This document shows, piece after piece, positions 1 through 64,000 of a stretch of 64,000 bases of DNA (positions within the stretch are counted from its first letter, which is position 1; the number at the start of each line of letters is the position of its first letter). The stretch comes from Alphaproteobacteria bacterium (GTDB lineage: Bacteria; Pseudomonadota; Alphaproteobacteria; Rhizobiales; Xanthobacteraceae), in the NCBI GenBank assembly GCA_005884685.1, contig VBAH01000049.1, positions 1-64,000 of the forward strand. Direction: 5' to 3'. Made by a program: the position numbers and the translations under genes. The notes under the pieces were generated by a model that worked only from the letters and a program-made list of their open reading frames with translations, made no database searches and was not told the origin of the DNA.

Positions 1-1
1 G

Positions 2-658
2 ATCTCGCGTGCCTTCTTCGATGAATCGCACCGCGTGTTTCCGGTTCAATACAGCATCGTTGCGCGGCACCTGCGCGATGCCTTCATGTACGTGATCGCG
101 GCGCTGGTGGCGCCCGCCTTCGTCGCGGTCGCGTTGAAGTTCCTGCTGCCGCACCGGAAGATGCTGATCGCCGCGCGCGCCGCGTTCTTCCTCATCGCCA
201 CGCTCGCGCTGGCGCCCGGCGTGATGGCGAACATGATCCTGAAGGATTACTGGGGCCGGCCGCGGCCGGCGGAAGTGACGGAGTTCTACGGCCCGGAAAA
301 ATTCGTGCCCTGGTGGGATCCGCGCGGCGCCTGCGACAAGAATTGCTCGTTCGTCGCTGGCGAAGGCGCCGGCGGATTCTGGACGCTCGCACCCGCGGCG
401 CTCGCGCCGCCGGCGTGGCGGCCGATCGCCTATGCGGCGGCGCTGCTGTTCGGCGCTGCCGCCGGCGGCTTGCGGCTTTCCGGCGGCGCCCATTTTTTCA
501 CCGACGTGGTGTTCTCCGGCGTGTTCACGTTTCTCATCATCTGGATCGTGCATGGCCTGATCTATCGCTGGCGCACGCGCACGACCGACGCGCGGGTCGA
601 GGGCGCCATCGAAAGCATCGCGCCCATGCGGCTGATCGGCCGCCCGCGCGGGCCTTGA
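2..658 (+). CDS. PAP2-superfamily phosphatase, 5' end cut by window
   Basis: Membrane phosphatase of the PAP2/LpxE type, expected to remove phosphate from a lipid at the periplasmic face. The frame is open back to base 2, so the real start lies upstream. A GTG at 35 is only an internal candidate. The first motif is clear: K at 242-244, six residues, then Arg-Pro (KDYWGRPRP). The second motif is degenerate (CSFVAGEGAG where PSGH is usual). The third has R-x5-H-x3-D (RLSGGAHFFTD). Several hydrophobic helices alternate with these motifs. The missing classical PSGH histidine resembles LpxE-like lipid phosphatases more than undecaprenyl-diphosphate phosphatases; that refinement is inference. argG follows after 53 bases. 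Confidence 0.8.
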   Translation: MSRAFFDESHRVFPVQYSIVARHLRDAFMYVIAALVAPAFVAVALKFLLPHRKMLIAARAAFFLIATLALAPGVMANMILKDYWGRPRPAEVTEFYGPEKFVPWWDPRGACDKNCSFVAGEGAGGFWTLAPAALAPPAWRPIAYAAALLFGAAAGGLRLSGGAHFFTDVVFSGVFTFLIIWIVHGLIYRWRTRTTDARVEGAIESIAPMRLIGRPRGP

Positions 659-711
659 GCTTCATCCCATTCCCCCTATAGTCCGCGCGCATTCCTGCAG
701 GCGGAATTTCC

Positions 712-1944
712 ATGGCCAAATCCGACGTGAAGAAAGTCGTGCTTGCCTATTCGGGCGGGCTCGATACCTCGATCATTCTCAAGTGGCTGCAGCAGACCTA
801 TCGCGCCGAGGTCGTGACCTTCACGGCCGATCTCGGCCAGGGCGAGGAGCTCGAGCCCGCGCGCGCCAAGGCGGTGCTGCTCGGCATCAAGCCGGAGAAC
901 ATCTTCATCGAGGACCTACGCGAGGAATTCGTGCGCGACTACGTGTTTCCGATGTTTCGCGCCAACACGGTGTACGAGGGACAGTACCTGCTCGGCACCT
1001 CGATCGCGCGACCGCTGATCGCCAAGAAGCAGATCGAGATCGCCGAGCAGGTCGGCGCCGACGCGGTCGCCCATGGCGCGACCGGCAAGGGCAACGATCA
1101 GGTGCGCTTCGAGCTCGCGTATTACGCGCTCAAGCCCGACATCACGGTGATCGCGCCGTGGCGGGAATGGGACCTGACCTCGCGCACCCGGCTGATCGAA
1201 TTTGCCGAAGCGCACCAAATCCCGATCGCCAAGGACAAGCGTGGCGATGCGCCGTTCTCGGTCGACGCCAACCTGCTGCACGCCTCGTCCGAGGGAAAGG
1301 TGCTGGAAGACCCGGCGGCCGATGTGCCGGATTACGTCTATTCGCGCACCGACGATCCTGAGGATGCGCCCGACAAGCCGACCGTCATCACGGTCGATTT
1401 CGAGCGCGGCGATGCGGTCGCGATCGACGGCAAGACACTGTCGCCCGCGACCTTGCTCGCGCGGCTGAACGAACTGGGCAAGCAGAACGGCATCGGCCGG
1501 CTCGACCTGGTCGAGAACCGCTTCGTCGGCATGAAATCGCGCGGCATGTACGAGACGCCGGGCGGCACGATCCTTCTCGCCGCGCACCGCGGCATCGAGC
1601 AGATCACGCTCGACCGCGGCGCCGCGCACCTCAAGGACGAGCTGATGCCGAAATACGCCGAGCTGATTTACAACGGCTTCTGGTTCTCGCCCGAGCGCGA
1701 GATGCTGCAGGCGGCGATCGACAAATCGCAGGAATTCGTCACCGGGCGCGTGCGGCTCAAGCTCTACAAGGGCTCGGTCGCGGTGATCGGGCGCGAGAGC
1801 CCCTATTCGCTCTACGACCAGGACCTCGTGACGTTCGAGGAAGGCGCGGTCGCCTACGACCATCGCGACGCCGCGGGCTTCATCAAGCTCAACGCGCTGC
1901 GCCTGCGGACCTTGGGGCAGCGCAAGCGAAAGCTCAAACTTTAG
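712..1944 (+). CDS. argG: Argininosuccinate synthase
   Basis: Catalyses the ATP-dependent condensation of citrulline and aspartate to argininosuccinate, the penultimate step of arginine synthesis, in the cytoplasm. The 410-residue length is normal. The N-terminal nucleotide-binding loop AYSGGLDTS (residues 12-20) is intact, followed by the family's [10 protein letters not shown] and [10 protein letters not shown] segments. The ATG start follows a purine-rich GGCGGAATTTCC stretch. No other arginine gene is next to it, as is common for argG in this group. Assignment is firm. Confidence 0.97.
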
Positions 1945-2059
1945 CGATCGCGCCAAAGTTCCATTTTGACGGTAACGCTTGACGCTGCCGCGCTTCGCGG
2001 CAATTGTGGAACCAGAATCGGGGTAGGGCGGGACATCGTTCGCTGGAGCAGCGTCGACG

Positions 2060-4024
2060 ATGAGCGACCGGCTAACCGAGATGGCAGCGGGCAGCGCACC
2101 AGCGCGGCTGCGCGACGATGTGGTCATCGCTTTTCCGACCGCGCCCCTTCACGTCAGTGCGGACGCGATCCTCGCCAGCATCTCGGACGGCATCGTCGCG
2201 CTCGATAACGACTGGCGCCTCGTCTACGCCAATCCGGCAGCCCAAGGCATCTGGGGCCGCGATCTCAGGCCGCTGATCGGGAAGTCGCTGCACGACGTGC
2301 TCGATATCGCGCCCGACAATCCGTTTCGCCTCGCCTACATGATCTCCAAGAACAACGGCGAGCCGATCGCGTTCACCGGCTATTCGGAGATTTTTGCCGC
2401 CTGGGTCGACGTGCGCGGCTATCCGCACCGCGACGGCTACACGATCCTGTTCCGCACCGCCTCGCCGGATCGGCCATCGGTCGGCCGGACGGTGGAAAGC
2501 GAGCGCGAGCGCGAGGCGACCCGCTCGATCAACCAGCGCATCTTCGACACATCGCTGGACCTGATCCTGGTGGTGGATCAGCGCGGCGAGTTTCTCCGCG
2601 TCAGCCCGAGCTCCGCCGGCATCCTCGGCTACGCGCCGGATGACATGATCGGCCGCAATGCGCAGGAGTTCGTGCATCCCGACGATCTGGACGTCACGCG
2701 TGAAAACATGCGGCGCGCGCGGCGCGGCCGCCTTAAGCGCAACTTCGAATGCCGCTATATCGACCGCAACGGCCGCGCCGTGCCGCTGGTCTGGACCGGG
2801 ATCTGGTCCGAGCCCGACGGGCAGTATTTCTTCATCGGCCGCGACATGACCGAGCGCGTCGCGCTCGAAAGCCAGCTGCGCCAGGCGCAGAAGATGGAAG
2901 CTGTCGGCCAGCTCACCGGCGGCGTGGCGCACGACTTCAACAACATCCTCACGGTCATCATCGGCATGACCGAGCTGCTGTCGGAAGATCTTGCGCACGA
3001 TGCGCAGCTCAAGCCGATCGTCGATGCGATCGACGAGGCCGCGACGCGCGGCGCGCAGCTCACCCAGCGCATGCTCGCCTTCGCGCGCAAGCAGCCGCTG
3101 CAGGCGCGCACGCTCGACCTCAACGACGTCGTCGCGCGCTCGGTCAAGCTGCTGGAGCGCATCCTGGGCGAACACATCGCGGTGAACACGGTGCTCGCCG
3201 CCGACCTGTGGCGGGCGGTGGCCGATCCCTCGCAGCTCGAGGACACCATCCTCAATCTCGCCGTCAACGCGCGCGACGCCATGCCGGACGGCGGACAGCT
3301 CGTGATCGAGACCGGCAACGCGGTGCTCGACGAGCAGTATGCGGCCCACAATGTCGAGGTCACGCCCGGCGAATACGTTTCCGTGTCGATCACGGATTCC
3401 GGCAGCGGGATGGCGCCGGACGTGGTCGAGCGGGTGTTCGAGCCGTTCTTCACCACCAAGCCGGCCGGGCAGGGCACCGGCCTCGGCCTGAGCATGGTGT
3501 ACGGCTTCGTGAAGCAGTCGCGCGGCCACGTGAAGATCTACAGCGAGGTCGGCCACGGCACGCGCATCACGGTGTATCTGCCGCGCGCGCTCGCGGCAGA
3601 GCACGGGACGGCGCCCGCGGCGCTGACCAAGCCCGATCTCAGGGGCCGCGAGACGGTTCTCGTGGTGGAAGACAACGGCGCGGTGCGCCGGGTCGCGGTG
3701 AACATGCTCAAGGGGTTCGGCTACCAGGTGCGCGAAGCCGAGGACGGGCCGAGCGCGCTCGCCATTCTGCAGGAGCCGGGCAAGATCGATCTCCTGTTCA
3801 CCGACCTGATCATGCCGAACGGGATGGACGGCCAGGCGCTCCTGCGCCACGCGCGCGCCTTGCGGCCGGAGCTGAAGGCCCTGTTCACCTCCGGCTATTC
3901 CGAGCAGTTCATCAAGAGCCGCGGGACGACCGAGGCGGGCGTGGCGCTGTTGAGCAAGCCCTACCGGACGCAGAAGCTCGCCGAGGCGGTACGCGGCGCA
4001 CTCGATGCGCGAGCGGAATCTTAA
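2060..4024 (+). CDS. PAS-PAS hybrid sensor histidine kinase with C-terminal receiver
   Basis: A soluble, apparently cytoplasmic sensor kinase of 654 residues with no evident membrane segment. Order: PAS-like domain around residues 35-135, second PAS domain around 160-268 ending in the [10 protein letters not shown] linker, dimerisation/phosphoacceptor domain with His291 (GVAHDFNN), HATPase_c domain with N, G1 (DSGSGMAP) and G2 (GTGLGLSMV) boxes, then a receiver from about 531 with phosphoacceptor Asp582 (LFTDLIMP) and late Lys (SKPY). The architecture suggests internal phosphorelay to an unlinked phosphotransfer protein. No cognate response regulator lies nearby. The signal cannot be read from sequence. 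Start ATG is preceded by a weak GGAGCAG. Confidence 0.92.
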
Positions 4025-4135
4025 GCCAGGCCGTTATGCGGGCGCTTGGGGCGGCCACACCCCGGCAGCCCTGTTGCTCACCCAAGGCGCCGCCGATCGC
4101 GTGCAGGTTCGCCAACTTGGCACCAGTGGCGCTGC

Positions 4136-5044
4136 TCACACCACCGATCTCATCCAGGAGGAGAAAGCCTCGATGCTCGATCGTTGCGGATGATTTGGGA
4201 CGAAAACGAGATAGAATCCGTAGCCCGGGAGCGAAAACGTGTGCGCCTTGATGAGGGCCCCGCTCTTGAGGTCGCGGCTGATAACCACATCGCTGCAGAT
4301 CGCGATCCCCTGGCCTGCCGCGACCGCATCAATCGCATGAATCTCCTCGCGGAAGCTTAAGTCCCACGCCTTGTTAGTCTCCGGAATATCTGGATCGACC
4401 GAGCGCGCCGTCGCCAGCCAGTGCGCCCATGTTGGCGCCTCCGGGTCGCGATTCAGCCAGTCGAAGTGGATCAGAGGGTATTGCAACAGATTGGCGGCGC
4501 GTTCGATTTGCCGGCCGCCATTGGCGAGCAATTCCGGAGTACATACCGGAAAGAAGATATCGCGAAAAATTTCCTGCGCAGCAAGGTCCGCAGGCATCCG
4601 GCGCGCATATCGGATCGCTACGTCGGCATTGCCGGCGCGAAGGTCGAGCACCTCGTCGGTCCCGATGATCTCCAGTGGAATCTTCGGGTGCTCATCCCGC
4701 CATTTTGGCAAACGCGGGACCAGCCATCGGCTGGCGAATGCATTTGGGCTCGTCACCCGCAACGCACGTTCGCCGACGCCGGCCGATGCCGATGCGATCG
4801 CGGTCGCAAAGGAGTCAAAGCCATTTCGAACGACCGGAAACAGGCGCTCGCCCGCTCTCGTCAGCGCAAGCGGCCGCGGGCGTCGACGGAATAAAGGCTG
4901 TTTGCAAATCTGTTCCAGCAATCGAATCTGGTGACTGACCGCCGTCGGCGTTACGCCAAGTTCAATTGCAGCCTCACGGAAGCTCATGTGTCGGGCGGCT
5001 GCTTCGAAGGCGCGAAGGGATCCGAGCGGCGGGAGCTTTCTCAT
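4136..5044 (-). CDS. LysR-type transcriptional regulator (GcvA-like)
   Basis: A 302-residue regulator with an N-terminal winged helix-turn-helix (about residues 5-65, FREAAIELGVTPTAVSHQ) and a C-terminal periplasmic-binding-protein-like effector domain. The opening LPPLGSLRAFEAAARH is typical of the GcvA branch. It diverges from the flavoenzyme gene at 5176, the classical LysR arrangement, so it probably controls that gene and itself. A 23-base palindrome ten bases upstream of its start (5054-5076) is the natural operator candidate. GC looks lower than in the neighbours. The effector is unknown. Confidence 0.9.
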   Translation of the reverse strand: MRKLPPLGSLRAFEAAARHMSFREAAIELGVTPTAVSHQIRLLEQICKQPLFRRRPRPLALTRAGERLFPVVRNGFDSFATAIASASAGVGERALRVTSPNAFASRWLVPRLPKWRDEHPKIPLEIIGTDEVLDLRAGNADVAIRYARRMPADLAAQEIFRDIFFPVCTPELLANGGRQIERAANLLQYPLIHFDWLNRDPEAPTWAHWLATARSVDPDIPETNKAWDLSFREEIHAIDAVAAGQGIAICSDVVISRDLKSGALIKAHTFSLPGYGFYLVFVPNHPQRSSIEAFSSWMRSVV

Positions 5045-5053
5045 CGTAATAAC

Positions 5054-5076
5054 CTAGATGAGTTCAATTCATCTAG
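5054..5076. promoter_or_regulatory. Palindromic operator in the LysR/flavoenzyme divergent gap
   Basis: CTAGATGA, seven bases, TCATCTAG: a perfect 8-base inverted repeat (20 of 23 positions symmetrical) between the divergent genes at 5044 and 5176. It has the size and AT-rich core of LysR-type boxes. Its position suggests autoregulation of the LysR gene together with control of the divergent enzyme gene. The binding protein is inferred from context. Confidence 0.6.
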
Positions 5077-5175
5077 CGACTGAGATATTCGATTTTGCAG
5101 TGAATTGGGAGCCCATGAGACCATCATGGTCTACGGCAATTTTGCCGACGGTTTGCCCCCTCCAGGATAACCAGC

Positions 5176-6330
5176 ATGTTGGCAGTAACGCTCCCGAAGA
5201 CAGCCAGATACCTTGAGGCGCTCGAAACGCTTGCTCCGCTAGCAGACCAATACCGCTCCTCCTTCGATCGGGACCGCAGGCTTCCGGACGCGGTATTTCG
5301 GGCGCTGGCTGAGGCGGGACTTTTTCGCCTGTGGCTGCCGGCGGCACTGGGTGGCCCGGAATTGTCTCCGGTCGAATTCATGCGGGTGGTCGAAGCCGCA
5401 TCGGCGATCGATGGCTCAATCGGCTGGATCGTGGCCAATGGCGGCGGCATGAGCCGTGCCGGTGGCTATTTGCCCGAGCGCGTCGCACGCGACTGGTTCG
5501 CCGACCCTTACGCCTTCATCGTCGCCGCGACGGGCGCAATCGGCTCCGCCCAGTCCGTTGATGGCGGCTATCGCGTCACCGGCCGTTGGCCATTCGGTAG
5601 CGGGGCTGCCCACGCCAGCCGATTTATGGGGTTGGCCGCCGTGAAGGACAGCAAGAACCCCGCGCCGATCTGCTGCTACTTTGCCCCCGAGGTCGTGACG
5701 ATTCATGACACCTGGCATGTCTCGGGTCTCCGCGGCACCGGCAGTTGCGACTTCGAAGTCAAAGACATCTTCGTGCCGGCCGACCACACGCACGACCTTG
5801 CTGCACCCGGACCCACCCAACCCGGACTAATTTATCGCATGCCAAGCCTGTCGATCTTCCCTTGGTCGATCACCGGAGCGCCACTGGGGATCGCAAGCGG
5901 CGCGCTTGCCGCTTTCACGGAGATGGCGGCCCAAAGCAAGACTCGTTTTGGCGTCACTTCGTGCTTGCGGGATCGTGAGATGATTCAGTCCATGATTGGT
6001 CGGGCGGACGCCACCCTTGGCGCTGCCCGCGCATTCCTTGCCGAGACACTGATGGACCTCATCACCGATCTGGACGCCGACGATGACCGGCTGTTGCGAT
6101 CGCGCGCACGCCTGCGCACCGCCTGTGCGTATGCGGCGGAAGGCTCAGCGGGCGTCGTGCAGATGCTCGCAAAGGAAGCCGGCGCCATTGCAATCTTCGA
6201 GTCGAGCAGGCTGGAACGCGCCGTGCGTGACATGGATGCGGCGGTGAAGCATGTTGCGATGAGCCCATACAACTACATCATTGCGGGCCGCCTGCAACTC
6301 GGCCTCGAACTCGGTACCGCGCGACTTTGA
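5176..6330 (+). CDS. Acyl-CoA dehydrogenase-fold flavoprotein (flavin monooxygenase-like)
   Basis: A 384-residue protein with the acyl-CoA dehydrogenase fold: helical N-terminal domain, central beta domain with the RVTGRWPFGSGAAHA segment typical of flavin-dependent hydroxylases such as HpaB/HsaA/DszC relatives, and a helical C-terminal domain (Acyl-CoA_dh_2 type). Such enzymes often use reduced flavin supplied by a separate reductase to hydroxylate aromatic or sulfur substrates; no reductase is adjacent here. A true acyl-CoA dehydrogenase is less likely because I do not see the usual catalytic-Glu region. The divergent LysR gene is the likely regulator. The substrate cannot be called. Confidence 0.8.
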   Translation: MLAVTLPKTARYLEALETLAPLADQYRSSFDRDRRLPDAVFRALAEAGLFRLWLPAALGGPELSPVEFMRVVEAASAIDGSIGWIVANGGGMSRAGGYLPERVARDWFADPYAFIVAATGAIGSAQSVDGGYRVTGRWPFGSGAAHASRFMGLAAVKDSKNPAPICCYFAPEVVTIHDTWHVSGLRGTGSCDFEVKDIFVPADHTHDLAAPGPTQPGLIYRMPSLSIFPWSITGAPLGIASGALAAFTEMAAQSKTRFGVTSCLRDREMIQSMIGRADATLGAARAFLAETLMDLITDLDADDDRLLRSRARLRTACAYAAEGSAGVVQMLAKEAGAIAIFESSRLERAVRDMDAAVKHVAMSPYNYIIAGRLQLGLELGTARL

Positions 6331-6403
6331 CCAGCGCACCAGAAGATCGCTTCTCATCTGAATGACGAGAAGGGCGGCCGGCCGCGTTTTGTCAGTACAC
6401 GCG

Positions 6404-8032
6404 TTATGCCGCGACCTGCTCGTCCTGGCGGGCCGGCGGCTTTTCGGCGGCCATCGGGACGGCGCGCTTCCTGGCCGAATAGTACGACGCGTTCTGGTCG
6501 CCGCGCAGCGCTTCGCGGGTGAACGCGATCAGGTGATAGCCCATGAACGCCGCGCCCATCATGCCGTCGATCTGACCGTGTTTCAGCGCCTGCCTGACCA
6601 TGCGCCAGAACGGCTTGCGGAAATCGGACAAGAGGCCGAGGTGCAGCAGGATACGCCACGCCATCACGGCGCCGCCGCGCAGGTTGTTCCAGGTGAGCTT
6701 GCCCTTCGCGGGCGTGACCTTGCGATTGGCGTAGGTCGCTTCGACCTGATGGCGGAAGCGTTCGAACAGCTTCTCGGGGTCGTTCGCATAGGCGATCGCG
6801 CGGCGCCACATGTTCACCACGTCGTCGTGCGGACGCAGGAACACGACATTGCTCTCGCGCGCGTCGTCGTCGAGTGAGAGGCGGCCGTCGCGCTTCAACC
6901 GGTCCCACAGCGGCGTCTTCGGCAGCGCCTGCAACAGATTGATGGTCAGCATCGGGATCTGCGACAGCTCGATGAAGTCTTTCAGCCGCTGCTCGGTGTC
7001 CGCCGTCTCCGAATCCAGCCCGAGGATGATGCCCGACGTGACCTCGATCCCGTAACGGTTCAGCGTCCGGATCGACTCCAGCATCGGCACGGCATTGTTA
7101 TGCCCTTTCTTGATGGCGTCGAGCGAGGCTGCATCCGGCGTCTCGATGCCGACGAACATGCCGACGAAGTTCGCCTCCTTCATCAGCTCCAGAATGTCGG
7201 TCTGCTTGGCAATGTTGAGCGTGGCCTCGCAGGCGAACATCACCGGATAGCTGTGTTTCTTTTGCCAGGCGACGAGATGCGGCAGCATCTCCTTGGCGGC
7301 CTTGCGATTGCCGATGAAATTGTCGTCGACAAAGTAGAGCGTGGCCGGCGGGTTCAGCTGCGAGAAGATTAAATCGAGCTCTGCGACGACCTGCTGCGGC
7401 GTCTTCATGCGCGGCTGGCGGCCGTAAAGGCCGGGAATGTCGCAGAACTCGCACAGGTACGGACAGCCCGAGGAGAACTGCAGCGTGCCGAGCAGATAGC
7501 GGCCGAACGGGATGCGGTCGTAGGCGGGGATCGGGAATTGGGTGAGCGGCAGGCGTTCTTTCGTCGTGAAGACGAACTGCTCGCCGGGTAGGTCGGCGCT
7601 GTCATCGAGCCGCGCGATGATCGCATCGGTCGCATCGCCGAGCTCGCCGCAGTGCAGGTAGTCGAAGCCCGGGTACATCTCGGGCGAAGCCGAAACCGAA
7701 GGCCCGCCCAGCACGGTGACCTTGCCGGCCGCGCGCGCGCGGCGCTGGATGTCGCGGATCTGCTCACCCTGGATATGCATGCCGGTGACCAGCACCACGT
7801 CGGCCCAGGCGAGGTCGGCGCCGGTCGCGGGCTTGATGTTCTCGTCGACGAAGCGGACCGGCCAGCTCTCCGGCATGTAGGCGGCGATCAGCAGCAGCCC
7901 CTGCGGCGGCATGAACGCTTTCACCCGGTACATCAGCTTGTAGGCATGCTGAAAGGTGCCGAACGCCGGCGTGTAGCGCGGAAACACGCAGAGCACCCGG
8001 CGCCTGTTCTTCACGGCGATAGGACAACGCAC
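6404..8032 (-). CDS. B12-binding radical SAM protein, HpnP-like (DUF4070)
   Basis: 542 residues: an N-terminal cobalamin-binding Rossmann domain (about residues 10-145), then a radical SAM core with Cys190, Cys194 and Cys197 (CPYLCEFC), then a DUF4070-type C-terminal domain. The stretches FPRYTPAFGTF, MPPQGLLLIAAY and RFVDENI and the whole layout match the family of hopanoid C-2 methylase HpnP, as I recall it. HpnP transfers a methyl group to ring A of hopanoids using methylcobalamin and SAM. Paralogues with other roles exist, so the substrate is inference. It is divergent (119-base gap) from the Lgt-like/Tes-like operon, which also points to lipids. The last 25 residues are polar and probably disordered. 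Confidence 0.82.
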   Translation of the reverse strand: MRCPIAVKNRRRVLCVFPRYTPAFGTFQHAYKLMYRVKAFMPPQGLLLIAAYMPESWPVRFVDENIKPATGADLAWADVVLVTGMHIQGEQIRDIQRRARAAGKVTVLGGPSVSASPEMYPGFDYLHCGELGDATDAIIARLDDSADLPGEQFVFTTKERLPLTQFPIPAYDRIPFGRYLLGTLQFSSGCPYLCEFCDIPGLYGRQPRMKTPQQVVAELDLIFSQLNPPATLYFVDDNFIGNRKAAKEMLPHLVAWQKKHSYPVMFACEATLNIAKQTDILELMKEANFVGMFVGIETPDAASLDAIKKGHNNAVPMLESIRTLNRYGIEVTSGIILGLDSETADTEQRLKDFIELSQIPMLTINLLQALPKTPLWDRLKRDGRLSLDDDARESNVVFLRPHDDVVNMWRRAIAYANDPEKLFERFRHQVEATYANRKVTPAKGKLTWNNLRGGAVMAWRILLHLGLLSDFRKPFWRMVRQALKHGQIDGMMGAAFMGYHLIAFTREALRGDQNASYYSARKRAVPMAAEKPPARQDEQVAA

Positions 8033-8151
8033 GGTCTTCCCCGCAATTTCCCGACGGCGCCGCGATCATAACTCAGAAGCCTTGCCTCGAATCAATGCCT
8101 ATTGCGGGGTTGTCGCCCGAGCGCCTACGCTCGCGGAACGGGAGCGGGGCG
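8033..8151. promoter_or_regulatory. Divergent promoter region between the two radical SAM units
   Basis: This 119-base gap must hold the promoters for both the HpnP-like gene and the 8152-11773 operon. The leader of the rightward unit has a small hairpin at 8118-8133 (CGAGCG, CCTA, CGCTCG), ending 18 bases before the ATG. I could not assign convincing -35/-10 boxes. Confidence 0.4.
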
Positions 8152-8877
8152 ATGGACGGTTTCCTTGTTCACGCGGCGTTCGATGTGCTGGCCTGGCTCG
8201 CGGCGGGCGCGGCGGGAATTTGGCTGATGCGCAGTGGGCGCGTCGCGTTCGCCGTGCCGCAGCCCCTGCGTTTCGGATATCTCGCCGCTCTGGTCTTCGG
8301 CGCCGGGGTCGGGGCGGTCGTACTCGGCTCGGCCAATCTCTGGCTCTCCGGGATGCCCGGCGTCGCCCGCTCGATCGAAGGCGCGGTCGCGGGCGGCATC
8401 GTGGCGATCGAGGCCTACAAGGCCCGTAACGGCATCGCGTTGCGCACCGGCGCCCGTTTCGCGCTGCCGTTCGCGGTCGGCGTTGCGGTCGGCCGGATCG
8501 GCTGTTTCCTCTCGGGCCTCGACGACTTCACCTACGGAACGCCCACGCCGCTGCCGTGGGCGCACGACTTCGGCGACGGCATACCGCGTCATCCGGTGCA
8601 GCTTTACGAGAGCATCGCGATGGCGGCGTTCGCGCTTTTCTATCTCTGGCGCATCCTGAACCGCGACCGCTTCTGGATCGACCAGGGGTTCTATCTGACC
8701 GTCGGGTTTTACGGCCTGCAACGCTTCGTCTGGGAGTTCTTCAAGCCTTACGGTACGCTGCTCGGCCCCTTCACCCTGTTTCACCTCCTCTCGGCCGCGC
8801 TCGTCGTCTACGCCGTCGCCATGATCGCCACAGCCCCGAAGTCACAAGGCACCTCGCATGAACGCGCCTTTGCGTAA
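8152..8877 (+). CDS. Lgt-like membrane protein (prolipoprotein diacylglyceryl transferase family, non-canonical)
   Basis: A 241-residue polytopic membrane protein. GRIGCF (residues 114-119) and HPVQLYES (147-154) match the conserved GRxxNF and HPxQLYE segments of Lgt, the enzyme that moves diacylglyceryl from phosphatidylglycerol to prolipoprotein cysteines. The HGG motif bearing the essential His of true Lgt is not recognisable (IEGAVAGGI sits in that region), and the protein is shorter than housekeeping Lgt. It is probably a paralogue acting on another lipid or acceptor. The ATG at 8152 is chosen over 8095 because GGGAGCGGGG precedes it. Its end overlaps the Tes-like gene by 20 bases, indicating translational coupling. 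Confidence 0.75.
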   Translation: MDGFLVHAAFDVLAWLAAGAAGIWLMRSGRVAFAVPQPLRFGYLAALVFGAGVGAVVLGSANLWLSGMPGVARSIEGAVAGGIVAIEAYKARNGIALRTGARFALPFAVGVAVGRIGCFLSGLDDFTYGTPTPLPWAHDFGDGIPRHPVQLYESIAMAAFALFYLWRILNRDRFWIDQGFYLTVGFYGLQRFVWEFFKPYGTLLGPFTLFHLLSAALVVYAVAMIATAPKSQGTSHERAFA

Positions 8878-10270
8878 CAGCCGCCCTTACGTTTTCTGGG
8901 GCCAGACGCAGTCATTGTGCGAGAAATGCCTCGCGCTGGTGCCGGCCAAGATCGCAATCCACGGCAACGAAGTCTGGTACGAGAAGCGCTGCCGCCAGCA
9001 CGGCGTGCAGTCGACCCTGATCTCGACCGATGCGGCGTACTGGCGGCTCTGCAAGGATTACATCAAGCCGGGCGACAAGCCGCTCGGCTTCCAGAGCCGC
9101 ACCGAATTCGGCTGCCCGTATGATTGCGGCCTGTGCCCGGACCACGAGCAGCATTCGTGCCTCGCGCTGATCGAGATCAACGAGCACTGCAACCTCACCT
9201 GCCCGGTGTGCTTTGCCGACTCCTCGCCGCAGAAATCGAAGCATCTGACCGTCGAGACGATGGCGCGCATGCTCGATGCGCTGGTCGCGAGCGAGGGCGA
9301 GCCCGACCTGCTTCAGATTTCCGGCGGCGAGCCGACGCTGCATCCGGATTTCTTCCGCATCCTCGACGAGGCGCGGTCGCGCCCGATTCGCCACGTGATG
9401 ATCAACACCAACGGCCTGCGCATCGCGCGCGAGCCGGACTTCGTCGCGCAACTGGCGGAGCGCAAACGCGGGCTCGAGGTCTACCTGCAGTTCGACTCGC
9501 TCGAACGCGACGCGCTGATGAACCTGCGCGGCGCGGATTTGCGGCGCGTGCGCCAGGGGGCGCTGGAAAATCTGGAACGGCACGGCATCTCGACCACGCT
9601 GGTGGTGACGGTGAAGCGCGGCGTGAACGAGGGCGAGATCGGCGCGCTCGTGCAGCATGCGCTGGAATGGCGTTGCGTGCGCGGCGTGACATTCCAGCCG
9701 GTGCAGGACGCCGGGCGCAACGAGGACTTCGACGCCAGGCGCGACCGCGTGCTGCTCTCCGATATCCGCCGCGCCGTGATCGCGGACTCAGGTGTGTTCG
9801 GCGCCGCCGACATGATCCCGCTGCCCTGCAATCCGGAGCAGATCTCGATCGCCTACGGCTTGCGCAACGGCCGGCAGGTGCTCCCGGTCACCTCGATGCT
9901 GTCGCGCGAGGAACTCGTTTCCACGTTGCCGAACACGATCAATTTCGAAAAGCAGCCGGTGCTGCGCGAGAAGTTCATCGAGCTGTTCTCGCTCTCGTCC
10001 GGGCCCAACAATTGCGCCGAGCGGCTGCACGAATTCCTCTGCTGCCTGCCCAAGGTCGAAGCGCCGGCCGCGCTCAGCTACGAGAACGTCTTCCGCGTCG
10101 CGATCGTGCAGTTCATGGACCGCTTCAATTTCTGCGTCGGCGGCGTCAAGCGCTCGTGCATCCACTTCGTGACGCCGCACGGACAGATCATACCGTTCGA
10201 TACCTACAACCTGTTCTATCGCAACGGCCGTATCGAACAGATTCGCGCCGCCATGAAGGCGGGGGCATGA
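8858..10270 (+). CDS. Radical SAM protein resembling tetraether lipid synthase (Tes/MJ0619 family)
   Basis: 470 residues. The radical SAM motif CNLTCPVC gives Cys111, Cys115 and Cys118, with the SAM-binding SGGEPT at 155-160. Upstream are extra cysteines: CEKC (21-24) with Cys45, as in a rubredoxin-like knuckle, and CPYDCGLC (86-93) with Cys101 for an auxiliary iron-sulfur cluster. This pattern, and the phrase CGLCPxHxQHxCLALIEI, is the signature of archaeal Tes/MJ0619, which joins lipid tails through radical chemistry. Several late cysteines (around CCLP and near GGVKRSC) may hold another cluster. That the bacterial protein acts on lipid chains is inference. It is coupled to the Lgt-like gene upstream and shares an ATGA overlap with the small membrane protein downstream. 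Confidence 0.8.
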   Translation: MNAPLRNSRPYVFWGQTQSLCEKCLALVPAKIAIHGNEVWYEKRCRQHGVQSTLISTDAAYWRLCKDYIKPGDKPLGFQSRTEFGCPYDCGLCPDHEQHSCLALIEINEHCNLTCPVCFADSSPQKSKHLTVETMARMLDALVASEGEPDLLQISGGEPTLHPDFFRILDEARSRPIRHVMINTNGLRIAREPDFVAQLAERKRGLEVYLQFDSLERDALMNLRGADLRRVRQGALENLERHGISTTLVVTVKRGVNEGEIGALVQHALEWRCVRGVTFQPVQDAGRNEDFDARRDRVLLSDIRRAVIADSGVFGAADMIPLPCNPEQISIAYGLRNGRQVLPVTSMLSREELVSTLPNTINFEKQPVLREKFIELFSLSSGPNNCAERLHEFLCCLPKVEAPAALSYENVFRVAIVQFMDRFNFCVGGVKRSCIHFVTPHGQIIPFDTYNLFYRNGRIEQIRAAMKAGA

Positions 10271-10542
10271 CCGTGAGCGATCCCGGCAGCCTGCCACGAT
10301 GGGTTGCGGGATATTCCACGACGCGACAGTTCATTCTGACTGCGATCGGGATCCTGCTGCTGGCGCCCGGGGCGTGTTCGCTGGTCTTCATCGCCGGCCA
10401 GCTTCTCCAGTGGATGAGCACCGGCCGGTTCGACGAATTCATCGGGTTTGCGGCCCTTGTCTGGGTCGTGAGCGCCATCATCGCGCTTCCGGGAATTCTG
10501 CTGATCGGGCACGCGCGCCGGAGCGCAGGAGACCGGAGATGA
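10267..10542 (+). CDS. PGxC two-helix membrane protein, copy 1 of 6
   Basis: 91 residues, two predicted transmembrane helices separated by a short polar loop (QWMSTGRFDEF) and an Arg-rich C-terminus (ARRSAGDRR), so both ends are probably cytoplasmic. Helix 1 carries LLLAPGACSLVF; helix 2 carries WVVSAIIALPG. Both motifs recur in the five following genes. The ATG overlaps the TGA of the Tes-like gene (ATGA at 10267-10270), so it belongs to that operon. I recognise no named family. The function is unknown; a role with the lipid-type enzymes upstream is inferred from linkage. Confidence 0.8.
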   Translation: MTVSDPGSLPRWVAGYSTTRQFILTAIGILLLAPGACSLVFIAGQLLQWMSTGRFDEFIGFAALVWVVSAIIALPGILLIGHARRSAGDRR

Positions 10543-10558
10543 AGCGGGACGCAGCCGC

Positions 10559-10834
10559 ATGAGCGCGGGCGACATTCCTCCGCCGGCCGCCCCGCCGGAG
10601 CGGGAGTACATCCTGGAAACGGGCGTGCTGATGTTCTTCGGCATCTGCTTCCTGTTTCCCGGCGCCTGCTCGCTCTACTTCATCATCGCGCTGACGATCG
10701 AGAAGCGCGGCAATCCGTTCTCCGATCCCTATGTGAGGATTTTCGCGGTGCTGTGGGTCATCTGCTTCGCCATCGCGGCGGTCGGGGTGGCGATGATCGT
10801 TGCGGCGCGCCGGCGACCGCGGAGATCGCCATGA
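10559..10834 (+). CDS. PGxC two-helix membrane protein, copy 2 of 6
   Basis: 91 residues with a Pro-rich N-terminal tail (DIPPPAAPPERE), helix 1 with FLFPGACSLYFI, a charged loop (EKRGNPFSD), helix 2 with LWVICFAIAAVG and a strongly basic C-terminus (AARRRPRRSP). It is a clear paralogue of the preceding and following genes. It starts 16 bases after copy 1 and ends in an ATGA overlap with copy 3. A purine stretch (AAGCGGGA) upstream may serve as ribosome binding site. Function unknown. Confidence 0.8.
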   Translation: MSAGDIPPPAAPPEREYILETGVLMFFGICFLFPGACSLYFIIALTIEKRGNPFSDPYVRIFAVLWVICFAIAAVGVAMIVAARRRPRRSP

Positions 10835-11088
10835 ACGCGCCGCCGGCAGAACCGCCGCGCCGCAGCGGCGCTCAAATCGCGCTGACGCTGCTCGGCGTCG
10901 TCCTGCTGCTGCCGGGCCTTTGCTCGCTGCTCACGATGCTGACGATGATCCAGGAGATGCGCGACGGCGATTCCCGCATGGTCGACTTCGCCGCAATATG
11001 GATCGTCACGTTCGCCATTTCGGCCGCCGGCCTCTGGCTGGTGATAACCCAGCGCAACAAGCGCAAGGACGCGGAGCCTCCGGCATGA
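10831..11088 (+). CDS. PGxC two-helix membrane protein, copy 3 of 6
   Basis: 85 residues: a short Pro-rich N-terminus, helix 1 with LLLPGLCSLLTM, loop QEMRDGDSRM, helix 2 with IWIVTFAISAAGLWLV and a charged tail (TQRNKRKDAE). The start overlaps the stop of copy 2 by four bases and its own stop overlaps copy 4 by four bases, so translation is probably coupled through the array. The sequence CGCGGAGA precedes the ATG. No named family recognised. Confidence 0.8.
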   Translation: MNAPPAEPPRRSGAQIALTLLGVVLLLPGLCSLLTMLTMIQEMRDGDSRMVDFAAIWIVTFAISAAGLWLVITQRNKRKDAEPPA

Positions 11089-11279
11089 AGATCCTCATGG
11101 TGCTGATCGGCCTGGTGCTGCTGCTGCCGGGGCTTTGCGCGGTGATCTACCTGGTCACGATGCTGCCGTTCCTGTGGGGCGATCCCGCCACGTTTGGCTT
11201 GCTGAGCCTGCTCTGGATCGTCTGCGGCTTCATTACCTACGGCGGCATCCGCCTGATCCAGCGTGGTGCCGGCAAATAG
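11085..11279 (+). CDS. PGxC two-helix membrane protein, copy 4 of 6 (minimal form)
   Basis: The shortest member at 64 residues. It has no N-terminal tail and starts directly in helix 1 (LVLLLPGLCAVIYL), followed by a short loop with WGDPATFG, helix 2 (LWIVCGFITYGGIRLI) and a short basic end (QRGAGK). It shows that the conserved unit is the two-helix hairpin itself. The ATGA overlap with copy 3 and GCGGAG upstream support the start. Confidence 0.78.
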   Translation: MKILMVLIGLVLLLPGLCAVIYLVTMLPFLWGDPATFGLLSLLWIVCGFITYGGIRLIQRGAGK

Positions 11280-11295
11280 ACGCGGGGAGGCGCCG

Positions 11296-11547
11296 GTGAG
11301 TTCGCCAGAATCAAATCCGCCACCGGTCGCGCCGCCGCCGCCGCCGCCGCGGCCCGGCCGCGTCGCGTCGGTTCTCTTGGCCTTGCTCGGCATCGTGATG
11401 CTGCTGCCGGGGATCTGCTCGATCGTTTTCATTGCCATCTTGCAGGGTGGCGGCGGCGACGGAGTCATCGGCTTGCTCTGGCTGGTCTGCTTCGCGATCT
11501 CGGCGGGCGGGATCGGGCTGATTGCGCACGCGGTGCGGGGGCGATGA
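11296..11547 (+). CDS. PGxC two-helix membrane protein, copy 5 of 6
   Basis: 83 residues from a GTG start, chosen because GGGGAGG lies six bases upstream; an in-frame GTG at 11263 lies inside copy 4. The N-terminus is a Pro-rich tail with a run of prolines, then helix 1 with MLLPGICSIVFI, a Gly-rich loop, helix 2 with LLWLVCFAISAGG and a basic end (AHAVRGR). It is the copy with the longest Pro-rich extension. Function unknown. Confidence 0.75.
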   Translation: MSSPESNPPPVAPPPPPPRPGRVASVLLALLGIVMLLPGICSIVFIAILQGGGGDGVIGLLWLVCFAISAGGIGLIAHAVRGR

Positions 11548-11551
11548 GCGG

Positions 11552-11773
11552 ATGGCGGAGCGCAGCGGCTGCGCAACGGCCTTGGTGGCGGTGGGCGGGC
11601 TGATCCTGACCCTGCCGGGACTGTGCCTGTTCTTCGCATTCGGCTCCGTGATGGAGCGCTATGTCCGGCCCTATCAAACGCTCATCGTCTGGGCGGCGGT
11701 CATCGGCCTGATCGGCATCGTCGGCTATCTGATTTACGACTTTTCGCGCGACCCGCCGCGGGGGCCGAACTAA
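11552..11773 (+). CDS. PGxC two-helix membrane protein, copy 6 of 6 (most diverged)
   Basis: 73 residues: helix 1 with LILTLPGLCLFFAF, loop MERYVRPYQ, helix 2 with LIGIVGYLIY and a polar tail (DFSRDPPRGPN). The helix 1 motif is kept, but the serine after the cysteine is lost and helix 2 lacks the FAIS signature. The ATG lies four bases after the stop of copy 5, behind GGGGGCG. It is the last gene before an 82-base gap and typA, so probably the operon end. Confidence 0.72.
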   Translation: MAERSGCATALVAVGGLILTLPGLCLFFAFGSVMERYVRPYQTLIVWAAVIGLIGIVGYLIYDFSRDPPRGPN

Positions 11774-11855
11774 CGATTGCCTTTCGGGGCTTCATCCCTA
11801 TATTGCGCTGCAAAATCGCCGCCTCACCGCGGCCCTTGACCCTTTGGAATCCTTC

Positions 11856-13682
11856 ATGAATCTCCGCAACGTGGCGATCATCGCCCACGTCGACCATGGC
11901 AAAACCACGCTGGTCGACCGGCTGCTGCAGCAATCCGGCACCTACCGCGACAACCAGCGTCAGGTCGAGCGCGCCATGGATTCCAACGATCTGGAGCGCG
12001 AGCGCGGTATCACGATCCTCGCCAAGGCGACCTCGATCCAGTGGAAGGATACGCGCATCAACATCGTCGACACGCCGGGCCATGCCGACTTCGGCGGCGA
12101 GGTCGAGCGCATCCTCAACATGGTGGACGGCGCGCTGGTGCTGGTCGACGCCGCCGAGGGGCCGCTGCCGCAGACCAAGTTCGTGGTGTCCAAGGCGCTC
12201 AAGATGGGGCTCAAGCCCATCGTGGTGATCAACAAGGTCGACCGGCCGGATGCGCGCCCGGTTGAAGTCGTGAACGAGGTGTTCGACCTGTTCGCCGCGC
12301 TCGATGCGACCGACGAGCAGCTCGACTTTCCGATCCTCTACGGCTCCGCCAAGCAGGGCTGGATGGCGGCGAGCCTCGACGGCTCGCACGGCGATGGCAT
12401 GAAGCCGCTGTTCGACCTGATCCTCAGTCACGTCAAGGCGCCGGTGGTCGAGGAAGGGCCGTTCCGCCTGCTCGGCACGATCCTCGAAGCCAACCCGTAT
12501 CTCGGGCGCGTCATCACCGGCCGCATCTCGTCGGGTTCGGTCAAGCCGAACCAGACCGTGAAGGTGCTCGACCACGAGGGCCGGCTGGTCGAAGCGGGCC
12601 GCATCATGAAGGTGCTGGCGTTCCGCGGGCTGGAACGCGTGCCGATCGACGAGGCCTCGGCCGGCGACATCGTGGCGCTCGCCGGCCTGCCGAATGCGAC
12701 CGTCGCGCACACCATCTGCGCGCCCGAGGTCGAGACGCCGATCCCGGCGCAGCCGATCGATCCGCCGACCTTGGCGATGACGTTCCGCGTGAACGACTCG
12801 CCGCTCGCCGGCACCGAGGGCGACAAGGTTACCGGCCGGATGATCCGCGACCGTCTGCTGCGCGAGGCCGAGGGCAACGTGGCGCTGCGCGTGCGCGAGT
12901 CCGACGAGAACGACTGGATGGAGGTCGCCGGCCGCGGCGAACTGCAGCTCGGCATCCTGATCGAGACGATGCGGCGCGAGGGCTTCGAGCTTTCCGTGTC
13001 ACGCCCGAAGGTGCTGCTGCGCCGCAACGAGGCAGGCGAACTGGAAGAGCCGCTCGAAGAGGTCGTGATCGACGTCGACGAGGAGCATTCCGGCGTCGTG
13101 GTGCAGAAGATGTCGGAGCGCAAGGCCGAGCTCGTCGAGATGCGGCCGTCCGGCGGGCATCGCACGCGGCTCGTGTTCTTCGCGCCGACCCGCGGTTTGA
13201 TCGGCTACCAGGGCGAACTGCTCACCGACACGCGCGGCACCGCGATCATGAACCGCCTGTTCCACGGCTATACGGCGCACAAGGGCGAGATCGAGGGCCG
13301 CCGCAACGGCGTGCTCATCTCCAACGACCAGGGCGACGCCGTCGCCTACGCGATGTGGAAGCTGGAGGACCGCGGCCCGATGATGATCGAGCCCGGCTGG
13401 AAGGTCTACCGCGGCATGATCGTCGGCGAGCACACGCGCGGCAACGATCTCGAGATCAACGTGCTCAAGGGCAAGCAACTCACCAATATCCGCACCACCT
13501 CGAAGGACGAGGCGGTGCGGCTCACGCCGCCGATCCGCATGACGCTCGAGAAGGCGCTCGCCTATATCCAGGACGACGAGCTGGTCGAGGTGACGCCGAA
13601 GTCGATAAGGCTGCGCAAGAAACTGCTCGATGCGAACGAGCGCAAGCGCGCCGAGCGTGCGAAGGAAGCCGAGACGGTGTGA
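11856..13682 (+). CDS. typA: Ribosome-associated GTPase TypA/BipA
   Basis: A translational GTPase of 608 residues that binds the ribosome in a GTP-dependent way and supports 50S assembly and stress growth. Walker A is AHVDHGKTT (10-18), with the DTPGHADF switch II and NKVD base-recognition motifs, followed by EF-G-like domains and the BipA-specific C-terminal domain ([10 protein letters not shown]). The ATG at 11856 begins the usual [11 protein letters not shown]; a TTG four codons upstream is less likely. It is probably transcribed independently of the small membrane proteins before it. Confidence 0.95.
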
Positions 13683-13811
13683 ATCGCGGACACGCCAGTC
13701 CCGTTTTGTGACACGCGGCGCGCTCTCCGGCGGCACTTTTCCCGCACCAAGTCAAGAGTCCCGACGCCGCAATGCACCTGCTGATGCAGCCGCGCCACGC
13801 TGTTCAAATCG

Positions 13812-13827
13812 TTAACTGTCCGTTAAC
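13812..13827 (+). promoter_or_regulatory. CtrA-type binding box (TTAAC-N6-TTAAC)
   Basis: TTAAC, six bases, TTAAC: an exact match to the full CtrA consensus of alphaproteobacteria. It lies 45 bases before the GNAT start at 13872, in a 189-base gap after typA, a position suited to direct promoter control. Occupancy and the sign of regulation cannot be read from sequence. Confidence 0.65.
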
Positions 13828-13871
13828 AGAGGGCTTGAAACTCACCCCGGCACTTTGCTTGAATTCGACTC

Positions 13872-14381
13872 ATGAGCACGACCCTCATCGAGATTCGCCG
13901 CGCCAAGCCAGCCGATGCCACTTTGGTCGCGGCAGCTCATGATTCGGCTTGGCGGACCTCCTACCGCGGCATCATCCCCGGCCCCGAGCTCGAGAAGCTG
14001 ATCAGCCGGCGCGGCCCGGGCTGGTGGGAGAACGCCATCGCCAAAGGGAGCCGCGTGGCGCTGCTGCAGTTCGGCGATCGCGTCGCGGGCTATGCGAACT
14101 ACGGGCGCAACCGCGCGCGCAGCCTCGTCTACGACGGCGAGATCTACGAGCTTTATCTCTGTCCCGAATTTCAGGGCCTTGGCTTCGGCCGGCGCCTGTT
14201 CACCGCGGCGCGGCGCGACCTTGCGCAGAGCGGATTGAAGACCCTGGTGATCTGGGCGCTCTCCGACAACGAGCCGGCGGTCGCGTTCTACAAGGCGCTC
14301 GGTGGGCGGGCGGTCGCCCGCTCCTCGGAACGCTTCGGGCAGAAGAGCCTCGATAAGGTGGCGTTCGGCTGGCAGAACTAA
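13872..14381 (+). CDS. GNAT-family N-acetyltransferase
   Basis: 169 residues with the acetyl-CoA-binding A motif region (CPEFQGLGFGRRLF, with the Q/R-x-x-G-x-G/A pattern) and the ALSDNEPAVAFYKALGG segment typical of RimI-like GNAT enzymes. The acceptor may be a protein N-terminus, an amino acid or an antibiotic; sequence does not decide. It is a single gene preceded by a CtrA-type box and followed by a palindromic repeat, so it may be expressed in a cell-cycle-dependent way (inference). Confidence 0.88.
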   Translation: MSTTLIEIRRAKPADATLVAAAHDSAWRTSYRGIIPGPELEKLISRRGPGWWENAIAKGSRVALLQFGDRVAGYANYGRNRARSLVYDGEIYELYLCPEFQGLGFGRRLFTAARRDLAQSGLKTLVIWALSDNEPAVAFYKALGGRAVARSSERFGQKSLDKVAFGWQN

Positions 14382-14388
14382 ACCCACT

Positions 14389-14467
14389 CCGCTCATTCCC
14401 GCGTAAGCGGGAATCCAGTTCTTCGTTTGCCTGGCCCCTGGGTCCCCGCTTTCGCGGGGACGAGCGG
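14389..14467. repeat. Dispersed palindromic repeat, family A copy 1
   Basis: Bracketed by CCGCTC and GAGCGG. It contains two hairpins, CCCGCGTAAGCGGG and CCCCGCTTTCGCGGGG, joined by a CCAG/CTGG spacer. It lies between convergent genes and could also act as a terminator. The same architecture recurs at eight other sites in this window. Confidence 0.85.
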
Positions 14468-14475
14468 TCGAACAA

Positions 14476-15360
14476 TTACAGCGCCGGCGCCGGCACGCCG
14501 CGTATTGCACAAGCCGCACGCAGCGTATTCACCAGCAAACACGCGATCGTCATCGGGCCGACACCGCCGGGCACCGGCGTGATTGCGCCCGCGACCTGTT
14601 CGGCTTCGGCGAACGCTACGTCGCCGACGATGCGGCTCTTGCCGTCCGCGCCGGCGACGCGATTGATGCCGACATCGATCACGGCCGCGCCCGGCTTGAT
14701 CCACGCGCCGCGCACCATTTCGGGCCGCCCGACCGCCGCGAACAGGAGGTCGGCGCGGCGCACGACCTCGGCCAGGTCGCGCGTCTTCGAATGCGCCACC
14801 GTGACGGTGGCGTTCTCGGCGAGCAGCAGCTGGATCAGCGGCTTGCCGACGATGTTGGAGCGCCCGAGCACCACCGCCTCCATGCCGGCGAGCGACGCAT
14901 GCACCGTCTTCGCAAGCATCACGCAGCCGAGCGGCGTGCAGGGTGTCAGCGCCGGCAGACCGGTCGCGAGCCTGCCGGCGTTCAGCGGATGAAAGCCATC
15001 GACGTCCTTGGCCGGATCGACCGCGCTCAGCACTTTCTGGCTGTCGATCTGCGGCGGCAGCGGAAGCTGCACCAGGATGCCATGGACCGCCGGATCGGCG
15101 TTGAGTGTATCGACCAGGGCAAGCAGCTCGCTTTCCGAAACGGACTCCGGCAGGCGGTGATCGAACGACCGCATGCCGGCCTCTTCCGTCTGCTTCGCTT
15201 TCGAGCGCACGTAGACGGCGCTCGCCGGATTTTCGCCGACCAGCACGACCGCGAGGCCGGGCGTCAGGTTGTGCTCACGTGCGAGCCGCTGCACCTCTGC
15301 GGCAACGCGCGCACGCAACTGCGCCGCGATCGCCTTGCCGTCGATGATGCGTGCGGTCAT
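14476..15360 (-). CDS. folD: Bifunctional methylenetetrahydrofolate dehydrogenase/cyclohydrolase
   Basis: FolD interconverts 5,10-methylene-, methenyl- and 10-formyl-tetrahydrofolate, using NADP, in the cytoplasm. 294 residues, normal length. Conserved segments are visible: [13 protein letters not shown] with the catalytic Lys, [21 protein letters not shown], the Rossmann GRSNIVGKP and the C-terminal [10 protein letters not shown]. The start is placed at MTARIIDGK, as in relatives; a longer frame upstream has no family similarity. The DUF167 gene lies 11 bases upstream on the same strand, suggesting one transcript with the yggT-like gene. Confidence 0.96.
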
Positions 15361-15371
15361 GACGATCACGT

Positions 15372-15692
15372 CTATCCCGCGCTGACAAGATTCTCCAGCG
15401 CCGCGCCGAGCGCGGCTCCGTCGCCCCCGATCGTCACGCGCTTGATGCGGGACGTCGCCCCACTGACGATGTCTACCTGGGACGGCGGGACACCGAGCGC
15501 TTTGGCGAGAAGGCGGCACAGGGCCTCATTAGCCGCGCCCTCGTGCGGCGCGGCGCGCACGCGCGCCTTCAGCACCGCGCGGCCATCGGCAAGCGTCTCG
15601 ATGCCGTCGATCGCGTCGCGGCCCCCCTTCGGCGTCAGGCGCACCGCGACCACGACGCCATCCGCGGCGGCCGACCAGGCGCACGCCGCCAT
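15372..15692 (-). CDS. DUF167 (YggU-family) protein
   Basis: A small basic protein of 106 residues with the DUF167 core: [14 protein letters not shown] near the N-terminus, [15 protein letters not shown] in the middle and a late [16 protein letters not shown]. The biochemical role of this widespread family is not established. The start ATG at 15692 sits six bases after the stop of the YggT-type gene. The yggT-yggU pair is a common arrangement in Proteobacteria, and here folD follows. Confidence 0.9.
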
Positions 15693-15697
15693 GGAGG

Positions 15698-15988
15698 TCA
15701 GATCACGTTCGGATAGATGTAGTAGAGGATGACGCGCTCGATCAGGAAGATGATCAGGATCAGGATCACCGGCGAGATGTCGATGCCGCCGAGGTTCGGC
15801 ATCATGCTGCGGATCGGGCGCAGGGCCGGCTCGGTGATGCGATAGAGGAACTCGCCGACGCTGTGGACGAACGGGTTGCGGGTGTTCACCACATTGAAGG
15901 CGATCAGCCACGACAGGACCGCCGCGGCGATCAGCAGCCAGACATAAATCTGCAGGGCGAGCAGGATGACATCGAGAATGGCGCGCAT
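15698..15988 (-). CDS. YggT-family inner membrane protein
   Basis: 96 residues with two hydrophobic helices (ILLALQIYVWLLIAAAVLSW and ISPVILILIIFLIERVILY) around the conserved FLYRITEPALRPIR loop that defines the YggT family. The family is linked to osmotic tolerance and envelope processes in other bacteria, with no defined biochemical activity. First gene of a probable yggT-DUF167-folD transcript; the tRNA-Ala gene lies 66 bases upstream on the same strand. Confidence 0.92.
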   Translation of the reverse strand: MRAILDVILLALQIYVWLLIAAAVLSWLIAFNVVNTRNPFVHSVGEFLYRITEPALRPIRSMMPNLGGIDISPVILILIIFLIERVILYYIYPNVI

Positions 15989-16054
15989 GGACGATCCCGT
16001 TTAGGCGGGAGAGGTGTAGCGGTAGCGGCGTTCGGGAACAAGAACCAGAAGAAC

Positions 16055-16130
16055 TGGTGGAGCCAGGCGGGATCGAACCGCCGACCTCCTCATTGCGAAC
16101 GAGGCGCTCTCCCAGCTGAGCTATGGCCCC
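16055..16130 (-). tRNA. tRNA-Ala (CGC anticodon)
   Basis: A complete 76-base cloverleaf on the minus strand with encoded CCA. Acceptor stem GGGGCCA pairs with TGGCTCC and includes the G3-U70 wobble pair that identifies alanine tRNAs. The D arm is GCTC/GAGC, the anticodon loop TTCGCAA gives anticodon CGC (reads GCG), and the T arm is GGCGG TTCGATC CCGCC. All stems pair. Confidence 0.97.
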
Positions 16131-16213
16131 TAAAGGACACGCAAAAACGCGAAAACATGCGCCCCGCGCGGCTCTCCAGTGTGGGGGTCATTTACGGCCG
16201 GGGGGTAGGGGTG

Positions 16214-17101
16214 TCAAGAAGCGCCGTCGGGCTGCTTCGCCTCCGGATAGAGCGTCACGACCGCGCTGCCGTCGAGCTCGGAGCGCCCGCTCGCGGCGAG
16301 CAGCCGGAAGAGCGTGAGCGCCTGCGCCGCCATCGGCATGGCGACGTGCTCGTCGGCGGCGGCCGCCTGCAGCATTTCGAGGTCCTTGAGGATCTGGCGC
16401 ACATAGCCGAGCGGCCTGAAATCCTTCGCGATCATGCGCGGGAGCAGCACCGGCATCAGGTTCGAGCCGGCATGTCCGGGCGCGAGCGCCGTCGCGATCT
16501 TGGCCGTGTCCACGCCATAGGCTTCGCCAAGCCGCAGCGCTTCGGCGAGCACGCAGTAGTTCGTCAGCACGATCGTCTGGTTGACGAGCTTGGTCGCCTG
16601 TCCGGCGCCGTTGCCGCCCATGTGGGTCATGCTGCCGAGGTCGCGCATCAGCGGCGCGATGCGCGCGATCGCTGCATCACCGCCGCCCGCCATGATGGCG
16701 AGCGTGCCGGCCTCGGCCGCGCCGGGACCGCCGGACACAGGCGCATCGACGAACTGGGCCCCGCGTGCCGCGAGCTCAGCGGCAATGCGCAGCGTTGTTT
16801 TTATCTCGGCGGTCGAATGATCGACCACCACCTTGCCGGCGATGTCGGCCTGAACGATGCCGCGCGAGCCGAGTGTCGCATCCTCGACCGCCGCCGTGTT
16901 GATCACGCAGATCAGGATGATGTCGGCTGCCTTCGCGACATCCGCCGCACTGGCAGCCGGCTGCACCCCGCGCTGCGCCGCCTCGTCCATCCGCCCGGGA
17001 TCGGGATCGTAACCGACGACCGCGTGCCCGGTCGCGATCAGCCGTCTGGTGAAGCCGGTGCCCATCAGGCCGAGGCCGATGAACCCGATACGTTCGCTCA
17101 T
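16214..17101 (-). CDS. NAD(P)-dependent beta-hydroxyacid dehydrogenase (3-hydroxyisobutyrate dehydrogenase family)
   Basis: 295 residues. The N-terminal Rossmann fold carries GLGLMG (9-14). The family's substrate segment FVDAPVSGG (118-125) and catalytic Lys171 (GQATKLVNQ) are intact, followed by the all-helical C-terminal domain. Members oxidise or reduce 3-hydroxyisobutyrate, tartronate semialdehyde, glyoxylate or succinic semialdehyde; the sequence alone does not choose. No valine-degradation or glyoxylate gene is adjacent. A palindromic element at 17160-17237 lies upstream. Confidence 0.9.
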   Translation of the reverse strand: MSERIGFIGLGLMGTGFTRRLIATGHAVVGYDPDPGRMDEAAQRGVQPAASAADVAKAADIILICVINTAAVEDATLGSRGIVQADIAGKVVVDHSTAEIKTTLRIAAELAARGAQFVDAPVSGGPGAAEAGTLAIMAGGGDAAIARIAPLMRDLGSMTHMGGNGAGQATKLVNQTIVLTNYCVLAEALRLGEAYGVDTAKIATALAPGHAGSNLMPVLLPRMIAKDFRPLGYVRQILKDLEMLQAAAADEHVAMPMAAQALTLFRLLAASGRSELDGSAVVTLYPEAKQPDGAS

Positions 17102-17159
17102 GGCATACCCTCATGCATGCGGCCGCCGCCATCATGATCCGATTCGATCGCGCGATGGT

Positions 17160-17237
17160 CTAGTGCGGCGAATTTGAAGTTCCTCCAGTAATCGCGGCGA
17201 ACTCGTAGAGGAACTTCAAATTCAAAAGCGGCCCTAG
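17160..17237. repeat. Long palindromic element 1 (CTAG-bounded)
   Basis: A 78-base element with CTAG at both ends. The inner arms are a perfect 16-base inverted repeat (17170-17185 against 17208-17223, GAATTTGAAGTTCCTC) and the outer ten bases match at eight positions. It is AT-rich relative to its surroundings and could fold as a long cruciform or hairpin. Confidence 0.85.
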
Positions 17238-17250
17238 AATCATAAGTTTG

Positions 17251-17326
17251 CTAGTGTCCCTTTGATTCCGAAGTTCGCATCAGAATATGCCGCACGGGTA
17301 TGCGAACTTCGGGATCGGGACACTAG
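17251..17326. repeat. Long palindromic element 2 (CTAG-bounded)
   Basis: A 76-base element starting 13 bases after element 1. CTAGTGTCCC at 17251-17260 pairs with GGGACACTAG at 17317-17326, and CCGAAGTTCGCAT at 17268-17280 pairs with 17300-17312; a three-base length difference separates the two pairings. It shares the CTAG ends and a GAAGTTC core with element 1, so both belong to one REP-like family. It ends 13 bases before the MFS start. Confidence 0.88.
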
Positions 17327-17339
17327 TATCGGCGCGCCG

Positions 17340-18563
17340 ATGATGACCGTTCAACCCGACTCCGTGCTGCGCCACCGGCCGTTCGTCTTGTTCTGGCTCG
17401 CACGACTGTCGGTTACGTTCGGCTACCAGATGCTCGTCGTGGCGGTCGGCTGGCAGCTCTACGCGCTGACCGGTGATCCCTTCGATCTTGGGCTCGTGGG
17501 GCTGATCCAGTTCATTCCCGCGATGCTGCTGTTTCTTGTCGTCGGGCAGATGACGGACCGCTACGACCGGCGGGTGATCCTCATCGCATGCCAGATGATC
17601 GAAGCGATCGCGGCCGCGACGCTGTTTGCTTCGGTCCTCACCGGCGCGATCTCGCGCGATGTGATTCTCGGCACGGCTTTCATCCTCGGCGTTGCGCGCG
17701 CGTTCGAGCTCACCGTGATGCAGATCGTGGTGCCGAGCCTCGTGCCCCTGCCGCTGGTGCCGCGCGCGGTCGCGGGCTCCGCGACGGCGAACCAGACCGC
17801 AACCATCGCCGGCCCCGCGCTCGGCGGCTTTCTCTACGCGGCCGGCCCGGCTGCGGTGTACGGCAGTTGCCTCGCGCTGTTCGCGACAGCCGTATTGCTG
17901 ACGCTCATGATCCACATCGAACGCGCCGCGCAGGCGCGCGAGCCGCTGACGCTGTCGGCGTTCTTTGCAGGTTTTGCCTTCATCCGACGCAATCCGGTGA
18001 TCTTCGGCGTGATCTCGCTCGACCTGTTCGCCGTGCTGCTCGGCGGCGTGACCGCGCTGCTGCCGGTGTTCGCGCGCGATGTATTCGCGGCCGGTCCATG
18101 GGGACTCGGCCTGTTGCGTGCCGCGCCGGCCGTCGGCGCGCTGGGCATGGCGCTCGCGCTGACGCGCTGGCCGATCGAGCGCAACGCCGGCAAGGTGATC
18201 TTCGCCGTGGTCGCGGCGTTCGGGCTGTCGACCATCGTGTTTGCGCTGTCCAGCACTCTTGTCGTGGCGCTCGCGGCGCTCGTGGTCCTCGGCGCTTCCG
18301 ACATGGTGAGCGTCGTGCTGCGCATGACGCTGGTGCAGCTCGGTACGCCCGACGACGTGCGCGGCCGCGTCACCGCCGTGAACGGCCTCTTCATCGGGAC
18401 GTCGAACCAGCTCGGCGAATTCCGCGCCGGCGCGATGGCGTCGTGGATCGGTGCCGTTCCGGCCGTGCTGATCGGCGGCATCGGCACGCTCGTCATCGTG
18501 GTCTTGTGGGCGGGGCTGTTTCCGGCGCTGTGGCGCGCCGATCGGCTGGAGGGAAAGCCGTAA
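17340..18563 (+). CDS. MFS exporter (MFS_3/EntS-like)
   Basis: About 407 residues with roughly twelve hydrophobic segments. The opening LRHRPFVLFWLARLS and the loop 2-3 motif GQMTDRYDRR fit the DHA3/EntS-like branch of the major facilitator superfamily, inner-membrane proton-driven exporters of siderophores, macrolides or other small molecules. The substrate is unknown. ATG at 17340 or 17343 begins the family-like N-terminus; longer starts would run into the palindromic element. It converges on the amidotransferase gene, with three bases between the stops. Confidence 0.87.
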   Translation: MMTVQPDSVLRHRPFVLFWLARLSVTFGYQMLVVAVGWQLYALTGDPFDLGLVGLIQFIPAMLLFLVVGQMTDRYDRRVILIACQMIEAIAAATLFASVLTGAISRDVILGTAFILGVARAFELTVMQIVVPSLVPLPLVPRAVAGSATANQTATIAGPALGGFLYAAGPAAVYGSCLALFATAVLLTLMIHIERAAQAREPLTLSAFFAGFAFIRRNPVIFGVISLDLFAVLLGGVTALLPVFARDVFAAGPWGLGLLRAAPAVGALGMALALTRWPIERNAGKVIFAVVAAFGLSTIVFALSSTLVVALAALVVLGASDMVSVVLRMTLVQLGTPDDVRGRVTAVNGLFIGTSNQLGEFRAGAMASWIGAVPAVLIGGIGTLVIVVLWAGLFPALWRADRLEGKP

Positions 18564-18566
18564 AAA

Positions 18567-19310
18567 CTATTCCGCCGCGGCGAGCTGCTGCGGCCGGCCC
18601 GCCGAGAGCCAGTGAACGAGGAAATCAGAGAGCCAGGCGCGGACACCGTGGTCATAGACCGGGCGGTCGGCGAAGTGCTCGTGGCGCCGTTTGGCGCCCG
18701 GCAACTCCATGCGCGCATGGCCGCGCGTGGTCCAGCGGCACATCATCGCGTGGGTGACTTCGGGATGAAACTGGATCGCGTAGCCGGTGCCGGCGCGGAA
18801 GGCCTGCGTGCGGAAGATGTCGCCTTCGGCCAGAAGCTCGGTGCCGCGCGGCAGGTCGAATCCCTCACGGTGCCATTGATACTGGTATTCGGGCCAGCCG
18901 CACAGCGCGCGGCCCGCCGGCGTCGGCCGCACCGGATAGTAGCCGACCTCGGCCTTGCCTTCCGGATGGGTGAACACGCGCTCGCCGAGATGCTTCGCCA
19001 GCATCTGCGCACCGAGGCAGATGCCGAGATACGGCTTGTTCTCCCGGAGCGGCACGCCGATCCAGTCGGTTTCGGCCTTGATGAAATCGTCCGGATCGTT
19101 CGCGCTCTGCGGTCCGCCGAAGATGACGGCGGCAGCATGATCCGCCATCGTCGGCGGCAGCGGATCGCCGAAGCGCGGCCGGCGGATATCGAGCTCATAG
19201 CCGCGCTGGCGGAGCGCATAACCGACGCGGCCGGGCGTCGATTGCTCCTGGTGCAGGACGATGAGGACTTTCCCGGTCATGACGTCAGCGGGCTCGGCCG
19301 AAGCAGCCAT
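18567..19310 (-). CDS. Class I glutamine amidotransferase-like protein
   Basis: 247 residues with a class I GATase fold: nucleophile Cys98 in GICLGAQ and the catalytic pair His182/Glu184 in FHPEVTH. Stand-alone domains of this type resemble the GMP-synthase glutaminase domain and gamma-glutamyl hydrolases of polyamine or antibiotic metabolism; the acceptor is unknown. The protein may start at MTGKVLIVLHQ, ten codons inside the given start. Single gene, convergent with the MFS gene. Confidence 0.87.
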   Translation of the reverse strand: MAASAEPADVMTGKVLIVLHQEQSTPGRVGYALRQRGYELDIRRPRFGDPLPPTMADHAAAVIFGGPQSANDPDDFIKAETDWIGVPLRENKPYLGICLGAQMLAKHLGERVFTHPEGKAEVGYYPVRPTPAGRALCGWPEYQYQWHREGFDLPRGTELLAEGDIFRTQAFRAGTGYAIQFHPEVTHAMMCRWTTRGHARMELPGAKRRHEHFADRPVYDHGVRAWLSDFLVHWLSAGRPQQLAAAE

Positions 19311-19405
19311 TCGACTCCTAGCGGATTAACAGGCAATTTCAATGCCACGCATGATCCGGCGCGCAGCGGGTACCGGTCGCCGATCAGGATCATGCGCAGG
19401 AAAGG

Positions 19406-20227
19406 TCACTTCGGCCTGCGCCAGCCTTCGGCGCGCCGGCCGCGCCCGCGCTGGTAGGATTCGAGCGCCTTGAGCACGAGCCCGCGCGGCAAAAACTTCG
19501 GCAGCAGGCTCACGAGCTTGTTGCCGGCACCCGGAATGACCAGCCGCTTGCCGGCCATGAAACCGTCATAGCCCGCTTGCGCGACCTGTTCGGCCGAGCG
19601 GTCGAGCAGGCGCGAGGGCCGCCGCGCATCGATGCCGGCGCGCATCTGGAATTCGGTCTTCACCGGGCCGGGGCACAGCACGGTGACGCGCACGCCGAGG
19701 GGCTCGAGCTCGCGCGACAGCGCCTCGCTGAACGAGAGCACATAGGCCTTCGTGGCGTAATACACCGCCATGCCGGGGCCCGGCATGAAGCCGGCGACCG
19801 AGGCGACATTGAGAATGCCGCCCTTGTGCTTCACGATGCCGTCGATCCAGCGCAGCGACAGGTCGGTCAGCGCGCGCACGTTGAGATCGATCATCGCAAG
19901 CTGTTCGCCGCGGTCGATCTCGGCAGCGGGGCCGTGCAGCCCGAAGCCTGCATTGTTGACCACGATGGCGGGCTCGAGCCCGCGCCCGAGCAGTTCGTGC
20001 GCGATGCGGGCCGGCGCGTCGGAGCGTTGCAGATCGGCCGTGATGACGACCGGTTTGTGTTTCGCCCACACGGCGATCTCGGTCGCGAGCAGCACCATCT
20101 CCTTCTCGCGCCGCGCGACCAGCGCCACCTCATGGCCGTGGCGCGCGAACACGCGCGCGAGCGCTGCGCCGATGCCGACGGAGGCGCCGGTGATCACCGT
20201 GACGGGCTTGAAGATAGACGTCGCCAT
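19406..20227 (-). CDS. Short-chain dehydrogenase/reductase (SDR)
   Basis: 273 residues, classical SDR: cofactor loop TGASVGIG (13-20), NNAG (91-94), catalytic Ser143, Tyr156 and Lys160 (YYATK). The basic tail (RGLVLKALESYQRGRGRRAEG) is longer than the minimal fold and resembles the DltE/YqjQ-like branch, often membrane-associated. The substrate is unknown. The TerB-like gene lies 24 bases upstream on the same strand, so they may be co-transcribed. Confidence 0.9.
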   Translation of the reverse strand: MATSIFKPVTVITGASVGIGAALARVFARHGHEVALVARREKEMVLLATEIAVWAKHKPVVITADLQRSDAPARIAHELLGRGLEPAIVVNNAGFGLHGPAAEIDRGEQLAMIDLNVRALTDLSLRWIDGIVKHKGGILNVASVAGFMPGPGMAVYYATKAYVLSFSEALSRELEPLGVRVTVLCPGPVKTEFQMRAGIDARRPSRLLDRSAEQVAQAGYDGFMAGKRLVIPGAGNKLVSLLPKFLPRGLVLKALESYQRGRGRRAEGWRRPK

Positions 20228-20251
20228 CCTGCCCCCGCTTGCGTCCGTATC

Positions 20252-20722
20252 CTAGCTGCCGCTTTCGGCCCTTTCGCCGGCCACGCGCTGGCGCAGTGCG
20301 ATGCGGTCGCGCGACGACACCCCCAACAGATCGGCGGCGCGCCACATCAGGTTATCCTCGAACTCGTTGACGCGCCCGTCCGCGAACACGATTTCCCACA
20401 TCATCTCGACGATACCGAGGCGGCCGGGCTCGTCGAGCGTGCGGTTGATCAGGCTGGTGAAGCGATAGAGATCGACCGCCTCGTTGTCGGCCCGCGTGGC
20501 GGCATCGATCAGTTCGTCGGTGGCCGCGTCATCGAGCGCGAAGCGCGACTTGAGCACGCCGCGCAGGCGCTCGCGCTCCACGTCGGTCGTGTTGCCGTCG
20601 ATCGCCGAGGCGTGGATCAGCAGGGCGGCGGCGGCGAGGCGATAGTCGTTTTCCGCGAAACGGCCCGGATGCTTTTCGCCGCCGGTCAGGTCGGAAATGA
20701 AATTCTTCAATGAATCCAACAT
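20252..20722 (-). CDS. TerB-like (tellurite resistance family) protein
   Basis: 156 residues, all-helical, matching the TerB domain used in many stress and envelope proteins: the acidic metal-site-like turns HASAIDGNTTDVER and EIVFADGRVNEFED are visible in the two halves. A role in tellurite resistance should not be assumed; most stand-alone copies are uncharacterised. It diverges from the ECF sigma factor gene, with a 200-base gap between them. Confidence 0.85.
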   Translation of the reverse strand: MLDSLKNFISDLTGGEKHPGRFAENDYRLAAAALLIHASAIDGNTTDVERERLRGVLKSRFALDDAATDELIDAATRADNEAVDLYRFTSLINRTLDEPGRLGIVEMMWEIVFADGRVNEFEDNLMWRAADLLGVSSRDRIALRQRVAGERAESGS

Positions 20723-20922
20723 GATGAGTCAATTCCGGTCGGAGTTCGGGTTCACTTGCACGGTGCGTCCGAAAAAGTCGAGCGCATGAGCGCAGGGTTT
20801 GCCGGGCCTGCGGGTTAAATAGGGATGGCCGGCGCAAATCGCGACGTTTCCCACAACTGCGCAACGCTCACCGCCGCTTGCGGCGCGACAGGCGCGCGCC
20901 GCGCGGGCACACTCGCGCCTGG

Positions 20923-21453
20923 ATGGATGGGCCGGCCGATCATGACCTCATGGCGCGCGCCGCGCAGGGCGACGAGCGGGCGTTCCGGGTGCTGGCGCAG
21001 CGTCATGCCGCCCGCGCGCTCGCGCTGGCGCGGCGGATGCTTGGAAGCGAAGCGCTCGCCGAGGAGATGGTGCAGGATGCGCTGCTGCGGGTCTGGATCA
21101 ATGCCCCACGCTGGCGGCCCGAGGCGGAGTTCCGCACGTGGCTCTATCGTGTCGTGGTCAACCTGTGCCTCAACGCGAAGCGCCGCGCGGCCGAGCTGCC
21201 GCTCGATGCGGCCGGTCACGTGGCCGACGCGGCGCCGTCGGCCGACGTGCAACTCGAGACGCGCGAGCGCGACCGCCACCTTGCCGCCGCGATCGATCGA
21301 TTGCCGGCGCGCCAGCGCGCCGCCATCGTGCTCACCTATCAGGAAGGGCTCGGCAATGCCGACGTCGCGGCCGTGCTGGATACGTCGGTTTCCGGTGTCG
21401 AAACCTTGCTGGTGCGCGCCAAGCGCGCGCTACGGTCCGCACTTGCCGAATGA
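20923..21453 (+). CDS. ECF-type RNA polymerase sigma factor
   Basis: 176 residues: sigma region 2 (about residues 10-75, with ALAEEMVQDALLRVW and FRTWLYRVVVNLCLN) and region 4 (about 115-170, RLPARQRAAIVLTYQEGL and the recognition helix near SVSGVETLLVRAKRAL). The ATG at 20923 begins the family-like MDGPADHDLMARAA; upstream in-frame codons lack similarity. The next gene is an anti-sigma-like membrane protein, then a CnrX-like sensor and an RND pump, so it probably drives this operon in response to envelope signals (inference by analogy with cnrYXH). Confidence 0.9.
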   Translation: MDGPADHDLMARAAQGDERAFRVLAQRHAARALALARRMLGSEALAEEMVQDALLRVWINAPRWRPEAEFRTWLYRVVVNLCLNAKRRAAELPLDAAGHVADAAPSADVQLETRERDRHLAAAIDRLPARQRAAIVLTYQEGLGNADVAAVLDTSVSGVETLLVRAKRALRSALAE

Positions 21454-21468
21454 CGTGAGGAGAAGCGC

Positions 21469-21810
21469 ATGAGAACCGACCAGGAGCTAGAAGCCACGCT
21501 GCGCCGCGTGATGACGTCGCGCGATGCGGACCCGGCCGCCGCTGATCGCGTTTTGGCGCGGCTCGAAACCTTGCCGCCGCAGAAGCGCGCCTTCGCGTGG
21601 TGGCCGGCCGCGCTGATGGACTGGAAATTCGCACCGGCCTGGCCGCGGCTTGCCGCGCTCGCCGCCGCCGCCGTGCTCGGCATTTCGATCGGGCTCTCGA
21701 ACGTCGGCACGCGCATCGCGGCCGATCTCGATCTGGTACGCGTCGCGTCCGCGGAGGATGCGGGTGCGAATGTGTTCGATACCGACTCGCTGACGGGATT
21801 GCGGCCATGA
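21469..21810 (+). CDS. Anti-sigma-factor-like single-pass membrane protein
   Basis: 113 residues: an acidic/basic cytoplasmic N-terminus of about 55 residues, one membrane helix (LAALAAAAVLGISIGLSNVG) and a short periplasmic tail. Size and topology match CnrY/NccY-type small anti-sigma factors rather than zinc-binding ZAS types, as it has no cysteines. It lies 15 bases after the sigma gene behind GAGGAGAAG. Its stop overlaps the next ATG (ATGA at 21807-21810). Confidence 0.7.
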   Translation: MRTDQELEATLRRVMTSRDADPAAADRVLARLETLPPQKRAFAWWPAALMDWKFAPAWPRLAALAAAAVLGISIGLSNVGTRIAADLDLVRVASAEDAGANVFDTDSLTGLRP

Positions 21811-22289
21811 CGATGGCCATGGCCCTGGAGGATCGCTCGTCGCGCTGGCTGCTGGTCGGCTCGCTCGCGCTCAATCTGTTCTTCATCGGCACCATCGGCG
21901 CCTTGGTGGTGCGTCACTACGTGATGCCTGCACAGCCTGCCGCCACCGAACGGCCGCGCACCGCTGCGGCACGCATGGAACGGCTCGCCGCACCGCTGCC
22001 TGCAGCCGATGCAGAGAAGCTGCGCGCTGCCTTCCGCGCGCGCGAAGCAGCGGCCGAAAGCGCGCGCGAGGCGCTGAACCGGGCGTTCGACCGCGTCAAC
22101 GCGGCGCTGCGCAGAGAGCCGTTCGATCCGGCGCAATTGCGGGCAGCGCTCGGCGAGGTCCGCGCCGCCCGGCCGGGCTACGAGCAGGTCATGCAGGAAA
22201 TCTACCTCACGGCGGCAACCGCGATGTCGGCCGAAGGGCGCGCCAGGCTCGCGGACGGACCGGCCCCGCGCCCGGGCACGGCTCGGTGA
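21807..22289 (+). CDS. Periplasmic sensor of the CnrX/Metal_resist type
   Basis: 160 residues: an N-terminal membrane anchor (LLVGSLALNLFFIGTIGALVV), then a helical periplasmic domain of the heavy-metal-resistance type. CnrX binds Ni/Co with several His and Met residues; here the soluble domain has almost none (a lone His just after the anchor), so direct metal sensing is doubtful. It probably modulates the anti-sigma protein upstream. Its stop overlaps the GTG start of the outer-membrane factor gene. Confidence 0.75.
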   Translation: MTMAMALEDRSSRWLLVGSLALNLFFIGTIGALVVRHYVMPAQPAATERPRTAAARMERLAAPLPAADAEKLRAAFRAREAAAESAREALNRAFDRVNAALRREPFDPAQLRAALGEVRAARPGYEQVMQEIYLTAATAMSAEGRARLADGPAPRPGTAR

Positions 22290-23767
22290 AAGCCGCAATG
22301 ACTCCGGCACGCACATTGGCAGGAGGCGCCGCCCGGTATCGGCAACGTGCGCTCGTGCTCGTGCTCGCGCCGTGCCTGTCGGGCTGCATCCTGACGACCG
22401 AAGCACCGACAGGGTCGGTCGTCGACGTTCCGCCAAAATATCGCACCGCATCCGGCAAGCCCTATGTGGCATTGCCGGCGCCGGACTGGTGGCGCGGCTT
22501 TCGTTCGCGCGAACTGACCTCGCTGGTCGAGCGCGCGCAGCTTGCCAATTTCGACATCGCCGCCGCGGTCGCGCGCATCGAGCAGGCGGATGCGTCGACC
22601 CGGATTGCCGGCGCGCCGCTCTTACCCACGGTCAACTTCGACGGCTCGGTCACGCGCGCCGGCACCGGCACGACGCCCGGCGTCACGACCTATCGCGCCG
22701 TGCTCAACGCGAGTTACGAACTCGACTTCTGGGGCAAGAACCGCGCGGCGTTGCGTGCGGCGGAATTCAACGCGATCGCAAGCCGCTTCGACCGCGAGGT
22801 GATTGTCCTCTCCACGGTCTCCACCGTGATCAACACCTATTTCCAGGTTCTCGCCGCGCAGGACCGTCTGCGCATCGCGCGCAGCAACGTCGCCGCCGCG
22901 ACGCGCATCCTCGGAGTCTATCAGGAGCGCATCGCGGTCGGCACCGCCACCGGCCTCGACATCGCGCAACAGCAGTCGCTCGTCGCACAGCAGCGCGCCG
23001 CGATCCCGCCGCTCGACCAGCAACTGCGCCAGAACATGGCCACGCTCGCGCTGCTGCTCGGCATAGCGCCATCGCAGCTCACAGTGCGCGGCGGCAGCCT
23101 TACGTCGATAGCGCCGCTGCGCCCGTCTCCCGGGCTGCCGTCCGATCTCATCCTGCAACGGCCGGACATCCGCGAAGCCGAGGTTCTGCTTGCTGCCGCC
23201 AATGCCAACGTGGAAAGCGCGCGGGCGGCGCTGCTGCCGAGCTTCCAGCTCACCGGGCAGGGCGGATTCGTGAGCACCGCGCTGCACACGTTGTTCGTTC
23301 CGCAATCCGCGATCTATTCGCTCGCTGCGAGCGTCGCCCAGCCGGTGTTTGACGGATTTCGCCTGCTGAGCCAGCTCGATCTGCAAAAGGGCCGCCGCAC
23401 CGAGCTCTTGCAGCTTTACCGCAAGGCCATCATCTCGGGCTTTACCGATGTCGAGCGCGCGCTGATCGCCGTGCAGGACCTTGCCGAGCAGGAGCGCTTG
23501 CAGGCAGAGGCCGTAGCGACGGCGCGGCGCGCCTACGAGCTTTCCGAGACGCAACTGCGCGCCGGCACGATCGACATCACGACGGTGCTGAACACGCAGC
23601 GCACACTGTTTACCGAGCAGGACCAGCTCGTGGTGGTCCAGCTGACGCGACGGCAGGCGATCGTCAGCCTGTTCCAGGCGCTGGGCGGCGGCTGGGTGCT
23701 GCCGGAAGAGATCGCGAACGCGCAGGGGCGGCGCGCGTTGGCGGGCGCAACGTTGAAAGGCCAGTGA
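22286..23767 (+). CDS. Outer-membrane efflux lipoprotein (NodT/OprM family)
   Basis: 493 residues. Signal peptide ending in lipobox LSGC gives lipidated Cys34. Two repeated outer-membrane efflux domains follow, with the family phrases ELDFWGKNRAALRAAE and LPSDLILQRPDIREAE. It forms the TolC-like trimeric duct of an RND pump. The GTG start overlaps the previous stop and its own stop overlaps the adaptor start by four bases, so the pump genes are translationally coupled. Confidence 0.93.
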   Translation: MKAAMTPARTLAGGAARYRQRALVLVLAPCLSGCILTTEAPTGSVVDVPPKYRTASGKPYVALPAPDWWRGFRSRELTSLVERAQLANFDIAAAVARIEQADASTRIAGAPLLPTVNFDGSVTRAGTGTTPGVTTYRAVLNASYELDFWGKNRAALRAAEFNAIASRFDREVIVLSTVSTVINTYFQVLAAQDRLRIARSNVAAATRILGVYQERIAVGTATGLDIAQQQSLVAQQRAAIPPLDQQLRQNMATLALLLGIAPSQLTVRGGSLTSIAPLRPSPGLPSDLILQRPDIREAEVLLAAANANVESARAALLPSFQLTGQGGFVSTALHTLFVPQSAIYSLAASVAQPVFDGFRLLSQLDLQKGRRTELLQLYRKAIISGFTDVERALIAVQDLAEQERLQAEAVATARRAYELSETQLRAGTIDITTVLNTQRTLFTEQDQLVVVQLTRRQAIVSLFQALGGGWVLPEEIANAQGRRALAGATLKGQ

Positions 23768-25047
23768 TGAATTCCCGCCGCATTCTGCCGCTCATCGTCG
23801 GCGCATTGGTCGTCGCTGCGGTCGGCGGCTACGTCGTTTACGGCCAGCAGCAGCAGCAAGAGCAAAGGACCAAGCGCGGCCGCGGGGCGCAGGACCAGCC
23901 CGCCCCGGTGCTCGCTGCGCGCGCGACCATCGCGGACGTGCCGATCTATCTCGACACCGTCGGCAACACCAAGGCGCTGAATACCGTGACGGTGCGCGCC
24001 CAGGTCGGCGGGCAGATCGTCAAGGTCGGCTTCAAGGAAGGCCAGGACGTCACGCGCGGCTTCGTGCTCGCCGAGATCGATCCGCGCACCTATCAGGCGC
24101 AATACGACCAGGCGGTCGCCAAGAAGGCGCAGGACGAGGCGACGCTCGCCAACGCCCGGATCGATTTCGACCGCTACACGCGCCTCGCCGCGTCGAATTC
24201 CGGATCGAAGCAACAGGCCGACACCCAGAAGGCGCTGGTCGCGCAGCTCGAGGCGCAGGTGCAGGGCGACCAGGCGGCGATCGACAACGCCAAGACGATG
24301 CTGAGCTATACGAAGATCACATCGCCGATCGACGGCCGCACCGGCCTGCGCCTGATCGACGAGGGCAATCTGGTGCAGGCGAACGACACCAGCGGCATCG
24401 TGGTCATCACGCAAATCCAGCCGATCTCGGTGCTGTTCAACCTGCCGCAGCAGCAATTCCCCCAGGTGAACGCGGCCTTCGCCAAGGGGCCGCTCGAGGT
24501 CGATGCGATCGCGGGAGACGGCAGGACGCGGATCGATCGCGGCACGCTGCAGGTGATCGACAACCAGATGGATCAGACCACCGGCACCGTGCGCATGAAG
24601 GCGGAGTTTCCCAACGCCAACCTGCAGCTCTGGCCGGGGCAGTTCACCAATATCCGTCTGCTGGTCGACACGTTGCGTCAGGTCGTGGTGGTGCCGACCG
24701 CGGCTGTGCAGCGCGGGCCGCAGGGCACATTCGTTTATGTGATCGGCGACGACAGCAAGGTCACGGTGCGCCCGATCACGGTGACGCAGCAGGACGATAC
24801 CCGCGCGGTCGTCGCGGACGGTCTGAAGGCGCAGGAGCAGGCGGTCACCAGCGGCTTCACGCGGCTGTCGAACGGCACGCGCGTCGCCGTGCAGGCGGCC
24901 GATGGCCAGCCGCAGGAGGCCTCGCCCGCCGCAACACCGGCGGCCCCCGAGGCAGGGCAAGGCCGGCGCAAGCGCGAGGGCGCCGAGGGCGACGGCAAAG
25001 GACGCCGCCGCTCCGAGAACGCGCCCGCCCCGGACGCCAAGCAATGA
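23764..25047 (+). CDS. RND periplasmic adaptor (MdtA/AcrA-like)
   Basis: 427 residues: membrane anchor near the N-terminus, lipoyl/hairpin region (VRAQVGGQIVKVGFKEGQDV ... KITSPIDGRTGLR), beta-barrel domain and a charged, Lys/Arg/Glu-rich C-terminal tail of about 50 residues that is longer than usual and probably disordered. It links the inner-membrane permeases to the outer-membrane duct. Four-base overlaps with both neighbours. The MdtA-type branch fits the paired permeases downstream. Confidence 0.93.
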   Translation: MMNSRRILPLIVGALVVAAVGGYVVYGQQQQQEQRTKRGRGAQDQPAPVLAARATIADVPIYLDTVGNTKALNTVTVRAQVGGQIVKVGFKEGQDVTRGFVLAEIDPRTYQAQYDQAVAKKAQDEATLANARIDFDRYTRLAASNSGSKQQADTQKALVAQLEAQVQGDQAAIDNAKTMLSYTKITSPIDGRTGLRLIDEGNLVQANDTSGIVVITQIQPISVLFNLPQQQFPQVNAAFAKGPLEVDAIAGDGRTRIDRGTLQVIDNQMDQTTGTVRMKAEFPNANLQLWPGQFTNIRLLVDTLRQVVVVPTAAVQRGPQGTFVYVIGDDSKVTVRPITVTQQDDTRAVVADGLKAQEQAVTSGFTRLSNGTRVAVQAADGQPQEASPAATPAAPEAGQGRRKREGAEGDGKGRRRSENAPAPDAKQ

Positions 25048-28000
25048 ACGTCTCCGCCCCCTTCATCCAGCGGCCGATCGCGACCTCGCTGCTCGGCGTC
25101 GCGGTGATGTTCGGCGGACTGCTCGGCTACATCTGGCTGCCGGTTTCGGCGTTGCCGCAGGTCGACTTCCCGACCATCCAGGTGACGACGCAGCTTCCCG
25201 GCGCGTCACCCGACACGATGGCGTCGCTGGTGACGGCGCCGCTCGAGCGCCAGTTCGGCCAGATCCCGTCGCTTGCGACCATGACCTCGTCGAGCTCCTA
25301 CGGCATCAGCCAGGTCACATTGCAGTTCGACCTCAACCGCGAGATCGACGCCGCCTCGCAGGACGTGCAGGCCGCGATCAATGCGGCGGGCTCGGCGCTG
25401 CCGCGCAATCTTCCCTACCCGCCGATCTATTCCAAGGTGAACCCGGCCGATACGCCGATCGTCACGCTCGCGCTCACCTCCGACACGGTGTCGCTGCGCT
25501 CGCTGAGCGATCTCGCCGATACGCTGCTGGCACAGCGCCTCTCCGAGATCACCGGGGTCGGCAATGTGGCGACGCAGGGCGGCATCAAGCCCGCGGTGCG
25601 CATCCAGGTCGATCTGCCGCGGCTCGCCGCCTATGGCCTGTCGCTGGAAGACATCCGCCAGGCGATCGTCAATGCCAACGTGGCGGGGCCGAAGGGCGCG
25701 TTCGACGGCGCATTCCAGTCCTACACCATCGCGGCGAACGACCAGCTCGCCGCCGCCGAGGCCTACCGCACGCTGGTGATCGCCTACCGCAACCAGAACC
25801 CCGTGATGCTGCGCGACATCGCCGACGTCATCGACGGGCTGGAAAACGCCAAGGTCTCGGGCTGGTACGACAGCCGGCAGGCCGTGGTCATCGACATCCG
25901 GCGCCAGCCGGGCGCGAACGTCGTGCAGACGGTGCAGAACATCCAGAAGGAATTGCCGCGGCTGCGCCGCATCCTCCCCGTCGGCGCCAAGCTCACGGTG
26001 GTGCAGGACCGCACCGACACGATCCGCGCCTCGATCCACGACGTGCAGTTCACCCTCGTGCTGGCGGTCGCGCTGGTGGTGCTGGTGGTGTTCATCTTCC
26101 TGCGCACCATCCGGGCGACGATCATCGCCGGCGTCGCGCTGCCGCTGTCGCTGATCGCCACGTTCTGCGTGATGTGGTTTGCGGGTTTTTCGCTCGACAA
26201 TCTGTCGCTGATGGCGCTCACCATCGGCACCGGCTTCGTGGTCGACGACGCGATCGTGATGATCGAGAACATCGTGCGCCACATGGAAGAGGGCGAATCC
26301 GCCTACGATGCGGCGTTGCGCGGCGCGCGCGAGATCGGCTTCACCATCATCTCGCTGACGTTCTCGCTGATCGCGGTGTTCATCCCGCTGCTGTTCATGA
26401 CCGGCCTCGTCGGCCGCATGTTCCGCGAGTTCGCGCTCACGCTCACCATCGCGGTCGTGGTTTCGGCGATCGTGTCGCTGACCCTGACGCCGATGATGTG
26501 CGCCAAGCTGCTGCGCCACGAGCAGGGAACAAGCGGCAATCCGATCACGCGCTGGTTCGGCAGCATGGTCGATCGCAGCATTACGTTCTACGGCCACAGC
26601 CTCGAATGGGTGCTGCGCCACCAGAGGCTGACCCTGATCGTCACGGCCGTGACGTTCGCGGCGACGATCGCGCTTTATGTCATCATCCCGAAAGGCTTCC
26701 TGCCGCTGCAGGACACCGGGCTGATCACAGCCGTCACCGAAGCCGGCACGGAAGTCTCGTTCGCCGAGATGCAGCGGCTGCAGCAGCTCGTCTCCGACCG
26801 CATCCGCAAGGACGCCGACGTCACCGGCGTGATCTCGGTCGTCGGCGTCAGCCCGCTCAATGCCACGCCGAATGCCGGGCGGCTTTCGATCACGCTGCGG
26901 CCGCGCGGCGAGCGCAAGGCCGCCGTGGCCGAGATCATCGACCGCCTGAAGCGCGAGATGTCAGACGTTCCCGGCATGACGGTTTACTTCCAGCCGGTGC
27001 AGGACATCCAGATCTCGACCCGCCCGAGCCGCGCGCAATACCAATACACGCTGGTCGCGACCACGCCCGAGGAGGTCACCCTCTGGTCGGACCGGCTGGT
27101 GGAGGCGCTGCGCGGCAATCCGGTGCTGCAAGACGTGTCGTCGGAAGCGCAGGAGGGCGGCCTGCGCGCTTTCATCAATGTCGACCGCGAGAAGGCGGGA
27201 CGGCTCGGCATCTCGATGCAGGTGGTCAACGACACGCTCAACGATGCGTTCGGCCAGCGCCAGATCTCCACCATCTACGGGCAGGCGAACCAGTACCGCG
27301 TGATCCTGGAGGCGGCGCCGCAGTATCAGCGCGATCCGTCCGCGCTGCAGAAGATTTACCTGCCGGCGAACATCCCGAGCCAGCCGCTGCAATCATCCAG
27401 CGCGCAGAACATCCAGCCGCTGTCGAGTTTCGTGCCCGGCGCCTCGAACACACAGGTGCCGCTGTCGGCTTTCGCCGAGATGATCCGCACCACCGCGCCG
27501 CTCTCGATCGCGCACCAGGAACAGTTCCCTTCCGTGACCTTGAGCTTCAATCTTGGCCCCGGCGAGGCGCTCGGCGACGCCGTCAAGGTGATCTCTTCGG
27601 CGGAGCGCGTGATCGGCATGCCGACCTCGGTGATCGGCAGCTACTCGGGCGACACCGCGGAGTTCTCCAAGTCGCTCGCCGGCGAGCCGTGGCTGATCCT
27701 CGCCGCCATCGTGACGATCTACATCGTGCTCGGCGTGCTGTACGAGAGCTTCATCCACCCATTCACGATTCTCACCACGCTGCCGTCGGCCGGCGTCGGC
27801 GCGCTGCTCGCGCTGATGCTGGTCGGGCAGGACCTCTCGGTCATCGCGCTGATCGGCATCGTGCTCTTGATGGGCATCGTGAAGAAGAACGCCATCATGA
27901 TGATCGACTTCGCGCTCGAAGCCGAGCGGCATCACGGCATGTCGCCGCGCGACGCGATCACGCAAGCCTCGCTGCTGCGCTTCCGCCCGATCATGATGAC

Positions 28001-28220
28001 GACGCTCGCCGCGTTGTTCGGCGCGCTGCCGCTGGCGCTGGAAAGCGGCACCGGCTCGGAACTGCGCTTTCCGCTCGGCGTGACGATCATCGGCGGGCTG
28101 CTGCTCAGCCAGTTGCTCACGCTCTACACCACGCCGGTGATCTATCTGGCGATGGAGCGCCTGCGTGTCCGCCTGACGCGGCAATCGCCGCCGCGGCCCG
28201 CGCCGCTGCCGGCCGAGTGA
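25044..28220 (+). CDS. RND efflux permease, MdtB-like
   Basis: 1058 residues with the twelve-helix RND layout and two large periplasmic loops. The proton-relay pair Asp401-Asp402 sits in helix 4 (GFVVDDAIVMIEN). The N-terminal phrase FIQRPIATSLLG and the following segments match the MdtB branch of multidrug permeases, not the heavy-metal CzcA branch. It probably forms a mixed trimer with the next gene product, as MdtB2-MdtC does in enteric bacteria (inference). The start overlaps the adaptor stop by four bases. Confidence 0.93.
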   Translation: MNVSAPFIQRPIATSLLGVAVMFGGLLGYIWLPVSALPQVDFPTIQVTTQLPGASPDTMASLVTAPLERQFGQIPSLATMTSSSSYGISQVTLQFDLNREIDAASQDVQAAINAAGSALPRNLPYPPIYSKVNPADTPIVTLALTSDTVSLRSLSDLADTLLAQRLSEITGVGNVATQGGIKPAVRIQVDLPRLAAYGLSLEDIRQAIVNANVAGPKGAFDGAFQSYTIAANDQLAAAEAYRTLVIAYRNQNPVMLRDIADVIDGLENAKVSGWYDSRQAVVIDIRRQPGANVVQTVQNIQKELPRLRRILPVGAKLTVVQDRTDTIRASIHDVQFTLVLAVALVVLVVFIFLRTIRATIIAGVALPLSLIATFCVMWFAGFSLDNLSLMALTIGTGFVVDDAIVMIENIVRHMEEGESAYDAALRGAREIGFTIISLTFSLIAVFIPLLFMTGLVGRMFREFALTLTIAVVVSAIVSLTLTPMMCAKLLRHEQGTSGNPITRWFGSMVDRSITFYGHSLEWVLRHQRLTLIVTAVTFAATIALYVIIPKGFLPLQDTGLITAVTEAGTEVSFAEMQRLQQLVSDRIRKDADVTGVISVVGVSPLNATPNAGRLSITLRPRGERKAAVAEIIDRLKREMSDVPGMTVYFQPVQDIQISTRPSRAQYQYTLVATTPEEVTLWSDRLVEALRGNPVLQDVSSEAQEGGLRAFINVDREKAGRLGISMQVVNDTLNDAFGQRQISTIYGQANQYRVILEAAPQYQRDPSALQKIYLPANIPSQPLQSSSAQNIQPLSSFVPGASNTQVPLSAFAEMIRTTAPLSIAHQEQFPSVTLSFNLGPGEALGDAVKVISSAERVIGMPTSVIGSYSGDTAEFSKSLAGEPWLILAAIVTIYIVLGVLYESFIHPFTILTTLPSAGVGALLALMLVGQDLSVIALIGIVLLMGIVKKNAIMMIDFALEAERHHGMSPRDAITQASLLRFRPIMMTTLAALFGALPLALESGTGSELRFPLGVTIIGGLLLSQLLTLYTTPVIYLAMERLRVRLTRQSPPRPAPLPAE

Positions 28221-28226
28221 GGCGAG

Positions 28227-31200
28227 ATGAATTTCTCCTACCCATTCATCATGCGGCCGGTGGGCACCACGCTGCTCGCGGTCGGGCTGCTGTTGATCGG
28301 CATCGTGGCCTACCGCTTCCTGCCTGTCGCCAGCATGCCGAACGTCGAACTGCCGACCATCCGCGTCACCGCGAGCCGTCCCGGCGCCGATCCGGCGATC
28401 ATCGCCGCGACGGTGGCGGCGCCGCTGGAACGCAACCTCGGCACCATCGCGGGCGTCACCGAGATCACCTCGATCTCCTCGCTCGGGCAGACCTCGATCA
28501 CGGTGCAGTTCGATCTCGCGCGCAACATCGAAGGCGCGGCGCGCGACGTACAGGCCGCGATCAACGCCTCGCTCACCGATTTGCCGAGCGACCTGCCGTC
28601 GATCCCGTCGTTCCGCAAGTTCAATCCGGCGGCGGCGCCGGTGCTGATCCTCGCGCTCACCTCGAAGACCATACCGGCGAGCGCGATCTACGATGCCGCC
28701 GACACCGTGGTGGCGCAGCGCATCGCGCAAGTATCGGGCGTCGCCGACGTGACGGTGAGCGGCGCCGAGCAGCCGGCGGTGCGCGTGCGCGTCAATCCGG
28801 GCGCGATCGCCTCGGCCGGCATCTCGCTCGAGCAGGTGCGCAATGCGATTTCGGGCGCGAACGCGCAAAGCCCGCTCGGCGTGGTCGACGGCAGCGACCT
28901 TTCCGAAACTCTCGGCGTGAACGATCAACTGCGCCGCGCGCCCGACTACCGGACGCTGATCGTCAAGAGCAGCAACGGCAACATCGTGCGGCTCTCCGAC
29001 ATCGCCAGCGTGGAACAGAGCACGCGCAACAGCCGTTCGGCCGCGTGGTTCAACAAGCAGCCCTCCGTGCTGCTGATCATCACCAAGCAGGGCGACGCCA
29101 ATGTCATCGAGACGGTCGACAACATCAAGGCGCTGATCCCGGAAATCAAGAAATGGATTCCGGCCGACATCGACTTCTCGATCCTGTCCGACCGCACCGG
29201 CACGATCCGCGCGAGCGTCAACGACATGCAGCTGACGCTGGCCGGCACCATCGGCATGGTGATGCTGGTGGTGTTCCTGTTCCTGCGTCGCGCGACGCCG
29301 ACGCTCGCGGCCGGCGTGACGGTGCCGCTGTCGCTCGCCGGCACCTGCGCGCTGATGTGGTGCGTCGGCTTCTCGATCGACAATCTGTCGCTGATGGCGC
29401 TCGCGGTGTCGGTCGGCTTCGTGGTCGACGACGCGATCGTGATGATCGAGAACGTCTACCGCAATATGGAGCAGGGCCACTCGCCGCTGCGCTCGACGAT
29501 AGAGGGCGCAAGGCAGATCGGCTTCACGGTGATCTCGATCAGCGTTTCGCTGATCGCGGCGTTCATCCCGCTGCTGTTCATGGGCGGCATCGTCGGCCGC
29601 GCGTTCCGCGAGTTCTCGGTCACGCTGGTGTTCGCGATCCTGATCTCGACCGTCGTGTCGCTCACCGTGACGCCGATGATCTGCGCGCACTACATCCGCA
29701 GCGTGCCGAGCCGCACCGAAACGCGCTTCGACCGGATGGTCGAGTGGGTGCTGTCGCGTGTCACGCGCGCCTACGCGTCGAGCCTCACCGTGCTGCTGGA
29801 GCACCGCGTGCTGATGCTGGTGGTGATGGCGGCGACGATCGGGCTGACCGTCGACCTCTACATCAAGATCCCCAAGGGCTTCTTCCCGCAGGACGACACC
29901 GGCCTGATCTTCACCTCGACGCGCGCATCGCCGGATATCTCGTACCGGGCGATGGTCGACATGCAGCTGAAAGTGCTCGACATCGTGCTTGCCGATCCGG
30001 CGGTCGCAGGCGTCGGCTCCTCGGTCGGCGGCTCGGCCTGGAGCGCGTCGGTCAACCAGGGCCGCCTGTTCGTCAGCCTGAAACCGCTCGCCGAGCGCGC
30101 TAACGTGCCGACGCAGCGCGTGATCGACCGCATGCGGCCGAAATTCGCAAGCATCCCGGGCATCGAGGTCTACATGTTTCCGGCCCAGGACGTGCGCGTC
30201 GGCGGGCGCCAGGGCCGCTCGCAATATCAGTTCACGCTGTGGAGCTCCGATCTCGACGAGCTGTTGAAGTGGGTGCCGAAGGCGGTGGAGCGCGTGAAGA
30301 CCGTGCCCGACGTGGTCGACGTCTCCACCGACCGCGAGCAGGGCGGTTTCCAGCTCAATGTGAAGATCGACCGCGCAGCGGCGTCGCGCTACGGCGTGCG
30401 CGTGCAGGACATCGACGCCGCGCTGGCGAACGCCTATGCGCAGCGGCAGGTGTCGACGATCTATACCCAGCGCAACCAGTACCGCGTGATCCTGGAGGTC
30501 GATCCGCTCTACCAGCGCGATCCGAACGACCTGTCGCAGATCTATGTCCCGGGCACCGGCGGCGCGCAGGTGCCGCTCTCCAACGTGGCGAAGTTCGAGC
30601 GCTCGATCGCGCCGCTGGTGATCAACCATCAGGGCCAGTTTCCAGCCGTCACCATCTCGTTCGGCCTGAAGGAGGGCGTGGCGCTGGAGGCCGCCAGCGA
30701 GGACGTGCGCCGCGCGATCCTCGATCTGCGCATGCCGGATATCGTCCAGGCGGAGTTTGCCGGCGACGCCAAGGCGTTCGCGGCCTCCGCGGGCGCGCAG
30801 CCGCTGCTGATCCTGGCCGCGCTGGTCGCGATCTACCTGGTGCTCGGCGTGCTGTACGAAAGCCTCGCGCATCCGCTCACGATCATCTCGACCTTGCCCT
30901 CGGCCGGCCTGGGCGCGCTGCTGGCGCTGCAGCTGTTCCACGCCGAGCTGACGATCATCGCATTCATCGGCATCATCCTGCTGATCGGCCTGGTGAAGAA
31001 GAACGGCATCATGCTGGTCGATTTTGCGCTGGACGCCGAACGAAGCCGCGGGCTCTCGCCGGATCGCGCGATCTTCGAGGCCTGCATCGAGCGCTTCCGC
31101 CCGATCATGATGACGACGCTGGCGGCGCTGCTCGGCGCGGTGCCGTTCGTGATCGCGAGCGGCCCGGGCTCGGAAATGCGCCGCCCGCTCGGCATGACGA

Positions 31201-31349
31201 TCATCGGCGGGCTGCTGGTGTCGCAGGTGCTCACGCTCTACACGACGCCGGTGATTTACCTGCTGCTCGACCGGCTGCACCGCCGGCTCGGCGGCCGCGG
31301 GCCGCAGGCGCTGCTGGATCCCGAGCCGCCGCCCCTGCCGGCGGAGTAA
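28227..31349 (+). CDS. RND efflux permease, MdtC-like
   Basis: 1040 residues, paralogous to the previous gene, with the same proton-relay pair at Asp401-Asp402 (GFVVDDAIVMIEN) and the opening FIMRPVGTTLLAVG typical of the MdtC branch. It starts six bases after the MdtB-like stop and is the last gene of the sigma-factor-to-pump operon; a palindromic repeat follows at 31357. A mixed permease trimer could broaden substrate range (known for MdtBC, inferred here). Confidence 0.93.
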   Translation: MNFSYPFIMRPVGTTLLAVGLLLIGIVAYRFLPVASMPNVELPTIRVTASRPGADPAIIAATVAAPLERNLGTIAGVTEITSISSLGQTSITVQFDLARNIEGAARDVQAAINASLTDLPSDLPSIPSFRKFNPAAAPVLILALTSKTIPASAIYDAADTVVAQRIAQVSGVADVTVSGAEQPAVRVRVNPGAIASAGISLEQVRNAISGANAQSPLGVVDGSDLSETLGVNDQLRRAPDYRTLIVKSSNGNIVRLSDIASVEQSTRNSRSAAWFNKQPSVLLIITKQGDANVIETVDNIKALIPEIKKWIPADIDFSILSDRTGTIRASVNDMQLTLAGTIGMVMLVVFLFLRRATPTLAAGVTVPLSLAGTCALMWCVGFSIDNLSLMALAVSVGFVVDDAIVMIENVYRNMEQGHSPLRSTIEGARQIGFTVISISVSLIAAFIPLLFMGGIVGRAFREFSVTLVFAILISTVVSLTVTPMICAHYIRSVPSRTETRFDRMVEWVLSRVTRAYASSLTVLLEHRVLMLVVMAATIGLTVDLYIKIPKGFFPQDDTGLIFTSTRASPDISYRAMVDMQLKVLDIVLADPAVAGVGSSVGGSAWSASVNQGRLFVSLKPLAERANVPTQRVIDRMRPKFASIPGIEVYMFPAQDVRVGGRQGRSQYQFTLWSSDLDELLKWVPKAVERVKTVPDVVDVSTDREQGGFQLNVKIDRAAASRYGVRVQDIDAALANAYAQRQVSTIYTQRNQYRVILEVDPLYQRDPNDLSQIYVPGTGGAQVPLSNVAKFERSIAPLVINHQGQFPAVTISFGLKEGVALEAASEDVRRAILDLRMPDIVQAEFAGDAKAFAASAGAQPLLILAALVAIYLVLGVLYESLAHPLTIISTLPSAGLGALLALQLFHAELTIIAFIGIILLIGLVKKNGIMLVDFALDAERSRGLSPDRAIFEACIERFRPIMMTTLAALLGAVPFVIASGPGSEMRRPLGMTIIGGLLVSQVLTLYTTPVIYLLLDRLHRRLGGRGPQALLDPEPPPLPAE

Positions 31350-31356
31350 ATGGATT

Positions 31357-31414
31357 CCGCTCATGCCCGCACCCGGGCCCGACCTGCGGTCGGCCCGAGT
31401 GCGGGGACGAGCGG
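31357..31414. repeat. Dispersed palindromic repeat, family A copy 2
   Basis: Bracketed by CCGCTC and GAGCGG. The centre is an insert ACCCGGGCCCGACC-TGCG-GGTCGG type palindrome, shared with copy 8 at 55847. It lies exactly between the stops of the convergent RND permease and MetE-like genes. Confidence 0.8.
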
Positions 31415-32446
31415 CTAGGTAAGTTCCCTCCGCACCATCGCCGCCCCTTCCGCCAGCGCCTTCAGCTTGGCGAACGCGACCTCGCGCGCCATGTATTTCA
31501 TGCCGCAATCCGGCGCCGGGATGAGCCGCTCGGGCGCGACATGTTTCAACCCCGCGCGGATGCGCTCGGCGACCTGCTCCGGCCGCTCCACGATCTGGTC
31601 GCCGAGATTGATCACACCGAGCATGATCGTCTTGCCCGACAGGGCCTTCAGCACGCCGAGATCGATTTTCGGCTGCGCCGACTCGATCGAAATCTGCTGC
31701 GCCTTGGAATCCGCCAGCTCGGACAGGAAAAAATACGAAGTCGGCTTGGTGCTGACCAGGAACGCATAGCCGAAGCACAGGTGCACCACGGTCGGCACCG
31801 TGATGCCGTCGAGCGCGCGGTTGATCGCCTTCACGGCAAAGCGCTTGGCGGCGTCCGGATCGTTGCGCAGCCACGGCTCGTCCAGCTGGATCACGTCGGC
31901 GCCGGCTTTCTCCAGGTCACGCGCCTCCTCGTTCACCGCGGCCGCGAAATCCATCGCGAGCTCTTCGGCGTCCTTGTAGTGCTCGTTCTTCGCCTGCTGG
32001 GTCATGGTGAACGGGCCGGGCAGCGTGATCTTCGCCTTGCGGTCGGTGTTGCGGCGCAGGAATTCCATGTCGCGCACTTCGACCGCGCCGCGGCGGCGCA
32101 CCTTGCCGACGACACGCGGCATCATGGTGTCGACGCCGGCGCGGTTCTTCACCGTCGCGGGATTGTCGATGTCGATCCCGTCGAGCGCGGTCGCGAAACG
32201 GTTGGAATAGCTCTCGCGCCGCATCTCGCCGTCGGTGACGATATCGATGCCGGCGCGCTCCATGTCGCGGATCGCGATCAGGGTCGCGTCGTCCTGCGCC
32301 TGTTCGAGGTACGGCTCCGCGACGCGCCACATCTCTCTCAGGCGCACGCGCGGCACGGTCTGCGATTTCAGGACAGCCTTGTCGACCAGCCAGTCCGGCT
32401 GCGGGTAGGAGCCGACCACCGTGGTCGGCAGCAGTTGTTCGGCCAT
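31415..32446 (-). CDS. MetE-like cobalamin-independent methionine synthase family protein
   Basis: 343 residues, corresponding to the C-terminal catalytic half of MetE (URO-D/CIMS-like TIM barrel). It keeps the opening VVGSYPQP, the acidic VTDGEMRRESY stretch and the zinc-ligand segment APDCGMKYM. Stand-alone half-length proteins of this type often act on methyl donors other than methyl-tetrahydrofolate, or in C-S cleavage. Co-directional with, and 28 bases downstream of, the TPP-enzyme gene, so probably the same transcript. Confidence 0.88.
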   Translation of the reverse strand: MAEQLLPTTVVGSYPQPDWLVDKAVLKSQTVPRVRLREMWRVAEPYLEQAQDDATLIAIRDMERAGIDIVTDGEMRRESYSNRFATALDGIDIDNPATVKNRAGVDTMMPRVVGKVRRRGAVEVRDMEFLRRNTDRKAKITLPGPFTMTQQAKNEHYKDAEELAMDFAAAVNEEARDLEKAGADVIQLDEPWLRNDPDAAKRFAVKAINRALDGITVPTVVHLCFGYAFLVSTKPTSYFFLSELADSKAQQISIESAQPKIDLGVLKALSGKTIMLGVINLGDQIVERPEQVAERIRAGLKHVAPERLIPAPDCGMKYMAREVAFAKLKALAEGAAMVRRELT

Positions 32447-32474
32447 GCGCGCGATTCCTGTTTGCCGGACGGTG

Positions 32475-34145
32475 TTATTTGAACTCGCGTGCGATTGCGA
32501 CGTTGATCAGCATCGGGCGGTTGCCCGCCAATCCCTTTGCGATCAGGTCGGTTGCCTCGTGCAGGGTTGCGGCGTGTGCGGCCGGCACGCCGAGCGATTT
32601 TGCCAGTCCGACGTAGTCGATCTCCGGATTGTTCAGCTCCATGCCCACATAGGTATCGAGCTGGGCGGCGTAGCCGCGCTGGGCAAAGACGCGCTGCTTC
32701 AGGATGCGGTACGACGTGTTGTTGAAGATCACGAACACGACGCCGATCTTGTAGCGCGCCGCGGTCCACAGCGTCTGGATCGTGTACATCGCGGAGCCGT
32801 CGCCGGAAAGGCAGATCACCGGACGGTCCGGCAGCGCGATCTTGATGCCGACGGAGGCCGGCAGGCCCCAGCCGATGCCGCCGCCGCGCAGTCCGAAGAA
32901 GCTTTGCGCGTCTTCGCTGTTGACCAACTGGCGCAGGCCGCCGCTCGACGACACGGTTTCGTCGACCACCACGGCATCTTTCGGCAGGATCTCGCTGATC
33001 GCCTGAATCAGCGCGAGCGGCTGGATCGGGGTTTCCGACGCGAGCGATTTCGCGCGCGCGCGCAGCTTCTCGAGCTCGGCCTTGGTTGCCTCGCTCGCCG
33101 CCTTGAGGCGCTCCTTTGCGGCGCTCTGCGCGGCAGCCGGCATCGCGGCGCTGATGGCTGCGGTCAACTCGGGCAATGTCGCCTTCGGGTCGCCCAGGAT
33201 CGCGACTTCCGCCGGGAAGTTCTTGCCCAGCTCCCATGGATCGATGTCGAGATGGATCATCCGCAGGTCGGGGGAAACCGGCGCTACGTCCGCGGGCAAC
33301 GAGAGCGCGAACAAATCCGCGCCGACCGAGAACAGCACGTCGTGCTGATCGAAGATCTTGCGCATGGCGGTCTGCGAGCGCGCCATCGCGCCGCGGAACA
33401 GCGGATGCGAGGACGGAAACGAGGCGGTGTTGGCAATCAGCTCCGCATAGACCGGCGCGCCGATCAGTTCGGCGAGCGCGACCAGTTCGGCGAGCGCACG
33501 GCTCTGTGCGACCGCATCGCCGGCCATGATGATCGGGCGCTTTGCGCTCGCCAGAACCTTTGCGGCCGCTTCGATGGCGGCGCGATCGCCGCGCACGCCG
33601 GTCGCGACCCGTGTCGGCGCCATCAGGTCGAGGTCGGCTTCGTTCTTCAGGATGTCGCCCGGCAGCGACAGGAATACCGGCCCGGTCGGCGGCGCGAGCG
33701 CGGTCTTACACGCCCGGTGCACCATCAGCGGCAGGTCGGCCAGGCGGTGGATCTCGTCCGACCACTTCACCAATGGGCGCGCGATCGGCGGAAGGTCCGC
33801 GTAGAGGATCGGCTCGGTGCGGTTGAAGTCCTGGTCGTGCTGGCCGGCCGTGACGAGAATGGGCGAGCCCGCCTTCTGCGCGTCGTAGAGCATGCCCATC
33901 GCGTTGCCGAGGCCGGGCGTGACGTGCAGGTTCACGACCGCAAGCTTGCCCGAGGCCTGCGCGTAGCCGTCGGCCATCGCCATGACGACCGCCTCCTGCA
34001 GGCCGAGCACGTAACGGATGTCGTTTTCCACCGCGAACGCGTCCATCAGCGCGAGCTCGGTCGTGCCGGGATTGCCGAAGACGACCTCGACGCCTTCCTG
34101 CTTGAGGATCTCAAGAAACGCGCGCTTTCCGGAAATGACGGGCAA
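32475..34145 (-). CDS. Thiamine-diphosphate enzyme (acetolactate synthase/benzoylformate decarboxylase-like)
   Basis: 556 residues in three domains: N-terminal pyrimidine-binding domain with catalytic Glu (GLQEAVVMAMADGYA), central domain, C-terminal diphosphate domain with GDGSAMY ... NNTSY as the Mg/ThDP motif. The family includes benzoylformate decarboxylase and oxalyl/acetolactate-type enzymes; the 2-oxo acid substrate is unknown. I place the start at TTG 34145 because GCGGAGGA lies five bases before it and residues before it would be encoded by a palindromic repeat. Forms a likely operon with the MetE-like gene. Confidence 0.85.
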   Translation of the reverse strand: MPVISGKRAFLEILKQEGVEVVFGNPGTTELALMDAFAVENDIRYVLGLQEAVVMAMADGYAQASGKLAVVNLHVTPGLGNAMGMLYDAQKAGSPILVTAGQHDQDFNRTEPILYADLPPIARPLVKWSDEIHRLADLPLMVHRACKTALAPPTGPVFLSLPGDILKNEADLDLMAPTRVATGVRGDRAAIEAAAKVLASAKRPIIMAGDAVAQSRALAELVALAELIGAPVYAELIANTASFPSSHPLFRGAMARSQTAMRKIFDQHDVLFSVGADLFALSLPADVAPVSPDLRMIHLDIDPWELGKNFPAEVAILGDPKATLPELTAAISAAMPAAAQSAAKERLKAASEATKAELEKLRARAKSLASETPIQPLALIQAISEILPKDAVVVDETVSSSGGLRQLVNSEDAQSFFGLRGGGIGWGLPASVGIKIALPDRPVICLSGDGSAMYTIQTLWTAARYKIGVVFVIFNNTSYRILKQRVFAQRGYAAQLDTYVGMELNNPEIDYVGLAKSLGVPAAHAATLHEATDLIAKGLAGNRPMLINVAIAREFK

Positions 34146-34167
34146 GGCTTCCTCCGCTTTCTTCTTG

Positions 34168-34262
34168 TCATCGCCCGCGCATGCGGGCGATCCAGTAACC
34201 ACCGCTCTTCGTGATCGGTACAGCGTTGCTTACTGGATGCTCCGCCTACGCGGGGCATGACG
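34168..34262. repeat. Dispersed palindromic repeat, family A copy 3 (diverged)
   Basis: Hairpin TCGCCCGCGCATGCGGGCGA, CCAGTAA/TTACTGG spacer arms, then CTCCGCCTACGCGGGGCATGA. It fills most of the gap between two co-directional minus-strand genes and would supply false N-terminal codons to the TPP enzyme if a distal start were used. Confidence 0.7.
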
Positions 34263-34274
34263 GTTGGGTACTCT

Positions 34275-34742
34275 CTATTTCCGCAGCAGGTATTTGTGCT
34301 CGCCGCTGAGCACCAATTCGCTGTTCTGGTTATGAATGGTCGCGGCCATCACCACAACGCCGGTCGTGCGCTGCGGGATCAGCGCCGTGATGGTGTGGGC
34401 CGGGTAGAGCGTGTCGCCGGGATAGACGCCTTTGAGGAATTGGCACGACTGTTCGATGAAGCCGATCAGCCTGTCGCCGATCATGTGGGGGAACGTGCCG
34501 GCGCCGACCGCCGAGAAGGCGAGCACCTGAAAGCCGTGCGCCAGCAAGCCGCGCAAGCCATGCGCCCTGCAGAACTCGATATCGTAGTGGATCGGATGAT
34601 TGTCGCCCGAGAGCATCTGGAAGGCGGCGAAATGCGCGTCCGTCACGGTGCGGCTCGGGCTGCGATACACCTCGCCGACCGCCAGGTCGGCAAAGCCGCG
34701 CCGCTCGGTCACATTGTGTGTTTTCGGATCGAATCCCGTCAC
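34275..34742 (-). CDS. MaoC-type (R)-hydratase family protein
   Basis: 155 residues, a hotdog-fold MaoC dehydratase. The catalytic Asp/His region is visible as SGDNHPIHYD, with the downstream GLLAHGFQVLAF segment. Family members hydrate trans-2-enoyl-CoA or act in methylmalonyl/ethylmalonyl-CoA pathways. It lies upstream of the TPP enzyme on the same strand, separated by a palindromic repeat. The acyl substrate cannot be assigned. Confidence 0.88.
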   Translation of the reverse strand: MTGFDPKTHNVTERRGFADLAVGEVYRSPSRTVTDAHFAAFQMLSGDNHPIHYDIEFCRAHGLRGLLAHGFQVLAFSAVGAGTFPHMIGDRLIGFIEQSCQFLKGVYPGDTLYPAHTITALIPQRTTGVVVMAATIHNQNSELVLSGEHKYLLRK

Positions 34743-34827
34743 GCCCGCCCCATCCTTGCCTTTGTCGTTGGCGGCATCTTAGCTTGCGTGGCGCGGCGGC
34801 GGAAACCGCCCGGGGCGATGGGCACCC

Positions 34828-35472
34828 ATGCATCCCGAATTGCGGCTGATCGAGGATTTTCTGACCGATCGCGGCGTGCTGTCGCTGCCCGCGCTGCCGC
34901 GCATGCTCTATGTGGTGCGTGGCGCGCTGACGATAGGCCAGCGCGTGCTCGGGCAGGGCGAGACGTATTTCGCCGAGGACCTGATCGCCGCGCATGCCGA
35001 AGGAACGGGCGCGACGTTATGGCGGTGGGAACTGTGCGATCCGCGCCAGCCGGCCGCGCCGATCAAGCATCCGAGTGTGAGTTCGCATGTGAAGCTCGTC
35101 GCACCGCTCACGACATTGCCGGACGGCGACCTCATCTGGCGCGGCGACAGCGTGGCGTTTCCGCCCGGCGGGTGCGCGTACCTGCACCGTCATCAAGGGC
35201 CGGGGGTGCGCTGCCTGATCGAGGGCAACCTGCGCATCGATACCGCGGGGCAGTCGCACACGCACGAGATCGGCGATGCCTGGTTCGAGAGCGGATCGGA
35301 CCCGGTGTTCGCGCAGGCTGGCAATCGGCCGACGCGCTTCATCCGCGTGATGATCCTGCCGCGCGGGCTGATCGGCAAAAGCTCGATCCAGTATGTCAAC
35401 GAGGAGGACAAGGCGAAGCCGAAGACGCAGCAGTACCGGGTGTTCGTCGATGCGCCGCTGACGCGGGCTTGA
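34828..35472 (+). CDS. Cupin-fold protein of unknown function
   Basis: 214 residues. Two cupin-like segments can be made out: a weak N-terminal half and a clearer C-terminal one with HRHQGPGVRCLIEGNLRI (metal-binding His pair and Glu-like position) and HTHEIGDAWFESG. This suggests a metal-containing beta-barrel, enzymatic or ligand-binding. No specific family recognised. It diverges from the MaoC gene and is followed by a palindromic repeat. Confidence 0.7.
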   Translation: MHPELRLIEDFLTDRGVLSLPALPRMLYVVRGALTIGQRVLGQGETYFAEDLIAAHAEGTGATLWRWELCDPRQPAAPIKHPSVSSHVKLVAPLTTLPDGDLIWRGDSVAFPPGGCAYLHRHQGPGVRCLIEGNLRIDTAGQSHTHEIGDAWFESGSDPVFAQAGNRPTRFIRVMILPRGLIGKSSIQYVNEEDKAKPKTQQYRVFVDAPLTRA

Positions 35473-35481
35473 CGTGCCCTT

Positions 35482-35555
35482 CCGCTCGTCCCCGCGCGCG
35501 CGGGGACCCAGTGCTGGGCCAAGACCTGGATGCCCGCTTGCGCGGGCATGAGCGG
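35482..35555. repeat. Dispersed palindromic repeat, family A copy 4
   Basis: CCGCTCGTCCCCGCGCGCGCGGGGACCCAG and TGCCCGCTTGCGCGGGCATGAGCGG arms around a short spacer. It lies between the stops of the convergent cupin and BolA genes. Confidence 0.85.
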
Positions 35556-35563
35556 AGAAAACG

Positions 35564-35845
35564 CTAGCGGCCGGCGCTCTCCTCCCCGGGCGCGTTGGCC
35601 TGGATCGCGAGCGCATGCACGCCGCCCTGCAGCTCGGCCGCGAGCGTCGCGTTGATCATGCGGTGACGCTCGATCCGGCTCTTCCCCCGGAACGCCTCAG
35701 ACACAATATAAACCCTGAAATGCGTCTGCCCGCCGGGCCGGTGTCCGGCGTGGCCTTCATGCTGGTGGGATTCATCGGCGACGCGCAGGCTTTCCGGCGT
35801 GAAAGCTTGCGTCAACTTCTCCGTGATGATGTCGGCGGTTCGCAT
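35564..35845 (-). CDS. BolA/IbaG-family protein
   Basis: 93 residues with the BolA core: SLRVADESHQHEGH near the start, THFRVYIVSEAFRGKSRIERHRMIN, and the late HALAIQANAP. BolA-type proteins pair with monothiol glutaredoxins to handle [2Fe-2S] clusters and influence envelope and stress responses. The start is set at MRTADIITEKL; the longer upstream frame lacks similarity. It is divergent from the J-domain gene (116-base gap), a neighbourhood also seen in related bacteria as I recall. Confidence 0.9.
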   Translation of the reverse strand: MRTADIITEKLTQAFTPESLRVADESHQHEGHAGHRPGGQTHFRVYIVSEAFRGKSRIERHRMINATLAAELQGGVHALAIQANAPGEESAGR

Positions 35846-35961
35846 CGGTTCCGTCCCGGGGCCGGAGTGCTCGGTTTGTCTATCCGCTGAAGGTCGAACG
35901 CGCGTCATTTTGTTTTGTCAAGCTTGCGGGTGCGTCGCTCGAATCCGCATAATGGTCGGTC

Positions 35962-36564
35962 ATGAAACTCGACTCGCCTTTGTTCAACCGGATTCGGGTC
36001 AAGCCCGAGCAGGAGCGCAAGCCGGCAGGGCAGATGCCGGTTTGCCAGTGGCCCGGTTGCGACTGCGAGGCGACACACCGCGCGCCCAAGGGGCGGACGC
36101 GCGAGAACCAGTACTGGCGCTTTTGCCTCGATCACGTGCGTGAGTACAATCATTCCTACAATTATTTCGCCGGCATGAGCGACGACGCCGTCGCGCGGTA
36201 CCAGAAAGATGCCGTAACCGGCCATCGTCCGACCTGGCGGATGGGTTTCAACGGCGGCGCCGACGGGTTCCACGCGAACGGTTCGAGCGATCCGTTCGAG
36301 GTGCTGCGCGAACTGGGCACCGGCCCGCGCGCCCGCGTCGAGCGGCCCGCGCCCGAGGCGCGCACCATCCGCAACGCCGAGCGCAAGGCTTTCGACACGC
36401 TCGGGCTGGAAGTCGACGCGGCTGCGGGTGAGATCAAGGCACGCTTCAAGGAGCTGGTGAAACGCCACCACCCGGACGCGAACGGCGGCGATCGCTCGCT
36501 GGAAGACCGCCTGCGCGAGATCATCCAGGCGTACAATTACCTCAAGTCGGCAAAATTCTGCTGA
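35962..36564 (+). CDS. J-domain (DnaJ-like) protein
   Basis: 200 residues. A C-terminal J domain (about 138-200) carries the essential HPD at 170-172. The N-terminal part has four cysteines (CQWPGCDCE ... FCLDH) that may bind zinc. It should recruit and stimulate a DnaK-type chaperone for a specific client. The family is widespread in Hyphomicrobiales next to BolA and cobS, the same order as here. Confidence 0.9.
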   Translation: MKLDSPLFNRIRVKPEQERKPAGQMPVCQWPGCDCEATHRAPKGRTRENQYWRFCLDHVREYNHSYNYFAGMSDDAVARYQKDAVTGHRPTWRMGFNGGADGFHANGSSDPFEVLRELGTGPRARVERPAPEARTIRNAERKAFDTLGLEVDAAAGEIKARFKELVKRHHPDANGGDRSLEDRLREIIQAYNYLKSAKFC

Positions 36565-36759
36565 CGTGGGTCGAACGCAAGGGCCGGCCGGTTGCCGGAG
36601 CGACCCTTGGGCCGATTAAAGCCATGAAAAATTGTGATATTTGCTGCCCGAAAGGGTAGCTATCGCACTGCACGGGGTTTCTGGTAGTTTCCCGCCGATT
36701 ATCCGATCCGCATGACGTAATTCGCGCCTCGGGTTCGCCCTGAAGGCCACGGAGGAGCA

Positions 36760-37749
36760 ATGGCTGCCGCTACACAGGAAGTCGCCGGCCTGCCCGACAT
36801 GAAGGTGTCGGTGCGGCAGGTGTTCGGCATCGACAGCGACATGGAGGTGCCGGCCTATTCGGAACCGGACGATCACGTCCCCGACGTCGATCAGGATTAC
36901 CGTTTCGACCGCGCCACCACGCTGGCGATCCTTGCGGGCTTTGCGCGCAACCGCCGCGTCATCATCTCGGGCTATCACGGCACCGGCAAGTCGACGCACA
37001 TCGAGCAGGTCGCGGCGCGGCTCAACTGGCCGTGCGTGCGCGTCAACCTCGACAGCCACATCAGCCGTATCGACCTGATCGGCAAGGACGCCATCGTCAT
37101 CAAGGACGGCCTGCAGGTCACGGAATTCCGCGACGGCATCCTGCCGTGGGCCTACCAGCACAACGTCGCGCTCTGCTTCGACGAGTACGACGCCGGCCGC
37201 CCGGACGTGATGTTCGTGATCCAGCGCGTGCTGGAATCCTCCGGCCGCCTGACCCTGCTCGACCAGAGCCGCGTGATCCGCCCGCATCCGGCGTTCCGCC
37301 TGTTCGCGACCGCCAACACGATCGGGCTCGGCGACACCACCGGCCTCTATCACGGCACGCAGCAGATCAACCAGGCGCAGATGGACCGCTGGTCGATCGT
37401 CTCGACCTTGAACTATCTGCCGCACGACAACGAGGTCGAGATCGTGCTCGCCAAGGCGAAGGGCTACCGCACGGCGGAAGGGCGCGACATCGTCAACAAG
37501 ATGGTGCGCGTCGCGGACCTGACGCGCAATGCGTTCATGAACGGCGACATCTCGACCGTGATGAGCCCGCGCACCGTGATCACCTGGGCGGAGAATTCGG
37601 AGATCTTCGGCGGCGATCTCGGTTTTGGATTCCGCCTCACGTTCCTGAACAAATGCGATGAGCTGGAGCGTCCGATCGTCGCCGAGTTCTATCAGCGCTG
37701 CTTCGGCGTCGAGCTGCCGGAAAGCTCGGTGAACGTCGCGCTCTCGTAA
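36760..37749 (+). CDS. cobS: Cobaltochelatase subunit CobS
   Basis: 329 residues, AAA+ ATPase of the aerobic cobalt chelatase that inserts cobalt into hydrogenobyrinic acid a,c-diamide with CobN and CobT. Walker A is GYHGTGKST (71-79), Walker B is CFDEYDAG, and FATANTIG is the sensor region. GGAGGAG precedes the ATG. cobT follows after six bases. cobN is not in the window, as usual for this group. Confidence 0.95.
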
Positions 37750-37755
37750 CGCCCG

Positions 37756-39648
37756 ATGTCCTCCAACATCAAAGCGAAGAATCCGTCGAAGGAATCCCCG
37801 ACCGAGCCGTTCAAGCGCGCGGTCGCGGGCTGCATGCGGGCGATCGCGCGCAAGCCCGACCTGGAAATCTCCTACGCGGCGGAGCGCCCCGGCATGGCCG
37901 GCGGCAAGGCGCGCCTGCCCGAGCCGCCGCGCAAGCTGAACGCGCAGGATGCCGCGATCGTGCGCGGGCATTCCGACTCGATCGCGCTCAAGCTCGCCTG
38001 CCACGACCCGGCGGTGCACCGGCGCCAGATGCCGTCCGGCCAGCAGGGCCGCGCCGTGTTCGAGGCGGTCGAGCAGGCGCGCGTCGAGGCGATCGGCGCG
38101 CGGCGCATGCACGGTGTGGCGCAGAACCTCTCCGCCATGCTCGACGACAAATTCCATCGCGGCAAGTTCGACGACATCACCGACCGTGCCGATGCGCCGA
38201 TCGAGGACGCCGTCGCCATGTTGGTACGCGAGCGCCTCACGGGCCAGGCGCCGCCGCCGGCCGCGCGCAAGCTCGTCGACCTGTGGCGCCCGTTCATCGA
38301 GGAGCGCGCCGGGCGCGACCTCGACCGGCTGGAAAAGCTGGTCGAGCAGCAGCGCCGCTTCGGCGATGTGATCCACGATCTGCTCGACTCGCTCGAAATG
38401 GGCGACGAGCGTGCGCGCGATTCCGAAGAGGACGAGGACGAATCCGGCGAGAGCGACAGCCAGCAGAATCAGGGCGAGGACGGCGACGCCAAGGAGTCCG
38501 AGGACACCGAGGGCATGAGCATGGAGGAGATGGAGGTCTCCGCCGAGGAATTGCCCGACGGTGCGAGCGAGGCGATGGACGCGCCCTCCGCCGACATGCC
38601 GGACGATGCCGACATGGGAGACTCGGAAGCCGCCAACGAGCCGTGGCGGCCGCGCCAGCACGGGGCCAACGAGCCGCGCGGGCCCGAGTATCACCCCTAC
38701 ATCGCGAAATTCGACGAGACGATCGCGGCGGAGGATCTGTGCGAGCCAGAGGAGTTGGATCGCCTCAGAGGCTATCTCGACAAGCAGCTCTCGCATCTGC
38801 AGGGCGTCGTGTCGCGGCTTGCCAATCGGCTGCAGCGCCGCCTGATGGCGCAGCAGAACCGCGCCTGGGAGTTCGATCTCGAGGAAGGCCTGCTCGATCC
38901 GGCGCGGCTGTCGCGCATCGTGATCGACCCGATGCATCCGCTCTCGTTCAAGCGCGAGAAAGACACCCAGTTCCGCGACACCGTGGTGACCCTGCTGCTC
39001 GACAATTCCGGTTCGATGCGCGGCCGCCCGATCACCGTGGCGGCGACCTGCGCCGACATCCTCGCGCGCACTTTGGAACGCTGCGGCGTGAAGGTCGAAA
39101 TCCTCGGCTTCACCACGCGCGCCTGGAAGGGCGGGCAATCGCGCGAGGCATGGCTTGCGGGCGGCAAGCCGCCGAACCCGGGGCGGCTCAACGATCTGCG
39201 CCACATCATCTACAAGTCGGCCGATGCACCGTGGCGGCGCGCGCGCAAGAATCTCGGCCTGATGATGCGCGAGGGATTGCTCAAGGAGAACATCGACGGC
39301 GAGGCGCTCGACTGGGCGCACAAGCGGCTGCTCGCGCGCACCGAGCAGCGCAAGATCCTGATGATGATCTCCGACGGCGCGCCGGTCGACGATTCCACGC
39401 TCTCGGTCAATCCGGGCAATTACCTCGAGCGCCACCTGCGCTGGGTGATCGAGGAGATCGAGACGCGTTCGCCGGTCGAGCTGATCGCGATCGGCATCGG
39501 GCATGACGTGACGCGCTACTACCGCCGCGCCGTCACCATCGTGGACGCCGAGGAGCTTGGCGGCGTGATGACGGAGAAGCTCGCCGAGCTGTTCGAGGAG
39601 CAGGCCGCTGCCGAACCCGCGCCGCCGCCCCGGCGGAAGATGCATTGA
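37756..39648 (+). CDS. cobT: Cobaltochelatase subunit CobT
   Basis: 630 residues: a helical N-terminal region, a strongly acidic, Glu/Asp/Met-rich linker (about 215-300), and a C-terminal von Willebrand A domain with metal-ion-dependent adhesion motif DNSGSMRG at 416. It forms the CobST ring complex that powers cobalt insertion. The gene follows cobS after six bases. The stop overlaps the next possible start (39645), which itself lies in a palindromic repeat. Confidence 0.95.
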
Positions 39649-40763
39649 TGCATCCGGTCATTCCGGGACGGCCCACAGGGCCGGGCCCGGAATCCATAAC
39701 CACGAAGCGGGCTTTTGGATTCCGGGCTCCTCGCTTCGCTCGGCCCCGGAATGACGTTATTGCGGGTGCCATCGCTCTCTTCGCCCTCAACACCCTCGCA
39801 GCCTCCGCGCAAACCTCCCCACGCCAGCCCGAGCCGCCGGTCAAGATCGAGGTGCTGGCGAAACCGATCGGAGCCTTCGAGCCGCGCGATCCCTCGCGCA
39901 CGCGCTTCGGCGCGCTCGTTTATCGCGGCGGCATCGAGCTGACATCGTCCTATCGCGAATTCGGCGGCATCTCGGCGATCCGCGTTGCCGCCGACGGCGC
40001 AGGCTTTCTCGCCGTGACCGACAAGGGACGCTGGCTGCGCGGCCGTATCGTTTATGACGGAACGCGGCCGGCCGGCATCGTCGATGCCGAGATGGCGCCG
40101 GTGCTTGGGCCCGACGGGCGCACCCTCGCGGCGCGCGGCTGGTACGACACCGAGTCGATCGCGCAAGACGGCGGCACGGTCTGGCTCGGCATCGAGCGGG
40201 TGAACCGCATCGTGCGCCTCGACGTCGGACGCGATGGGCTACTCGCGCGCGCACATCCGATCACGGTGCCGCCCGGCGTCCAACGGCTGCCGCACAACAG
40301 GGGCCTCGAATGCCTCGAGTTCGTGCCGCGCCGGCTACCGCTCGGCGGCACGCTGATTGCGATCTCGGAGCGCGGGCTGGATCGCGACGGCAACATCGAG
40401 GGCTTCCTGCTCGGCGGCCCAACCCCCGGCGCGTTCTCGGTCAAGCGCATCGGCGACTTCGATGTGAGCGACTGCGCCGTCACGCCGAAGGGCGACCTGC
40501 TCGTGCTGGAGCGAAGCTTCTCGCGCTTCAGGGGCGTCGGCATGCGCATCCGCCGCGTGCCGCTGGCCAGCATCACGCCCGGCACGACCGTGGACGGGCC
40601 GGCGCTGATCGAAGCCGACATGGGGCATCAGATCGACAACATGGAGGGCCTGTCGGTCCATCGCGCGGCGAACGGGGACCTCGTGCTGACGCTGATCTCC
40701 GACGACAATTTCTCTATCATTCAGCGCACGATCCTGCTGCAGTTCACGCTGGCCGAACCATAG
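39645..40763 (+). CDS. Exported esterase-like-phytase family protein with repeat-derived 5' end
   Basis: Up to 372 residues. The mature part resembles the esterase-like activity of phytase family: [24 protein letters not shown], a seven-strand propeller-like pattern, NRGLECLEF and a terminal [15 protein letters not shown] signal peptide core ([18 protein letters not shown]) begins near 39757. Codons before it are encoded by the family B repeat, so the real start is uncertain: either the repeat has been captured as an N-terminus or a rare start is used near 39757. Substrate unknown. Confidence 0.8.
39657..39755. repeat. Dispersed palindromic repeat, family B copy 1
   Basis: GTCATTCCGGGACGGCCC opening, GGGCCGGGCCCGGAATCCATAACCACG middle and TTCCGGGCTC ... 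CCCCGGAATGAC closing: nested inverted repeats typical of this family. It overlaps the predicted 5' end of the esterase-like gene. Related copies are at 55304 and 57677. Confidence 0.8.
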
Positions 40764-40787
40764 CGTCACGCGATAATCTTTCAGGCG

Positions 40788-41018
40788 ATGGACTGGTCGA
40801 TGTTCAAGAAGACCATTCAGCCGCTCGACCTGCTGCTCGCGGTGCTCGCCGCGATCGTGCCCGGCGCTGCGATCTTCTATTGGCTGGCCGCGTCCGGCCG
40901 GCTGCCGTTCGATTTCCTGTCTGGGGTCATGTATCTGCTCACCGCCGCGTCCGTGATGCTGGGGGTGATCGGCGGCATGATTTGGTTTGCGGTCTGGTTC
41001 TTCAGCCCGCATCGATGA
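40788..41018 (+). CDS. Small two-helix membrane protein
   Basis: 76 residues with two hydrophobic helices (LDLLLAVLAAIVPGAAIFYW and VMYLLTAASVMLGVIGGMIW). No named family recognised. It follows the esterase-like gene by 24 bases on the same strand and is probably co-transcribed. It has a PG dipeptide in helix 1 but no PGxC motif, so it does not belong to the 10.3-11.8 kb family. Confidence 0.6.
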   Translation: MDWSMFKKTIQPLDLLLAVLAAIVPGAAIFYWLAASGRLPFDFLSGVMYLLTAASVMLGVIGGMIWFAVWFFSPHR

Positions 41019-41025
41019 CTCGGCT

Positions 41026-41061
41026 GTCATCCCGGGCGAGCGTAGCGGCTATCCGGGACCC
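41026..41061. repeat. Short inverted repeat, family B-like
   Basis: GTCATCCCGGGCGAGCG ... TATCCGGGACC, a shorter relative of the CCGG-rich palindromes elsewhere in the window, placed between convergent stops. Confidence 0.5.
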
Positions 41062-41111
41062 ACGAAACACCGCTATCAGTTACTTCGCGCGGCCCGTGAT
41101 ACAGGAGATTA

Positions 41112-41408
41112 TCAGGCCGCCTTGGCTTCCGCGGTCTTCTTCGCGATCGCCTGCTTCAGCTTGAGCGCCTTGGGCGACAGCTCCTCGGCCCGCGCCTTCT
41201 TGAGGAAGGCGTCGAGGCCGCCGCGATGGTCGACCGTCCTGAGCGCATTTGCCGAGACCCGCAGCTTCACCGAGCGGCCGAGCGCATCCGATATCAGCGT
41301 GACGTTCAACAGGTTCGGCAGGAAGCGCCGCTTGGTCTTGATGTTCGAGTGGCTGACCTTGTGGCCAACCTGCGGGCCCTTGCCGGTCAGATCGCAACGG
41401 CGCGACAT
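41112..41408 (-). CDS. rpmB: Ribosomal protein L28
   Basis: 98 residues starting [21 protein letters not shown], the conserved L28 opening with the TGKGP zinc-knuckle-derived region, followed by [14 protein letters not shown]. Length is normal for alphaproteobacteria, which carry a longer C-terminal extension ([16 protein letters not shown]). Part of the 50S subunit. Start chosen by family; an upstream in-frame ATG would add 39 unrelated residues. Confidence 0.97.
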
Positions 41409-41631
41409 GGTCGAAATCCTTGAATATGTTGGCAAATCCCGCAAGCGGCGGCCGGACCTCCGTGCGGGGATGGGGGACCTATAAGGGCCATGCCGTAAGG
41501 CGTCAAGCCACGCGGTGCGGATCACAGATTCGGCGCATTCTCGGTCGATGACGCGAAAATACCAGTCCAGATCGCACGGATCGGCTGGTATCCTGCATCA
41601 GGCCGCAGTCGAGTTGGGGAAGGTTCAAACG

Positions 41632-42483
41632 TTGCGTCATTGCCGGCATGCCTCTCTGATTGCTGCGAGTGCCGTGCTCGCATGCCTTTCCGTCGGCGCG
41701 CAGGCGCAGGGCAAGCTCGAGGCGCGCTACAGCGCTTCGCTCGCCGGCATCCCGCTCGGCACCGGCATCTGGGTGATCGACATCGCGCCGGACCAGTACA
41801 CCGCCGTTGCCAGCGGGCGCACCACCGGCTTGGTCAAGCTGATCTCGGATGGCTCGGGTTCCGGCGGTGCGCGCGGTACCGTGCACGGCGCCACTATGGC
41901 GCCGACGAGCTACGCGTCGAGCACCACAGCCGACAAGCACACCGACGAGGTGCGCATGACGTTGCGCGCCGGAACGGTGAAAGATGTGTTGGCCGAGCCG
42001 CCGCTGATCCCTTCGCCCGACCGCGTGCCGGTGACCGAGGCGCACCGCAAGGGCGTGACCGACCCGATGAGCGCCGCGATCATCCCTGTCGCCGGGAACG
42101 GCGACGTGCTCACGCCGGACGCCTGCAAGCGCAAGCTTCCGATCTTCGACGGCCGCCAGCGCGCCGACATCGACCTTGTGTTCAAGCGCATGGATCGGGT
42201 GAAGGCCGACAAGGGCTATCAGGGCCCGGTCGTGGTCTGCACGGTGCTGTACAAGCCGATCGCGGGCCATCGGCCGGAGCGCCCGGCCATCAAGTATCTG
42301 GTCGAGCAGCGCGACATGGAAATGTGGCTTGCGCCGATCGTCGGCACGCGCGTGCTGGTGCCGTTCCGTTTCTCGGTGCCGACGCCGTTCGGGCTCGGCG
42401 TGCTGCAGGCGACCTATTTCGTCGCGCAGCCGCAGCCGACGCAGGCCGCCCGCCAGGTGCCGGCGCGCGCGCAGACGCAGTAG
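41632..42483 (+). CDS. Exported DUF3108 protein
   Basis: About 283 residues from a TTG start: signal peptide RHCRHASLIAASAVLACLS with cleavage near AQAQ, then the DUF3108 beta-rich domain (LEARYSASLAGIPLGTG ... YLVEQRDMEMWLAPI). The family is a periplasmic protein of unknown function, common near rpmB in this group. Start: TTG 41632 has GGGGAAGG upstream and gives a normal signal peptide; ATG 41548 would add a 28-residue cap. The two cannot be separated by sequence alone. Confidence 0.8.
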   Translation: MRHCRHASLIAASAVLACLSVGAQAQGKLEARYSASLAGIPLGTGIWVIDIAPDQYTAVASGRTTGLVKLISDGSGSGGARGTVHGATMAPTSYASSTTADKHTDEVRMTLRAGTVKDVLAEPPLIPSPDRVPVTEAHRKGVTDPMSAAIIPVAGNGDVLTPDACKRKLPIFDGRQRADIDLVFKRMDRVKADKGYQGPVVVCTVLYKPIAGHRPERPAIKYLVEQRDMEMWLAPIVGTRVLVPFRFSVPTPFGLGVLQATYFVAQPQPTQAARQVPARAQTQ

Positions 42484-42489
42484 CGTCTT

Positions 42490-42567
42490 CCGCTCGTCCC
42501 CGCGAAAGCGGGGACCCAGAGCCAAGCGAAGAAAAAACCGGAGTCCCGCTTACGCGGGAATGAGCGG
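42490..42567. repeat. Dispersed palindromic repeat, family A copy 5
   Basis: CCGCTCGTCCCCGCGAAAGCGGGGACCCAG ... CCCGCTTACGCGGGAATGAGCGG, the typical two-hairpin unit, between the convergent stops of the DUF3108 and yciB genes. Confidence 0.88.
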
Positions 42568-42569
42568 TT

Positions 42570-43205
42570 TCACGGTTCGTCCTTCGTCACGGCGTATTTC
42601 TGCAGCAGCGGGTATTGCAATGCCGCGAACACGAAGGTGAGCGGCAGCACGCCGAACACCTTGAAGCTCACCCAGAAATCCGTCGTCTGCGTGCGCCAGA
42701 CGATCTCGTTGAGCGCCGCGAGCGCGAGGAAGAAAATCGCCCAGCGCAGCGTGAGCTTGCGCCAGCCTTCCTCGGTCAGGTCGAACACCGAATCGAACAC
42801 GATCGCGAGCAGCGGCTTGTTGAAGAAAAGCCCCCCGAGCAGAACGCCGGCGAACAGCAGATAGATGATCGTCGGCTTCATCTTGATGAAAGTGTCGTCG
42901 TGCAGCACCAGCGTGAGACCGCCGAACGCGACCACGACCACGGCCGTCACCATCGCCATTACCGGCAGGTGGCGCGTCAGCGCATAGCTCAGCGCCAGCG
43001 AGACGAGGATCGCCACCATGAATACCGCGGTCGCAACGAAGATGCCGGCCTTCTCGCCGCCCGCCGCTGCCGGCAGCAGCGGGCCGACCAGCGGCAGGAA
43101 CAGGCCGGGCCGCGAATTGGCGAAAAAGAACAGCAGCAGCGGGCCCATTTCGAGCGCGAGCTTGAGAAAGGGATTGAGCTGCTTGCGTGGTGTCGTAGCG
43201 GTCAT
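42570..43205 (-). CDS. yciB: Inner-membrane septation protein A (YciB/IspZ family)
   Basis: 211 residues with five to six hydrophobic helices. The family signature runs [19 protein letters not shown] and continues [21 protein letters not shown]. YciB is an inner-membrane protein linked to cell-envelope/division upkeep. It lies immediately downstream of ftsY on the same strand, an order conserved in many Proteobacteria, with a palindromic repeat between. Confidence 0.94.
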
Positions 43206-43213
43206 GATGTCCT

Positions 43214-43280
43214 GTAGCCCGGATTGAGCGCCAGCGAAATCCGGGATTTTTCATGCCAGATTCCCGGCTTTCGCTACGCC
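43214..43280. repeat. Dispersed inverted repeat, family E, between ftsY and yciB
   Basis: AGCGAAATCCGGGA pairs with TTCCCGGCTTTCGCT across a short spacer. The element abuts the ftsY stop codon. A related GAGCGAAGCGA/ATCCGGG unit occurs at 47861. Confidence 0.7.
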
Positions 43281-44216
43281 CTACGCCTCGATCCCGGCGA
43301 TCGCGTTGGCGAAATCCCGGGCCGCGAACGGCGCCAGGTCCTCGACGCCTTCGCCGACCCCGATGAAGTGCACCGGCAGCTTGTGCCTGGCGGCAAGCGC
43401 CACCAGAATGCCGCCGCGCGCGGTGCCGTCGAGCTTGGTCATGACGAGCCCGGTGACCCCGGCGATGCGCGTGAACTCGGCCGCCTGCGACAGCGCGTTC
43501 TGGCCGACGGTCGCATCGAGCACCAGCAGCACCGCGTGCGGCGCTTGCGGCTCGACCTTCTTCATCACGCGCACGACTTTTTCGAGCTCCGACATCAGTT
43601 CGGTCTTGTTCTGCAGCCGCCCCGCGGTGTCGACGATCAGTACGTCTGCCGCGCTGCTGCGCGCCGCGGTCAAGGCCTCGAAGACGAGGCTCGCCGCGTC
43701 CGAGCCCTGCTCGCGCGCGATCACGGTGGCGCCGGTGCGCTGCCCCCAGATCTTGAGCTGGTCGATCGCGGCGGCGCGGAACGTGTCGCCGGCCGCGAGC
43801 ACCACGGTGCGGCCTTCGCGGCGAAAACGCGCCGCAAGCTTGCCGATGGTGGTGGTCTTGCCCGAGCCGTTCACGCCGACCACCAGAATGACGAACGGCT
43901 TTGCGCTCGCATCGATCGCCAGCGGCTTCGCCACGGGGATAAGCACCTTCTCGACTTCGCTGGCGAGAATCGCCTTCGCCTCGGTATCGCTCACCTGCTT
44001 GTCGTAACGCCCCGCAGCGATCGCGGCGGCGATGCGCGCGGCCGTGTCGACGCCGAGATCGGCGCGGATCAAGAGCTCCTCCAGCTCCTCGATCGTCGCA
44101 GCGTCGAGCTTGCGCTTCGAGACGAGATCGCTGATCGCGGTTGCGATCGACGACGAGGTGCGCTGCAGCCCGCCCGAAAGGCGCTGCCACCAGCTCTGTT
44201 TGGGGGTGTCATTCAT
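43281..44216 (-). CDS. ftsY: Signal recognition particle receptor FtsY
   Basis: 311 residues: helical N domain, then the SRP-type GTPase G domain with GVNGSGKTT (114-122), DTAGRLQNK, TKLDGTARGG and the closing IGVGEGVEDLAPF. It receives SRP-ribosome complexes (with Ffh at 53730) at the inner membrane. It lacks a long acidic A domain, as usual in alphaproteobacteria. Start at MNDTPKQSWW; the divergent pseudouridine synthase starts 27 bases away. Confidence 0.97.
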   Translation of the reverse strand: MNDTPKQSWWQRLSGGLQRTSSSIATAISDLVSKRKLDAATIEELEELLIRADLGVDTAARIAAAIAAGRYDKQVSDTEAKAILASEVEKVLIPVAKPLAIDASAKPFVILVVGVNGSGKTTTIGKLAARFRREGRTVVLAAGDTFRAAAIDQLKIWGQRTGATVIAREQGSDAASLVFEALTAARSSAADVLIVDTAGRLQNKTELMSELEKVVRVMKKVEPQAPHAVLLVLDATVGQNALSQAAEFTRIAGVTGLVMTKLDGTARGGILVALAARHKLPVHFIGVGEGVEDLAPFAARDFANAIAGIEA

Positions 44217-44243
44217 GGTGCGCGCCGTGATAGCGGTTTCGGC

Positions 44244-45038
44244 ATGAACGTGAAAGCGCAAGATCGGACGCACGCGCGGCCGTTCGATCCGAAGAACGCG
44301 AGCGAGGAGGAGATCCTCGCGCGCGTGCTTCATCGCGACGGGCTGATGCTGGTGATCGACAAGCCGGCCGGCCTCTCGGTGCATCGCGGACCGAAGGGCG
44401 GCCCTAGTCTCGAAGACTGGTTCGACGCGCTGCGCTTCGGCCTGCCGCGCCGGCCGGAGCTCGCGCACCGGCTCGACCGCGAGACCTCCGGCTGCCTCGT
44501 GCTCGGCCGCCACCGCAAGGCGCTCGCGCATCTGAGTCTGCTGTTCAAGCACCGCCGCGTCGGCAAGACCTACTGGGCGGTGGTCGAGGGCGGACCGCAG
44601 GCCGACGAAGGCGTGATCGACATGCCGCTCGGGCGGCTCGATCCGGATTTCGGCTGGTGGATGAAGCCGGACCCGGAGGGGCAACCGGCGGTGACGAAGT
44701 GGACCGTGATGGGGCGCGCCGCCGACCGCACGATCTCCTGGCTCGCGCTCGAGCCGGTCACCGGGCGCACGCATCAGTTGCGCGTGCACTGTGCCGCAAT
44801 GGGCTTTGCGATTTTCGGCGACGACATCTACGGCAACGAGGCGAGCCAGCGGCGCGCACGGCAGATCAAGTTCGTCGCGCGGCCCGACGCGCCCGGCCTG
44901 CAGCTGCACGCGCGCGAGGTGGTGGTGCCGATCTCGAAGAACAAGGAAGCCGTGCGCGTGATCGCACCGGTGCCGCAGCATTTGCGCGCGCGCCTCGCCG
45001 CGTGCGGGTGGACCGGGGAGGCGCCGCCGCGCGAGTAA
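44244..45038 (+). CDS. RluA-family pseudouridine synthase
   Basis: 264 residues. Catalytic Asp lies in AHRLDRETSGCLVLGR, with the family's GKTYWAVVEG and PVTGRTHQLRVH segments. No S4 domain is present, so it resembles short RluA/TruC-like enzymes that modify rRNA or tRNA uridines. The exact target cannot be read. Start by position 27 bases from the divergent ftsY, inside which a shared promoter must lie. Confidence 0.92.
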   Translation: MNVKAQDRTHARPFDPKNASEEEILARVLHRDGLMLVIDKPAGLSVHRGPKGGPSLEDWFDALRFGLPRRPELAHRLDRETSGCLVLGRHRKALAHLSLLFKHRRVGKTYWAVVEGGPQADEGVIDMPLGRLDPDFGWWMKPDPEGQPAVTKWTVMGRAADRTISWLALEPVTGRTHQLRVHCAAMGFAIFGDDIYGNEASQRRARQIKFVARPDAPGLQLHAREVVVPISKNKEAVRVIAPVPQHLRARLAACGWTGEAPPRE

Positions 45039-45174
45039 GCGGTAACCTCTCTGCACGCTTTTGCTGGTAATTCCCCGCTATCGTCCCCATGTTAAGGGAC
45101 CATCCCCATTGTCGGACGATTCGTTGCGCGAGCACGCGATTGCGAACCAGTCAAACTCCAAAGGAGATACTCAC

Positions 45175-45456
45175 ATGGCATTGCGTCCCGCGACCAAGAT
45201 GAAAGCCAAGGAACCGGAGATCGAAACGCCGCGCGATCCCACGCATCAGCGCAAGAAGCCCGAGGAGCGTTATTGGCTCCAGGTCGACCGGCAGACCAAG
45301 AAATCGTTCGCGACGCTCCCACCCGCCCAAGAAGCCGGCGAGCTGATCAAGAAGGCGCACCCGGTCGTTCAGGTTTCGATTTATGACTCGGTGGATTGCG
45401 TCAATACGCTCATCGGAGCCGACCCGATTCCGGCGCCCGCCGCGGCCGAGGACTGA
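45175..45456 (+). CDS. Conserved hypothetical protein
   Basis: 93 residues, soluble, charged N-terminus rich in Lys, Glu and Pro (KMKAKEPEIETPRDPTHQRK) followed by a compact half (RYWLQVDRQTKKSFATLPPAQEAG ... VQVSIYDSVDCVNTLIG). An AAAGGAG ribosome binding site precedes the ATG. I recognise no family; the composition suggests a small alpha/beta protein with a disordered head. Flanked by a palindromic repeat downstream. Confidence 0.75.
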   Translation: MALRPATKMKAKEPEIETPRDPTHQRKKPEERYWLQVDRQTKKSFATLPPAQEAGELIKKAHPVVQVSIYDSVDCVNTLIGADPIPAPAAAED

Positions 45457-45461
45457 CAACT

Positions 45462-45530
45462 CCGCTCATTCCCGCGCAAGCGGGAATCCAGGGCCAAAGA
45501 ACTGGGTCCCCGCGTTCGCGGGGACGAGCG
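45462..45530. repeat. Dispersed palindromic repeat, family A copy 6
   Basis: CCGCTCATTCCCGCGCAAGCGGGAATCCAG and CTGGGTCCCCGCGTTCGCGGGGACGAGCG, between the convergent genes at 45456 and 45541. Confidence 0.88.
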
Positions 45531-45540
45531 TATGAGGGGT

Positions 45541-45744
45541 CTACCGATCGCAGCGCTTGCACTGGAACGGCGGCGCGGCCTCGCCCGGCTCGACCATCAC
45601 GGCGGTGATCTCGCCGCATTTGCCGCATTGGCGCGACAGCTTGGTCGGCAGCTTGGTGACCGGCTTGGTGGCGGCGGCGATCGCGGCATCCGCCTGCGCG
45701 CGCAATTCAGCTTTTGAGAGAGGAGGTCCGCGCCGTTGTGCCAT
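45541..45744 (-). CDS. Small zinc-ribbon-like protein
   Basis: 67 residues. Two CxxC pairs (QCGKCG near residue 39 and QCKRC at the end) spaced as in zinc ribbons, preceded by an Ala/Lys-rich helix (SKAELRAQADAAIAAATK). Likely a nucleic-acid or protein-binding accessory of unknown function. Family not recognised. Confidence 0.7.
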   Translation of the reverse strand: MAQRRGPPLSKAELRAQADAAIAAATKPVTKLPTKLSRQCGKCGEITAVMVEPGEAAPPFQCKRCDR

Positions 45745-45789
45745 GCGCGCTGTCTAACGGGGAAGCGCAGAGAGATCAACCGCGCGCGC

Positions 45790-46260
45790 TCACAGCTTGT
45801 GCCCGAGATGGCGCTCCACCTGGCGGCGCTCCCATTCGCCGTTCAGGAACGGCACCCTGTCGAAGGCGCGCAGGCCGTGAACCACAAGTCCGCAGCCCCA
45901 GCCGAGCGCAACCCAGCCGACCCACAGGTAACGCGGATACAGAAGGACGTTGGCGATCGCCAGCACGACGATCGTGGCGCAGTACTGCGCAACGTGAATG
46001 TAGAACTCCTTGACCCTGCGCACGCGCGCAAGCGCGATGGTTTCCTCCGCGCTGACGCCTTGAGTGATGCTCGGCTCCATTGCGTCCTCCCGCAGCTTTG
46101 AGAAATCGATCTCGAAGACGGCGCCGAGCGCTTTCAGCGATTCGACGCTGGACGGATGCCCGCGCTCCAGGCGCTGGATCGTCCGGACGCTGAGCCCGCT
46201 CAACTCCGCCAGTTGCTCCTGCGACCAGCCGCGCTGCAGCCTGAGTTTATGAATCAGCAT
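45790..46260 (-). CDS. Helix-turn-helix (XRE) protein fused to a 2TM domain
   Basis: 156 residues: an N-terminal XRE-type helix-turn-helix (about 1-60; RGWSQEQLAELSGLSVRTIQ) and a C-terminal two-helix membrane domain (YIHVAQYCATIVVLAIANVL and LWVGWVALGWGCGLVVHGL) of the 2TM type. It is therefore a membrane-anchored DNA-binding protein. The start is set at MLIHKLRLQRG, where the HTH begins. Nearby targets are not obvious. Confidence 0.85.
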   Translation of the reverse strand: MLIHKLRLQRGWSQEQLAELSGLSVRTIQRLERGHPSSVESLKALGAVFEIDFSKLREDAMEPSITQGVSAEETIALARVRRVKEFYIHVAQYCATIVVLAIANVLLYPRYLWVGWVALGWGCGLVVHGLRAFDRVPFLNGEWERRQVERHLGHKL

Positions 46261-46377
46261 CGAGAGCCCCGCGGTCGCTGCTCGGGAATTAGGGTGAAAC
46301 GCGCTCCGCCACCACGTCAGCAACGCGACATTACCCCGACTTCCCAGCGACAGTGGAGCCGGGGGGAGGGGCCGGTC

Positions 46378-47175
46378 TCAGTGCGCCTGCGCCACCTGGC
46401 GCGGCCGCCAGATCGCCGTGTGGGTTATTGCGGCGACGGCTCGGGCGCCGTCCGCGACCACGATTGCGTCGAACACGACGAGCGCGTGGCCCTTGCTCTC
46501 GGCGTTGGACCTGATGCGCGCGCGCAGGGTCAGTTCGTCGCCGATGCGCGCAAGACCATGAAAGCGAAGCGCGCTGCCGACATGGATCCACGGCCCGAGC
46601 ACGACGTTCTGCAACAGCGCCTGGTTGGCGAGCCGCAGGATCTGTCCCGGATGGACGATCCCGTCCGCGCGGTAGAGCGGCTCGGTCTCGCCGATCGCGT
46701 CGAGATAGGCGGCGAGCGCGGCGCGCTCGATGACAAGCGGCGCAATGCCGAGCGCGCGCCCGACGCATAGCGATGCCTCGCTCGCCTGCGGCCGCTCGGC
46801 CGGCGGAACGCCGGCGGGAAGTGAATCGACCGCGGGCGCAGGACGCGGTCCTGGCATGCATGCGCGACCCGTCGCGCAGCGCGCCCCGTTGCTGTCGACG
46901 CTCAGCGCGAGGCCATCGCCTTCCTGTGTTGCGCTCACGTGCGCGATGTCGCCGTCATACACGGGCTTGAGGAAACGGCACTCGGCCTCGCCCTGTTCGA
47001 GCCACGCGCGGCCGAAATGCGCGACCGGCACATGCGCCATGTAGGCGAACACCTCGACGCCGGGCACCAGCGCGCCGCGGAAGCCGAACCGGCGCGCGAC
47101 GGTGTCGTCGTGGATCTTGTTCTCGGATGCGGCCGCGAGGTTGAAGGCGCGGACCGAGTGGGCGGGGAGGGTCAT
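46378..47175 (-). CDS. Double-hotdog acyl dehydratase (MaoC-like)
   Basis: 265 residues in two hotdog-fold halves. The first has NKIHDDTVARRFGFRGALVPG, a MaoC-type N-terminal motif; the second has a typical HVGSALRFHGLARIGDELT core. Such proteins hydrate enoyl-CoA or methylfumaryl-CoA type substrates. The VapBC pair lies upstream on the same strand (13 bases), but this is probably a coincidental neighbourhood. Substrate unknown. Confidence 0.8.
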   Translation of the reverse strand: MTLPAHSVRAFNLAAASENKIHDDTVARRFGFRGALVPGVEVFAYMAHVPVAHFGRAWLEQGEAECRFLKPVYDGDIAHVSATQEGDGLALSVDSNGARCATGRACMPGPRPAPAVDSLPAGVPPAERPQASEASLCVGRALGIAPLVIERAALAAYLDAIGETEPLYRADGIVHPGQILRLANQALLQNVVLGPWIHVGSALRFHGLARIGDELTLRARIRSNAESKGHALVVFDAIVVADGARAVAAITHTAIWRPRQVAQAH

Positions 47176-47188
47176 GGGGAGGGCACTC

Positions 47189-47590
47189 TTAGGCCGTCAC
47201 CGGGACTTCGATCAGCCCGAGATGCTCGGCCATCGGGCGGAAGTCGCCGTCGTTGTGCAGCAGCGGTCTGCGGTTCTCGATGCACCATGTGCCGATCAGC
47301 AGGTCGATGGTCTTGCGGATCGTGATGCCGCGCCGCCGCAGCGCGCGAAAATGCCGCGCCGCCGAGACGGCGATTTCGTGTCCAACCATCGGCACGATGT
47401 CGAAGCGGCGCAGCAGCGCCTCGACCTCGCGCGCCGCGCGCTCGTTGTCCAGGCCCTGCAGCACCTCGCAGACCATCAGGTCGCCGACGATGATCTCCTC
47501 GGCGCCGAGCAGCGCGCGCAGCCGCCGCACATGCGGCGCGGCACGGCCATTGAGGAAGTCGATCCAGACGCTGCTGTCGACGACGATCAC
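47189..47590 (-). CDS. vapC: VapC-type PIN-domain ribonuclease toxin
   Basis: 133 residues with the PIN acidic set: Asp in VVDSSVW, Glu in LMVCEVLQG, Asp in KTIDLLIGT and a late Asp in HNDGDF. VapC toxins cut specific RNAs, often tRNA or rRNA, when unneutralised. The start overlaps the antitoxin stop by four bases (47587-47590), the usual coupling. Confidence 0.92.
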   Translation of the reverse strand: MIVVDSSVWIDFLNGRAAPHVRRLRALLGAEEIIVGDLMVCEVLQGLDNERAAREVEALLRRFDIVPMVGHEIAVSAARHFRALRRRGITIRKTIDLLIGTWCIENRRPLLHNDGDFRPMAEHLGLIEVPVTA

Positions 47591-47790
47591 CGCGTGCCCC
47601 GCCCCTTGCGGCTGCGCGCGAGATCGCCGCGCCAGCGGTATTTGCCGAACGCCCGGTCCGCCTCCTGCTGGCGCCGCAACCGGACCATCAGGCGCAGCGC
47701 CTGCTCCACCGTCTCTTTCTTGGTGGCGCGCCCCGCCGCCTTGCGGGCCTGCGCCATCAGGGTGTCGTCGATGTCGATATTGGTGCGCAT
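47587..47790 (-). CDS. vapB: VapB-type antitoxin
   Basis: 67 residues. The N-terminal ribbon-helix-helix part (RTNIDIDDTLMAQARKAAG) binds DNA and the basic C-terminus (GKYRWRGDLARSRKGRG) wraps the toxin. It matches the VapB/DUF2191 branch. It precedes vapC in one operon; the inverted repeat at 47810-47839 upstream is the candidate operator. Confidence 0.9.
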   Translation of the reverse strand: MRTNIDIDDTLMAQARKAAGRATKKETVEQALRLMVRLRRQQEADRAFGKYRWRGDLARSRKGRGTR

Positions 47791-47809
47791 GATAGGGGTG
47801 GCTCGGGGG

Positions 47810-47839
47810 ATGTGTAGAAATGCATCATATCATACACAT
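47810..47839. promoter_or_regulatory. Inverted repeat upstream of vapB, candidate operator
   Basis: ATGTGTA at 47810-47816 and TACACAT at 47833-47839 form a perfect seven-base inverted repeat around an AT-rich centre. It lies 20 bases upstream of the vapB start, the expected place for VapBC autoregulation. The link to VapB is inferred. Confidence 0.5.
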
Positions 47840-47860
47840 CAACATCCGCAATGCATTCTG

Positions 47861-47930
47861 GCCCGCATGAGCGAAGCGACATCCGGGGCTTGTTTGCGAA
47901 GACCTCGGATATCGCTGCGCTCACCCGGGC
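47861..47930. repeat. Dispersed inverted repeat, family E copy 2
   Basis: GCCCGcaTGAGCGaAGCGAcATCCG and its near-complement ending ATCCGGGTGAGCGCAGCG-type (CGGATATCGCTGCGCTCACCCGGGC) form imperfect arms around a short centre. It lies in the 279-base gap between vapB and the PPOX-type gene; the rest of that gap (47931-48069) shows nothing I can name. Confidence 0.7.
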
Positions 47931-48069
47931 TATTATCAGGCAATGGAAGGCCGTTAGCGCTGATCACAGACACCAACGTGCTAGGTACGCGAACTCTCGG
48001 ACCTTTGGCGCTGGCGACCACCCCGGTCAACGATTAATCGTTTCAAATACTTGGCTGGATCGACGCCCC

Positions 48070-48690
48070 TCAATAAATCGTCTGCCTCAGCCTCTCCGGA
48101 TACGCCCGGTCATACTCCTCCCCGCCTTCCTTCCCCTGAGTGATCGCGGCCAGGATCGTGCCGTTGCTCGGCAGGCTCGCGCGCTCGACGTGGCGCGAGG
48201 CGTCCCACAGCTTCGAGCGGATGATCGCCTTCGAGCACTGGAAATAGACGCGCTCGACATCGACGATGATCACCGCGCGCGGCGTCTTGCCGGCGAACAC
48301 GAAGCTCTCGGTGAGCGCCGGGTCGGTCGAGATTTTCGCGCGGCCGATCACGCGGAACGTCTCGCCGACGCCGGGCACGAGGAACAGCAGCGAGACGCGC
48401 GGGTCGCGCACGATGTTGCGCAATGAGTCGACGCGGTTGTTGCCACGCCGGTCGGGGATCATGAGCGTGTTCTCGTCGGCGACGCGCACGAAGCCGGGCT
48501 CGTCGCCGCGCGGCGTGCAGTCGACGCCTTCCGGCCCGACGCTCGCGAGCACGAAGAACGGCGCCTTCTCGATGAAGGCGCGGTACTCGGCGCTGATGTG
48601 GTCGATCTCCTTCCACACCGCGGCGCCCGACGGCAGGCCGTAGAGCGCTTCGAGCTGTTCGATGCTGGTGATCTCGTGGTTCGCGGACAT
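48070..48690 (-). CDS. FMN-dependent PPOX-type flavoprotein (pyridoxamine-phosphate-oxidase-like)
   Basis: 206 residues, split-barrel FMN-binding fold. The phrase MIPDRRGNNRVDSLRNIVRDP is characteristic of the MSMEG_1061-like branch. These enzymes reduce or oxidise small molecules and cofactors rather than making PLP; the substrate is unknown. The ATG at 48690 has GGAGCG upstream; longer in-frame codons lie in a palindromic repeat and are excluded. Confidence 0.88.
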   Translation of the reverse strand: MSANHEITSIEQLEALYGLPSGAAVWKEIDHISAEYRAFIEKAPFFVLASVGPEGVDCTPRGDEPGFVRVADENTLMIPDRRGNNRVDSLRNIVRDPRVSLLFLVPGVGETFRVIGRAKISTDPALTESFVFAGKTPRAVIIVDVERVYFQCSKAIIRSKLWDASRHVERASLPSNGTILAAITQGKEGGEEYDRAYPERLRQTIY

Positions 48691-48711
48691 CGGTTCGCTC
48701 CTTTCACCTTT

Positions 48712-48785
48712 CCGCTCATGCCCGCGAAAGCGGGCATCCAGTGCTTGGCCAAGAACTGGGTCCCCGCTTTCGCGGGGACGAGCGG
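48712..48785. repeat. Dispersed palindromic repeat, family A copy 7
   Basis: CCGCTCATGCCCGCGAAAGCGGGCATCCAG and CTGGGTCCCCGCTTTCGCGGGGACGAGCGG, between two co-directional minus-strand genes, ten bases before the mtaB stop side. Confidence 0.88.
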
Positions 48786-48795
48786 ATGTCACATG

Positions 48796-50067
48796 TCATG
48801 CGGCAATCAAATGTCTGCCGTCATGGCCGGCGATCGTCACATCGACAATCTGTCCCGGCTCGGCGTGCGATGAAAGCCGCACCGGGGTGAACTGCTCGGT
48901 GCGGCCCGTGTCGCTCCCTTCGGTCAGCACGCGGCGGCGCGCGCCGATCTCGCCGTCGAGATGGCGCCGCAGCGCGGCCGCGCCGGCGTCGCGCAACAGC
49001 CGCGCGCGCTCCTTGCGCACGGAATGCGGCACTTGCGGCATGCGCGCCGCTGGCGTGCCGGTCCGCGCCGAGTAGGGGAACACGTGCAGGTGCGTCAGTC
49101 CGCATTCGTCGATGAGTGCGCGCGAGCGCGCAAACATCGCGTCGGTCTCGGTCGGGAATCCCGCGATGAGATCGGCGCCGAACACGATGCCGGGGCGCAG
49201 CCGCCGCACCTGATCGGTGAACGCGATCGCGTCCGCGCGCGAATGACGGCGCTTCATGCGCTTGAGGATCAGGTCGTCGCCGTGCTGCAGCGAGAGATGC
49301 AGATGCGGCATCAGCCGCGGCTCGTCCGCGATCGCGGCGACCAGGTCGGCGTCCGCCTCGACCGAGTCGATCGACGAGATGCGCAGGCGTGCGAGCTCGG
49401 GAACATGCTTGAGGATCTGCCGCACGAGCTTCCCGAGCCGCGGCGCGCCGGGCAGGCCCGCGCCGTAGCTGGTGATGTCGACCCCGGTCAGTACCACTTC
49501 CGCGTAGCCGTGCGCGACGAGCCGGCGCACCTGCGCGACGACCTCGCCCATCGGAACCGAGCGCGAGTTCCCGCGCCCGAACGGAATGATGCAGAACGTG
49601 CAGCGATGGTCGCAGCCGTTTTGGATTTGCACGAACGCGCGCGCGCGCCCCTCGAAGCCGTCGACCATGTGCGCGGCGGTTTCCCGCACTGCCATGATGT
49701 CGTTGACGCGCGCCTTTTCCTCTTTGTCGAGGCCGAACGATGCTCGCCCCAGAGGATCGCGCTGTTCGGCCCAGAACTCCGGCTCAAGCTTGCGATCATT
49801 GCCGAGCACGATCGCGACCTCCGGCATGTCTACGAAGGTCTGCGGCTCGGTCTGTGCCGCGCAGCCCGTGACCACGATTTTCGCACCCACACGCTCGCGC
49901 GCGAGCCGGCGGATACTCTGGCGCGCCTGGCGCACCGCTTCCGCCGTCACCGCGCAGGTGTTCACCACGATTGTGTTCTCGAGGCCGGCGCGCGTTGCGG
50001 CATTGCGGATCACCTCCGACTCGTAGGTGTTGAGCCGGCAGCCGAAAGTGACGACCTCGACGCTCAT
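48796..50067 (-). CDS. mtaB: tRNA t6A37 methylthiotransferase
   Basis: 423 residues, MiaB/MtaB-type methylthiotransferase that turns t6A37 into ms2t6A37 in tRNAs. The N-terminal MTTase domain has Cys10, Cys38 and Cys69 for one cluster; the radical SAM core has Cys152, Cys156 and Cys159 (CDHRCTFC); a TRAM-like C-terminal domain follows. Starts [16 protein letters not shown] as in relatives. Its start overlaps the dapF stop by four bases, an order conserved in this group. Confidence 0.94.
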
Positions 50068-50936
50068 GCGACCGCCGCAAACAGTGCGGGATCGAAGCGG
50101 CCCTCGAATTCGAACGCCACCGGGCCGGTCATCAGCACATGATCGTCGCTCTCGCGCCATTCGATCGCCAGATCACCGCCCGGCAGCGTGACCGTCACCT
50201 TGCGGTCTGCCTTGCGCAAGCGCGCCGCCGCCACCGCCGCCGCACACGCCGCAGAGCCGCAGGCTTTGGTGAGGCCCGCGCCGCGCTCCCAGGTGCGCAC
50301 CACGATATGCTCCTTCGACTGGACAGCGCAGAGCGAGATGTTGGCGCGCTCGGGAAAGATCGGGTGGTTCTCCAGCAACGGGCCGATCTTGGCGAGATCG
50401 TAGGCGTTCACGTCGTCGACCCAGAAGATGGCGTGCGGGTTGCCCATGCTCAGCGCCGAAGGCGAATGCAGGATCGGCTTGTCGATCGGGCCGATCTGGA
50501 GCTCGATGCAGCGCGTGTCGGCGAACTCCTCCGCGAGCGGGATCTGGTCCCAGGCAAAGCGCGGCTTGCCCATGTCGACGGTCGAGACCAGCGGCTGCGC
50601 GCCACGCCAGCAATTCAAGAGGCCGGCCGGCGTCTCGAAGGTCAGCGCGTCCTTGGCCGTTTCGCGGAACAGCAATTCGGCAATGCAGCGCGTGCCGTTG
50701 CCGCATGCGCCCGCCGCCGAGCCGTCGCTGTTGTAGATGCGCACATAGGCGTCCGTGCCCGGCGTGCGCGGCGGATAGAGCGCCATCATCTGGTCGTAGG
50801 GCGCGCCTTGCGGCGCGGCGGCCGCGCGCGCGTCGTCCGCCGTAATCGCGGCGGGTTTGGCGCGCATGTCGACCACCACGATCTCGTTGCCGAGGCCGTT
50901 CATCTTCACGAATGCGTGGCCTGCGAGCGCGCTCAT
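50064..50936 (-). CDS. dapF: Diaminopimelate epimerase
   Basis: 290 residues. Converts LL- to meso-diaminopimelate for lysine and peptidoglycan. The two catalytic cysteines are Cys78 (GACGNGTRC) and Cys226 (TKACGSAAC). Starts [18 protein letters not shown], the family's usual KMNGLGN site. Translationally coupled with mtaB downstream on the same strand. Confidence 0.96.
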
Positions 50937-51020
50937 TGGGCGATCCTTGCGGTCAATGTTATATGGCGAAAGAGCGATGCAGTGCCAGCCGCCATGCGTT
51001 GGCGACATGCAGGAGGTCCG

Positions 51021-51608
51021 ATGCGGTTTTCTCGGCTTGCCCCGGTGTTGCTGGTCGCCGGTTCGCTGGCTGGCGCCAGCGTGAGCTTCGCGCAGGCGCC
51101 GCCGCCTGCGCCGCCTTCCACGCAAGCGCCACAGCCGAAGCCGGGCGATCCGTTCGGCGAAGAGGTGACGTTGACGGCTAAGACGATGGTCTATGCCAAA
51201 GGCTCGGCGAACTGGGATTCGGCCTTCGATACGCTGGTCGAGGCCTTCAAAAACGTCTACGGCGCGCTGCAGAAGGAGGGACTCAAGCCCGCCGGGCCCG
51301 CCATGACGATCTACACCGCGACCGACGATACCGGCTTCGAATACCAAGCCGGCGTGCCGGTCGCCGAGGAGCCGAAAGGGCCGCTGCCGGAGGGATTGGC
51401 GGTCGGCAAATCGCCCGAGGGGCGTGCGCTCAAATTCATCCACCGCGGCTCATACGATGCGATGGATTCCACCTACGAGGCGATCACCAATCACCTCGAC
51501 GAGAAGCGGCTGGAAGCGCGCGACCTGTTCGTCGAGCACTACGTGACCGACCCGCTGACCACGCCCGAGGACAATCTGGTGATCGAGGTCTACGTGCCGG
51601 TGAAATGA
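51021..51608 (+). CDS. Exported GyrI-like (effector-binding fold) protein
   Basis: 195 residues. A signal peptide ([19 protein letters not shown], cleavage near AQA), then a Pro-rich spacer and a GyrI/SOUL-like domain ([21 protein letters not shown] ... [10 protein letters not shown]). GyrI-like domains usually bind small molecules or gyrase inside the cell; here the export signal puts it in the periplasm. AGGAGG lies five bases before the ATG. Ligand unknown. Confidence 0.82.
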
Positions 51609-51657
51609 CGGCCGTAGGCCGTCATCCCGGACGCGGCACGGCCGCGATCCGGGATCG
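51606..51657. repeat. Short inverted repeat, family B-like, after the GyrI-like gene
   Basis: GACGGCCGTAGGCCGTC followed by ATCCCGG ... CCGGGAT. It sits between convergent stops and may terminate both transcripts. Confidence 0.5.
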
Positions 51658-51664
51658 AACAAGC

Positions 51665-52744
51665 TCAAGCGACCGCGTTCGCCTTCACGTCCCAGACCTG
51701 ACCGGGCTTGAGCAGCCGGAATTGCTCCGGCTCGATCCCCGCTTCCACCCGCGCCTTGATCAGCGCCTGCTCGGGAGCGTCGATCGCCTCGTTGGTGAGC
51801 TGGAACGTGCCGTAGTGATGACCGAGCGCGAGCTCGGCGCCGCACACCTGAAACGCCCGCACGGCCTCCTGCGGGTTCATGTGCATCTCGCTCATGAACC
51901 AGCGCGGCTCGTAGGCGCCGATCGGCAGGATCGCGAGACGGAACGGCCCGTACCGGTCGCGCGCCATGCGGAAATGGTGCCCGTCGCCGTAGCCTGAATC
52001 GGCAACGTGATAGATGCGCCCCGCCGGTGTGTCGAACACGAACGACGCCCACAGCGCCTTGTTGCGGTCGGTCAGTCCGCGCGCGGACCAGTGGCGCGTC
52101 GGGACCAATGTCACGTCCAGGTGGGGTCCGAGTGCAATACGCTCGTGCCAGTCATAGGCCTCGGTGCGCACGCTCGCGTCGTAGTCCCGGATAATGGTGT
52201 CGTTGCCGAGCGGCACGATCACGCGCGGGCGATGCGCGGCGGCGAGCTGCGCGATCGTCTCGACGTCGAGGTGGTCGTAGTGGCAATGCGACACCAGCAC
52301 GGCGTCGATCGGCGGCAGCGCGCCGAACGGAATGCCCGGATCGTTGACGCGCTTCGGTCCCGCAAAGCTGAAAGGCGAGCAGCGCTCCGACCACACCGGA
52401 TCGAGCAGGATGTTCAGCCCGGCGGTCTGGACCAGAAAGCTCGCATGACCGACGAACGAGATGCGCCAGTCGTCGGAACCGACGCGCGCCGGCGGCGTGT
52501 CGGAATAGGGGCTGGGCGCCCATTCGGGCCATTGTGCCCGGCCGCCCTCGCGCCACCAGCGCAATTGGTCGGCGAAGGTGCGCGGAGCCGGGCCATTTGC
52601 ATCGAAGAAGCGCGTGCCGTCGAAGTGATCCGACACCGGGCCGTCGTAGTAGCGCGCCGAAGCCGTGCGCACGCCGAAAACACCGGCCACCGCCCCAATG
52701 GTGGCAAGGCCTGCAAACACGCGGCGGCGGGAGAAAAGGGGCAT
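51665..52744 (-). CDS. Tat-exported metallo-beta-lactamase-fold hydrolase (NAPE-PLD/UlaG-like)
   Basis: 359 residues with a twin-arginine signal (SRRRVFAGLA, residues 5-14) for Tat export. The mature fold has HxHxDH-type metal ligands in SHCHYDHLD, a later His in PTRHWSARG and Asp in HVADSGYGD, then H in LGHHYGTF. The ADQLRWWREGGRAQWP head fits NAPE-PLD-like phospholipase D relatives that can cut N-acyl-phosphatidylethanolamine. Activity on a lipid is therefore possible but inferred. It precedes the PIN/Phd pair on the same strand. Confidence 0.88.
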   Translation of the reverse strand: MPLFSRRRVFAGLATIGAVAGVFGVRTASARYYDGPVSDHFDGTRFFDANGPAPRTFADQLRWWREGGRAQWPEWAPSPYSDTPPARVGSDDWRISFVGHASFLVQTAGLNILLDPVWSERCSPFSFAGPKRVNDPGIPFGALPPIDAVLVSHCHYDHLDVETIAQLAAAHRPRVIVPLGNDTIIRDYDASVRTEAYDWHERIALGPHLDVTLVPTRHWSARGLTDRNKALWASFVFDTPAGRIYHVADSGYGDGHHFRMARDRYGPFRLAILPIGAYEPRWFMSEMHMNPQEAVRAFQVCGAELALGHHYGTFQLTNEAIDAPEQALIKARVEAGIEPEQFRLLKPGQVWDVKANAVA

Positions 52745-52752
52745 GGCGATCT

Positions 52753-53166
52753 CTAATGAGGGCCGACAAGCCGGACGCCTTCCAGCGGTGCGGCCTTCAT
52801 GAGTTCGTTGTCCAGTGTGGCGAGCGCCATTCCTTCGCGTTGGGCAAGCTCGAGATAGACAGCATCATAGAAGCTCAACCGGTGCCGCCGTGCGAGCGCA
52901 AGCACGGCAGTGTGCTCGGGCAAGGGCGCGTAGTCGATTGCGAAACGCTCCAAGATCAGAAAGAAGTGAGAGGCGTGACCTTCGGTGAGACGACCGCGCC
53001 GCTCTCCGTGCAGTGCGACATTGCGAATCTCGAACCACCAGTGCAGCGGGACGAGGGCGCTATCGCGATCACGCTCCAAAAGGTCCCACGCGGCATCAGC
53101 GCGCGCGTCGTTTTCATCTTGGAAGCACCAGCAGCCGACCACCGATGCATCGAGAACGAACGGCAC
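52753..53166 (-). CDS. PIN-domain toxin (VapC-like)
   Basis: 137 residues with acidic PIN positions: Asp in VLDASVV, Glu in WWFEIRN, Asp in FYDAVYLE and Asp in ATLDNE. It follows the antitoxin gene by two bases. The partner is of the Phd/YefM type rather than VapB, a known mixed pairing. Likely an RNase kept inactive by its partner. Confidence 0.9.
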   Translation of the reverse strand: MPFVLDASVVGCWCFQDENDARADAAWDLLERDRDSALVPLHWWFEIRNVALHGERRGRLTEGHASHFFLILERFAIDYAPLPEHTAVLALARRHRLSFYDAVYLELAQREGMALATLDNELMKAAPLEGVRLVGPH

Positions 53167-53168
53167 GA

Positions 53169-53411
53169 CTATCTGCGGCCTTCGTCGCGCCAGGCGAGAA
53201 TTTCCTCGACGGTCGCTCGGCCGGCTGTCTTGCGCAATTCCTTCATCTCGGCCATTGCGCGAAGGGCGTCCGCGCGGCGTTCATCAGCCTCCCGGACGAG
53301 GCGCGCGATGGGCTTCCCATGCCGCGTGATGACAACAGTCTCGCCGCGCTCGACCTGATCGAGCAGCTCGGCAAACTGCGCTTTGGCCTGAGAGGCTTGA
53401 ATTTGCTTCAT
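53169..53411 (-). CDS. Phd/YefM-type antitoxin
   Basis: 80 residues: MKQIQASQAKAQFAELLDQV opening and the GETVVITRHGKPIARLV core define the Phd/YefM fold, DNA-binding at the N-terminus with a toxin-wrapping C-terminus (ATVEEILAWRDEGRR). Start at 53411, not 53441, which would include bases of the operator. The palindrome at 53416-53442 directly upstream is the expected autoregulatory site. Confidence 0.9.
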   Translation of the reverse strand: MKQIQASQAKAQFAELLDQVERGETVVITRHGKPIARLVREADERRADALRAMAEMKELRKTAGRATVEEILAWRDEGRR

Positions 53412-53415
53412 AATG

Positions 53416-53442
53416 TTTGACCGGTCAGATTGACCGGTCAAA
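53416..53442. promoter_or_regulatory. Double palindrome upstream of the Phd-type antitoxin, candidate operator
   Basis: TTTGACCGGTCA, three bases, TGACCGGTCAAA: a 27-base palindrome whose two halves each contain the self-complementary TGACCGGTCA. It ends four bases before the antitoxin start. Two adjacent dimer sites of this kind fit cooperative Phd-type repression. Binding is inferred. Confidence 0.65.
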
Positions 53443-53622
53443 CATAGGCTATTCTATCCAGGACTGCAAGGGTTGGGAAAGTTGACTATCTGATGCCCCC
53501 GCCCTAGTTCTCCACCCGCTCTCGCAAGAGACCGTAATGCCAATCCGCCGACCGGGTCCCGAAACCGGCGGCCACCGCCCGACAGCGCGACGCGCCCTCG
53601 GGCGCGAAAGTGTTTTGGGATG

Positions 53623-53717
53623 CCTCATCCTGAGGAGCGCCCGGAGGGCGCGTCTCGAAGGATCAGGAGATTGGCCGTCCTTCGAGACGCATGCTTTGCA
53701 TGCTCCTCAGGATGAGG
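53623..53717. repeat. Dispersed palindrome family C (CCTCATCCTGAGGAGC) before ffh
   Basis: CCTCATCCTGAGGAGC pairs with GCTCCTCAGGATGAGG and GCGTCTCGAAGGA pairs with TCCTTCGAGACGC across the centre. It ends 13 bases before the ffh start, so it covers the leader. The remainder of the 318-base gap after the antitoxin (53443-53622) shows no gene. Confidence 0.85.
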
Positions 53718-53729
53718 CCGGAGACCTTG

Positions 53730-55286
<1,557 letters not shown>

Positions 55287-55303
55287 CCGTCGCCCTCACC
55301 CGT

Positions 55304-55435
55304 CTTTCCGGGGCGCCGCGCAGCGGCGAGCCCGGAATCCATAAGCCCGAGTCGTGGTTATGGATTCCGGCTCTCGCTGAGCCTGTCATCGGGCCGGCCC
55401 AAGTGGGCCGGACCCGTTGGCTTGGCCGGAATGAC
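55304..55435. repeat. Dispersed palindromic repeat, family B copy 2
   Basis: CTTTCCGGGGCGCCGCG opening, GCCCGGAATCCATAAG ... TTATGGATTCCGG arms and a GGGCCGGCCC palindrome before the closing CCGGAATGAC. It fills the ffh-rpsP gap. Confidence 0.75.
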
Positions 55436-55460
55436 CAGTCTTGATGAGAAAGGAAAACGA

Positions 55461-55838
55461 ATGTCCCTGAGAATCCGGCTCGCGCGCGCGGGCACCAAGA
55501 AGCGCCCCGTCTATCATATCGTGATCGCAGACAGCCGTTCGCCGCGCGACGGCCGCTACATCGAGCGCCTCGGCCACTTCAATCCGCTGATGGCGAAGGA
55601 CAACAAGGATCGCCTCAAGCTCGACCTCGAGAAGGTCAAGACGTGGATGGCGAAAGGCGCACTGCCGACCGACCGCGTGTCGCGCTTCCTCGACGTTGCC
55701 GGGCTGATGAAGCGCGAGCAGCGCAACAATCCCGAGAAGGCAAAGCCGAAGAAGAAGGCGCAGGAACGCGCCGCGGCCGCCGCAACCGCCGCCGCTGCAC
55801 CTGCCGAAGGCGCGGCACCGGCCGCGCCAGCAGCCTAA
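55461..55838 (+). CDS. rpsP: Ribosomal protein S16
   Basis: 125 residues. Core [26 protein letters not shown] and [12 protein letters not shown] are typical S16. The C-terminal 45 residues are an Ala/Lys/Pro-rich extension common in this group. AAAGGAAAAC precedes the ATG. First gene of the rpsP-rimM-trmD-rplS cluster; part of the 30S subunit. Confidence 0.96.
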
Positions 55839-55846
55839 TCCATGCT

Positions 55847-55972
55847 CCGCTCATTCCCGCACCCGGGCCCGACCTGCGGTCGGCCCGAGTGCAGGCTCCA
55901 GCGGGAATCCAAGGCCAAGAACTGGCTCCCCGCGAGTTTATCCCCGACTGGATCGGGGACGGGGACGAGCGG
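55847..55972. repeat. Dispersed palindromic repeat, family A copy 8 with nested inserts
   Basis: The CCGCTC ... GAGCGG unit carries the ACCCGGGCCCGACC ... CCCGAGTGC insert also seen in copy 2 and a second insert (TTTATCCCCGACTGGATCGGGGAC). It lies between rpsP and rimM and reaches within five bases of the rimM ATG, so it covers its ribosome-binding region. Confidence 0.8.
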
Positions 55973-55977
55973 ATGAC

Positions 55978-56478
55978 ATGAAAGATCGCGTCTGCATCGC
56001 GCAGATCGGCGCCGCGCACGGCGTGCGCGGCGAGGTGCGGCTCAAGGCGTTCACCGAAGATCCGCTTTCGGTCGCGCGCTACGGCGCGCTGGAAACCGAG
56101 GACGGCAAGCGGCTGGTCGAGATCGAGGCAGTGCGGCCGGCAAAAGACATGCTGGTGGCGCGCCTCAAAGGCATTTCGGATCGCGATGCCGCCGCGCGCC
56201 TGACGAACGTGCGCCTCTATGTGGCACGCGAAAAATTACCGAAGGCCGCCGACGATGAGTTCTATCATGCCGATCTCATCGGCCTTGCGGCGGTGACGTC
56301 CAGCGGCGAAGCGCTTGGCACCGTGAAGGCTCTGCACAATTTCGGCGCAGGCGATCTGCTGGAAATCGAGCCGGTGACCGGTGGCGCAACGCTCATGCTG
56401 CCGTTCACCGAGGTAACCGTGCCGACGGTCGATATCGCCGGCCGCAAGATCGTGATCGAGCCCCCGGGGGATGCGTGA
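55978..56478 (+). CDS. rimM: Ribosome maturation factor RimM
   Basis: 166 residues: RimM barrel ([24 protein letters not shown]) and PRC-barrel domain ([32 protein letters not shown]). Needed for 16S processing and S19 assembly. The stop overlaps the trmD start by one base (TGATG at 56476-56480). No clear Shine-Dalgarno; translation may be influenced by the repeat just upstream. Confidence 0.95.
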
Positions 56479-57173
56479 TGTGGCGCGCGACCGTCCTCAC
56501 GATATTTCCCGAGATGTTTCCGGGGCCGCTCGGCGCGAGCCTTGCCGGCAAGGCGCTGGAGAAGGGACTGTGGGCGCTCGACGCGATCGACATTCGCGAT
56601 CATGCGACCGACAGGCACCGCACGGTCGACGACACGCCGGCGGGCGGCGGGCCCGGCATGGTGATGAAGGCGGATGTGCTCGCACGCGCGATCGATGCCG
56701 CCGGCGGGGAGAGGCCGCGCCTGTTGATGTCGCCGCGCGGCGCCCCGCTCACGCAAACGCGGGTCGCGGAGCTCAGTGGCGGCCCGGGCGCCATTGTCCT
56801 CTGTGGCCGGTTCGAGGGCGTGGACGAGCGGCTGATCGAGGGCAGGGCCCTGGAGGAGGTCTCGCTCGGCGATTTCGTGCTCTCGGGCGGCGTGATCGCC
56901 GCCATGGCGCTGATCGACGCGTGCGTGCGGCTTCTTCCCGGCGTGATGGGCAGGCTGGCCTCCGGCGCGGAGGAAAGCTTCGCCGACGGCCTGCTCGAAT
57001 ACCCGCAATACACCCGGCCGCAGCTCTGGGAAGGCCGCGCCATCCCGGAGGTGCTCACGTCGGGCGACCACGGCAAGATCGCGGCCTGGCGGCGCGGAGA
57101 GGCCGAAAAGCTCACCCGCGAGCGCAGGCCGGACCTCTGGGCCGCCCGAAAGTCGGTGAAACCGGACGGGTGA
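56478..57173 (+). CDS. trmD: tRNA (guanine37-N1)-methyltransferase
   Basis: 231 residues, SPOUT knot enzyme that makes m1G37 and prevents frameshifting. Segments [25 protein letters not shown] and [13 protein letters not shown] with [14 protein letters not shown] (knot region) are intact. ATG at 56478 overlaps the rimM stop; a GTG one codon upstream is possible. Part of the rpsP operon. Confidence 0.96.
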
Positions 57174-57266
57174 CAAGCCCAAAACTTTGCAGTAGAAGCT
57201 CGCCCAACCCCATTTGAGCCTGCCGCCTGAGCGCCCCGCGCGTGGCGCCGCCGCCGGAGAATTGCC

Positions 57267-57668
57267 ATGAACCTGTTGAAGCAGATCGAGCAAGAGCAGA
57301 TCGAAAAGCTCAGCGCCGGGAAGGACATCCCGGATTTCGCCCCGGGCGACACCCTGATCGTGAACGTCAAGGTGCGCGAGGGCGACCGCACCCGCGTGCA
57401 GGCCTACGAGGGCCTGTGCATCGCGCGCTCGGGCGGCGGCATCAACGAGAGCTTCACGGTGCGCAAGATTTCCTATGGCGAGGGCGTCGAGCGCGTGTTC
57501 CCGCTCTATTCGCCGATGATCGACTCGATCAAGCTCGTGCGCCGCGGCAAGGTACGCCGCGCCAAGCTCTATTACCTGCGCGGCCTGCGCGGCAAGAAGG
57601 CGCGCATCACCGAGAAGCAGGACAGCGGCGGCGAGGCCGCGGCCGTACAGGCGAAGGCCGCGGAGTAG
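57267..57668 (+). CDS. rplS: Ribosomal protein L19
   Basis: 133 residues with the L19 core ([57 protein letters not shown]) and a short acidic/Ala tail. Bridge protein of the 50S subunit. Starts after GGAGAATTGCC. Last gene of the cluster; a large palindromic repeat follows. Confidence 0.97.
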
Positions 57669-57676
57669 CGCGGGCC

Positions 57677-57842
57677 GTCATTCCGGCCGAGCGCAGCGAG
57701 GGCCGGAATCCATAACCACAGGTTTCTCGCTGTCGCTCGATCCACTACACACCGATAGGATCGTGGTTATGGATTCCGGGCTCGCGACCATAGCGCGTCG
57801 CAGACGCGCGTTCCCGCGCTGATGGTCGCGCCCCGGAATGAC
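57677..57842. repeat. Dispersed palindromic repeat, family B copy 3 (with insert)
   Basis: GTCATTCCGGCCGAGCGCAGCGAGGGCCGGAATCCATAACCAC opens, ATGGATTCCGGGCTCGCGACCAT and ATGGTCGCGCCCCGGAATGAC close, with a central insert at about 57715-57765. It fills most of the 258-base gap between rplS and leuC. Confidence 0.75.
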
Positions 57843-57926
57843 CAACAGGTCGTTCTTCCCACTTTTCCTTGTATTCTCGAACGACTAATACTGCCGCGCA
57901 GAAATCGCGCACCGGAACCCCACGGA

Positions 57927-59333
57927 ATGGCAAAGCCCCGCACCCTCTACGACAAGATCTGGGACGACCATCTGGTCGATGAGCAGCCGGACGGAACCTG
58001 CCTGCTCTACATCGACCGCCATCTGGTGCACGAAGTGACCAGCCCGCAGGCGTTCGACGGACTGCGCCTGAGCGGCCGCAAGGTGCGCGCGCCGGAAAAG
58101 ACGCTCGCGGTGGTCGACCACAACATCCCGACCACCGACCGCAGCCTGCCCAACCCCGATCCGGAAAGCGCCGAGCAGATCCGCGTGATGGCGGAGAACG
58201 CGCGCGACTTCGGCATCGAGTATTACGACGAGTTCGACCGCCGCCAGGGCATCGTGCACATCATCGGGCCGGAGCAGGGCTTCACGCTGCCCGGCACCAC
58301 GATCGTGTGCGGCGACAGCCACACCTCGACGCACGGCGCATTCGGCGCGCTCGCGCACGGCATCGGCACATCCGAGGTCGAGCATGTGCTGGCGACGCAG
58401 ACGCTGATCCAGCGCAAGGCGAAGAACATGCGCGCGGTCATCGACGGCAGGCTGCCGGCCGGCGTCACCGCGAAGGACATCATCCTCGCGATCATCGGCG
58501 AGATCGGCACCGCCGGCGGCACCGGCCACGTGCTGGAATATGCCGGCGAGGCGATCCGCGCGCTCTCGATGGAAGGCCGCATGACGGTCTGCAACATGTC
58601 GATCGAGGGCGGCGCGCGCGCGGGCATGATCGCGCCCGACGAGAAGACGTTCGAGTATCTCAAGGGCCGTCCCAAGGCGCCGAAGGCGGGCGCGTGGGAA
58701 ACCGCGATGCGCTACTGGGAGACGCTGCACTCGGACGAGGGTGCGGCATTCGATCGCGAGATCAGGCTCGATGCAGCATCGCTTCCGCCGATCGTCACGT
58801 GGGGCACGAGCCCCGAGCAGGTCGTCACCGTCACCGGTCGCGTGCCGCGCGTCGACGACGTGACGGACGCGCACAAGCGCGAGTCGGTCAGCCGCGCGCT
58901 TGCCTACATGGGCCTGCAGGGCGGGGAGAAGATCACCGACATCGCGCTCGACCGCGTGTTCATCGGCTCATGCACCAACGGCCGCATCGAGGACCTGCGC
59001 GAAGTGGCGCGCATCTCGGAAGGCAAAAAGGTCAACGCCAGCGTCAACGCGATGATCGTGCCGGGCTCCGGCCTGGTGAAGGAGCAGGCCGAGGCCGAAG
59101 GGCTCGACAAGATCTTCAAGGCGGCCGGCTTCGACTGGCGCGAGCCGGGATGCTCGATGTGCCTGGCGATGAATCCGGACAAGCTCTCGCCGGGCGAGCG
59201 CTGCGCCTCGACCTCGAACCGCAATTTCGAGGGCCGCCAAGGCTACAAGGGCCGCACCCATCTCGTCTCGCCCGTGATGGCAGCAGCGGCAGCCATTGCC
59301 GGGAAGTTCGTCGACGTGCGCGAGTGGAAATAG
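57927..59333 (+). CDS. leuC: 3-isopropylmalate dehydratase large subunit
   Basis: 468 residues, aconitase-family Fe-S enzyme of leucine synthesis (with LeuD at 61481). Fe-S ligand cysteines lie in GSCTNGR and in CSMCLAMN. Conserved [14 protein letters not shown] and [10 protein letters not shown] are present. The ATG at 57927 begins [15 protein letters not shown] as in relatives; a longer frame would read into repeat sequence. Confidence 0.97.
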
Positions 59334-59339
59334 CCTCGG

Positions 59340-59365
59340 CGCCCCGGCGCGGTTGCGCCGGGGCG
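59340..59365 (+). terminator. Perfect GC hairpin after leuC
   Basis: CGCCCCGGCGC, GGTT, GCGCCGGGGCG: an 11-base stem with a four-base loop, seven bases after the leuC stop. It lacks a U-run, so it may be an inefficient or Rho-assisted terminator, working for both converging transcripts. Confidence 0.55.
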
Positions 59366-59391
59366 TCAGACGGACTGCTCAGGCTAGGCGG

Positions 59392-59703
59392 CTAGAAGAT
59401 GCCGAAGCCGAACGGGCCGATCCCGAGCGCAAGGCCCGGCCGATAGTAGCCCGGATAGCCGTAGTACGGGGACCCGTAGCCGTAATAGCTCGGACCCCAA
59501 TACGGGCGGGCATAATAGCGCGGGCCCCAATACCGGCGGCCGTAATAGCGGTGACGATAGTAGCGCCGCTGTGAGCTCAGCTCGGTCGATTGGGCTCTCT
59601 CATTCGCGACACCCGGTTTCTGTTCCGCGGCGCTGGCCTGCAGCGGCAGGGCTGCGGTGGCCATCAGCGTCAGGCCTGCGATACCTGCAAGGATTTTGCT
59701 CAT
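59392..59703 (-). CDS. Small secreted Tyr/Gly-rich protein
   Basis: 103 residues: signal peptide (ILAGIAGLTLMATAALPLQA, cleavage near ASA), then a region made mostly of Tyr, Arg, Gly and Trp (RYYRHRYYGRRYWGPRYY, GSPYYGYPGYY) and a closing ALGIGPFGFGIF. Low-complexity and probably extracellular or envelope-bound; such proteins are common in Bradyrhizobium-type genomes with unknown role. First of three secreted small proteins between leuC and leuD. Confidence 0.75.
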   Translation of the reverse strand: MSKILAGIAGLTLMATAALPLQASAAEQKPGVANERAQSTELSSQRRYYRHRYYGRRYWGPRYYARPYWGPSYYGYGSPYYGYPGYYRPGLALGIGPFGFGIF

Positions 59704-59788
59704 GCGTCATCCCTCTGTGACGCCCCGGACGGGATAACGCGTGAGCGGGAAAATTGTTGCCCGCTCGGGGGCTGCGGTTAACGCGCCG

Positions 59789-60262
59789 CTACCAGCGGAA
59801 CATGTAGAACGGCGAGCCATAATAATACCGCCGCGGGTGGCGGTAATGGCGGTAGCGCGGCCGGTAGAACGGCCACCAGAAGCGCGGATGCGCATAGAAG
59901 AACGGGCTGCGATAGGGATAGCGGTAGTAGCCGTACCGCGCGTGGCGGCGCTTTGATTTTTTCTTCTTCGCTTCGGGGCTTGTCGGTGCCGTCGCGGTTT
60001 CGGCCGGTGCCGGTGCGGTGGATGGTGCCGTCGTGGTCGTTGCAGGGGCAGGCGCCGGCGTGGTGGCAGGGGCGGGCGCGGGTGCCGGTGTCGCGGCCGG
60101 CGCCGGCGTGGCGGGCGGCGTCGGGGCAGGCGCAGGCGTCGCGGCGGGCGGCGTTGCCGGAACCGGATCGATCGAACCCGGCGTGGAGGTTGCGGCCTGC
60201 GCGATCTGCCAAGCAGCGCTCAGAAGTACGATAGCGGAGAGACCGGCGAACAGTCTGGACAT
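59789..60262 (-). CDS. Secreted Pro/Ala-linker protein with aromatic-basic C-terminus
   Basis: 157 residues: signal peptide (AGLSAIVLLSAAWQIAQA), a long Pro/Ala/Thr linker (about residues 30-95), then a Lys/Arg/Tyr/Trp-rich tail (RRHARYGYYRYPYRSPFF, PFYRPRYRHYRHPRRYYY). The tail echoes the 59392 product, suggesting a related surface protein on a stalk. The GC-rich repetitive linker codons may be prone to length change. Function unknown. Confidence 0.75.
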   Translation of the reverse strand: MSRLFAGLSAIVLLSAAWQIAQAATSTPGSIDPVPATPPAATPAPAPTPPATPAPAATPAPAPAPATTPAPAPATTTTAPSTAPAPAETATAPTSPEAKKKKSKRRHARYGYYRYPYRSPFFYAHPRFWWPFYRPRYRHYRHPRRYYYGSPFYMFRW

Positions 60263-60303
60263 GCTCAACCCCCCAACGAGCTCAACCCCCAACGAGCGGC
60301 CGT

Positions 60304-60561
60304 TCACCAGCCGCGTACCCACCAGCAGCGTTGCACCGGCACGATGACAGGTCCGCTCGGGCGCCACTGCTGCGCCAGCCGGAACGTGCAGTCGCGGTAC
60401 AGCAGCCGGCCCGGATAAACCCGCACGCGCGCGGGCGGCCGGCGAATTTGCGCGGAAAGTTCGGTTGGCGCGGTTGGCGCGGCTGACACCGGCGCTGCCT
60501 CCGCGGCGCTGACCCCGAGCGCCAGCGCAGCCACCATCGCGATCGCAACCTTGCGCATCAT
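60304..60561 (-). CDS. Small secreted protein with conserved Cys/Trp end
   Basis: 85 residues: signal peptide (KVAIAMVAALALGVSAAEA), then a mature part of about 60 residues ending PVQRCWWVRGW, with a second Cys in YRDCTFRL, so a disulfide is likely. The product is short, basic and probably periplasmic or surface-located. Start at MMRKVA; a GTG three codons upstream is possible. Same strand as the two preceding secreted proteins. Confidence 0.65.
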   Translation of the reverse strand: MMRKVAIAMVAALALGVSAAEAAPVSAAPTAPTELSAQIRRPPARVRVYPGRLLYRDCTFRLAQQWRPSGPVIVPVQRCWWVRGW

Positions 60562-60656
60562 AGTCCCCACGATCCGCCGGTACGCTCCCGCATCGTCGGC
60601 GCTCCGTCAACCGCTTGACGATGGCGTGGAGTGTCCCGCAGCCCTATCTTTGCCCC

Positions 60657-60938
60657 ATGAGCAACCCGCGAGAGCGCGACGAGGAGCAGCGGCGCGAGGC
60701 GCTGCGCACGCTCGATACGTTGCGCGAGAGCGACACCTTCGCGACTTCGGCGCTGGCGCGCACCGCGCGGCGTGCGAGCGATCACTTCACTGCCAGGGAT
60801 GCGATGAAAGATGCGCTCACGCCGGACGGCTCGGTCGACAGGATCGAGCTGTGGGGCCGCCGCATCGGGCGCGGCTTGAGCCTCGCCGGCTTCATCGCGC
60901 TCGCGCTTTATCTCTATTTCACCCACTTCGCGAAATGA
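60657..60938 (+). CDS. Small protein with C-terminal membrane anchor
   Basis: 93 residues: a charged helical N-terminal region (RERDEEQRREALRTLDTLRE) and one C-terminal membrane helix (GLSLAGFIALALYLYF). Stop overlaps the next ATG by four bases (ATGA at 60935), so it is coupled to the metallopeptidase gene. Possibly a substrate or partner of that peptidase (inference). Family not recognised. Confidence 0.72.
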   Translation: MSNPRERDEEQRREALRTLDTLRESDTFATSALARTARRASDHFTARDAMKDALTPDGSVDRIELWGRRIGRGLSLAGFIALALYLYFTHFAK

Positions 60939-61360
60939 CGATGAATGCAAGCGATCCGCTCGGTTGGCGCGGCACGTCCGCACCCTCGCTGGCCGAATTC
61001 GAAGCGCTGGCGATCGAGGCGTTCCGCCGGCTGCCGGAGCAATTCCGGGCGTTGTGCGCCGACCTGGTGATCAAGATCGACGACTTTGCGACCGACGAGG
61101 TGCTCGATCATCTCGGTGCCAAGAACGAGTTCGATGTGCTCGGCCTGTTTCAGGGAGTCGGGCTGCCGTTTCGCTCGGAAAGCGCCCCGACACACCTGCC
61201 GAACATGATCTGGCTCTACCGCCGCCCGATCCTCGATTACTGGGCCGAGCACGACGAGACGCTGGGCGCGATCATCACGCACGTGCTGGTGCACGAGATC
61301 GGGCATCATTTCGGCATGTCGGACGCCGATATGGAGAACATCGAACGGGCGGCGGACTGA
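60935..61360 (+). CDS. Minimal zinc metallopeptidase (gluzincin-like)
   Basis: 141 residues with HEIGHH at 120-125 followed by GMSDADM, matching the small MMP-like/DUF1025 metallopeptidase family. His120 and His124 are the expected zinc ligands, Glu121 the base. Cytoplasmic, no signal. Coupled to the small anchored protein upstream and 120 bases before leuD. Substrate unknown. Confidence 0.88.
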   Translation: MTMNASDPLGWRGTSAPSLAEFEALAIEAFRRLPEQFRALCADLVIKIDDFATDEVLDHLGAKNEFDVLGLFQGVGLPFRSESAPTHLPNMIWLYRRPILDYWAEHDETLGAIITHVLVHEIGHHFGMSDADMENIERAAD

Positions 61361-61480
61361 CCGGTCCATCAGGAACATTGAAAGGCCATATCAGTATTAT
61401 GCATCGCTCGACCGGTCGCCGAGCCTTTCGCGGCGCCGGCATTTGGGCTAAGACGGCGCCACTCTTCTCGGAAAGCAGTC

Positions 61481-62086
61481 ATGGAAAAGTTCACTAAGCT
61501 GGAAGGCGTCGCGGCGCCGATCCACATGATCAATGTCGACACCGACATGATCATCCCGAAGAATTATCTGAAAACCGTCAAGCGCACCGGCCTCGGCAAG
61601 GGCCTGTTCGCCGAGAAGCGCTACAAGGACGACGGAGCCGAGAATCCGGACTTCGTGCTCAACAAGCCGGCCTATCGCAACGCCAGGATTCTCGTCGCCG
61701 ACGATAATTTCGGCTGCGGCTCCTCGCGCGAGCATGCGCCCTGGGCGCTGATGGATTATGGCATCCGCTGCGTGATCTCGACCTCGTTCGGCGATATTTT
61801 CTACAACAACTGCTTCAAGAACGGCGTGCTGCCGATCAAGGTTTCGCCGGAGGATCTGGAGAAGCTGTTCGACGACGCCGACCGCGGCGCCAACGCGACG
61901 CTCTCGATCGATCTGGAGAAGCAGGAAATTCGCGGCCCCGACGGCGGCGTGGTGAAGTTCGAGATCGACGCGTTCCGCAAGCACTGCATGCTCAACGGGC
62001 TCGACGACGTCGGCCTGACCATGGTCAAGAAGGACAAGATCGGCGCCTACGAAGAGAAGGCGCAGGCCGCGCGGCCGTGGATGTGA
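61481..62086 (+). CDS. leuD: 3-isopropylmalate dehydratase small subunit
   Basis: 201 residues, swivelling domain of the isopropylmalate isomerase. Typical [21 protein letters not shown] and [17 protein letters not shown] motifs. Partner leuC ends 2.1 kb upstream. The stop abuts the stop of the convergent exporter gene (62087), so the two transcripts meet without a gap. Confidence 0.97.
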
Positions 62087-63679
62087 TCAACCGGCATTCG
62101 CCGGCCGTGCTGCCTGCACCGTCCGGCCGCGCCGCGGCCGGATCGTCAGCGCGGCGCAGATCGAGGCCGCAAGCGCAAGCGCTGCCGCAAGCCACATCAC
62201 CAGCCGGATACTGTCGGCGAGCGATTGCCTGACGATCGTCTCGGCGGCTTTTCGATCTTCTCCCCGAACGGTGAATTCCGCGGCGAATTTCCCGCGCGCA
62301 TTCACGACTGCCTGACGCGCTTCGGCGCTCAGCCGCTGTGCCGCAAGGCTGCGGTCGAGCGCGCGGTTGTGCGCCTCGAGCGCAACGACGCCGAGGATCG
62401 CGACCGCCAGCAGGCTCGCAAGGGACGCAACGGCATTGTTGATGCCGGAGGCGACACCCGCCTGGCGCTCCGGCACCGCATTGATGACGGTGGTCGTCAG
62501 CGGCGCGACCGTGATCGCCATGCCAAGCCCGAGCACGACCATCGGCAGGAGCATGCCGGCGTAGGAGTCTCCGGCCATCGGCAGCAGCACGAAGCCGACC
62601 GCCGCGATGGCAGGCCCTGCGATCAGCGGCAGCCGCGCGCCGAAGCGGTCGATCAATCCGCCGGACCAGCGCGACAGCGCCGCCATGACGATGGTGAATG
62701 GCAGGAACGCGGCGCCGGCGAGCGTCGCCGAGAAACCATGCACCTGGATCAGCAGGAACGGCAGGAAGAAGAACGCTCCGCCGAGGCCGGCATAAAGCAG
62801 GAGCGTGAGCAGATTCACGCCGGCAAACGTGCGCGACGAAAACAGTTTCAACGGCATCATCGGCGCAGGGATGCGCGCTTCCTCCCACACGAACGTCGCG
62901 AGCAGCAGGATTCCGGCGCCCAACGAAGCGACGATGGTCGCGTCGCTCCAGCCGCGCTCCGGCGCGGCGATCAGGCCGTACACGAGACTCCCGAGGCCTA
63001 AGAGCGCGAGCAGCGCGCCGCGCCAGTCGAGGCCGCGTGCGGCTTGCGCGTCGCGGCTTTCCGGCACGTGGCGCAGCGCGATCCAGATCGCTGGCAGCGC
63101 GATGAACGGGTTGATCAGGAAGATCCAGCGCCACGATACGTGATCGACGATCCAGCCGCCGAGCACCGGGCCGAATGCCGCCGAGATTGCCGAGAAGCCC
63201 GCCCACGTGCCGATCGCTTTGCCGCGCTCGCTCTCGTCGAACGTCGCGCCGATGATCGCGAGCGAGCAGGGGATGAGCAACGCCGCGCCCGCGCCTTGCA
63301 CGGCGCGCGCCGGGATCAGTTGCCCGATAGTGCCTGAGAGGCCGCACCATAGCGATGCGGCTGCGAACACTGCGGTGCCGGCGATGAACACCCGGCGGCG
63401 TCCCAGCTGGTCGCCCGCCGCGCCGCCGACCAGCACCAGCGCGGTGAGCGCGAGCATATATGCGTTGACCAGCCATTGGACCGCGGCGGCGGAGGTTTTC
63501 AGATCGGCCTCGATAGTCGGCAGCGCGACGTTCACCACCGACTCGTCGATATAGGCCATGGTCGAGGCCATGATCGTGACGGCGAGCACCCACGGCTTGC
63601 TGCTCGCTTTGCAATCCGGCGCGCTGCGCACCGCGCGGATCGCCGCCTCGTCGCAGGGGCGTGCTCTCGGATTGAGCAT
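62087..63679 (-). CDS. EmrB/QacA-type multidrug exporter (DHA2 MFS)
   Basis: 530 residues, about fourteen hydrophobic helices, with DHA2 motif C-like and D1 phrases (MASTMAYIDESVVNVALPTIEADL, LVGGAAGDQLGRRRVFIAG, GWIVDHVSWRWIFLINP). Proton-coupled export of lipophilic compounds is expected. The start MLNPRARPC at 63679 is used; in-frame codons upstream are repeat-encoded. A large palindromic repeat precedes it. Confidence 0.9.
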   Translation of the reverse strand: MLNPRARPCDEAAIRAVRSAPDCKASSKPWVLAVTIMASTMAYIDESVVNVALPTIEADLKTSAAAVQWLVNAYMLALTALVLVGGAAGDQLGRRRVFIAGTAVFAAASLWCGLSGTIGQLIPARAVQGAGAALLIPCSLAIIGATFDESERGKAIGTWAGFSAISAAFGPVLGGWIVDHVSWRWIFLINPFIALPAIWIALRHVPESRDAQAARGLDWRGALLALLGLGSLVYGLIAAPERGWSDATIVASLGAGILLLATFVWEEARIPAPMMPLKLFSSRTFAGVNLLTLLLYAGLGGAFFFLPFLLIQVHGFSATLAGAAFLPFTIVMAALSRWSGGLIDRFGARLPLIAGPAIAAVGFVLLPMAGDSYAGMLLPMVVLGLGMAITVAPLTTTVINAVPERQAGVASGINNAVASLASLLAVAILGVVALEAHNRALDRSLAAQRLSAEARQAVVNARGKFAAEFTVRGEDRKAAETIVRQSLADSIRLVMWLAAALALAASICAALTIRPRRGRTVQAARPANAG

Positions 63680-63697
63680 GACGGGTAATAGAGAACT

Positions 63698-63795
63698 CCG
63701 CTCATTCCCGCGCAAGCGGCCCCTCCCTTTACCCTCCCCCGCTTGCGGGGGAGGGTAGGGTGGGGGCGGGTCCCCGCTTTCGCGGGGACGAGCGG
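63698..63795. repeat. Dispersed palindromic repeat, family A copy 9 with nested GC hairpin
   Basis: CCGCTCATTCCCGCGCAAGCGG opens and CCCCGCTTTCGCGGGGACGAGCGG closes. The centre holds a nested CCTCCCCCGCTTGCGGGGGAGG hairpin, absent from the other copies. It fills the gap between the exporter and the aldolase genes. Confidence 0.82.
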
Positions 63796-63802
63796 AACCC
63801 GG

Positions 63803-64000
63803 CTAGGCGCGCGTCTCGATCGTCTCGGCGATCGCGACGGTGCGCCGCGCCATCTCGGCGTGCATGCGCTCGACCATGCGGCCGCCGATCTGCACCACGC
63901 CTTTCTCCTTGTTCTCCGGCAGGTCGAACGCGGCGATCATCGCCCGGGCCTGCATGATCTCGTCCGGCGTCGGCGAGAATGCCGCATTGCACGGCTCGAT
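63803..64000 (-). CDS. C-terminus of a HpcH/HpaI aldolase (CitE/malyl-CoA lyase family), cut by window
   Basis: Only the last 65 codons are inside the window. The read residues (IEPCNAAFSPTPDEI, QARAMIAAFD, GVVQIGGRMVERMH) match the C-terminal end of CitE-like lyases such as malyl-CoA or beta-methylmalyl-CoA lyase. The tail ends in ETIETRA. The substrate cannot be decided from this fragment; the rest lies to the right. Confidence 0.85.
   Translation of the reverse strand: MEPCNAAFSPTPDEIMQARAMIAAFDLPENKEKGVVQIGGRMVERMHAEMARRTVAIAETIETRA

Follow-up and report, generated by a model that had tools for sequence, protein, structure and literature searches.

An Lgt-like membrane transferase (P0002), a Tes/TrsS-family radical SAM enzyme (P0003) and a set of small two-helix membrane proteins, all encoded in the window (the whole 64,000-nucleotide stretch of DNA analysed here), form a conserved module. 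We propose, at a probability of roughly 0.48 and so just short of even, that this is a three-part membrane-protein modification module, in which the small proteins would be the substrates, the Lgt-like enzyme would transfer a lipid and the radical SAM enzyme would perform a second, radical step. The initial annotation knew of no described system with such a set, and we likewise found no description of the combination of Lgt-like, radical SAM and small-protein genes in the non-subscription literature searched.

Genes of the module and its flanks (positions are those of the window)
Feature	Position	Strand	Basis or motif
Lgt-like integral membrane transferase P0002	8152..8877 (probable start; ORF opens 8095)	+	GRIGC active-site motif; Pfam LGT
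Tes/TrsS-family radical SAM enzyme P0003	8858..10270	+	profile matches, fold, metal motifs
Small 2-TM protein 1	10267..10542	+	APGAC37S
Small 2-TM protein 2	10559..10834	+	FPGACS
Small 2-TM protein 3	10831..11088	+	LPGLCS
Small 2-TM protein 4	11085..11279	+	LPGLCA
Small 2-TM protein 5	11296..11547 (ORF opens 11263)	+	LPGICS
Small 2-TM protein 6	11552..11773 (ORF opens 11522)	+	LPGLCL
P0001, B12/radical SAM/DUF4070 neighbour	6404..8032	-	domains; outside conserved module
typA (BipA-type GTPase)	11856..13682	+	conserved Nitrobacteraceae flank; outside module

An ORF check of positions 6404-11773 found all reported genes open at these coordinates. P0002 probably starts at 8152, as judged from the start Met of its homologues and from its conserved residues. 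The six small genes trail P0003 with 4-nt or small overlaps, and the six paralogous membrane proteins with overlapping starts and stops described in the initial annotation are indeed present after the enzyme pair. A single promoter-like site before typA, at 11777, is no better than chance, and the sole Rfam match in the first 20 kb of the window is a tRNA gene at 16058-16130 on the minus strand.

The Lgt-like and Tes-like genes had been read as a pair opening an operon, within a set of three lipid-linked enzymes that included an HpnP-like protein. The pair is co-conserved and the small membrane proteins belong with it; the HpnP-like gene does not. P0001 is divergent, lying on the strand opposite to P0002 and P0003, and it occurs in none of the loci related to the P0003 locus that were recovered in one genome scan (80 loci, L001-L080, mainly Bradyrhizobium and Rhodoplanes). 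Since P0002 and P0003 remain adjacent in every one of these loci with enough flank, we place P0001 outside the module and reject it as a member. P0001 does carry B12-binding, radical SAM and DUF4070 domains, the three that are also found in the hopanoid C-2 methylase HpnP. Several uncharacterised clades carry the same three domains (PMC10697835), and the label "HpnP-like" therefore says little by itself.

On the other side of the module, the small proteins and then typA follow the pair in Bradyrhizobium and Rhodoplanes loci. The typA gene also occurs in genomes without the module, and no module genes were found upstream of it in module-less Bradyrhizobium-type genomes (L162-L165). These four loci have a Tat-signal, alkaline-phosphatase-like gene in that position instead.

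A neighbourhood survey of the Tes-like gene, proposed in the initial annotation, confirmed the association: the Lgt-like and radical SAM genes adjoin in all 25 of 25 loci drawn from many families, and nothing else in the neighbourhood is universal. In the protein tree, the window's protein lies beside Rhodoplanes in Nitrobacteraceae. Distribution is patchy at every level sampled, with 9/199 genomes of the order, 6/385 of the class, 12/398 of the phylum and 11/369 of the class of genome G710. Divergences of the Lgt-like and radical SAM proteins are correlated (Mantel r 0.88, 0/2000 permutations).

Per locus, one to six small membrane proteins are encoded immediately behind the radical SAM gene and in some cases ahead of the Lgt-like gene; one of their helices, running from inside to outside, contains G-x-C (or x-G-C). 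Under a strict rule, based on a motif originally derived from the same loci that were then counted, the 192 kb examined downstream of radical SAM genes hold 128 small GxC proteins, whereas 2.7 Mb of control sequence hold 3. Two of the control matches are explained, one as a slicing artefact ("upstream" of L067) and one as a genuine small protein adjoining the Lgt-like gene (L117), so the true background is lower than 3 in 2.7 Mb. Among seven newly found Lgt-linked gammaproteobacterial loci, three pass the strict rule and six a looser one, and the seventh has V-T-F-C and V-S-L-C versions of the motif. The broader rule, fixed after these loci had been seen, finds a nearby small protein in 33/34 Lgt-linked loci versus 0/5 Lgt-less radical SAM loci (Fisher p=1e-5, an optimistic value because the loci are related and not phylogenetically independent).

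The three components are also lost together. No P0002 homologue was found anywhere in eight genomes that lack the radical SAM gene (four belong to the Bradyrhizobium-type genus), nor in three genomes with an Lgt-less radical SAM gene. Likewise, the small family, searched with a profile built on Nitrobacteraceae members, is absent both genome-wide and at the typA site in eight genomes that lack this radical SAM gene, and is present in five that have it; typA loci lacking the module have no small proteins. In two gammaproteobacterial loci (L148/L149) whose radical SAM enzymes are 47-48% identical to P0003, the Lgt-like gene, the small proteins and a CCLP cysteine pair of the radical SAM enzyme are missing together. 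This pair (C395-C396 in P0003) is present wherever the Lgt-like gene occurs in the main clade.

Lgt-less relatives point to a second type of partner for the radical SAM family, a methyltransferase (L148; L149; L188, 5971-8339; L189, 4893-7171). In a haloarchaeon and in Mycolicibacterium it lies directly downstream of the radical SAM gene, and inspection by eye places one downstream in L148/L149 as well (~8.0-11.2 kb, gene orientation). The methyltransferase of L188 is DVU_1556-like at 136 bits (cut-off 155). No Lgt-like or GxC protein stands beside the methyltransferase-linked radical SAM genes of the haloarchaeon, Mycolicibacterium or L148/L149. A further locus (L150 of genome G1144, 7634-11689) shows another context: two radical SAM genes of the P0003 family (33% and 27% identical) with short-chain-dehydrogenase-like genes close by.

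The module is not confined to Alpha- and Gammaproteobacteria: loci from a plasmid collection place it also in Bacteroidota and Actinomycetota. In Persicobacter (Bacteroidota, 47% identity) the Lgt-like gene is followed by the adjoining radical SAM gene, and this in turn by the gene for a 59-residue protein that ends in VIGTGICGSLLS. In three Actinomycetota (Mycobacterium branderi, an M. avium plasmid and Nonomuraea, 30-32% identity), each locus pairs an Lgt-family gene with the adjacent radical SAM gene and also encodes one or two membrane proteins whose last helix has a G-x-C-T-G-x-N-P tail. The motif with Gly at -2 to the Cys recurs in these proteins from other phyla, where the motif was not selected for. 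In Nonomuraea (L190, 3030-4136) a long region rich in Pro and Gly is fused to the N-terminal side of the GxC membrane protein.

Comparison of P0003 with known enzymes reveals a protein that has the architecture of tetraether synthase (Tes, or GDGT-MAS; MJ0619 in PMC9433317 and PMC8941075) over its whole length. Its only strong PDB relative is tetraether synthase 7tol (E=2e-60), and the predicted structure has the overall GDGT-MAS fold (Foldseek match to 7tom, E=2.5e-30, TM 0.75/0.71, pLDDT 70). Aligned with the ligand motifs described for Tes (PMC9433317), P0003 retains the rubredoxin-type site (C21x2C24x20C45x2H48), the N-cluster motif (C86x3C90x2C93x2H96) and the radical SAM motif (C111x3C115x2C118). 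It differs in its score against the NCBIfam Tes model (NF045702; 258 bits, cut-off 450), in rearranged C-terminal cysteines (C324, C395-C396 and C434) and in its partners, an Lgt-like protein and small membrane proteins. In addition, Met439, a C-cluster ligand of MJ0619, and the conserved Tyr459 are replaced at the aligned positions by Val and Phe, although both residues are dispensable in MJ0619 in vitro.

The best full-length model match of P0003 is the TrsS radical SAM (seleno)protein (NF045646), at 303 bits against a cut-off of 490. In contrast to TrsS, the P0003 gene is an open frame without an internal TGA and has no DVU_1556-type methyltransferase neighbour. We take such a methyltransferase, from the NCBIfam naming, to be the partner that defines TrsS, and none is a universal neighbour in the Lgt-linked loci.

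P0002 falls within the Pfam LGT family (69 bits, cut-off 24.9) but under every NCBIfam Lgt equivalog cut-off (best 40/428 bits; TIGR00544 32/118.9), and a separate true Lgt is encoded in the same genome (252 bits). Foldseek gave no Lgt match for an AF2 model of P0002 that was built on an 11-sequence alignment. P0002 shares with Lgt (PMC4728403) the GRxG, RHPxQLYE and YxxxRxxxE motifs and the donor-site arginines. In a 30-sequence alignment, the Lgt-like family retains the equivalents of Lgt R143, Y235, R239, E243, E202 and P197; the essential R143, Y235, R239 and E243 positions are kept in 28-30/30 sequences, the last as E in 26 and D in 4. In E. coli Lgt, R143, Y235 and R239 line the site of the donor phosphatidylglycerol, H103 is proposed to bind the lipobox peptide, and H103 changes and R246K are inactive (PMC4728403). 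In the Lgt-like family, however, the H103 position is lost (E/A/L/V/I/M) and the signature N146 is Cys in 30/30. The alignment therefore suggests a donor site that is kept and an acceptor site that has changed. With H103 lost, and with changes at this residue inactivating the E. coli enzyme, transfer of a diacylglyceryl group to a thiol cannot be taken for granted.

Searched with a small-family profile, the whole 5.4 Mb genome yields only the six proteins of the window (next match E=0.39), and Pfam and NCBIfam return sub-threshold holin-like noise only. Across families the small proteins hardly align, yet they share the G-x-C helix. Mean charges of +1.6 at the N-terminus, -0.9 in the loop and +1.9 at the C-terminus are consistent with a hairpin of N-in/C-in topology whose outgoing helix bears the Cys. 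Similarly to lipobox substrates, the small proteins have a hydrophobic inside-to-outside helix, and a conserved Cys lies in the outer part of it. However, the conserved Gly is at -2 instead of -1, often with Pro or Ser at -3, and none of the six in the window (0/6) fits the lipobox [LVI][ASTVI][GAS]C. The helix moreover continues or is the last one, and no cleavage site is expected. Since about 10 hydrophobic residues come after the Cys in the proteobacterial hairpins, this residue would lie deeper than a lipobox Cys.

The small genes are real and under purifying selection, with a dN/dS of 0.31 (468 pairs) versus 0.09 for the radical SAM gene; such values are what real, faster-evolving substrates would be expected to give. 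A second conserved Cys (R-S-G-C or R-G-G-C) occurs at the cytoplasmic end of helix 1 in the protein at 11552-11773 of the window and in many small proteins of Bradyrhizobium (e.g., L004, L005 and L066).

Because the curated cut-offs for Tes, TrsS and Lgt are not reached, we file the module under none of the three; its enzymes probably work like relatives of them. In the proposed modification module, the small membrane proteins, in one to six copies, would present the Cys of the G-x-C helix as acceptor, and the Lgt-like enzyme would attach a diacylglyceryl-type group to it by Lgt-type chemistry, with phosphatidylglycerol as the probable donor. The altered acceptor site of this enzyme would reflect a target other than the lipobox of a cleaved signal peptide. 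The Tes/TrsS-like radical SAM enzyme, located in the cytoplasm, would then carry out another modification. It would act either on lipid tails, those of the attached or of the donor lipid, in the way that Tes joins the tail ends of archaeal lipids (PMC9433317), or on the small protein near G-x-C. We put the chances that the small proteins are the substrates, with the Cys as acceptor, at about even; that they act as acceptors would be the simplest reading of a non-lipobox Cys near or below the outer surface. The assignment of the radical step to lipid tails or to peptide is speculative. An elaboration that we hold to be improbable is an uncleaved transmembrane lipoprotein in Pseudomonadota, Bacteroidota and Actinomycetota, its helix Cys lipidated by the repurposed Lgt and its lipid tail then welded by the Tes-like enzyme, perhaps to a lipid in the opposite leaflet, which would fix the protein covalently to a membrane-spanning lipid.

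A doubtful but serious alternative is the membrane-lipid idea of the initial annotation, that the module synthesizes a lipid: the radical SAM enzyme would couple or alter phospholipid tails, the Lgt-like enzyme would transfer or rearrange glyceryl lipids, and the small proteins would be scaffolds or lipid-organising accessories. The whole Tes fold (TM 0.75 to 7tom) and all N-terminal and radical SAM metal motifs fit this account, as do the lipid-using nature of the Lgt family and the proposal of Zeng et al. (PMC8941075) that bacterial Tes homologues make membrane-spanning lipids. P0003 nevertheless reaches neither the Tes nor the TrsS cut-off and carries the Met439 and Tyr459 replacements, and the literature searched has no report of such a lipid from these bacteria. 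Lipid synthesis also leaves unexplained why small Cys proteins are inherited with the Lgt-like gene and multiplied in tandem; this co-inheritance, the helix Cys and the tandem multiplication point more to a protein that is modified than to a free lipid that is made. Another alternative is that the radical SAM enzyme alters the small protein, for example at its conserved Gly or Cys in RiPP-like fashion, with the Lgt-like protein only anchoring or holding it. Radical SAM peptide systems usually set an enzyme beside a number of short, variable paralogues, the small genes evolve faster than the enzyme, and the Gly two before the Cys is present in every phylum. We consider this unlikely, given that P0003 comes closest, in sequence and fold, to the lipid-acting Tes and to TrsS rather than to the SPASM peptide maturases, and that a leader or recognition domain was not seen.

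Very unlikely in our view is a TrsS/DVU_1556-methyltransferase-type reaction on a small molecule, the Lgt-like link serving membrane delivery. It would account for TrsS being the best NCBIfam model of P0003 and for the methyltransferases directly downstream of Lgt-less relatives, DVU_1556-like in L188, but the score is far under the TrsS cut-off, no methyltransferase adjoins P0003 and the CCLP pair sets the Lgt-linked clade apart. We give the least credence to a reading of the small proteins as membrane toxins, holins or defence peptides that the enzymes would mature: their patchy distribution (9/199 genomes of the order) and weak sub-threshold holin matches would suit such elements, yet the genes are chromosomal, occupy a fixed site before typA in Nitrobacteraceae and have no immunity-like gene, and no defence model is matched beyond the general radical SAM core. 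A defence system as such was considered and rejected, its only hits being generic radical SAM core matches to viperin-type models.

The usual account of protein lipidation in bacteria has a single pathway and a single acceptor motif. If the modification reading is true, a second, co-inherited lipidation set, which combines a repurposed Lgt with a radical SAM enzyme of lipid type and small membrane proteins of its own, would extend this pathway. The results suggest a different partner, and perhaps a different substrate, for one group of bacterial Tes relatives. In the literature, bacterial Tes homologues are proposed makers of brGDGT-type geochemical biomarker lipids (PMC8941075, PMC11868695); on the modification reading, a group of them would acquire a different, testable job, and metagenome surveys that infer lipid producers from Tes matches would be affected.
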